DNA from: a virus
Reading direction: 5' to 3' (one strand)
DNA: 21,569 nt
IMG/VR virus record: IMGVR_UViG_3300042924_007596
Coordinates: 1 to 21,569 of that record
The notes under the pieces are model-generated. The model saw only the letters and a list, made by a program, of their open reading frames with translations, was not told the origin of the DNA and searched no databases. The translations under genes were made by a program, and so were the position numbers. Of the stretch, positions 1-21,569 are shown piece by piece (the stretch's first letter is position 1; each line of letters begins with the position of its first letter).

Positions 1-22
1 AGGAAATTTCGCGCTTTCTCTC

Positions 23-190
23 ATGCCTACGAACAATTCTTTGGCCAGTCATTCTGAGCTTGACTGGGACCATGACAAGCGAAGCGTAATGCAGCTTGCC
101 ACTGCAAAGCTTGAACGCAGGCTCCAGTATTGGAAAGAGAAAGAGCAGGAGGAAATCCTGAAGCGCTATCGTCTCATCACTTCCATCTAA
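23..190 (+). CDS. Small hypothetical protein, 55 aa
   Basis: An open frame from ATG at 23 to TAA at 188-190 encodes a 55-residue charged protein. The C-terminal half (about residues 25-50) is rich in Lys, Glu, Arg and Gln with regularly spaced hydrophobics, and is likely one amphipathic helix or short coiled coil. The stop lies two bases before the ATG of the next gene, so translation is probably coupled. No clear Shine-Dalgarno sequence is visible. I do not recognise a family. It is supported by tight packing with the downstream gene and the absence of any other coding frame here, but it is short and the start is not certain. Confidence 0.55.
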   Translation: MPTNNSLASHSELDWDHDKRSVMQLATAKLERRLQYWKEKEQEEILKRYRLITSI

Positions 191-192
191 TC

Positions 193-540
193 ATGAATCA
201 AGATTCTTCTCCGATCACTCCGCCGCCTGAGCTGGTGCAGGCTTTTCTGCGCAGCAATCCATTCACCCCGGCGGAAATGACTTATGAGCAGTTCATCGCC
301 ACACGCTTTGCTCGCTGGGGCGCTGATCAGGAGCTGGAGGCGTGCTGCGAGTGGCTGCACTGGCAAAACCTAGCGACTCATGCCGACCTAATCCCGTCAC
401 TCCGCGCCGCCCGTCGCCCCAAACCGCCATCTCCAAAAGAAGAAGCACTACAGGTTCTTAAAGCCTTGATTGAATCACGGCGCATAGTTGACCCTGAATA
501 CCAAGCACTACGTCACGCTCTGGAGCAGCTCGATGACTGA
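193..540 (+). CDS. ITPPPELVQ-family cyanophage protein, copy A (115 aa)
   Basis: The start is set at ATG 193, directly before MNQDSSPITPPPELVQ; the frame is open upstream but that part overlaps the previous gene. The protein has a conserved N-terminal ITPPPELVQ motif (about residues 8-16), a central WGADQELEACCEWL segment, a basic AARRPKPPSPKE linker and a C-terminal RHALEQL segment. From memory this architecture recurs, often as several copies, in Synechococcus-associated phages and picocyanobacterial genomes; its function is unknown to me. It is a paralogue of the next gene, and the two overlap by 8 bases (ATG of copy B at 533, TGA of copy A at 538-540), which suggests tandem duplication and coupled translation. 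Confidence 0.85.
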   Translation: MNQDSSPITPPPELVQAFLRSNPFTPAEMTYEQFIATRFARWGADQELEACCEWLHWQNLATHADLIPSLRAARRPKPPSPKEEALQVLKALIESRRIVDPEYQALRHALEQLDD

Positions 541-895
541 CAACAAACACCCAATCACCCCACCGCCGGAGCTGGTGCAGCAGTGGTTTCTTGGCGCCAG
601 GGCGATGCCTGTTGACCAGTGGGTAACTGATGTAGCCACCCAAGCCGCCCAATGGGGTGCAGACACTGAGCTGGAGGCGTGCTGCCATTGCTTTGCCCGC
701 GATCTTCGCGAAAGTCTTGCGCTAGAACTCCGCGCCCGCCGCCGCCCCAAGCCGCCAAGCTTGAAGGAGCAGGCGCTAGCGCTCGTTGAGCAGCACGAAG
801 ACGGATGGCGGCCGTCACCCAAGGACTGGGACACCATCCGCCGCGCACTAGAGCAACTTCCCGACAGCATTGTCGTATTTCCTTCTAGTTGTTAA
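533..895 (+). CDS. ITPPPELVQ-family cyanophage protein, copy B (120 aa)
   Basis: It starts at ATG 533 inside the end of copy A. The same motifs appear in the same order: PITPPPELVQQW near the N-terminus, WGADTELEACC in the middle, ARRRPKPPSLKEQAL, then IRRALEQLPD near the C-terminus. The last residues (SIVVFPSSC) are extra compared with copy A and may come from a shifted stop. The two copies share the motif blocks but differ strongly between them, so the duplication is not recent. Role unknown; the paired cysteines in the EACC motif are kept in both copies and may bind metal or simply be structural. Confidence 0.85.
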   Translation: MTDNKHPITPPPELVQQWFLGARAMPVDQWVTDVATQAAQWGADTELEACCHCFARDLRESLALELRARRRPKPPSLKEQALALVEQHEDGWRPSPKDWDTIRRALEQLPDSIVVFPSSC

Positions 896-999
896 AAGCA
901 TTAAAAAGCGGCAGGATGTCACCCCCACCGCCCCTGCAACTGGATCTCACCCCAGTCGCTTTGCTGCTTTCTGATCAGCCCCAGCACTGTAGCACACGG

Positions 1000-1046
1000 C
1001 AGGTATCAGCATGTATTACCTGAAAACAGGTATCAGCTAATACTTG
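1000..1046 (+). promoter_or_regulatory. Operator-like direct and inverted repeats upstream of gene 1072
   Basis: The 11-mer CAGGTATCAGC occurs at 1000-1010 and again at 1027-1037, 27 bases apart. Each copy is also the left arm of an imperfect dyad: CAGGTA (1000-1005) with TACCTG (1017-1022), and CAGGTAT (1027-1033) with ATACTTG (1040-1046, one mismatch). This lies 26-72 bases before the ATG of the next gene in a gene-free gap of 176 bases. Such paired dyads typify binding sites for a dimeric regulator. The regulator is not identified. Confidence 0.45.
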
Positions 1047-1071
1047 CCCCTCACGACCCGTCTCAACTTCC

Positions 1072-1299
1072 ATGTCCGAACTTTCCTCCGCCGCGCAGGC
1101 GGTAATTACTGCCAGCAACTGCGCTGGGTCTCGAATCGTGCAGTTGCACATTGCCGCCGCCCTGCGTGCTGCCGTGAATGAAGTGGCTCCAGAGAAAACC
1201 ATCGAAGACATCAGCTACGTTCACCAAAGCTACGTTGATGGTTACAAGGATGCTCTCTACGAGATTCTCATCATTGCTAACGAGATTGAACTCCAGTAA
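1072..1299 (+). CDS. MSELSxAxQAV-family protein, copy A (75 aa)
   Basis: ATG at 1072 begins MSELSSAAQAVITA, followed by an IAAALRAAVNEV segment and a C-terminal helix ending IANEIELQ. The protein looks wholly helical. It is paralogous to the gene at 1524: both begin M(S/T)ELSxAxQAV, have an ALRAA motif in the middle and end in an acidic D/N-E-(I/L)-E-x-Q tail. I recall similar short proteins from cyanophages, function unknown. It follows the operator-like repeats at 1000-1046, so it may head a regulated unit with the next two genes. Confidence 0.8.
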   Translation: MSELSSAAQAVITASNCAGSRIVQLHIAAALRAAVNEVAPEKTIEDISYVHQSYVDGYKDALYEILIIANEIELQ

Positions 1300-1311
1300 T
1301 CAGACCCACTT

Positions 1312-1527
1312 ATGACCGACATCACCTTCTACAAACTCGACGCAGCATTTGCGTCTTTAAAAAAGTTTGATCACTTAGCCAAAGATCACGACTTTATCGA
1401 AGTGGTTCTATGGAACAATGGTGAAGGCTTTGACGTTCATTTAAGCGCTCATGGCGATCAATCTTTCAAGCTGACATGGGGAGAGTTCAAAGCTCTCAAG
1501 AAACTTGTCAAGGAACTGGACAAATGA
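1312..1527 (+). CDS. Hypothetical protein, 71 aa
   Basis: The frame runs from ATG 1312 to TGA 1525-1527 and overlaps the next gene by ATGA. The predicted protein has a mixed sheet/helix pattern: a short N-terminal helix, then EVVLWNNGEGFDVHLSAHG, which reads like two beta strands with a turn, then a lysine-rich C-terminal helix ending LVKELDK. I do not recognise a family. It sits between the two MSELSxAxQAV paralogues and shares their transcription direction and coupling, so it is likely co-expressed. Confidence 0.75.
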   Translation: MTDITFYKLDAAFASLKKFDHLAKDHDFIEVVLWNNGEGFDVHLSAHGDQSFKLTWGEFKALKKLVKELDK

Positions 1528-1703
1528 CTGAACTTTCACCTGCCACACAAGCAGTGTTGGATGCTTTCCGCACAAGTCACACAGGACAAGGTTGCCTTGC
1601 TGTTGCCCTTCGCGCTGCTGCTGAGAATTTCCTTGTGGATTGGGACGCTATTCAGTGTTGCGACTTCCTTCTTGACATGGCCGATGAGCTTGAGGCTCAG
1701 TAG
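1524..1703 (+). CDS. MSELSxAxQAV-family protein, copy B (59 aa)
   Basis: Start taken at ATG 1524, which overlaps the upstream stop (ATGA) and gives the N-terminus MTELSPATQAVLDAF, collinear with the copy at 1072. Middle motif VALRAAAENF, tail MADELEAQ. It is shorter than copy A because the linker between the first helix and the ALRAA motif and the second half are reduced. The reading frame is open upstream, but that segment is the out-of-frame shadow of gene 1312. It is followed by a long inverted repeat and a terminator at 1731-1797, which ends the unit. Confidence 0.8.
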   Translation: MTELSPATQAVLDAFRTSHTGQGCLAVALRAAAENFLVDWDAIQCCDFLLDMADELEAQ

Positions 1704-1730
1704 CTAGATCCTTTTGGTTCTTGTCAAATT

Positions 1731-1771
1731 ATCGGGATTCTCAATAAACGCCGTTTATCAAGAATCCTGAT
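1731..1771. repeat. 41-base inverted repeat (long hairpin) before terminator
   Basis: ATCGGGATTCT (1731-1741) pairs with AGAATCCTGAT (1761-1771): 11 pairs with one G-T. Inside, after a CA/CA internal loop, ATAAA (1744-1748) pairs with TTTAT (1754-1758) around a CGCCG loop. It directly abuts the terminator hairpin at 1772. The stop codon of the minus-strand gene (1758-1937) falls inside it. It could be a binding dyad, an RNA processing hairpin, or part of a bidirectional termination region between convergent genes. Confidence 0.6.
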
Positions 1772-1937
1772 AAAGCCCCTCAAGGGGCTTTTTCTTTGCC
1801 CAAGAACGATCGCCAGGAAGAGGCTCCATCCCTACGTCCCAAGTGTCGTATGTATCTTCGTTGCGCGGATCGTAAACTTCCCCGCTTGCCATCCATCGCT
1901 TCAGTCTTTCCCTTTCTTGCTCTGCAGAAAGCTTCAT
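1758..1937 (-). CDS. Small minus-strand hypothetical protein, 59 aa
   Basis: On the minus strand ATG at 1937-1935 is preceded 7 bases upstream by GGGAG, one of the clearest ribosome binding sites in the window; this decides the start over an ATG-less extension to 1970. The product starts MKLSAEQERERLKRWM, is strongly charged, has an acidic middle (DPRNEDTYDTWD) and a C-terminal PLPGDRSWAKKKP segment. The last dozen codons read through the plus-strand terminator and part of the inverted repeat, which is odd for a conserved gene and suggests the C-terminus is not constrained. No family recognised. It is the only minus-strand gene in the first 11 kb. Confidence 0.5.
   Translation of the reverse strand: MKLSAEQERERLKRWMASGEVYDPRNEDTYDTWDVGMEPLPGDRSWAKKKPLEGLYQDS
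1772..1797 (+). terminator. Rho-independent terminator
   Basis: AAAGCCCC (1772-1779), loop TCAA, GGGGCTTT (1784-1791), followed on the plus strand by a T-rich tail (TTTTTCTTT overlapping the stem end). It ends the 1072-1703 unit. The A-rich left side would give a weaker terminator for the opposite strand. It overlaps the 3' end of the minus-strand gene. Confidence 0.8.
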
Positions 1938-2284
1938 GACAATCTCCCAGCTCTTTAAGCATAGGCACAAGAAAAGGGGCCTTACAGCCCCTTCTCTTCA
2001 CACCCTCCGATGCCCCTTTCCCTAAAGATACAAGGGAGATGACACGCCTCTCAGGAGACCATGTATAACTCCTTGGCTAAGCCATGCGGCTTTGCCCGCA
2101 TCATCAGAGGCGTCCACCCTCACGGCTCGCCCGAAGACGAGAGCAGCAATTAAGCCGCCAGGACCGAGTGCTCAAGAATCATAACACGCTTTGTCCGCTC
2201 GGCACTAACCGCCCGTTTCATGGCACAATGGGCATTGCCTTGTCGGAGACGACATGGCCCTCTCTAGTTCTTTCGTACTAATTG
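1938..2284. other. Gene-free stretch with hairpin and cloverleaf-like structure
   Basis: No convincing gene on either strand. It holds a hairpin at 1974-1993 (AAGGGGC, loop CTTACA, GCCCCTT), whose minus-strand transcript ends in TTTTCTT and could act as a terminator or attenuator for the minus strand, and a multi-stem structure at 2044-2113 described separately. The rest (2114-2284) shows nothing I can assign; it is presumably the promoter region of the RlpA-like gene. Confidence 0.6.
2044..2113. ncRNA. Candidate cloverleaf-like structured RNA
   Basis: ACGCCTCT (2044-2051) pairs with AGAGGCGT (2106-2113), an 8-bp closing stem. It encloses three adjacent hairpins: GGAG (2054-2057) with CTCC (2069-2072); GGC/GCC at 2075-2083; and ATGCGG (2084-2089) with CCGCAT (2096-2101). 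The total of 70 bases and four-stem shape resemble a tRNA fold, but no T-loop TTCRA motif or normal anticodon arm is present, so it is not called a tRNA. It sits in a gene-free stretch before the RlpA-like gene and could be a leader element or a stand-alone RNA. Confidence 0.35.
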
Positions 2285-2632
2285 ATGAAACGTCTTTTTC
2301 TTTCCCTTCTGCTGCTTTGCCCCTTACAAGCGCAAGCGGCCCTCGAATGTGGCTACGCCTCGCACTACGGCATTTCAGATGGCTATCACGGCAAGCGCAC
2401 TGCAAGCGGCTCCACATTCGATGCCTATTCCATGACTGCCGCACACCCTTGGCTTCCATTCGGCACGCGACTGCGTGTGAAGAACCGTAACAATGGAAAG
2501 TCAGTGACAGTGACAGTCGTTGATCGCGGTCCATACTACGGAGGCCGAATCTTGGACTTGTCCTACGGCAGCTTTGCTCGCATCGCTTCCCCTTCTCAAG
2601 GCGAAGCTTCCATCTGCATCTCAAGACTATGA
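2285..2632 (+). CDS. RlpA-like double-psi beta-barrel protein, secreted (115 aa)
   Basis: ATG at 2285 gives a classic signal peptide: MKR, a run of Leu/Phe, then LQAQA before the mature N-terminus around residue 20. The mature part carries the RlpA-like double-psi beta-barrel signature in order: YASHYG, a GKRTASGSTFD segment, MTAAHPWLPFGTRLRVKN, NGKSVTVTVVDRGPY and GGRILDLSYGSFARIA. The conserved His of AAH and the Asp of VVDRGP, catalytic in RlpA lytic transglycosylases, are both present; the SPOR domain of bacterial RlpA is absent. In a phage it could remodel peptidoglycan during infection or release, but that role is inference. Its stop overlaps the next gene (ATGA at 2629). Confidence 0.85.
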   Translation: MKRLFLSLLLLCPLQAQAALECGYASHYGISDGYHGKRTASGSTFDAYSMTAAHPWLPFGTRLRVKNRNNGKSVTVTVVDRGPYYGGRILDLSYGSFARIASPSQGEASICISRL

Positions 2633-2817
2633 AAGACACAGCTTCTTTCCTGCTGGTAAGCCTGGTCATTGGACTTGGCGCATTTGCCATTGTCGCCTCC
2701 CCTAACGTAATGGCCAACAAGGAGGGCCTTGACAAATGCCTGCAGCTCCATCCCGAACGCTACTGTCGCATTGCCAATGGCTTCCCCGTGGCAAAGCTTG
2801 ACAGCCAAACCAAATAG
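2629..2817 (+). CDS. Small membrane or exported protein, 62 aa
   Basis: ATG 2629 overlaps the RlpA-like stop. Residues about 5-24 (ASFLLVSLVIGLGAFAIVAS) form one hydrophobic segment, either a signal peptide or a membrane anchor. The short C-terminal part contains two cysteines (CLQLHPERYC) that could form a disulfide in the periplasm. Translational coupling to an exported cell-wall protein suggests the two work in the same compartment. Family not recognised; a spanin-like or lipoprotein role cannot be shown because there is no lipobox. Confidence 0.75.
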   Translation: MKDTASFLLVSLVIGLGAFAIVASPNVMANKEGLDKCLQLHPERYCRIANGFPVAKLDSQTK

Positions 2818-2844
2818 GTCTACAGTCCCCTCGGTCGATGGGAA

Positions 2845-2870
2845 AGGAGCTTCGCAAGAGGCTCCCCCTT
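2845..2870 (+). terminator. Weak terminator-like hairpin
   Basis: GGAGC and GCTCC separated by about 10 bases, followed by a pyrimidine-rich CCCTTTCTTCC tract, lie in the 86-base gap between genes 2629 and 2904. The stem is only five pairs, so strength is doubtful. Confidence 0.35.
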
Positions 2871-2903
2871 TCTTCCTCGTTCCTTCGCTGGCGACAGCTC
2901 CTC

Positions 2904-3182
2904 ATGGACAAAACCAACAAAATCAAACAGTTCATTTTCAATGCTGGTCACAGCATTGTTTCAGTGGAATTCATCAAGGCTGATGGTTCCATTCGCAAGC
3001 TTCAGTTCAATCCTTGGGACACCAAGGAAATTAAAGGCACTGGCACGGCAGTAAAGAAGCCCAGCATTGTCCGCTGTCGTGATTTCTCCATTGCTCGCAA
3101 GGAAGGAGAAGGTGCTTGGCGTTCGTTTGATTGTGAGCGCGTGGTAAGCATCAAAGCCAACGGTCAAACCCTCGTCTTCTGA
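2904..3182 (+). CDS. SH3-like beta-barrel phage protein (92 aa)
   Basis: Start chosen at ATG 2904 (MDKTNKIKQFIFNAGHS) rather than the longer frame from 2838, because the extra residues lie over the hairpin and have no conserved look. The body is beta-rich: VSVEFIKADGSIRKLQFNPW, then a KKPSIVRCRDF block, then WRSFDCERVVSIKANGQTLVF. The order fits the small SH3-fold proteins found in many tailed phages: a 'kkdGt.R.m' strand, a 'ir.yd' strand and a 'WRsf....v..i..nG' end. The function of that family is unclear; nucleic-acid or protein binding is possible. Confidence 0.75.
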   Translation: MDKTNKIKQFIFNAGHSIVSVEFIKADGSIRKLQFNPWDTKEIKGTGTAVKKPSIVRCRDFSIARKEGEGAWRSFDCERVVSIKANGQTLVF

Positions 3183-3185
3183 ATC

Positions 3186-3392
3186 ATGGTTCTCACGAAA
3201 ACGCAACAAGCCATTGCAAGAATGGTTTCTGACAATGCCCGCCACAAATGGAAAGATTACAGCGCCGATGATCGTTCTTCTGCTCGCAACTTTATTCTTT
3301 CCCGCGCTAATAAGCCCGCTCATAAAGACAAGAAAGACTTGCTAATTACGCTTGCAAATGCTTTGCAAGATGACATCTGGAAAGTGCTTTAA
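3186..3392 (+). CDS. Hypothetical helical protein, 68 aa
   Basis: ATG 3186 starts four bases after the previous stop; the TAA at 3390-3392 overlaps the next ATG (TAATG). The protein is basic and helical (TQQAIARMVSDNARHKW at the N-terminus, LLITLANALQDDIWKVL at the C-terminus). No motif recognised. Placement between two coupled genes supports expression. Confidence 0.7.
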   Translation: MVLTKTQQAIARMVSDNARHKWKDYSADDRSSARNFILSRANKPAHKDKKDLLITLANALQDDIWKVL

Positions 3393-3583
3393 TGGGCACG
3401 AAAGATAACAGACGAGCAGTATTTGCCTTGGCAGCAAAATACGGCTTTGTTCTTCAACGCGAAAAGAAACATTATGTTTTTAAGCATCCCTCAGGCAGAA
3501 TATTTTGCACAAGCAAAAGCACTTTAGACAAGCGTTTCCTAAGAAACGTTGAAAGCCTTATTAAGCGTTCCCTTTCCTCCTGA
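3392..3583 (+). CDS. Small basic protein, possible HicA-like fold (63 aa)
   Basis: ATG 3392 overlaps the upstream stop. The sequence has an N-terminal helix ending KYGF, then VLQREKKHYVFKHPSGRIF (two strands with a turn) and a C-terminal helix (LRNVESLIKRSL). This order, with GF, KxHYVFxHPxGR and a C-terminal LRxxExxIK, resembles the HicA/YcfA double-stranded-RNA-binding-like fold, in which a His in the GSHh position is catalytic; here a His stands at KKHY. No HicB-like antitoxin is adjacent, so a toxin role is not claimed. A simple nucleic-acid-binding protein is as likely. Confidence 0.7.
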   Translation: MGTKDNRRAVFALAAKYGFVLQREKKHYVFKHPSGRIFCTSKSTLDKRFLRNVESLIKRSLSS

Positions 3584-3597
3584 TTCTTCCCAAAACC

Positions 3598-3969
3598 ATG
3601 CTTTCTCTCCTTCTCGCAACTGCCCTGCCCGAACTGCCCCCCGTGCAGCAACAAGCTCCCACCAAAGAAGAAGCACTCCTGGAGCGCATCATCAAAGAAG
3701 GGCAAACTGCCATTGAGCGTAAGTTCGGCGATTGCCACTACGCATGGGGCTCCTGGAAGCTCTCTTCCGATGGCGTGAGGACTACCACTCGCCAATGCAA
3801 AGATGAAAGCGCTCAAACGCCTGTGCCAATTGCAGTGAGCTGCCCTTTGCTCAAAGTGAATGTGCTCCAAGATAAGCAATGGCAGGGCTGGCGCAGTCCC
3901 GTGGCAAAAGGCGCTAAACCAGGCGAAGCCAATATGGTTGCTGCCCTATGCGCCAACGTTACCAATTAG
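3598..3969 (+). CDS. Putative secreted or lipid-free periplasmic protein, 123 aa
   Basis: ATG 3598 begins MLSLLLATALPEL, a short hydrophobic stretch that may be a signal peptide, although it lacks a basic start. The remainder has a helical EEALLERIIKEG segment and a C-terminal half with four cysteines (GDCHY, RQCKD, SCPLL, ALCAN) consistent with disulfides outside the cytoplasm. A tryptophan-rich WQGWRSPVAKG block follows. Family not recognised. It is followed 31 bases later by the ribbon-helix-helix gene. Confidence 0.7.
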   Translation: MLSLLLATALPELPPVQQQAPTKEEALLERIIKEGQTAIERKFGDCHYAWGSWKLSSDGVRTTTRQCKDESAQTPVPIAVSCPLLKVNVLQDKQWQGWRSPVAKGAKPGEANMVAALCANVTN

Positions 3970-4000
3970 ATTACCACTGCAAACACCTTTGCTTACAAGG

Positions 4001-4177
4001 ATGCCTCGCACAAACCCGCTCACTTTTCGCATAAAAGAAAAAGAAAAGCAGCTCCTTCAAGATGCCGCAAATAAAATTGGCACAAATCGCAATGCTTTTA
4101 TTCGTCTTGCCGTCCACAAGTACATAAATCAACTTGTCGACGAAGGCAAGCTTCCCTCCGAATTCGCTCTCTTTTAA
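4001..4177 (+). CDS. Ribbon-helix-helix DNA-binding protein (58 aa)
   Basis: Start set at ATG 4001, preceded by AAGG as a possible ribosome binding site; the open frame extends to 3860 but overlaps the previous gene out of frame. The protein reads NPLTFRIKEKEKQLLQDAANKI (strand then helix A), then GTNRNAFIRLAVHKYINQL (turn and helix B). This is the ribbon-helix-helix pattern of CopG/MobC-type proteins, with the strand TFRI contacting DNA as a dimer. Likely a small transcriptional regulator; target unknown, the palindromes in this window being possible sites. Confidence 0.75.
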   Translation: MPRTNPLTFRIKEKEKQLLQDAANKIGTNRNAFIRLAVHKYINQLVDEGKLPSEFALF

Positions 4178-4181
4178 TTGA

Positions 4182-4511
4182 ATGACTAACTACTCTGGAA
4201 GCACGATTTTTACTCGGCCGCTCAAAGATTTTGGCACATGGAAAATTGAAGGCGACTGCTTGGTATGTAAGCGTCATCCACATCGCTATGTAGACCTTGA
4301 GCGCTGTGTGGATGCGTTTGAAATCCTTGACTGGATTTTACATTATGCAGGGAGAATCAATGAGCAAGAATTAAAGGATCTTGTTTATGCCATCCAAGTT
4401 ATTCTTAAACCAGAGTCAAATTACAGGGGATGCTGCAAAAACGACCCTCTTAAACTGCTCGCTATTCATCTTGGTAAAAATCAAAAATCATCTACACCAT
4501 CTCTAGCATGA
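4182..4511 (+). CDS. Hypothetical protein, 109 aa
   Basis: ATG 4182 follows the ribbon-helix-helix stop by four bases; the stop overlaps the next gene (ATGA at 4508). N-terminal half is strand-rich (GTWKIEGDCLVCKRHPHRYVDLERC), with a CxxC-type pair and a nearby His that could bind metal. C-terminal half is helical (ELKDLVYAIQVIL and LKLLAIHLG) with a CC pair. No family recognised. Confidence 0.75.
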   Translation: MTNYSGSTIFTRPLKDFGTWKIEGDCLVCKRHPHRYVDLERCVDAFEILDWILHYAGRINEQELKDLVYAIQVILKPESNYRGCCKNDPLKLLAIHLGKNQKSSTPSLA

Positions 4512-4837
4512 ATAACTTTCGCGCTATTTGGATGCCTTACGTGATCGCCAAGGTGGAAGACGACAATGGTGGATGGATTGCATTGAATCGCCATTACAAG
4601 CCATTGGGACTGGACTCGCGTGTACATGTTGATTATTCGGCCGTGCCATTGACCAGTCGCATTAAAGCAATTCGTGAAAGCACGGTAAAAACTTTGTCCT
4701 GGAATGGCAGAGGTATTGTTCAAGGAGAGTCAATGATCTTTCTCTATAGCGACTGCTGTGTTCCTACTTCATCAAAACGCGACTGGAATTTATACTGCGA
4801 AAAGCTTTCAATCATCGCATCCCTTAAAACCTTTTAA
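4508..4837 (+). CDS. Hypothetical protein, 109 aa
   Basis: ATG 4508 overlaps the previous stop. The N-terminus reads as beta strands (FRAIWMPYVIAKVEDDNGGWIALNR, two strands and a turn), followed by SRVHVDYSAVPL and a helix IKAIREST. The tail is basic and mixed. I see no catalytic motif. The gene ends four bases before the next start, in an unbroken coupled series. Confidence 0.7.
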   Translation: MNNFRAIWMPYVIAKVEDDNGGWIALNRHYKPLGLDSRVHVDYSAVPLTSRIKAIRESTVKTLSWNGRGIVQGESMIFLYSDCCVPTSSKRDWNLYCEKLSIIASLKTF

Positions 4838-4841
4838 TCAC

Positions 4842-5240
4842 ATGGGACAAGCAAAGATCCGCAAGCAGAAGCTTGGGGCTTTATATGGCACACCAGAAGG
4901 ACTCAATCAGCCTTCCCGTTTAATCATTTATCCAGGTCTTAAACAAAAAGAGCTGGATAAAAAAGGCATTCAGCAAATTCTTGCTGCTCTAAAAACAGGG
5001 TGTTCTGTAGTGTTAACTGGGACATCCGCAGCTCGGCCCATAGCCAAAGCTACAGGCCTCAAATGGCTGCATGAGTTGTCTGCAGACGAGGTAATTCCAG
5101 ACTCTGTAGCATGGGATCTAGAAGTGGCGAGCAATGGAGGACCAATGCTACCTGCTGGTTATATTTCCAACAAGTTTCTTGTGCTTGGAGCAGGGACGGC
5201 TGGATTCATTGATCGTTACCGTCACGAATTGAATTTGTAA
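4842..5240 (+). CDS. Hypothetical protein with MGQAK start (132 aa)
   Basis: Start chosen at ATG 4842, four bases after the preceding stop and giving MGQAKIRKQKLGALYGTPEG. A basic MGQAK N-terminus is common to a group of short phage and bacterial proteins of unknown function. The rest contains KKGIQQILAALKTGCSVVLTGTS, a helix followed by a strand ending in a glycine/threonine turn, and a C-terminal FLVLGAGTAGFIDRY strand-turn-helix. This alternation hints at an alpha/beta fold, but no nucleotide-binding motif is complete. It is followed by a strong terminator. Confidence 0.75.
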   Translation: MGQAKIRKQKLGALYGTPEGLNQPSRLIIYPGLKQKELDKKGIQQILAALKTGCSVVLTGTSAARPIAKATGLKWLHELSADEVIPDSVAWDLEVASNGGPMLPAGYISNKFLVLGAGTAGFIDRYRHELNL

Positions 5241-5252
5241 AGCTTTGTAACA

Positions 5253-5285
5253 GGCCCCGAAAACGGGGCCTTTTTTTGTATTGTT
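5253..5285 (+). terminator. Terminator plus TATTGTT motif, module 1
   Basis: GGCCCC (5253-5258), loop GAAAAC, GGGGCC (5265-5270) and seven T residues make a strong rho-independent terminator after gene 4842. GTATTGTT follows at 5278-5285. The same hairpin-then-TATTGTT arrangement occurs at 5875, 6341 and 7655, so this may be a terminator joined to the start signal of the next gene. Confidence 0.85.
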
Positions 5286-5306
5286 CCCTTGTTTGCGCTT
5301 CCTCCT

Positions 5307-5567
5307 GTGACCACCATTCCCACCATCCATCTCAATGGCACTGGCTTCACCACACTGCGTGATGAATACGCTGCTGCTTACGATGCCATCGACAAAGCTA
5401 TTGATGCGCTCGCTGTTGCCACGCTTAATGGCAGAGACTACTATCCGCAGCCCGATGGCGCGTTCTATAAGGCTCGTGATGAGCGCCAAGCAGCTCTCGA
5501 GAAGCTGCGTGAAGCTCATCAATATGTTGGCGAAATGCTCGCTGGTATTTGCGACCAGCAACGATGA
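5307..5567 (+). CDS. Phage TIPTIHLNGT-family protein (86 aa)
   Basis: The frame has no early ATG. GTG at 5307 gives MTTIPTIHLNGTGF, matching the N-terminus I know from a widespread phage family that begins with IPTIHLNGT; TTG at 5289 is an alternative. Other family marks follow: a helix RDEYAAAYDAIDKAIDAL, then the signature NGRDYYPQPDGAF, then a second long helix ARDERQAALEKLREAHQYV. The two helices probably form an antiparallel pair. Found in many unrelated tailed phages; function unknown. Confidence 0.8.
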   Translation: MTTIPTIHLNGTGFTTLRDEYAAAYDAIDKAIDALAVATLNGRDYYPQPDGAFYKARDERQAALEKLREAHQYVGEMLAGICDQQR

Positions 5568-5573
5568 AGAGCT

Positions 5574-5599
5574 GGGCTAGGCTTCACGAGGCCTAGCCC
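5574..5599. other. Nine-pair hairpin after gene 5307
   Basis: GGGCTAGGC (5574-5582) and GCCTAGCCC (5591-5599) form a perfect 9-bp stem. No T-run follows on either strand, so it may protect the mRNA end or act as a rho-independent terminator only weakly. Confidence 0.5.
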
Positions 5600-5662
5600 T
5601 CACAGCGTGCTCCATCGCTGGTAACGCCCCACAAAGAAATTGTTGGGAGCATTCATCTTATC

Positions 5663-5872
5663 ATGCCTTTTCCCATTGGAACCCTCGTTGATCTCTACGA
5701 TTCAGGCTTCCAACAATGGAGAGGCGAATACACCGTCGTGAAAATCACAGAAACTGGCCTGCATAAGATCAAAAACACTAAAACCAATAGCCAGCAGTTT
5801 GTGAAGGAAACTGCTCTCCGCATGGGCCGGCTCCGGCCCTTTCGCATTGAGAGCCTTTATGAAGGTTTGTAA
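5663..5872 (+). CDS. Hypothetical beta-rich protein, 69 aa
   Basis: ATG 5663 (MPFPIGTLVDLYD). The pattern GTLVDLYDSGFQQWRGEYTVVKITETGLHKIKN reads as three to four beta strands separated by turns and could be a small SH3/Tudor-like barrel. The C-terminal part LRMGRLRPFRIESLYEGL is basic. Its coding sequence contains a GGGCCGG/CCGGCCC hairpin, and it is followed directly by the second hairpin/TATTGTT module. Family not recognised. Confidence 0.7.
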   Translation: MPFPIGTLVDLYDSGFQQWRGEYTVVKITETGLHKIKNTKTNSQQFVKETALRMGRLRPFRIESLYEGL

Positions 5873-5874
5873 CA

Positions 5875-5908
5875 GGCCTCGATAGAGGCCCTGCCATGCT
5901 GTATTGTT
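5875..5908 (+). terminator. Hairpin plus TATTGTT motif, module 2
   Basis: GGCCTC (5875-5880), loop GATA, GAGGCC (5885-5890), without a T-run; GTATTGTT at 5901-5908. Same layout as the module at 5253. The 'GTAACAGGCC' lead-in before the stem is shared with module 1. Confidence 0.6.
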
Positions 5909-5946
5909 CTTCGCATGGGCAGCGATGCCCCCCTGAGAAACCAACC

Positions 5947-6327
5947 ATGGCAATCATCAACCACACAGTCGAGCAGCTCACTGGTCCTGGCTACTGGACC
6001 AAATTCGAGGGGCTGGAGCGCGTCAGGCTCACGATCACTGTGCCCAACTGGCACCAACCCTTCCCTACTCAGCAGAGAGCTGGCGCCGAGGATCCTCGCT
6101 CTCTCGAGCTGATTGGTCTTCTCCACGTGTGCCAAACCTGGTACATCAATGGTCCCGTGATGGACCAATGGACCATTTCTACGCTCAGTGGCCCCATCAA
6201 AGTGCCTGCTGGCACTCGCATTGTCTCCGAGCCCCTGCCTGAGAAGTGGGCAGCATGGGAGCAAGAGGCCAGCGAAGGCAAAAAGCAGTGGTGGGCCTAT
6301 TCCAATGGTCGCACTGCCTTCTGTTAA
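5947..6327 (+). CDS. Hypothetical protein, 126 aa
   Basis: Start set at ATG 5947 (MAIINHTVEQLTGPGYW); the frame is open from 5896 but the extra 17 residues cover the promoter-like module and look random. The protein has strands VRLTITVPNW and LIGLLHVCQTWYING, a WTISTLSGPIKVPAGTRIV segment and a C-terminal helix rich in Trp (WAAWEQEASEGKKQWWAYS). No known motif. It is flanked on both sides by hairpin/TATTGTT modules, so it may be transcribed as its own unit. Confidence 0.7.
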   Translation: MAIINHTVEQLTGPGYWTKFEGLERVRLTITVPNWHQPFPTQQRAGAEDPRSLELIGLLHVCQTWYINGPVMDQWTISTLSGPIKVPAGTRIVSEPLPEKWAAWEQEASEGKKQWWAYSNGRTAFC

Positions 6328-6340
6328 GCATTGTTATGGC

Positions 6341-6373
6341 GGGGCCGATTACGGCCCCTTCCAAATTATTGTT
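6341..6373 (+). terminator. Hairpin plus TATTGTT motif, module 3
   Basis: GGGGCC (6341-6346), loop GATTAC, GGCCCC (6353-6358), then TTATTGTT at 6366-6373. TAAGCATTGTTA before the stem resembles the sequence before module 4. Confidence 0.6.
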
Positions 6374-6393
6374 CTCTTGTTCGCAACCAAACC

Positions 6394-6633
6394 ATGCACC
6401 GCCCCTACGAAGGTCACCGCCAAGATCCATACCTTGCGAAGCTTGAGGCTGACCGCCAAGCACAACACAGTGGCTATGGCATTCAGCAGTATCTGTGTGC
6501 CGATGGTTCCCAAAAGTGGGAAGCATACGGCTGGGAACGCATTACAGAGCTTTCCATCCATACCACTTCCTACGGCATCTTTGACCACAAGTGGGAAGCT
6601 GAACAGTATTTCAATTCCATCATCAACGGCTGA
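6394..6633 (+). CDS. Hypothetical protein, 79 aa
   Basis: Start chosen at ATG 6394 (MHRPYEGHRQDPYLAKLEADRQ), 21 bases after the TATTGTT motif. A hydrophilic N-terminal helix is followed by GIQQYLCADGSQKWEAYGWERITEL and a C-terminal KWEAEQYFNSIING helix. The repeated 'KWEA' element occurs twice, about 38 residues apart. Family unknown. It ends two bases before the next start. Confidence 0.7.
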   Translation: MHRPYEGHRQDPYLAKLEADRQAQHSGYGIQQYLCADGSQKWEAYGWERITELSIHTTSYGIFDHKWEAEQYFNSIING

Positions 6634-6635
6634 TC

Positions 6636-6965
6636 ATGAACCCTTCCATCAAGCAAGCCTGGACCAAAGCCCTTCGTTCTGGCAAATACCAGCAAGGTAG
6701 AGAAAACCTTTGCAGCAATGGCAGATTCTGCTGCCTTGGCGTGCTGACTGATCTCTATATCAAGGAGACGAATCAACAATGGCACCATGATGTTGGTGGC
6801 TGCTACAGCTTTGAAACCGAAGGAGGTATTTTGCCTTTATCAGTGCAGCAATGGGCAGGGCTTGATGTGCCCAACCCTTACCTTGCTGGTTGCTACGTTA
6901 CTTCTTGGAACGATGAAGGAGCAAGCTTTGAAGAACTAGCAAGTCTTATTGAGGAGCATCTCTAA
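6636..6965 (+). CDS. Phage KYQQGRxxL/RFCCLGVL-family protein (109 aa)
   Basis: ATG 6636. The order of motifs fits a family seen in many tailed phages: KQAWTKALRSGKYQQGRENL, then RFCCLGVLTDLY, then a Trp-containing linker, GILPLSVQQWAGL and a C-terminal WNDEGASFEELASLIEEHL. The CC pair and a further cysteine before it (LCSNGRFCC) could bind metal. Its function is not known to me. The protein is close to the usual length of about 110-130 residues and looks intact. Confidence 0.85.
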   Translation: MNPSIKQAWTKALRSGKYQQGRENLCSNGRFCCLGVLTDLYIKETNQQWHHDVGGCYSFETEGGILPLSVQQWAGLDVPNPYLAGCYVTSWNDEGASFEELASLIEEHL

Positions 6966-6967
6966 TC

Positions 6968-7189
6968 ATGGCATTTCCCGTTTCTTTCGTTTCTGAAGAT
7001 GAATATGGCGTGCCTTACGCAGCGCGCACATTCTCTTCCGTTGAAGACCTGCATGATGAAATTAGAGCTTTGGAAGAGCTGCTTGATGAAAGCTCAGTTA
7101 GCAGGGGCTATGTCATCCAGGCAGCTTTAGATCAGCTCAAGCAGCTTGCTCATGATGTTGAGTTTGAAGACGAGCAATTGCCGGAATGA
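6968..7189 (+). CDS. Hypothetical acidic protein, 73 aa
   Basis: ATG 6968 starts two bases after the preceding stop; the stop overlaps the next gene by ATGA. The product is acidic and helical after residue 20 (SVEDLHDEIRALEELLDES and IQAALDQLKQLAHDVEFEDEQ), resembling a two-helix hairpin. No motif recognised. A negatively charged helical protein of this kind could be an inhibitor or DNA mimic, but this is only a possibility. Confidence 0.75.
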   Translation: MAFPVSFVSEDEYGVPYAARTFSSVEDLHDEIRALEELLDESSVSRGYVIQAALDQLKQLAHDVEFEDEQLPE

Positions 7190-7338
7190 TTCCCTTCACC
7201 ATTGTTGCCAATAATCAAAAGCAGCAACGCAGGCTTCAATTACTAGCCAGGGACAAGGCTCATGCCATCCTCTCTGCTCAAGAACTTCTCCCTGGCTGGT
7301 CTCTTTCTGTTCCTTCACTTTCTCCACAGTGGCAATGA
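7186..7338 (+). CDS. Small hypothetical protein, 50 aa
   Basis: ATG at 7186 overlaps the previous TGA; the TGA at 7336-7338 overlaps the next ATG (7335), so the gene is coupled on both sides. This double ATGA overlap is the main support, since the gene is short. The product begins MIPFTIVANNQKQQRRLQLLA, has a basic helix, and ends LSVPSLSPQWQ. Family not recognised. It fills what would otherwise be a 145-base gap. Confidence 0.65.
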   Translation: MIPFTIVANNQKQQRRLQLLARDKAHAILSAQELLPGWSLSVPSLSPQWQ

Positions 7339-7637
7339 TCACTACCATCCGCACCTACCAAGACAACGGCCCGTATTTCTCCTGCACAAGAGGCAGCTAC
7401 CAAGCTGCCTCGCTCCAGCAGCTTGTCTTTCACGTACGACAAGCGATGGAAGACCGAGAGGACACCATTGGCATCTTCGGCCCCGATGGGGCCTGCAGGG
7501 GCATCTGGCAGCGTGAGCTAGAAGGGCACGTAGATAGCGCTGGCGATGCCATCGTTGACCACGAGGGCTATGAGCTGCTTCGCCCTTCTACCAGGGAACA
7601 ATGGATGTGGAAGCGTCTTCAGGAGCAACTGGCCTAA
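7335..7637 (+). CDS. Hypothetical protein, 100 aa
   Basis: ATG 7335 is preferred over GTG 7329 because it makes the ATGA overlap used throughout this run. The protein begins MITTIRTYQDNGPYFSC, includes a helix SLQQLVFHVRQAMEDRED, a strand TIGIFGPDGACRGIWQ and a C-terminal helix STREQWMWKRLQEQLA. No known motif. It is followed by the fourth hairpin/TATTGTT module. Confidence 0.75.
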   Translation: MITTIRTYQDNGPYFSCTRGSYQAASLQQLVFHVRQAMEDREDTIGIFGPDGACRGIWQRELEGHVDSAGDAIVDHEGYELLRPSTREQWMWKRLQEQLA

Positions 7638-7654
7638 TTGTTAAGCATTATTAC

Positions 7655-7689
7655 AGGCCCCAGAAACGGGGCCTCTTGGCTGTATTGTT
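7655..7689 (+). terminator. Hairpin plus TATTGTT motif, module 4
   Basis: AGGCCCC (7655-7661), loop AGAAAC, GGGGCCT (7668-7674), then TGTATTGTT (7681-7689). Loop and stem nearly equal those of module 1, supporting a common origin. Confidence 0.65.
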
Positions 7690-7730
7690 AGCAAGTCAAC
7701 GGGGCGCGAGCCTCTCCTCTGCTTTTCACC

Positions 7731-7985
7731 ATGGAATTCACTGTTAACGCTGGCGGCCTTCTCATCAAGCACGATGAAGAGCAGCTCATCTCTTTGATTG
7801 CCAAGTTCATCAATGAAGGCAAACCTGGCTGCGGCTTCTTTGTAGTGGGCGTTGCCTGCATCGCCAAGCATGAAGATGGCCAGATGATGATGGGCCGCAA
7901 AATGGAAACCCTCAGCCGTCTCTTCAATAAGACCAGCGACGATATTATGTATCTCGTGAAATGCTGGGCTTCTGAAGCTGCTTGA
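7731..7985 (+). CDS. Hypothetical protein, 84 aa
   Basis: ATG 7731, 42 bases after the TATTGTT motif. A strand-turn-strand N-terminus (MEFTVNAGGLLIKHDEE) leads to a helix LISLIAKFINEG, a strand CGFFVVGVACIAKHEDG, and a C-terminal helix LVKCWASEAA. Three cysteines are spread along the chain. No recognised family. It is followed by a GC-rich hairpin at 7995. Confidence 0.7.
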   Translation: MEFTVNAGGLLIKHDEEQLISLIAKFINEGKPGCGFFVVGVACIAKHEDGQMMMGRKMETLSRLFNKTSDDIMYLVKCWASEAA

Positions 7986-7994
7986 TTTAGACAA

Positions 7995-8014
7995 GGGGCG
8001 CATTAAAGCGCCCC
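7995..8014 (+). terminator. GC-rich intergenic hairpin
   Basis: GGGGCGC (7995-8001), loop ATTAAA, GCGCCCC (8008-8014): a perfect 7-bp stem followed by GTTCCTCTCCTT rather than a T-run. Likely a weak terminator or mRNA-end structure between genes 7731 and 8033. Confidence 0.55.
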
Positions 8015-8032
8015 GTTCCTCTCCTTCAAACT

Positions 8033-8221
8033 ATGCAAGACGCTATTAACATCATTGCTATCAGCAAGAAAGGCAAAAGCCGTATTGGCGCCAAACTCGT
8101 CACTGGCATTGTTGAGCAGGACCATCACGACAAGCTTTTTGTAGTGTTTCCTGAACTAAATCAATGTCGATGGATAAAGAAGAATAACGATCCTGACTTC
8201 CGCATTATTGAAAACAACTGA
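8033..8221 (+). CDS. Hypothetical beta-rich protein, 62 aa
   Basis: ATG 8033. The sequence MQDAINIIAISKKGKSRIGAKLVTGIVEQDHHDKLFVVFPEL shows alternating strands, then CRWIKKNNDPDFRIIENN. It could be a small SH3/OB-like barrel that binds nucleic acid (basic KKGKSR loop). No family recognised. Confidence 0.65.
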   Translation: MQDAINIIAISKKGKSRIGAKLVTGIVEQDHHDKLFVVFPELNQCRWIKKNNDPDFRIIENN

Positions 8222-8228
8222 GACTAAA

Positions 8229-8486
8229 ATGACTTTTCCTTACATCCACACTGAAACCATGTCTCTTGGTGGTCACAGTTCTGTCTTTTTTAAAGTGAGC
8301 GCTGATAGCCAGGATTTATGGATTAACAACATTTTTCATAATTCAAGATATGGCATCTTTTGTCTTTCTGATGGCAAGCTGGAGCTAATTTCTAAAGGCC
8401 TAAACACTGCTAAGTTTCGCAAGTGTAAATGCAACGACGAACAGTCTGCATTACAAAAGATTCAACAATGGCTTGATAAGCTTTAG
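8229..8486 (+). CDS. Hypothetical protein, 85 aa
   Basis: Start at ATG 8229, seven bases after the preceding stop; a TTG extension to 8208 overlaps that gene. Mostly strands in the N-terminal two thirds (HSSVFFKVSADSQDLWINNIF and RYGIFCLSDGKLELI), then a CKCNDEQSALQKIQQWLDKL helix. No motif recognised. A true terminator follows. Confidence 0.7.
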   Translation: MTFPYIHTETMSLGGHSSVFFKVSADSQDLWINNIFHNSRYGIFCLSDGKLELISKGLNTAKFRKCKCNDEQSALQKIQQWLDKL

Positions 8487-8505
8487 CGCCAACAAAGCTC
8501 ATGCC

Positions 8506-8532
8506 AGTGCCAATAGGCACTTTTCTTTTATT
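8506..8532 (+). terminator. Rho-independent terminator
   Basis: AGTGCC (8506-8511), loop AATA, GGCACT (8516-8521) followed by TTTTCTTTTATTTT on the plus strand. Ends the 7731-8486 group. Confidence 0.75.
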
Positions 8533-8543
8533 TTCTCGTTTTC

Positions 8544-8906
8544 ATGCTTGCTCAAGCTTTTGCTTCCACTGTTCTCGTTGATTTACAAGGCAAGCCCTGG
8601 CGGCCGTCTGCGCTTCCCACGTTTGTCATCACTGCCTGCTGCCCTTTCTCAGAGCCCTTAGATGATGTCGCAAACCTTTCCCTGCATCGCTCCCTCCAAA
8701 GGCGCCTACAGCAGCTCCCAGGCGTTTCAATGGAGGAAGTGGTGGGACGGTCTCTTGATGGCTCCTGGCAAGAAGCTAGTTGGGCAGTGACAGGCATTAG
8801 CGAACAGCAAGCCATTGCTTTTGGCACGCATTACTGCCAATGGGCAATTTTTCGCTTTGATGACAATGGAAGAGCAATTATTGATTGCTGGAAGGAGAAT
8901 GCTTGA
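8544..8906 (+). CDS. DUF3293-like protein (120 aa)
   Basis: ATG 8544 (MLAQAFASTVLVDLQG). The sequence matches the DUF3293 pattern in order: FVITACCPFSEPLDDVANLSLHR (family: a strand then 'ItAwNP' and a Ser/Asp/Asn-rich turn), RSLQRRLQQLPG, then a GRSLDGSWQEASWAVTGIS block (family: 'G....g.w.E.sf.v.g') and QAIAFGTHYCQWAIFRFDD (family: 'A......fgQ.avf'). Length agrees with the family's 120-140 residues. The function of DUF3293 is unknown. It is the last gene before the repeat-rich block and is followed by a hairpin at 8916. Confidence 0.75.
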   Translation: MLAQAFASTVLVDLQGKPWRPSALPTFVITACCPFSEPLDDVANLSLHRSLQRRLQQLPGVSMEEVVGRSLDGSWQEASWAVTGISEQQAIAFGTHYCQWAIFRFDDNGRAIIDCWKENA

Positions 8907-8915
8907 CAAAGCAAA

Positions 8916-8940
8916 AGCCGGGCTGCAAGGCCCGGCTGGT
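8916..8940 (+). terminator. Terminator-like hairpin
   Basis: AGCCGGGC (8916-8923), loop TGCAAG, GCCCGGCT (8930-8937): perfect 8-bp GC-rich stem with only GGTTTCC after it. It closes the small-gene region. Confidence 0.65.
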
Positions 8941-8956
8941 TTCCTATCTGAGGCCC

Positions 8957-9004
8957 GGCTAGAGGCGTATCTAGGGGAATTGGAACTGGCTAGAGGCGTA
9001 TCTA
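8957..9004. repeat. 17-base direct repeat pair
   Basis: GGCTAGAGGCGTATCTA occurs at 8957-8973 and 8988-9004, period 31 bases (about three helical turns). Perfect copies in a gene-free stretch suggest protein binding sites. Confidence 0.75.
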
Positions 9005-9008
9005 TAGC

Positions 9009-9049
9009 GATAATCGTTCTCACGAGAATGATCATGATAATCGTTCTCA
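9009..9049. promoter_or_regulatory. Fur-box-like repeated operator
   Basis: GATAATCGTTCTCA occurs at 9009-9022 and 9036-9049. Between them GAGAATGATCAT (9024-9035) is a near reverse complement of the same half-site, so three alternating half-sites lie in 41 bases. The GATAATC/GATTATC character resembles Fur-type iron-regulator boxes, but the match to the classic consensus is partial and the regulator is unknown. Confidence 0.5.
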
Positions 9050-9107
9050 GTGTGCCCTGCCGCATTGTGGGGTTATGCGTCAAGGCGCATTCTCTTGCCT
9101 AACCGTA

Positions 9108-9180
9108 CCGGCCTTAAGTGATGCCTGCTCTTGCCGGCCTTAAGTGATGCCTGCTCTTGCCGGCCTTAAGTGATGCCTAC
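9108..9180. repeat. 26-base tandem repeats (array 1)
   Basis: The unit starting CCGGCCTTAAGTGATGCC and ending GCTCTTG is present at 9108-9133 and 9134-9159, with a third copy truncated at 9160-9180. The first two copies are identical. Core TTAAGTGA is shared with later arrays. Confidence 0.9.
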
Positions 9181-9187
9181 TGACGAC

Positions 9188-9234
9188 CGCCAGTTCTTCA
9201 CTCTTACTCAGCCGCGCCAGTTCTTCACTCTTAC
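9188..9234. repeat. 20-base direct repeat pair, 27-base period
   Basis: CGCCAGTTCTTCACTCTTAC at 9188-9207 and 9215-9234, perfect copies, lying between the two larger arrays. Confidence 0.85.
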
Positions 9235-9246
9235 CCATAGCGGCCT

Positions 9247-9357
9247 TAGGTGAGGCTTACTGACCCGCGCTAGGTGAGGCTTACTGACCCGCGCTAGGTG
9301 AGGCTTACTGACCCGCGCTAGGTGAGGCTTACTGACCCGCGCTAGGTGAGGCTTACT
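9247..9357. repeat. 24-base tandem repeats (array 2)
   Basis: Four full copies (9247-9270, 9271-9294, 9295-9318, 9319-9342) of a unit beginning TAGGTGAGGCTTACTGACCC and ending GCGC, plus a partial copy at 9343-9357. The copies are identical, so the array is recent or kept homogeneous. Degenerate units with the core TARRTGA continue to about 9530. Size, number and orientation fit replication iterons; the same array read on the minus strand gives a meaningless repeated peptide. Confidence 0.9.
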
Positions 9358-9758
9358 CGTCGCGTCAGTCGGCAACTCTATGGGCGGCGGATTGCGCAGC
9401 AGTGGCCTACGCTTACTGCGCGCGCCAGTAGGTGAGGTTATGTGGCTGCGATTCTGTGGCAGTAGATGAGCAGAACTGCGCGCGCCAGTAAGTGAGCAGA
9501 ACCGCGCGAGAATTCGCGCCAGTAGGTGACAATGTTGCGCAGTGTGACAATCCGGCCGGATTGGCGCGCCGATCCTGTAGGCGCGAACGTGGCGCGTCGA
9601 CTGATCAGCGCAGCTTGTCATTGTGGGCGATTCCGGGCACTGATAAGCGTATCCGCTAATGCGTGGCCTTTCTACGGCCTTTCTATCGGCGCTCCTTATC
9701 AGGGGTTCACAGCGGCCGGGAATTCCTTTTATATGGGCAAGTTCTCCGCCAAAAGGCC

Positions 9759-10460
9759 GTGACTTCCCCTTTTGCTGCTGCAGCCCATACGCTTCCCAAG
9801 GCCGCGCAGGCGATCCTTGCCCTTCCCGGCGTTCAGTCTCTTGAACGTGAACCCGATGGCTGGTGCTGCCATCTCCTGCCTGGCTGGACCACTGACGCAC
9901 TCAGCGGCGGCGGCACCATCGTTGACTCAAACCTCCGCACCATCCGCGACCACGTAAAAGGCGCCTACGTGGTGCCTGTTACTGAGCCCGAACTCCCGGC
10001 CTTTATCGCGAGCGCTCCCACGCTTGCCCATACGCTTGCCGCGGAATACCTACAGGCGCCTGCAGCAGTGCCCACCGATCGCGAGCTCGCAATGTTGCGC
10101 GGCTGGATCCGTGCGGAATTCCAACGGATTCCCGTGATAGTGCGGTTTGAACCCTGTGATATCCCTCTCCCGGAGATGCTGCAGAGATGGGACGAAAGCG
10201 GCGTCCTTTTTATTTCAATTGAAAGCATCTCTCATCCCTTCCTAACTGACATAGAGAACGCATTATTTCGGGCCGTGCACGATTATCACCACATCGTTGT
10301 GGACGCCGATTCCACGCTCAACGGTGAGATGCTTACTTTCGAGCATGCCTGCAACACCGCACCTAGCGAGATTCATTGGATGTTGCGCAGCGAAATACTT
10401 CTACAGGCCGCGGCCTGTATCGCAACCGGGGAATTCCAGCCGCAAAAGCTTGTGCGCTGA
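9759..10460 (+). CDS. Putative metal-binding phage protein with HDYHH motif (233 aa)
   Basis: The longest frame begins at GTG 9663, but GTG 9759 (MTSPFAAAAHTLPKAAQAIL) is preferred as the upstream part looks like translated promoter DNA; neither has a good ribosome binding site. The N-terminal third (GVQSLEREPDGWCCHLLPGW, then SGGGTIVDSNLRTIRDHV) looks like a compact alpha/beta domain. The C-terminal part carries NALFRAVHDYHHI (about residues 170-182), then GEMLTFEHACNTA and SEIHWMLRSEILLQAA. The spacing of HDxxxH, GE, H and a later Glu matches a phage protein family whose members read FRAVHDxFGH...GEExAWxxH, and suggests a buried metal site; enzyme activity is not known. Higher GC and different codon choice from the left-hand genes suggest separate acquisition. 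Confidence 0.75.
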   Translation: MTSPFAAAAHTLPKAAQAILALPGVQSLEREPDGWCCHLLPGWTTDALSGGGTIVDSNLRTIRDHVKGAYVVPVTEPELPAFIASAPTLAHTLAAEYLQAPAAVPTDRELAMLRGWIRAEFQRIPVIVRFEPCDIPLPEMLQRWDESGVLFISIESISHPFLTDIENALFRAVHDYHHIVVDADSTLNGEMLTFEHACNTAPSEIHWMLRSEILLQAAACIATGEFQPQKLVR

Positions 10461-10467
10461 TTCCTTC

Positions 10468-10496
10468 CAAACTCTCGCAAACTCTCCCAAACTCTG
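10468..10496 (+). repeat. Short CAAACTCT tandem repeat before gene 10497
   Basis: CAAACTCTC, CAAACTCTC and CAAACTCTG lie about 10 bases apart immediately before the ATG, where a ribosome binding site would be expected. Further copies occur inside the gene (near 10543 and 10963). The pattern replaces any Shine-Dalgarno sequence. Confidence 0.7.
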
Positions 10497-11123
10497 ATGA
10501 TGCATCTCTCCCACGGCAACATTCTGGCAGTGTTCTTTCATGCAAACTCTGCTGAGCTTTTGAAAGGCGCGCAATGGTACGCGGACGCGCTTCAATTCTG
10601 CTCAACCGTTGCGCAAGCAACCGGCTTGCCAGTCTCCACGGTTGCTGGCGTTACTGCAGCGCTAAGCCCAAACAACCGCTGGCCGCGGAATCAGGCAGAC
10701 GCAGAACGCTTGTGCCGAGCATTCAGTGCTGGCACCCTCGCCGATGCTGCAGCAGTAAAGGTGAGCACTTTTAACGGCAACAAAAGCAAAGCCCTACAGA
10801 TACTGGCCGGCGCTCAGCCTCTAGACGTTCTTGGCGGTTTGAAAGTGCGCGCCTTTTATAGTTGCATTCTCGGCAACAATGAAGCCGTATGCGTTGATGG
10901 CCACGCCTATGCTATCTGGCTAGGTGGTTACGTGCCAACTACCAAGACGCCCAAACTGTCGCCCAAACTCTACAAAAGTATCTCTGCAGCGTATGGGCAT
11001 GCTGCTCAAACGATCAACGCCGCTATGGGCACTGCCTACAGTGCCGCGCAAGTTCAGGCGATCACGTGGACGGTTTGGCAACGTATCCGCCGGGAAGTGG
11101 GCGCGGTGGAGGCGGGCAAGTGA
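10497..11123 (+). CDS. Putative helix-hairpin-helix DNA-glycosylase-like phage protein (208 aa)
   Basis: ATG 10497 (a second ATG follows at once). It is helical throughout. Motifs in order: YADALQFCSTVAQATGLPV, VAGVTAALSPNNRWPRNQADAERLC (about residues 50-75), NKSKALQILAG, LDVLGGLKVRAFYSCILGN and AVCVDGHAYAIWLGG. The combination of 'AALSPxxxWxxN', 'KAxxIL.G' and 'L.G.KVRAFY..I.g.....vD.HA' belongs to a family common in actinobacterial and other phages; it resembles the helix-hairpin-helix glycosylase layout, where an Asp following the hairpin is catalytic (here VDGHA). Function is inferred, perhaps DNA base excision or modification. It is coupled to the next gene by a GTGA overlap. Confidence 0.75.
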   Translation: MMHLSHGNILAVFFHANSAELLKGAQWYADALQFCSTVAQATGLPVSTVAGVTAALSPNNRWPRNQADAERLCRAFSAGTLADAAAVKVSTFNGNKSKALQILAGAQPLDVLGGLKVRAFYSCILGNNEAVCVDGHAYAIWLGGYVPTTKTPKLSPKLYKSISAAYGHAAQTINAAMGTAYSAAQVQAITWTVWQRIRREVGAVEAGK

Positions 11124-11302
11124 TCCGCTTAGCCCTTACCAACGATCAGGCCTTAGCGGTGCTGGCGGCCTTGGAAGCCTGGCAGAATTCTCAGCCGCTG
11201 GAAGCGCTGGAAGCGCCCCTAGGAACGCTCACAGCCTCCGGTGTGGCATCTCCTTACAGTTCGGCCTTGGAAGCCTTGGAAGCCCGTTACGGGCCCTTTT
11301 GA
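11120..11302 (+). CDS. Small hypothetical protein, 60 aa
   Basis: GTG 11120 overlaps the previous TGA (GTGA), deciding the start over the longer frame from 11066. The product begins MIRLALTNDQALAVLAALEAW and is Ala/Leu/Glu rich; the element LEALEA occurs twice (after SQP and after YSSA), reflecting the internal DNA repeat GGAAGC. It ends ARYGPF. Probably a small helical protein cotranscribed with the glycosylase-like gene. No family recognised. Confidence 0.6.
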   Translation: MIRLALTNDQALAVLAALEAWQNSQPLEALEAPLGTLTASGVASPYSSALEALEARYGPF

Positions 11303-11327
11303 GCCCATAGGTTGAGTGACGGCATGA

Positions 11328-11354
11328 AGCCCGGCAGTAGTGCCGGGCTTTTGT
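11328..11354 (+). terminator. Rho-independent terminator
   Basis: AGCCCGGCA (11328-11336), loop GTAG, TGCCGGGCT (11341-11349), then TTTGTCTT. A perfect 9-bp stem ending the GC-rich three-gene block. Confidence 0.85.
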
Positions 11355-11375
11355 CTTGGGGAAGTAAGGGATAAT

Positions 11376-11399
11376 CTCTCCACTTAGGGGAGGTTTTTT
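11376..11399 (+). terminator. Second terminator
   Basis: CTCTCC (11376-11381), loop ACTTA, GGGGAG (11387-11392, one G-T pair), then G and six T. Only 22 bases after the first terminator; its T-run is shared with the DnaA-box palindrome. Confidence 0.65.
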
Positions 11400-11417
11400 C
11401 CACAGGCCTGTGGAAAA
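11396..11417. other. Inverted pair of DnaA-type boxes (perfect 22-base palindrome)
   Basis: TTTTCCACA (11396-11404), GGCC, TGTGGAAAA (11409-11417). TTTTCCACA is the form of the DnaA box used by cyanobacteria (E. coli consensus TTATCCACA). Two boxes facing each other with a 4-base spacer, in a gene-free stretch between two terminators and AT-rich DNA (11510-11575), suggest a replication origin or a site that recruits host DnaA. A simple palindrome or a bidirectional terminator is the alternative. Confidence 0.55.
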
Positions 11418-11559
11418 CCCTTTGTAACGTATTGTGAAACGGTATCCGTTGATGCAGCGCAGTAGCAGGGGGGTTTAAGTGTGGGGGCGCGCGGTATACC
11501 CTCCGAAATGTGCGACCAAAAATCATCTATTTTTTTTGGCTTAGTATTTATACCCAGCA
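11418..11559. other. Non-coding spacer with small palindromes
   Basis: Contains AACGG-TAT-CCGTT (about 11440-11453), GGTATACC near 11494 and a run of eight T at about 11532. No gene seen. It lies at the 3' end of the minus-strand nuclease gene and may hold its terminator. Confidence 0.5.
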
Positions 11560-12204
11560 CTAAAAATTGCTTTCAATAAAGGAAGCCATAGTCGGGACAT
11601 AAATTGAAGATTTGTAATGGTCGGGAAAATTTTGAAAATGTTCAAAAGCGAGAGTTTGATCAATGGTGGGAATGTAGTGCAAGAGGTCGCTTTCAAAGCG
11701 AAACCATTCGCCGCGAATCCTGAGCGAATTAAATCGGTTATGGAGACGCTGTTCTTCTCTGACTCCTTTTACTGACTGCACAGCTATCAGCCAAAGATCG
11801 CTAGATGAGCTTGTAAGAAAGGATTTCATCCTTTCAAAGACATTAGTGCTGTAGCCAATTTTAACTGCATCAGGGCGATCTGCCCATGCGCAGTAGTAGA
11901 CAAACGATCCCTTGTGTATGTTTTTATTTTGCTTTTCTTTTTCGCGTAGATAAGCATCTTCGGCTTGCTGACTTTTGAACGCGGATTTTTTGTTGCGAGC
12001 AGTGCTTTGCGTTTGAGTTTTCGTTATCTCGCGTGGTTCACCACTGATAATGCGTTGTTGTCGACGCTGACTCCACGCTGGCAAGTCGTCGGCCATACAA
12101 GAAATGCAAACAGGCATGTACCAATCAGGAGAAACGCCCGAAGGGTAAAAGGATGAATGTGGCTTCTGGGCGCTGCACTTTAAGCAAACTTTTCCAATCG
12201 ACAT
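11560..12204 (-). CDS. GIY-YIG (T5orf172-type) nuclease with N-terminal zinc finger (214 aa)
   Basis: Start taken at ATG 12204 (MSIGKVCLKCSAQKPHSSF); a TTG at 12225 would add seven residues. The N-terminus has CLKC and, about 25 residues later, CISC, a four-cysteine zinc-binding unit. After a charged linker with many Lys/Gln (residues about 60-95) comes a T5orf172/MUG113-like GIY-YIG domain: FVYYCAWADRPDAVKIGYS, then ERMKSFLTSS, a helix with E and LHNRF, and IRGEWFRF. The order VYY, KIGYS, R, E, H and GEWF is that of the family. Likely a homing-type or restriction-like endonuclease. Paralogue of the divergent gene at 12823; the two share the order of all motifs. Confidence 0.8.
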   Translation of the reverse strand: MSIGKVCLKCSAQKPHSSFYPSGVSPDWYMPVCISCMADDLPAWSQRRQQRIISGEPREITKTQTQSTARNKKSAFKSQQAEDAYLREKEKQNKNIHKGSFVYYCAWADRPDAVKIGYSTNVFERMKSFLTSSSSDLWLIAVQSVKGVREEQRLHNRFNSLRIRGEWFRFESDLLHYIPTIDQTLAFEHFQNFPDHYKSSIYVPTMASFIESNF

Positions 12205-12409
12205 GGAAAACGGGTCAGTCTGCAAATCTTACAAGACAAAACACTAGTAGCACTACGCTGAATCAAGCCCTCGCAGAGGGCGCAGATGAAGCGTTTCAGA
12301 CGATTAGCTAGACCAATGGAGCCCCATTAAGGGGCGGAATGATGCACTAATCAAAAGCTAGCGCTAACGATTCGCGCATTCCCCCTTTGCATCGTTCTTA
12401 ATGCCAGAA

Positions 12410-12445
12410 AGCGGCCCTTAAGGGGCCGCTGATCAAGCTTTTTAG
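12410..12445 (+). terminator. Strong hairpin, terminator-like
   Basis: AGCGGCCC (12410-12417), loop TTAAG, GGGCCGCT (12423-12430); a T-run follows at about 12440. Eight perfect GC-rich pairs. There is no plus-strand gene upstream, so it may end an RNA transcribed from this region. Confidence 0.5.
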
Positions 12446-12559
12446 ATTGAAACCAATGATTTTTTGTTTTTCCCAGCAGTGAGCACACTTTCAGCGACTC
12501 ATCACATGAGACTGAGTCAGCTCTTGATCACTGACGCGGGCCTTTTATTTTCGCCGCTC

Positions 12560-12731
12560 GTCTAGAACGCTCCGCCCTTTGGGGGCTTCGCTGGTCTAGT
12601 CCATCGCGGCTAGCTTAGCCTTTGCCAGTAGACGCTCCGTTCCTTTGGGGAACTCCGCTCGCTTGAGGCACTGGCTTAAGGAGCGTCGTCTAGCCAGGAA
12701 GCTGCTTTTAGCCCGTATGAGGCCGCAGCTT
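12560..12731. ncRNA. Candidate structured RNA with repeated CGCTCCG elements and pseudoknot potential
   Basis: Two related units, beginning GAACGCTCCGCCCTTTGGGG at about 12565 and GACGCTCCGTTCCTTTGGGG at 12631, are followed by an inverted copy (GGAGCGTC, 12680-12687). Stems: GACGCTCC (12631-12638) with GGAGCGTC (12680-12687); inside it GTTCC (12639-12643) with GGAAC (12649-12653); GCCAGT (12624-12629) with ACTGGC (12670-12675), which crosses the first stem and would form a pseudoknot or an alternative fold; AAGCTGC (12699-12705) with GCAGCTT (12725-12731). Could be a regulatory RNA, a mobile repeat, or the remains of a self-splicing intron linked to the nucleases; I cannot tell which. Confidence 0.4.
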
Positions 12732-12822
12732 CGCTTACGTCTATCGTAACTCACGCTGTTGGGAGTTGTTTTGTCCCTGTTGTCCCTATTCAGGTATAGT
12801 GAGGTCTTTCAGCGGTGCAAGC

Positions 12823-13518
12823 ATGGTTCAGCCCAAGCAGAAAAAGCGCAAAACAGAAGGCTGGGTGTATTTCGTGCAATGGGCGAGCATGCCGTACCAT
12901 GTCAAAATCGGCTTCTCCACGTCGCTAGGAGACCGCTTTGCGTCGTTCCTCACGTCATCGCCAGACACGCTGATCGTCGTCAAGGCCTTCGAGGCGAATC
13001 GAGATGATGAACAGGATTTACACGAGCGCTTTGAAAATTCGCGTCATGCAGGCGAATGGTTTCATCTTTCCATTGCAATCAAGAAATATCTTGAAAGCGA
13101 AGCACCTTGTCAGACGTTGGAAGCGAAGATTAAATTTGGCAACAGGAATGAAAGTCGCATTCAATGGACGCCAATGCGACCAGGGCTGGCTCAGTCTCTT
13201 GAAGTGCTGCATCAGGAGAAGCGCTTGCCTCGCTATGTGAAGAATGCTCGCACATTTGTGCTATGGGCTATTGGGGACATTGAGGCTTGTGATTATTTCC
13301 CCACGTCTAATGCCATCATTCATCACGAAGCAAATCGTGATGCTTATCAGGCGAAAACAATTTACAACCAGCTCATTGCATTGGAAGAGGAGGAAATGAT
13401 TTTGAAAAAGCCTGGCAAAACTTTCGCCTTGCTTCCGAAGGGAGAAAATGAGCTTATCAAGACAGAAAAGGAAAATACGCAGAAACGCAAGAGCGCAAGA
13501 AGCTTAAGGCTTGATTAA
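12823..13518 (+). CDS. GIY-YIG (T5orf172-type) nuclease with C-terminal winged-helix-like part (231 aa)
   Basis: Start at ATG 12823 (MVQPKQKKRKTEGWVYFVQW), the first Met before the domain; the frame runs upstream to 12766 but over non-coding repeats. The nuclease domain covers about residues 10-95: GWVYFVQWASMPYHVKIGFS, GDRFASFLTSS, then DDEQDLHERFENSRHAGEWFHL, with the Tyr, Arg and Glu/His positions of the family kept. The C-terminal half (about 120-215) has helices followed by a LEEEEMILKKPGKTFALLPKG strand-turn-strand, like a winged-helix DNA-binding unit. It is a homologue of the minus-strand gene 11560-12204 but lacks the zinc finger. Likely a free-standing endonuclease. Confidence 0.8.
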   Translation: MVQPKQKKRKTEGWVYFVQWASMPYHVKIGFSTSLGDRFASFLTSSPDTLIVVKAFEANRDDEQDLHERFENSRHAGEWFHLSIAIKKYLESEAPCQTLEAKIKFGNRNESRIQWTPMRPGLAQSLEVLHQEKRLPRYVKNARTFVLWAIGDIEACDYFPTSNAIIHHEANRDAYQAKTIYNQLIALEEEEMILKKPGKTFALLPKGENELIKTEKENTQKRKSARSLRLD

Positions 13519-13594
13519 AAAGAAAGATTGTATTAAATGCTGCTTTTCATTTCATAGAAAAGAACTAGCGTAAGATGATCTTCGCTAAAGCATC

Positions 13595-13786
13595 ATGTGG
13601 GGACTGCCTGATCGTCAACCATTTAATATTGGTCCGTATAAATTGTGGCCATGCTTTAGCAAGCCAGAGTTTCAATGGTTTGCTGCCATTAATGGCCAGC
13701 CACATTATTTCCGCACTACCAATGAAGCCAAATTGTTTGTGAAGGACTTGTTGGCAACGGATGACCCAGAGGGGCTTTGCGATTAA
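13595..13786 (+). CDS. Small hypothetical protein, 63 aa
   Basis: ATG 13595 (MWGLPDRQPFNIGPYKLW). Rich in aromatic residues; strands around FNIGPYKLWPCF and FQWFAAINGQPHYF, then a C-terminal helix NEAKLFVKDLLATDDPEG. It could be a short beta-rich domain. No family recognised. It sits just before the reductase genes and is separated from them by a terminator-like hairpin. Confidence 0.65.
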   Translation: MWGLPDRQPFNIGPYKLWPCFSKPEFQWFAAINGQPHYFRTTNEAKLFVKDLLATDDPEGLCD

Positions 13787-13843
13787 AGCTTTCCTTTCTC
13801 TTTCCCATGGTCTTCTTGCGCTAGCCTGCCTTGGTTGATTCTC

Positions 13844-13864
13844 GGCCCGCGATGCGGGCCTTTG
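13844..13864 (+). terminator. Terminator-like hairpin before nrdA-like gene
   Basis: GGCCCGC (13844-13850), loop GAT, GCGGGCC (13854-13860), then TTTGTCGTCTT. It ends eight bases before the start codon of the reductase gene, so it could also act as an attenuator. Confidence 0.6.
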
Positions 13865-13871
13865 TCGTCTT

Positions 13872-15317
13872 ATGAAGCTGAAGGAAAAGGCAAAATGTGA
13901 GCCGATTGCCCGTACTGGCAGGGTGCAGGATTGGCTGGATAGCCCTGATGGACGCTTGCCAGTGAGCTGCACAGTGTTCAATGTGGAAGATTCAATGGAA
14001 GGCGAAGATGGCATTGAAGCGTCTTGGCGGTTTGTTAGCCATGGCTTGCGCAATGGTGCGGGGGTCGCTGTTCATTTGTCTTCTTTGCGTGAAAGGGGCG
14101 CTGAAAATGGCAAAGGCTTGGTGGCAAGCGGACCAGTAAGTTTTGGAAAGATTTATTCCACGCTTAATGAGATTTTGCGTAGGGGCGGTTTATATAAAAA
14201 TGGCGCTGTAGTGCTGCATCTTGACTATACGCATCCTGATGCCATTGAATTTGTCAATGCTTCGCGCAGCGAGCTTCCTTGGGTGAAGCGTTGCTTGAAT
14301 GTTGATGATAATTTTCTTTCCGCATCGTCTCCCGAGTTGATTAATGCCTGTCTTCGTGCCATCTCTTCTGGCGATCTCTGGCTCAACAAAATCCGCTATA
14401 ACGCACGAGGAGAGCGCGTCCGGGCTAATGTCTGCTTGGAAGTATATCTTCCGCATCGTGGTACTTGCCTGCTTCAGCACGTTAATTTGGGTGCATGTAC
14501 GCTGGACAATATTCAAGGAGCTTTTGTTGAAGGCATGATGCAGCTTTGCGAGCTGCATTCCAAAACTGGCGTTGGTAACACTGGAGAATATCTTCCTGCT
14601 TCCATTGATAAGCAAATCGGCCTCGGAATCCTCGGCCTCGCTAATTTCCTTGCCATTCACGGGATTAGCTACAAAGATTTTGGCAATGCCATTGAAGCCT
14701 ATCTTGCTGAGGATCCTCGCGCATGGGATGATTTCTGGAAGGGCACCATTTCTGGCGAAGCAGTGTGGCAAATCGACCAGGGCATTCAGAAGGCTGCGGA
14801 GATTGCTCGTGAGCATGAAATGGAACGTGCCTTCTGCATTGCTCCCACTGCATCGTGTTCCTATCGCTATCTGGACACCAGGGGCTTCACAACTGCTCCT
14901 GAAATTGCTCCTCCCATTGCTCGTACTGTTGATCGTGATTCAGGCACATTTGGCGTGGAAAGCTTTGACTATGGCGATGTAGAAACTGCTGCTGAAGTGG
15001 GCTGGGAGGCTTTCTATAAAGCTGCAAATGGTCTAGTGCAGTTGTATCAACGCACTGGTCTTTTCCATGGTTATTCATTTAATTCATGGTCAGATGTGGT
15101 CATTTATGACGAAGCATTCCTGAAGGATTGGCTAGACTCTCCTCAGACGAGCCTCTATTACAGCTTGCAAGTCCTGCCTGATACTCAGCGCAAGGACGAC
15201 GCATATGCTGCGTTGGATGATGACTTTAAGAGCATGTTTGGCCTCGATGAAGAGGCTGATCAGGATTCTGCGTCTTGTTCCGTAGAGGCTGGATTCTGCG
15301 CTGCTTGCGCCGAATGA
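13872..15317 (+). CDS. nrdA: Compact class I ribonucleotide reductase large (alpha) subunit (481 aa)
   Basis: Reduces ribonucleotides to deoxyribonucleotides with the small subunit downstream. Visible marks: SCTVFN near residue 32 (first active-site Cys), SFGKIYSTLNEILRRGG (family: Gly-rich segment), HLDYTHPDAIEFVNA, NVCLEVYLP near residue 193 (the N-x-C-x-E radical-transfer/catalytic loop), the Cys-containing CLLQHVNLGACTL, PTASCSYRYLDTRGFTTAPEIAPP, TSLYYSLQV near residue 430 (the paired Tyr of the radical pathway) and a C-terminal CAAC (redox pair). No ATP-cone is present at the N-terminus, and at 481 residues it is far shorter than the usual 600-800. All catalytic motifs are kept, so this is a minimal enzyme rather than a fragment. 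The size and layout fit the small cyanophage reductases (known from Synechococcus phages), which is an inference. Confidence 0.88.
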   Translation: MKLKEKAKCEPIARTGRVQDWLDSPDGRLPVSCTVFNVEDSMEGEDGIEASWRFVSHGLRNGAGVAVHLSSLRERGAENGKGLVASGPVSFGKIYSTLNEILRRGGLYKNGAVVLHLDYTHPDAIEFVNASRSELPWVKRCLNVDDNFLSASSPELINACLRAISSGDLWLNKIRYNARGERVRANVCLEVYLPHRGTCLLQHVNLGACTLDNIQGAFVEGMMQLCELHSKTGVGNTGEYLPASIDKQIGLGILGLANFLAIHGISYKDFGNAIEAYLAEDPRAWDDFWKGTISGEAVWQIDQGIQKAAEIAREHEMERAFCIAPTASCSYRYLDTRGFTTAPEIAPPIARTVDRDSGTFGVESFDYGDVETAAEVGWEAFYKAANGLVQLYQRTGLFHGYSFNSWSDVVIYDEAFLKDWLDSPQTSLYYSLQVLPDTQRKDDAYAALDDDFKSMFGLDEEADQDSASCSVEAGFCAACAE

Positions 15318-15322
15318 AAAAG

Positions 15323-15345
15323 AAGGGGCCAGAAGGCCCCTTTCT
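15323..15345 (+). terminator. Hairpin between nrdA- and nrdB-like genes
   Basis: AAGGGGCC (15323-15330), loop AGAA, GGCCCCTT (15335-15342), then TCTCCTC. A perfect 8-bp stem only five bases after the alpha-subunit stop; with a weak T-tract it may lower rather than stop expression of the downstream small subunit. Confidence 0.6.
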
Positions 15346-15375
15346 CCTCACACACCATTGAACGATACCACAACC

Positions 15376-16110
15376 ATGACTACGAAGAGCCCCTATCTGT
15401 CGATGATTGCCAAGAAACGGCCTTGGCAAGCTGTTGCCGTGGACAAGGGCATGGTGCAAGAGGGCAGTGAGGCTACGCTTGGCAAGCTGCTGGCTCTGCG
15501 TCATCTGGAGCTTCCTGTGAAGGACTTTCTGGAGCAGGGCTTAGAGCGTGACCTGCCCTCTACTCCTGGCATTGTGGAAGCGCTGCGGCATAACCAAGAG
15601 GATGAGCAGCGTCACGACCAGGCCCTTAACTACATCGTTGCCGCCCATGGTTCCGATGAAAAGGCCGAGAAGGAAGTTGAAGGCATTCTGGAGGCATGGC
15701 AAGAGCATCCTGCCCATCCCATTTTGAAGGCCGCTATTTTGGAGCGCAGCATTTTCTTTGTCGTGTTGCCATTTTTCCGTTTCAATGGCGACATGGGCAT
15801 TCGCACTGTGGCTGCTGATATTAGCCGTGATGAAATTACGCATGTTGGCGTGCATAGTCTTGTGGCTAAGGAGCTTGGCGAAGATGCTGGTCAGAGTCTG
15901 AATAAACTGCGTCGCGCCACTGCATTGTGGGCGTTTGATGCGCTGGGTATGAGTGAGAATAAATGGTTGAATAAGGATTTCTGGCTCAAGCAAAGCGATA
16001 GCTTGTTTGAGAAAGGAAAGGCCGATGGTCTTGCGGAAACACAACGGAGCCGGATGCCTGCGTTCTTTGAAGCAGCGAATACTAATCTGCCTTCCTACGG
16101 CAGGGCTTAA
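15376..16110 (+). CDS. nrdB: Ribonucleotide reductase small (beta) subunit, ferritin-like (244 aa)
   Basis: Start chosen at ATG 15376 (MTTKSPYLSM); TTG 15358 is an alternative. All-helical protein with ferritin-type metal-ligand motifs: EQRH (residues about 75-78, in NQEDEQRHDQALNY), a Glu in the helix ILERSIFFVVLPFF, and EITH (residues about 152-155, in SRDEITHVGVH). These match the ExxH, E and ExxH ligands of class I beta subunits. The position four residues after the first His, normally the radical Tyr of class Ia/b (HxxxY), is Leu here; the next Tyr is at +6. So the enzyme probably does not use the standard Tyr radical. At 244 residues it is shorter than the usual 320-380. Partner: the alpha subunit directly upstream. 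Confidence 0.85.
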   Translation: MTTKSPYLSMIAKKRPWQAVAVDKGMVQEGSEATLGKLLALRHLELPVKDFLEQGLERDLPSTPGIVEALRHNQEDEQRHDQALNYIVAAHGSDEKAEKEVEGILEAWQEHPAHPILKAAILERSIFFVVLPFFRFNGDMGIRTVAADISRDEITHVGVHSLVAKELGEDAGQSLNKLRRATALWAFDALGMSENKWLNKDFWLKQSDSLFEKGKADGLAETQRSRMPAFFEAANTNLPSYGRA

Positions 16111-16224
16111 TGCTACACTTGCAGCGGCATACGCCTGATTTAAATCTTCAAGCAGTTTTCTCTGCTTTCAGCTAGGCATTAGGCTATTGCTGTTCCCGCT
16201 CTGCGTTAGCATCGGGCTGACAGA

Positions 16225-16274
16225 GCTTAAGCCTCTGAAGCGATTAGCGCTTGTTAATCGCTTCACGCTTAAGC
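16225..16274. other. Long extended hairpin
   Basis: GAAGCGATTA (16237-16246), loop GCGCTTGT, TAATCGCTTC (16255-16264): 10 perfect pairs. Outside it, GCTTAAGC (16225-16232) and GCTTAAGC (16267-16274) are self-complementary and extend the stem by eight pairs across a short bulge. No T-run follows. It may be part of a non-coding RNA. Confidence 0.65.
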
Positions 16275-16485
16275 CATCACCGCGGTCGACAATCACCGTC
16301 ATGCGTTCTTCGGATCGCCCGAATGAAAACGAGGTAAAATCCCAAAGGTTCGTCCTGTCGGGGGTCGGATGGTAACCGACAAAACCTCCCTCCATTGCTT
16401 TGTCAGTGGAGAGCAGCGCACGGACTGGAAATTTCTGGTCGCCGCGTTTGCGTGATTCGCCCCCAAGCTTAGCTCTCAGACGGAA

Positions 16486-16513
16486 ACCAATTTGTTGGCG
16501 CCAACAAAATGGT
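16486..16513. promoter_or_regulatory. Near-perfect 28-base palindrome (possible operator)
   Basis: The inner 18 bases (16491-16508), TTTGTTGGC then GCCAACAAA, are a perfect palindrome with no spacer; ACCAA and ATGGT extend it to 28 bases with one mismatch. With no loop it is a poor RNA hairpin but a good site for a dimeric DNA-binding protein. It lies 116 bases before the phosphoesterase start. Confidence 0.6.
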
Positions 16514-16536
16514 CTCTAGAGATGATGCTCAAACAG

Positions 16537-16613
16537 GGGGCTTCTGGCCCTGAAGTGTTGGCACACGTCATGCAGATAGCATGGAATACTGGGTTCGATT
16601 CCCAGCAGCGCCT
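16537..16613 (+). pseudogene. Orphan tRNA-like sequence (T-arm with degraded body) or attachment core
   Basis: CTGGG, loop TTCGATT, CCCAG (about 16589-16605) is a perfect tRNA T-arm with the canonical TTCRANY loop, followed by CAGCGCC, the size of a 3' acceptor strand, and a T-run. The 5' half is poor: GGGGCTT (16537-16543) pairs with CAGCGCC at only five of seven positions; a GCC/GGC D-stem is possible; an anticodon-like stem TCATG/CATGG would have A instead of T at position 33. It is either a decayed tRNA or a tRNA 3' end carried as a phage attachment site. No integrase is seen here. Confidence 0.4.
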
Positions 16614-16628
16614 TTTCTCCATTGAACC

Positions 16629-17186
16629 ATGTTGAACTGCTGGCTCACGTCAGACAATCACTTTGCGCACGATAAGGCCTATACATTTTTAAGGCCTGAT
16701 GGCGAGAAGTTGCGTCCATTTAAGGACGCAGCAGAAGGCGATGCGTTCATGGTGGAACAATGGAATAAGCGCGTGAAGTCTAAGGATCGCATCTATGTGC
16801 TTGGTGACGTTGCAATTGCTCGTCGCGGGCTGAAGATTCTGGAGCAGCTCAATGGAAGGAAAGTATTAGTGAGGGGCAATCACGATATTTTCAAACTTCA
16901 AGATTATGCACAATATTTTGATGACATTCGCGGATGTTTCTATCATCATGAATTCATGATGAGCCACATTCCTCTCCATCCAGAATTGTTTGAGCAACGA
17001 TTTAAAGGAAATATTCACGGTCATTTGCATTGTCACAACGTAAGGAATACCGATGGAAGTCTGGATAAGCGCTATCTTAATTGTTGTGTAGAACAACACA
17101 ACTTCGCGCCCATTCATTGGGACGAGGCGATGCTTTATTTCTCCTCCAATGACCGAGCGCAGGACTTTCAACACGCCACTGCGTGA
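16629..17186 (+). CDS. Calcineurin-like metallophosphoesterase (185 aa)
   Basis: ATG 16629 (MLNCWLTSDNHFAH). The five metal-binding blocks of the calcineurin-like superfamily appear in order: SDNHF (D-x-H, residues 8-12), YVLGDVAI (GD, about 56-63), VRGNHD (GNHD, about 80-85), MSHIPLH (second His) and HGHLHCHN (GHxH, about 130-137). It would hydrolyse phosphate mono- or diesters using two metal ions in the cytoplasm. The short form of about 185 residues is usual in phages and in small bacterial phosphoesterases; substrate unknown. The gene overlaps the next one by 38 bases. Confidence 0.9.
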   Translation: MLNCWLTSDNHFAHDKAYTFLRPDGEKLRPFKDAAEGDAFMVEQWNKRVKSKDRIYVLGDVAIARRGLKILEQLNGRKVLVRGNHDIFKLQDYAQYFDDIRGCFYHHEFMMSHIPLHPELFEQRFKGNIHGHLHCHNVRNTDGSLDKRYLNCCVEQHNFAPIHWDEAMLYFSSNDRAQDFQHATA

Positions 17187-17385
17187 ACCGCTCAATCCCA
17201 TTATCTACCAATCCTTGCGAGCCATTGATTGGCACAATGCTCAATATTTTCTCACCATGGACCAGTGGCATCTTGAAAAAGCTGCCATTATTAGGCAGTA
17301 CGTTAGAGAGCTAAAGGCTTGGATTTATGAGCAGGAAGAGGCTATGGAGGGTGTGGGCGAAGGCGCTAGGGGCCAAGGAAAGTAA
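17149..17385 (+). CDS. Hypothetical protein, 78 aa
   Basis: ATG 17149 lies inside the phosphoesterase gene in another frame, an overlap of 38 bases. The product is MTERRTFNTPLREPLNPIIY at the start, then a long helix DQWHLEKAAIIRQYVRELKAWIYEQEE and a glycine-rich end. It looks like a real protein rather than a shadow, because it runs on for 66 codons past the upstream stop with a coherent amphipathic pattern. No known motif. A shorter start inside is possible. Confidence 0.7.
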   Translation: MTERRTFNTPLREPLNPIIYQSLRAIDWHNAQYFLTMDQWHLEKAAIIRQYVRELKAWIYEQEEAMEGVGEGARGQGK

Positions 17386-17404
17386 CTGCCACAGAGAAGC
17401 AGAC

Positions 17405-17539
17405 ATGGTAGCGCTTATGCGCACTTTTATATTCATGTCGTACTTGGCTACGAATGTTTTTATTGTTGCTGGCGTGGTGCGCCATTGGAATGACAATATA
17501 CCCTCAGTGGGACTTGAACCCACACTGAAGCGATTTTAA
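17405..17539 (+). CDS. Possible small membrane peptide overlapping a tRNA
   Basis: ATG 17405 starts MVALMRTFIFMSYLATNVFIVAGVV, one hydrophobic segment of about 20 residues, followed by a tail that reads through the antisense of the tRNA at 17499-17572. The tail (GLEPTLKRF) is a typical by-product of translating the complement of a tRNA. The hydrophobic part could be a genuine short membrane protein, but the lack of a proper 3' end argues against it. Confidence 0.25.
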   Translation: MVALMRTFIFMSYLATNVFIVAGVVRHWNDNIPSVGLEPTLKRF

Positions 17540-17572
17540 GTCGCTTGCCTCTTCCGATTGGACTACGAGGGC
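17499..17572 (-). tRNA. tRNA with UAA anticodon (Leu-type codon UUA), 74 nt, short variable loop
   Basis: Reading the minus strand from 17572: acceptor GCCCTCG, a D-arm beginning GTCC, anticodon stem AGCGA with loop CTTAAAA and TCGCT (anticodon TAA, T at position 33), variable loop TCAGT, T-arm GTGGG-TTCAAGT-CCCAC, acceptor TGAGGGT and discriminator A; no CCA is encoded. All acceptor positions pair (two G-T). The D-stem is weak. Anticodon UAA would read UUA/UUG leucine codons, but leucine tRNAs normally have a long variable arm and this has five bases. Confidence 0.85.
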
Positions 17573-17756
17573 TCATGGACAAAGGGGCGCCGAGCGGGGC
17601 TTCAATCCGCTTTGTACGGCATTTGAAAACGGGTTGGCCCGTTTCCCCTTTCCCCTGGTACAGAACAATGGCGCCTGAAACCATTGTTCCTTGTTGAACT
17701 AACGCTGGCCAGCGTGCTTCGCGAAAGCTTCAAAAGCATAGCATGGTCTTTGCCAG
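17573..17756. other. Intergenic spacer with two hairpins
   Basis: No gene supported. AAACGGG/CCCGTTT (17627-17644, loop TTGG) is followed on the minus strand by TTTTC and may end the minus-strand terminase transcript. GAACAATGG/CCATTGTTC (17663-17671 and 17681-17689) is a second perfect 9-bp stem. A GCGGG/TCCGC arm near 17593-17610 resembles a T-arm but no tRNA can be completed. Confidence 0.5.
17624..17644 (-). terminator. Terminator of the minus-strand packaging unit
   Basis: On the minus strand AAACGGG, loop CCAA, CCCGTTT followed by T and C; seven pairs. Lies about 113 bases after the end of gene 17757 and before the tRNA. Confidence 0.5.
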
Positions 17757-18002
17757 TCAAACGTCATATTCTCTTAAGGAAGCGTTCTCGGGAAAAAATC
17801 CGTCGTTTGCGTCGTAAGCCTGCTCCAAGGTTTCAATTTGCTTCAAGCGTTTTACATGGGTTTGGAGCTTTGGAAGTAACGCCGGAACGTAGAGATGTTC
17901 AGCAGCAAGAAGCTGTAAGGCAGTTTGCCTATTGGAGCTTCCGCATTCAAGCAAAGAAATAAGGAACTTTGCCTCCTGCATAGTTAATTCGCTGTTCTTC
18001 AT
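17757..18002 (-). CDS. Hypothetical protein downstream of terminase (81 aa)
   Basis: Minus strand, ATG at 18002 (MKNSELTMQEAKFLISLLECG). All-helical: a helix EAKFLISLLECG, a helix QTALQLLAAEHLYV, and a long helix LLPKLQTHVKRLKQIETLEQAYDANDGF. The last has a heptad-like pattern. It follows the terminase in the same direction after a 31-base gap, so it is probably cotranscribed. A small helical protein next to the large terminase could be a DNA-recognition partner, but no helix-turn-helix can be shown. The plus-strand frame over the same region is very Arg-rich and is rejected. Confidence 0.65.
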   Translation of the reverse strand: MKNSELTMQEAKFLISLLECGSSNRQTALQLLAAEHLYVPALLPKLQTHVKRLKQIETLEQAYDANDGFFPENASLREYDV

Positions 18003-18033
18003 TTCATGGGAGAACTATTGTTTGAAAATCATA

Positions 18034-19401
18034 CTAAGAGATGAGACTTTCAATCCAACCAATGTCATCGTCTTTACTGGCGGCAAGAATTGCACCTGCC
18101 ATTGCAAATGCCAAGTCGTCAATCCCCGATGCCTTGCCACCAGTAACGCTCCATTGTCCACTTGGTTTGTAAATCACTGTGAGATTCTTTAACTGCATAA
18201 TTGCTTTCTCGTGGCGATAGACGTTGATTTGTCCTGCATTGAACAATTCGCGCATCTTGCTAAATGCTTTCATCTTGGAGCTAACTGTCCACGTAAGTTC
18301 CGTGATGGGCAAATCACTAGACAAGCTTTGAATGGTACCAGCGCTATTGAACTGGTCCATCACAATAGTGTCAAACACATATAGACGATGTTGCTCCTTA
18401 ATCCAATCTTCCACTGCATTAATATTCACTTCCATTCTTCCATTGATTTCAAAATCGGCCATGAATGAATGGAATTTATCAACAACTAACGTGCCATTTT
18501 CATAGTGAACAATACAAGCAGTGTAGTCGTCACGACCAACGCCACCACGGGCGGGGTCCAGGGCAAGTACATAGGCCCCTTGGAATTCAGGGCGTGGTGG
18601 TAGAGCCGCTCTACGGTCATCAATACAGGCATCAATAACATCGCTTGCAACGAGGGCTGAAAGATTGCTTGCGAATTGCGCCCCATACTCAACTTTAAAT
18701 TTCTCCGGGTCACGCTGTCTCTCTGTGTCAAGAAACTCTTGCGAAATGCTTGGGTTCATCTCCCATGTTGGGAGATTCACCGCTTGCATGAAAGGGAATC
18801 TTCCAGAGCTTGCTTCTTTGAAATGCTGATAGAAGATGCCGTCTGTTAGCCATGGCGAGGAGAGTTCAAGGATGCGTCCTTTCCCTCCGAACTGAGCAAT
18901 GGCAGGAGAAAGCGCGTCGTAAATGCCACGACCACCACTGTTTGCATCGCCTTCAGTGGCAAAGGCAAGCTCGTCAAATACTGCGCCTGCGCAAGCAAGG
19001 CCACGAGCAGCACGGCCTGAAGTGGGGATGGCCTTGAATACGCAGTTATTGCTCAGTTCAATGATGTCGGCAGTTTCGCGGACAATTTCTTGAGCGAAAG
19101 GGCTATCAAGAATGAGCTGGCGAATGTTATTGAGAGCAATGCGAGCCTGGTCCTGACTGTTTGCTACGGTCACGATGTACCATTTCTCGCCTTTTCTTAC
19201 GCGCCTGCGATATTCATCCTCCAGGACGAAGCACATATAGACGCAGGCCACTGCTGCCATGACAGTCTTGCCTGATCGTCGTCCAAGAGCCCACACTGCA
19301 TGGCTTTTGTCTGGCTGGAAGAAATTGTCAAGGATTTTTGCCTGCTGTGGATAGAGATCCAGCTTGAGAGCGTGCTTGGAAAAGTCAGAACATTTCAGCA
19401 T
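18034..19401 (-). CDS. terL: Phage terminase large subunit (455 aa)
   Basis: ATP-driven motor that packages DNA into the prohead and cuts the concatemer. Minus strand, ATG 19401. N-terminal ATPase: YPQQAKILDNFF adenine-binding Q motif, Walker A ALGRRSGKT (residues about 38-46), Walker B AGAVFDELAF (about 138-147) with the catalytic Glu, and the coupling motif LELSSPW. C-terminal RNase H-like nuclease: LALDPARGGVGRDDYTACIV (first Asp, about 274), VMDQFN (second acidic position) and GIDDLAFAMAGA (last Asp pair). Length is normal for the family. It overlaps the upstream gene by 17 bases. The neighbouring portal gene faces the other way, which is unusual. Confidence 0.95.
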   Translation of the reverse strand: MLKCSDFSKHALKLDLYPQQAKILDNFFQPDKSHAVWALGRRSGKTVMAAVACVYMCFVLEDEYRRRVRKGEKWYIVTVANSQDQARIALNNIRQLILDSPFAQEIVRETADIIELSNNCVFKAIPTSGRAARGLACAGAVFDELAFATEGDANSGGRGIYDALSPAIAQFGGKGRILELSSPWLTDGIFYQHFKEASSGRFPFMQAVNLPTWEMNPSISQEFLDTERQRDPEKFKVEYGAQFASNLSALVASDVIDACIDDRRAALPPRPEFQGAYVLALDPARGGVGRDDYTACIVHYENGTLVVDKFHSFMADFEINGRMEVNINAVEDWIKEQHRLYVFDTIVMDQFNSAGTIQSLSSDLPITELTWTVSSKMKAFSKMRELFNAGQINVYRHEKAIMQLKNLTVIYKPSGQWSVTGGKASGIDDLAFAMAGAILAASKDDDIGWIESLIS

Positions 19402-19900
19402 GGCGCAAGTCTACAAGAGGAAGCAATGCAGATTGAGGAACAAAATAAGCTGGTCTTCCGCCTGCAGGATCTTTCTTCCATTGTTCCTTCATGGCATCTT
19501 CACTCTTTATCCAACCATGGAGAAGAGTGATTTTGTTTTGAATTGTAACCAGCACTAAAGTTTTTCCGGGCTTCTCGTCTAGTTGGCAGATGAGATCATA
19601 GTCATGACGAGAGCGTGTTTTCACGTCGATGTTGGGAGGTAGATCAAAAGATCCGCGAATGGCTTCTGTTTCTTGATAAAGAAACTCCCGTAGATGGAGA
19701 TAATCTGCCACTGCCAGTTCGCCCGCAGCGCCAAGCTTGTGAGCGAAAAGCGCCTTCTCCCCCTCTTTCGGGCCTCCATTGCGCCCTTTCAAGCCTTTTC
19801 TCTCATTGAAACGCTGCCTGCGCATGGCTTCCGTCCGCACAAGCTCCTTGTCTTCCTCGCTGAAATGGAAAACAATGCCAAAGCTAGCCATAGTGTGCAT
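19385..19900 (-). CDS. Putative PD-(D/E)XK-like nuclease upstream of terminase (171 aa)
   Basis: Minus strand; start at ATG 19900, with ATG 19891 (MASFGIVFHF) an alternative. After a basic helix (RRQRFNERKGLKGRNGG) comes HKLGAAGELAVADYLHL (the Glu-containing helix of the fold), a strand SFDLPPNIDVKTRSRHDYDLICQL (D-x-K catalytic pair in IDVKT), then TLVLVTIQN, HGWIKSED and AYFVPQSALLPL. The order of Glu, DxK and a later Gln fits PD-(D/E)XK nucleases. It overlaps the terminase gene by 17 bases, the usual place of a small terminase subunit, but it has no obvious DNA-recognition helix-turn-helix. It may aid recombination, packaging or degrade host DNA. Confidence 0.7.
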   Translation of the reverse strand: MHTMASFGIVFHFSEEDKELVRTEAMRRQRFNERKGLKGRNGGPKEGEKALFAHKLGAAGELAVADYLHLREFLYQETEAIRGSFDLPPNIDVKTRSRHDYDLICQLDEKPGKTLVLVTIQNKITLLHGWIKSEDAMKEQWKKDPAGGRPAYFVPQSALLPLVDLRHAEMF

Positions 19901-19966
19901 AAGCTACGTGACAATGTAGCCGGGTTCTAGAATAAAAGCAACACATCATGGCCATAAATAAAGCTT
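19901..19966. promoter_or_regulatory. Divergent intergenic region between packaging genes and portal
   Basis: Only 66 bases separate the two opposite starts. TAGAATAAA at about 19928 could be a -10 element for the portal gene, but a well-spaced -35 is not clear. The sequence holds both promoters by position; nothing stronger can be shown. Confidence 0.35.
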
Positions 19967-21569
19967 ATGGAAAGCGACGCAATTGATCTTGGTCACGTTG
20001 GTAGTGGCGGAGTGAGGGCTGATGGCCTCCAGAACGTGCTCATTGGCATGGGCACTGGTCGTGACAAGGCGCAATATACTAAAACTACAGCCACAGTATT
20101 TCTGGCGCAAGAAGAACTAGAAAATCTTTATGGTGAATGGCTTCCTCGTCGCATTGTTGATATTTATGCTGACCAGGCCACTCGAAAAGGCTTCAAAGTA
20201 TTGTTTGGTGGCGATGGCGTTAGGGCCGAAGAAGTGCAAGGAATTGAGCAAGTAATTGAAGACCTCTACATCCTCGAACATCTCAACCTCGCAGCAAAGA
20301 ACGCCCGCCTTTATGGGGGTGCTTGTCTACTTCTTTTTATTGACGATGGGCGTCCCGCTTACATGCCTGTCGATAAACGGAATATCCGTCGCATCGAGGA
20401 CATTGAGTGCTTGGACCGATGGCAAATTGCGCCCGTTATTAACGAAGAAAACTTATACGACTATTCAAAAGCCACTTATTATCAGATCATCTCTGGAGAT
20501 TTAATTAACCAGCCGCAGCTTTCTTATATTCACAAAGACCGCATTCTTCGTTTTGATGGCGATTGGCTGCCATATCGCATTAGGCAAAGGAACTATGGAT
20601 GGGGCATGAGCAGTTTGCAAACTGTTTATGACAGCTTCCGTCATTATTGGACGGGCTTGAATTCAGCAGCAACGCTCCTCACGGAGTTTGACATCTTTGT
20701 TCATAAAGTGAGGGGCCTTGCGGCAATGCTTGCTGCTGGCAAGGAAAGCTCCATTCGTGATCGCTTGCAAGTGAACGATATGAGCAAGAGCATCTATCGC
20801 GGCTACGCGATTGATGCGGAGAAAGAAGAGCTTGAATTTATTAGTCGCAACTTTGGCGGCATTGGAGAAATCTTAGAAAAGCTGCGCGTTGATATTATTG
20901 GCGCCAGTAAGATTCCCCATACAGTGTTGTTTGGCGAAAGTCCGAGCGGGCTTGGCTCCACTGGTCGCAGTGAAGAGCGTGATTTCGCCAAAACGCTTGC
21001 TGATTATCAAAGCGTTCATTTCAAACGGCCCATCAAGAAACTGATGGAAATGATCATGCTTAGCAAGGAAGGCCCCACGAAAGGAGAACTCCCTGAATCA
21101 TGGCGCATTTCTTTCAATCCATTGTTCGAGCTTAATGAGCGTGAAATGGCCGACGTACGGGCGCGTGTGGCGGCCGTAGACGGTCGTTACATCCAGCTTG
21201 GCGTGCTGAGTCCCAAGGAAGTGGCAGATGCTCGTTACGGCGGTTCTGAGTGGAGCATGGAACTCACCTTGGATCCGTCCGTAGTGCGGGAACTTCCCCA
21301 GTCTTCCACTCAAGCTGGGGGTGGTTCCACTCAGAAAGGGGGTGACGGGAAAATGGCAGTGCCTCCTGGTGGTCGTGATCCTATGAACGAGGAGAACGGC
21401 ACGCTTCCCATGGACGGAAGCCGTGAAGTGCAAGACGCTGCTGGCTTATTTCTGCCTCGTGATCTAGAGAAAGTCCGTGGTGACGTGACATTCACTGACA
21501 AAGAGCTACATTCTCGGGCAGTAAGCGCTGCTAAGTCCAAATTCAAAGTATGGCCTTCTGCTTACGCCA
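19967..21569 (+). CDS. Phage portal protein, DUF1073-type, with C-terminal KFKVWPSAYA segment (partial, 3' end outside)
   Basis: Forms the dodecameric ring through which DNA enters the head. ATG 19967 (MESDAIDLGHVGSGGVRAD); 534 codons are present without a stop. DUF1073-type marks: RRIVDIYADQATRKGFKVLF (about residues 65-85), NARLYGGACLLLFIDDG, HKDRILRFDGDWLPYRIRQ, YGWGMSSLQTVYDSFRHYW, IPHTVLFGESPSGLGSTGRS (about 310-330), and EERDFAKTLADYQ. After about residue 440 the chain becomes Gly/Ser/Gln rich, then a KELHSRAVSAAKSKFKVWPSAYA segment begins at the window edge. This last motif belongs to a separate small domain seen in other phage proteins, so the portal appears to carry a fused C-terminal domain. 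The ribosome binding site is unclear. Confidence 0.9.
   Translation, partial: MESDAIDLGHVGSGGVRADGLQNVLIGMGTGRDKAQYTKTTATVFLAQEELENLYGEWLPRRIVDIYADQATRKGFKVLFGGDGVRAEEVQGIEQVIEDLYILEHLNLAAKNARLYGGACLLLFIDDGRPAYMPVDKRNIRRIEDIECLDRWQIAPVINEENLYDYSKATYYQIISGDLINQPQLSYIHKDRILRFDGDWLPYRIRQRNYGWGMSSLQTVYDSFRHYWTGLNSAATLLTEFDIFVHKVRGLAAMLAAGKESSIRDRLQVNDMSKSIYRGYAIDAEKEELEFISRNFGGIGEILEKLRVDIIGASKIPHTVLFGESPSGLGSTGRSEERDFAKTLADYQSVHFKRPIKKLMEMIMLSKEGPTKGELPESWRISFNPLFELNEREMADVRARVAAVDGRYIQLGVLSPKEVADARYGGSEWSMELTLDPSVVRELPQSSTQAGGGSTQKGGDGKMAVPPGGRDPMNEENGTLPMDGSREVQDAAGLFLPRDLEKVRGDVTFTDKELHSRAVSAAKSKFKVWPSAYA

Follow-up and report, generated by a model that had tools for sequence, protein, structure and literature searches.

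The window, the whole 21.6-kb IMG/VR record analysed here, represents part of the genome of a Synechococcus siphophage that is a relative of S-CBS4, with a TerL 76% identical and an RNR beta 69% identical to their S-CBS4 counterparts. Its gene order is GIY1 (minus strand), the segment 12560–12731, GIY2 (plus strand), a 63-aa gene, RNR alpha and RNR beta, which agrees with the original prediction that the segment lies between two GIY-YIG genes pointing away from it (11560–12225, minus; 12823–13518, plus). The RNR alpha (13872–15317) is short, at 481 aa, with a Pfam match that covers just part of the barrel domain; the S-CBS4 RNR alpha is likewise short. ARAGORN calls a tRNA-Ile (gat) at 16546–16613 on the plus strand and a tRNA-Leu (taa) at 17499–17572 on the minus strand, only the latter of which passes the Rfam cut-off. 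The locus comprises the following features.

11560–12225, minus strand: left-hand GIY-YIG gene GIY1 (GIY1 and GIY2 are of the MUG113/T5orf172 type), a variable neighbour.
12255–12338, plus strand: second structured element, RNA-R, consisting of a hairpin (12255–12294) and a GNA/GNA hairpin (12318–12338), supported by covariation.
12401–12430, minus strand: intrinsic-terminator-like hairpin (12410–12430) and T-rich tract that would close RNA-L, also found in homologues.
12405–12737, minus strand: predicted noncoding RNA of ~330 nt, RNA-L, based on the terminator, covariance model, homologues, covariation and minus-strand z-scores.
12496–12518, minus strand: hairpin Pe (GACTCA..TGAGTC) near the RNA-L 3' end, with several compensatory pairs among 39 sequences.
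12571–12589, minus strand: hairpin A, repeat copy 1, with a GNA/GNA internal loop, recognised by the motif and covarying outer pairs.
12606–12739, minus strand: covariance-model core of RNA-L (model R1; the window matches at 150 bits).
12631–12687, minus strand: central stem P2 (12631–12638 with 12680–12687), paired in 39 of 39 homologues.
12639–12653, minus strand: hairpin B (GTTCC..GGAAC), repeat copy 2, stacked on P2, with compensatory changes (helix 8).
12698–12732, minus strand: 5' hairpin of RNA-L (stem 12698–12705/12725–12732), helix 3 of the covariance alignment.
12743–12748, minus strand: -10-like box TACGAT of RNA-L, present in all homologues, a putative promoter element.
12771–12800, plus strand: promoter-like site of GIY2 (TTGTCC-N18-TATAGT), not part of the RNA and kept in relatives with GIY2.
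12823–13518, plus strand: GIY-YIG (MUG113) gene GIY2, identified by Pfam and present or absent among relatives.

The segment was originally described as a repeat with an inverted copy and two crossing stems that might form a pseudoknot. Two copies of the CGCTCCG..CTTTGGGG element are indeed found at 12568–12584 and 12633–12650, a number unexpected by chance (none in 100 dinucleotide shuffles of the window), and the inverted copy GGAGCGTC lies at 12680–12687. Both stems are exact, the one of 6 bp (12624–12629/12670–12675, GCCAGT/ACTGGC) and the one of 8 bp that we term P2 (GACGCTCC/GGAGCGTC), and they do cross, but crossing perfect stems of at least 8 and at least 6 bp also occurred in 39 of 300 dinucleotide shuffles of 12560–12731 (13%). 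Changes among homologues separate the two: P2 is intact in all 39 distinct sequences and covaries, with a C-G/U-A exchange in 11, whereas the 6-bp stem is broken in most of them on the minus strand, where 4 of 39 retain all six pairs; read on the plus strand, 23 of 39 do. Since homologues do not preserve the 6-bp partner of P2, and since shuffled sequence often yields crossings of this kind, the pseudoknot is unsupported. The better fit of the 6-bp stem to the plus strand would suit a plus-strand RNA that contains the pseudoknot and acts as the leader of GIY2, yet the stem fails in the other 16 homologues, the promoter-like site of GIY2 lies downstream of the element and plus-strand folding z-scores are near 0 to -1; we regard this reading as very improbable.

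Homologues were recruited with GIY2 searches and DNA patterns, which led to relatives with the same intergenic region. A covariance model built on the minus-strand core (R1) retrieved the contigs L077 and L012, and the conserved P2 pattern and the model together defined the set. The covariance-model search proposed originally gave 43 copies of RNA-L (39 distinct) in IMG/VR phages, with scores of 63–155 bits. Changes on both sides were seen in 16 of the 38 modelled pairs; cells with double changes numbered 118, compared with 40 ± 5 in shuffles, and the covariation score of 0.269 (0.132 in shuffles) was reached by 0 of 500 shuffles. The RNA-L family thus displays the compensatory changes above shuffled controls that characterise structured RNAs. 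This covariation is strong but not independent proof, as the alignment (A7) was fitted to the model and all homologues belong to one related clade of phages, so that the counts are not independent events.

With Rfam 15 at gathering cut-offs, the window gave a tRNA match only and no family fitted RNA-L, and less stringent searches with this region and with L012 produced chance-level scores only; a known riboswitch or ribozyme was rejected on the lack of an Rfam match. The intron relic suggested originally likewise finds no match to any Rfam intron family, group I or group II, and the locus is intergenic in all relatives inspected, with no interrupted gene. The exact hairpin pattern had 0 matches in ~85,000 prokaryote genomes, which argues against a host REP-like repeat. 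DNA searches of isolated phages with three homologues gave no match, and S-CBS4 has neither RNA-L nor GIY2 at the corresponding place. Any given frame was open in at most 5 of 42 homologues, and a small protein at the locus was rejected. When compared with Rfam and the open-access part of the literature, RNA-L appears to be a previously unclassified structured RNA. Separately, in L145–L148 and L154, whose GIY2 is ~59% identical, the region upstream of GIY2 is structured on both strands, is apparently unrelated to RNA-L and cannot be aligned with it.

The strand was indicated by folding. Over 212 nt, 17 homologues had a mean minus-strand z-score of ~-2.7 (-0.8 to -7.0) and plus-strand values of ~0 with one exception; 21 further homologues had means of -2.9 (minus) and -1.0 (plus). 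The minus strand hence folds better than its shuffles (overall mean z ~-2.8) and the plus strand weakly or not at all. Against this, the strand-specific excess of wobble pairs on the strong helices is modest (33 G-U versus 18 A-C cells). Read on the minus strand the repeat forms an internal loop with G.A mismatches rather than an all-pyrimidine loop. All 43 homologues have the box TACGAT on the minus strand, at most 25 nt upstream of the model start. Beyond the box the sequence is not the same in the two allele groups, and no conserved or canonical -35 was seen upstream of TACGAT among the homologues. At the other end, nearly every homologue whose left flank is long enough has a leftward GC-rich hairpin and, after it, a T-rich tract, the stem sequences being variable (AGCGGCCC/GGGCCGCT, GGAGGCC/GGCCTCC, GGCGGC/GCCGCC); the T-tract of the window terminator (TTCTGGCAT) is weak. 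If TACGAT serves as the promoter and the hairpin as the terminator, RNA-L would be transcribed leftward from a predicted 5' end at ~12736–12737, and the predicted length from TACGAT to the terminator is ~280–340 nt across homologues. The feature consequently extends well beyond the limits 12560–12731, to ~12405–12748. We are confident that the minus strand of the locus specifies a real structured RNA that has been conserved. The regulatory RNA envisaged originally is to that extent borne out, although on the minus strand and longer than claimed, and its regulatory role is an inference discussed below.

The conserved structure is consistent with a fold composed of the 5' hairpin, a central domain of P2 and hairpin B, a third domain containing the GNA/GNA hairpin and a terminator-proximal hairpin. 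The stem of the 5' hairpin is replaced by GAGCCAC/GTGGCTC in L077, and three of the four modelled pairs of hairpin B show compensatory changes. Hairpin A is closed by the stem 12553–12557/12606–12610. A separate MAFFT alignment of the 3' half of RNA-L revealed compensatory changes at three places: the GCCGC/GCGGC stem, hairpin A and the GACTCA/TGAGTC hairpin.

We next consider the nucleases on either side. The left neighbour of RNA-L is a GIY-YIG gene in the window, an HNH gene in L077 and a RuvC-like gene, so labelled by eye from its sequence, in L012. On the right, ~25 of the 43 contigs carry the 63-aa gene ~180 nt past RNA-L and no GIY2 (Pfam MUG113, E 4.8e-8, in the window), and most of the others have GIY2 in between. 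The RNA in contigs that lack GIY2 keeps its covarying structure, -10-like box and terminator, and because ~25 relatives carry it in this way, RNA-L is independent of GIY2. The same observation bears on the proposal that the GIY-YIG nucleases recognise the element, or regulate themselves through it, and that it is conserved along with them. The element does lie immediately upstream of GIY2 in every carrier, and the cassette that contains it is 92–96% identical between phages whose RNR is ~75% identical; the persistence of covariation and terminator in relatives without GIY2, L012 and L077 among them, makes this reading very improbable and leaves nuclease recognition unsupported as the reason for conservation.

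Comparison of individual contigs suggests how GIY2 arrived. L012 and the window are nearly identical in TerL (99.8%) and RNR alpha (96%), but L012 lacks GIY2 and its RNA region is just 75% identical; conversely, L122 is 92–96% identical to the window across the RNA, GIY2 and the 63-aa gene, with an RNR alpha of ~75%. Such a contrast would be expected if a nuclease cassette had been swapped along with its flanking DNA, and the GIY2 cassette looks to have been exchanged horizontally in this way. GIY2 combines a GIY-YIG domain with presence or absence at one site and homogenised flanks, as homing endonucleases do, and we propose that it is a separate mobile insertion and that the flanking nucleases are homing-type passengers. 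No GIY2 relatives were found in prokaryote genomes. The junction near RNA-L may be an insertion hotspot. Other GIY-YIG genes (32–40% identical) occur in L171, L174 and L180, sitting either at this junction or in the gap that separates the 63-aa gene from RNR alpha.

A hairpin motif links RNA-L to other parts of the genome. In its strict form on the minus strand, [GC]GNA[GCCC-CCAAA-GGGC]GNA[GC], the outer closing pairs covary (GC/GC, GT/AC, AC/GT) and the GNA positions vary (GGA, GUA, GAA, GCA), lying in the internal loop and not in the apical loop. The 74.5-kb relative G001 contains the strict hairpin four times, at 3391 (+), 3494 (+), 16186 (+) and 16441 (-), all in non-coding structured loci, compared with 0–1 in each of six shuffles. 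The hairpin at 16441 belongs to RNA-L and that at 16186 to RNA-R; 3391 and 3494 form a second locus, downstream of a TTG..-TA...T promoter-like site and upstream of a 78-aa gene, on its sense strand. These paired hairpins, ~107 nt apart, make up a predicted leader of the 78-aa gene (G001:3375–3540; protein MLNAPRAVDHLPLLEHNG...), whose product had no family match. The paired-hairpin leader was also seen in L158–L164, L004, L034, L068 and L112, 12–15 kb from the first locus. RNA-R shows compensatory changes among 37 distinct sequences, with mean z-scores of -2.3 on the plus strand and -1.6 on the minus strand; its first hairpin pairs ACGCT with AGCGT and has a GA/GA step and a GNA-type triloop. 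RNA-R had no Rfam match.

The recurrence of one rare hairpin in RNA-L and the operon leader suggests that the virus has a control circuit based on RNA. In the most far-reaching reading, to which we give a probability of roughly 0.35, RNA-L, RNA-R and the operon leader of S-CBS4-like cyanophages share the GNA/GNA hairpin, which would be read by one factor in RNA control, through a decoy or antitermination. In the explanation that we prefer, RNA-L would start just after TACGAT at ~12737, run leftward and end at the terminator at ~12405; a single factor, either RNA polymerase or an RNA-binding protein of phage or host origin, would recognise the GNA hairpin in all three RNAs, which is the simplest reading; and RNA-L would regulate phage genes through this hairpin. 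In its simplest form RNA-L would act as a decoy, titrating the factor away from the operon leader, a suggestion that we make tentatively, at somewhat less than even odds. Decoy RNAs usually carry more sites. Against a decoy, just one copy in RNA-L comprises the whole GNA motif and its outer pairs, because P2 occupies the lower part of hairpin B. No candidate binding protein for the GNA hairpin was found.

The layout, a pair of hairpins at each of two loci in the genome, would also suit a cis-acting antiterminator similar to the put RNAs of HK022, in which paired hairpins of the nascent leader bind RNA polymerase and cause read-through, past 12410–12430 into the leftward gene at the first locus and along the long rightward operon at the second. 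The second-locus hairpins stand between a promoter-like site and the first gene, the gene left of RNA-L points leftward in the cases inspected, and putL and putR, with two stem-loops each, act on the polymerase (PMC9378689). The conserved structure of RNA-L is, however, far larger than the ~70-nt put elements, its leftward neighbours are unrelated nucleases, and the two loci transcribe toward each other and not from divergent early promoters. We consider this a realistic but unlikely explanation.

In DNA, too, GNA loops have high stability. The hairpins might therefore work in extruded or single-stranded DNA, as part of an origin or a single-strand initiation site, which would also accord with the cumulative GC skew minimum of G001 at 11–15 kb, near the locus at 16.5 kb. 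That minimum is broad, however, and could simply reflect the direction of the genes; the structure is specific to one strand and lies between the -10-like box and the terminator, and a second hairpin copy lies in a predicted mRNA leader. This explanation is improbable. The broad skew minimum itself (G001:9001–18001) possibly marks a replication origin region.

Under the favoured reading of a shared hairpin recognised by one factor, a large structured RNA that spans a cyanophage clade and is absent from Rfam and, by exact hairpin pattern, from prokaryote genomes indicates a level of phage gene control that has not been described, and the hairpin common to RNA-L and the operon leader provides a concrete, testable circuit that, if true, would be a new phage RNA control system in S-CBS4-like cyanophages. 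The adjacent nuclease insertion offers a clear case of homing-type exchange that carries an RNA gene along.

Phage homing endonuclease genes are known as presence/absence insertions at the borders of genetic exchange, forming islands (PMC10448857). GIY2 resembles the free-standing T5orf172/MUG113 phage homing endonucleases in its presence or absence at an exchange border (PMC10448857), a likeness that concerns this neighbouring candidate nuclease and not RNA-L. For the RNA, the HK022 put RNAs, putL and putR with two stem-loops each that antiterminate via RNA polymerase (PMC9378689), are alike in being phage RNA hairpins that occur at two loci per genome, as pairs of stem-loops within or close to predicted 5' leaders; they differ from RNA-L in their ~70-nt length, genome arrangement and sequence. 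The CsrB/RsmZ decoys correspond, in the decoy model only, to an untranslated RNA that shares a protein-site-like hairpin with an mRNA leader. A CsrA-type decoy, rejected here, needs several hairpins with GGA in the loop, and CsrB/RsmZ have repeated GGA loops, whereas in RNA-L the GNA/GNA loop is internal and variable with one complete copy. The structured cyanophage RNAs manA, wcaG and PhotoRC-II, in Rfam, were likewise discovered by comparative genomics (PMC2864571); these are cis-regulatory, adjoin metabolic or photosynthesis genes and belong to families other than RNA-L.
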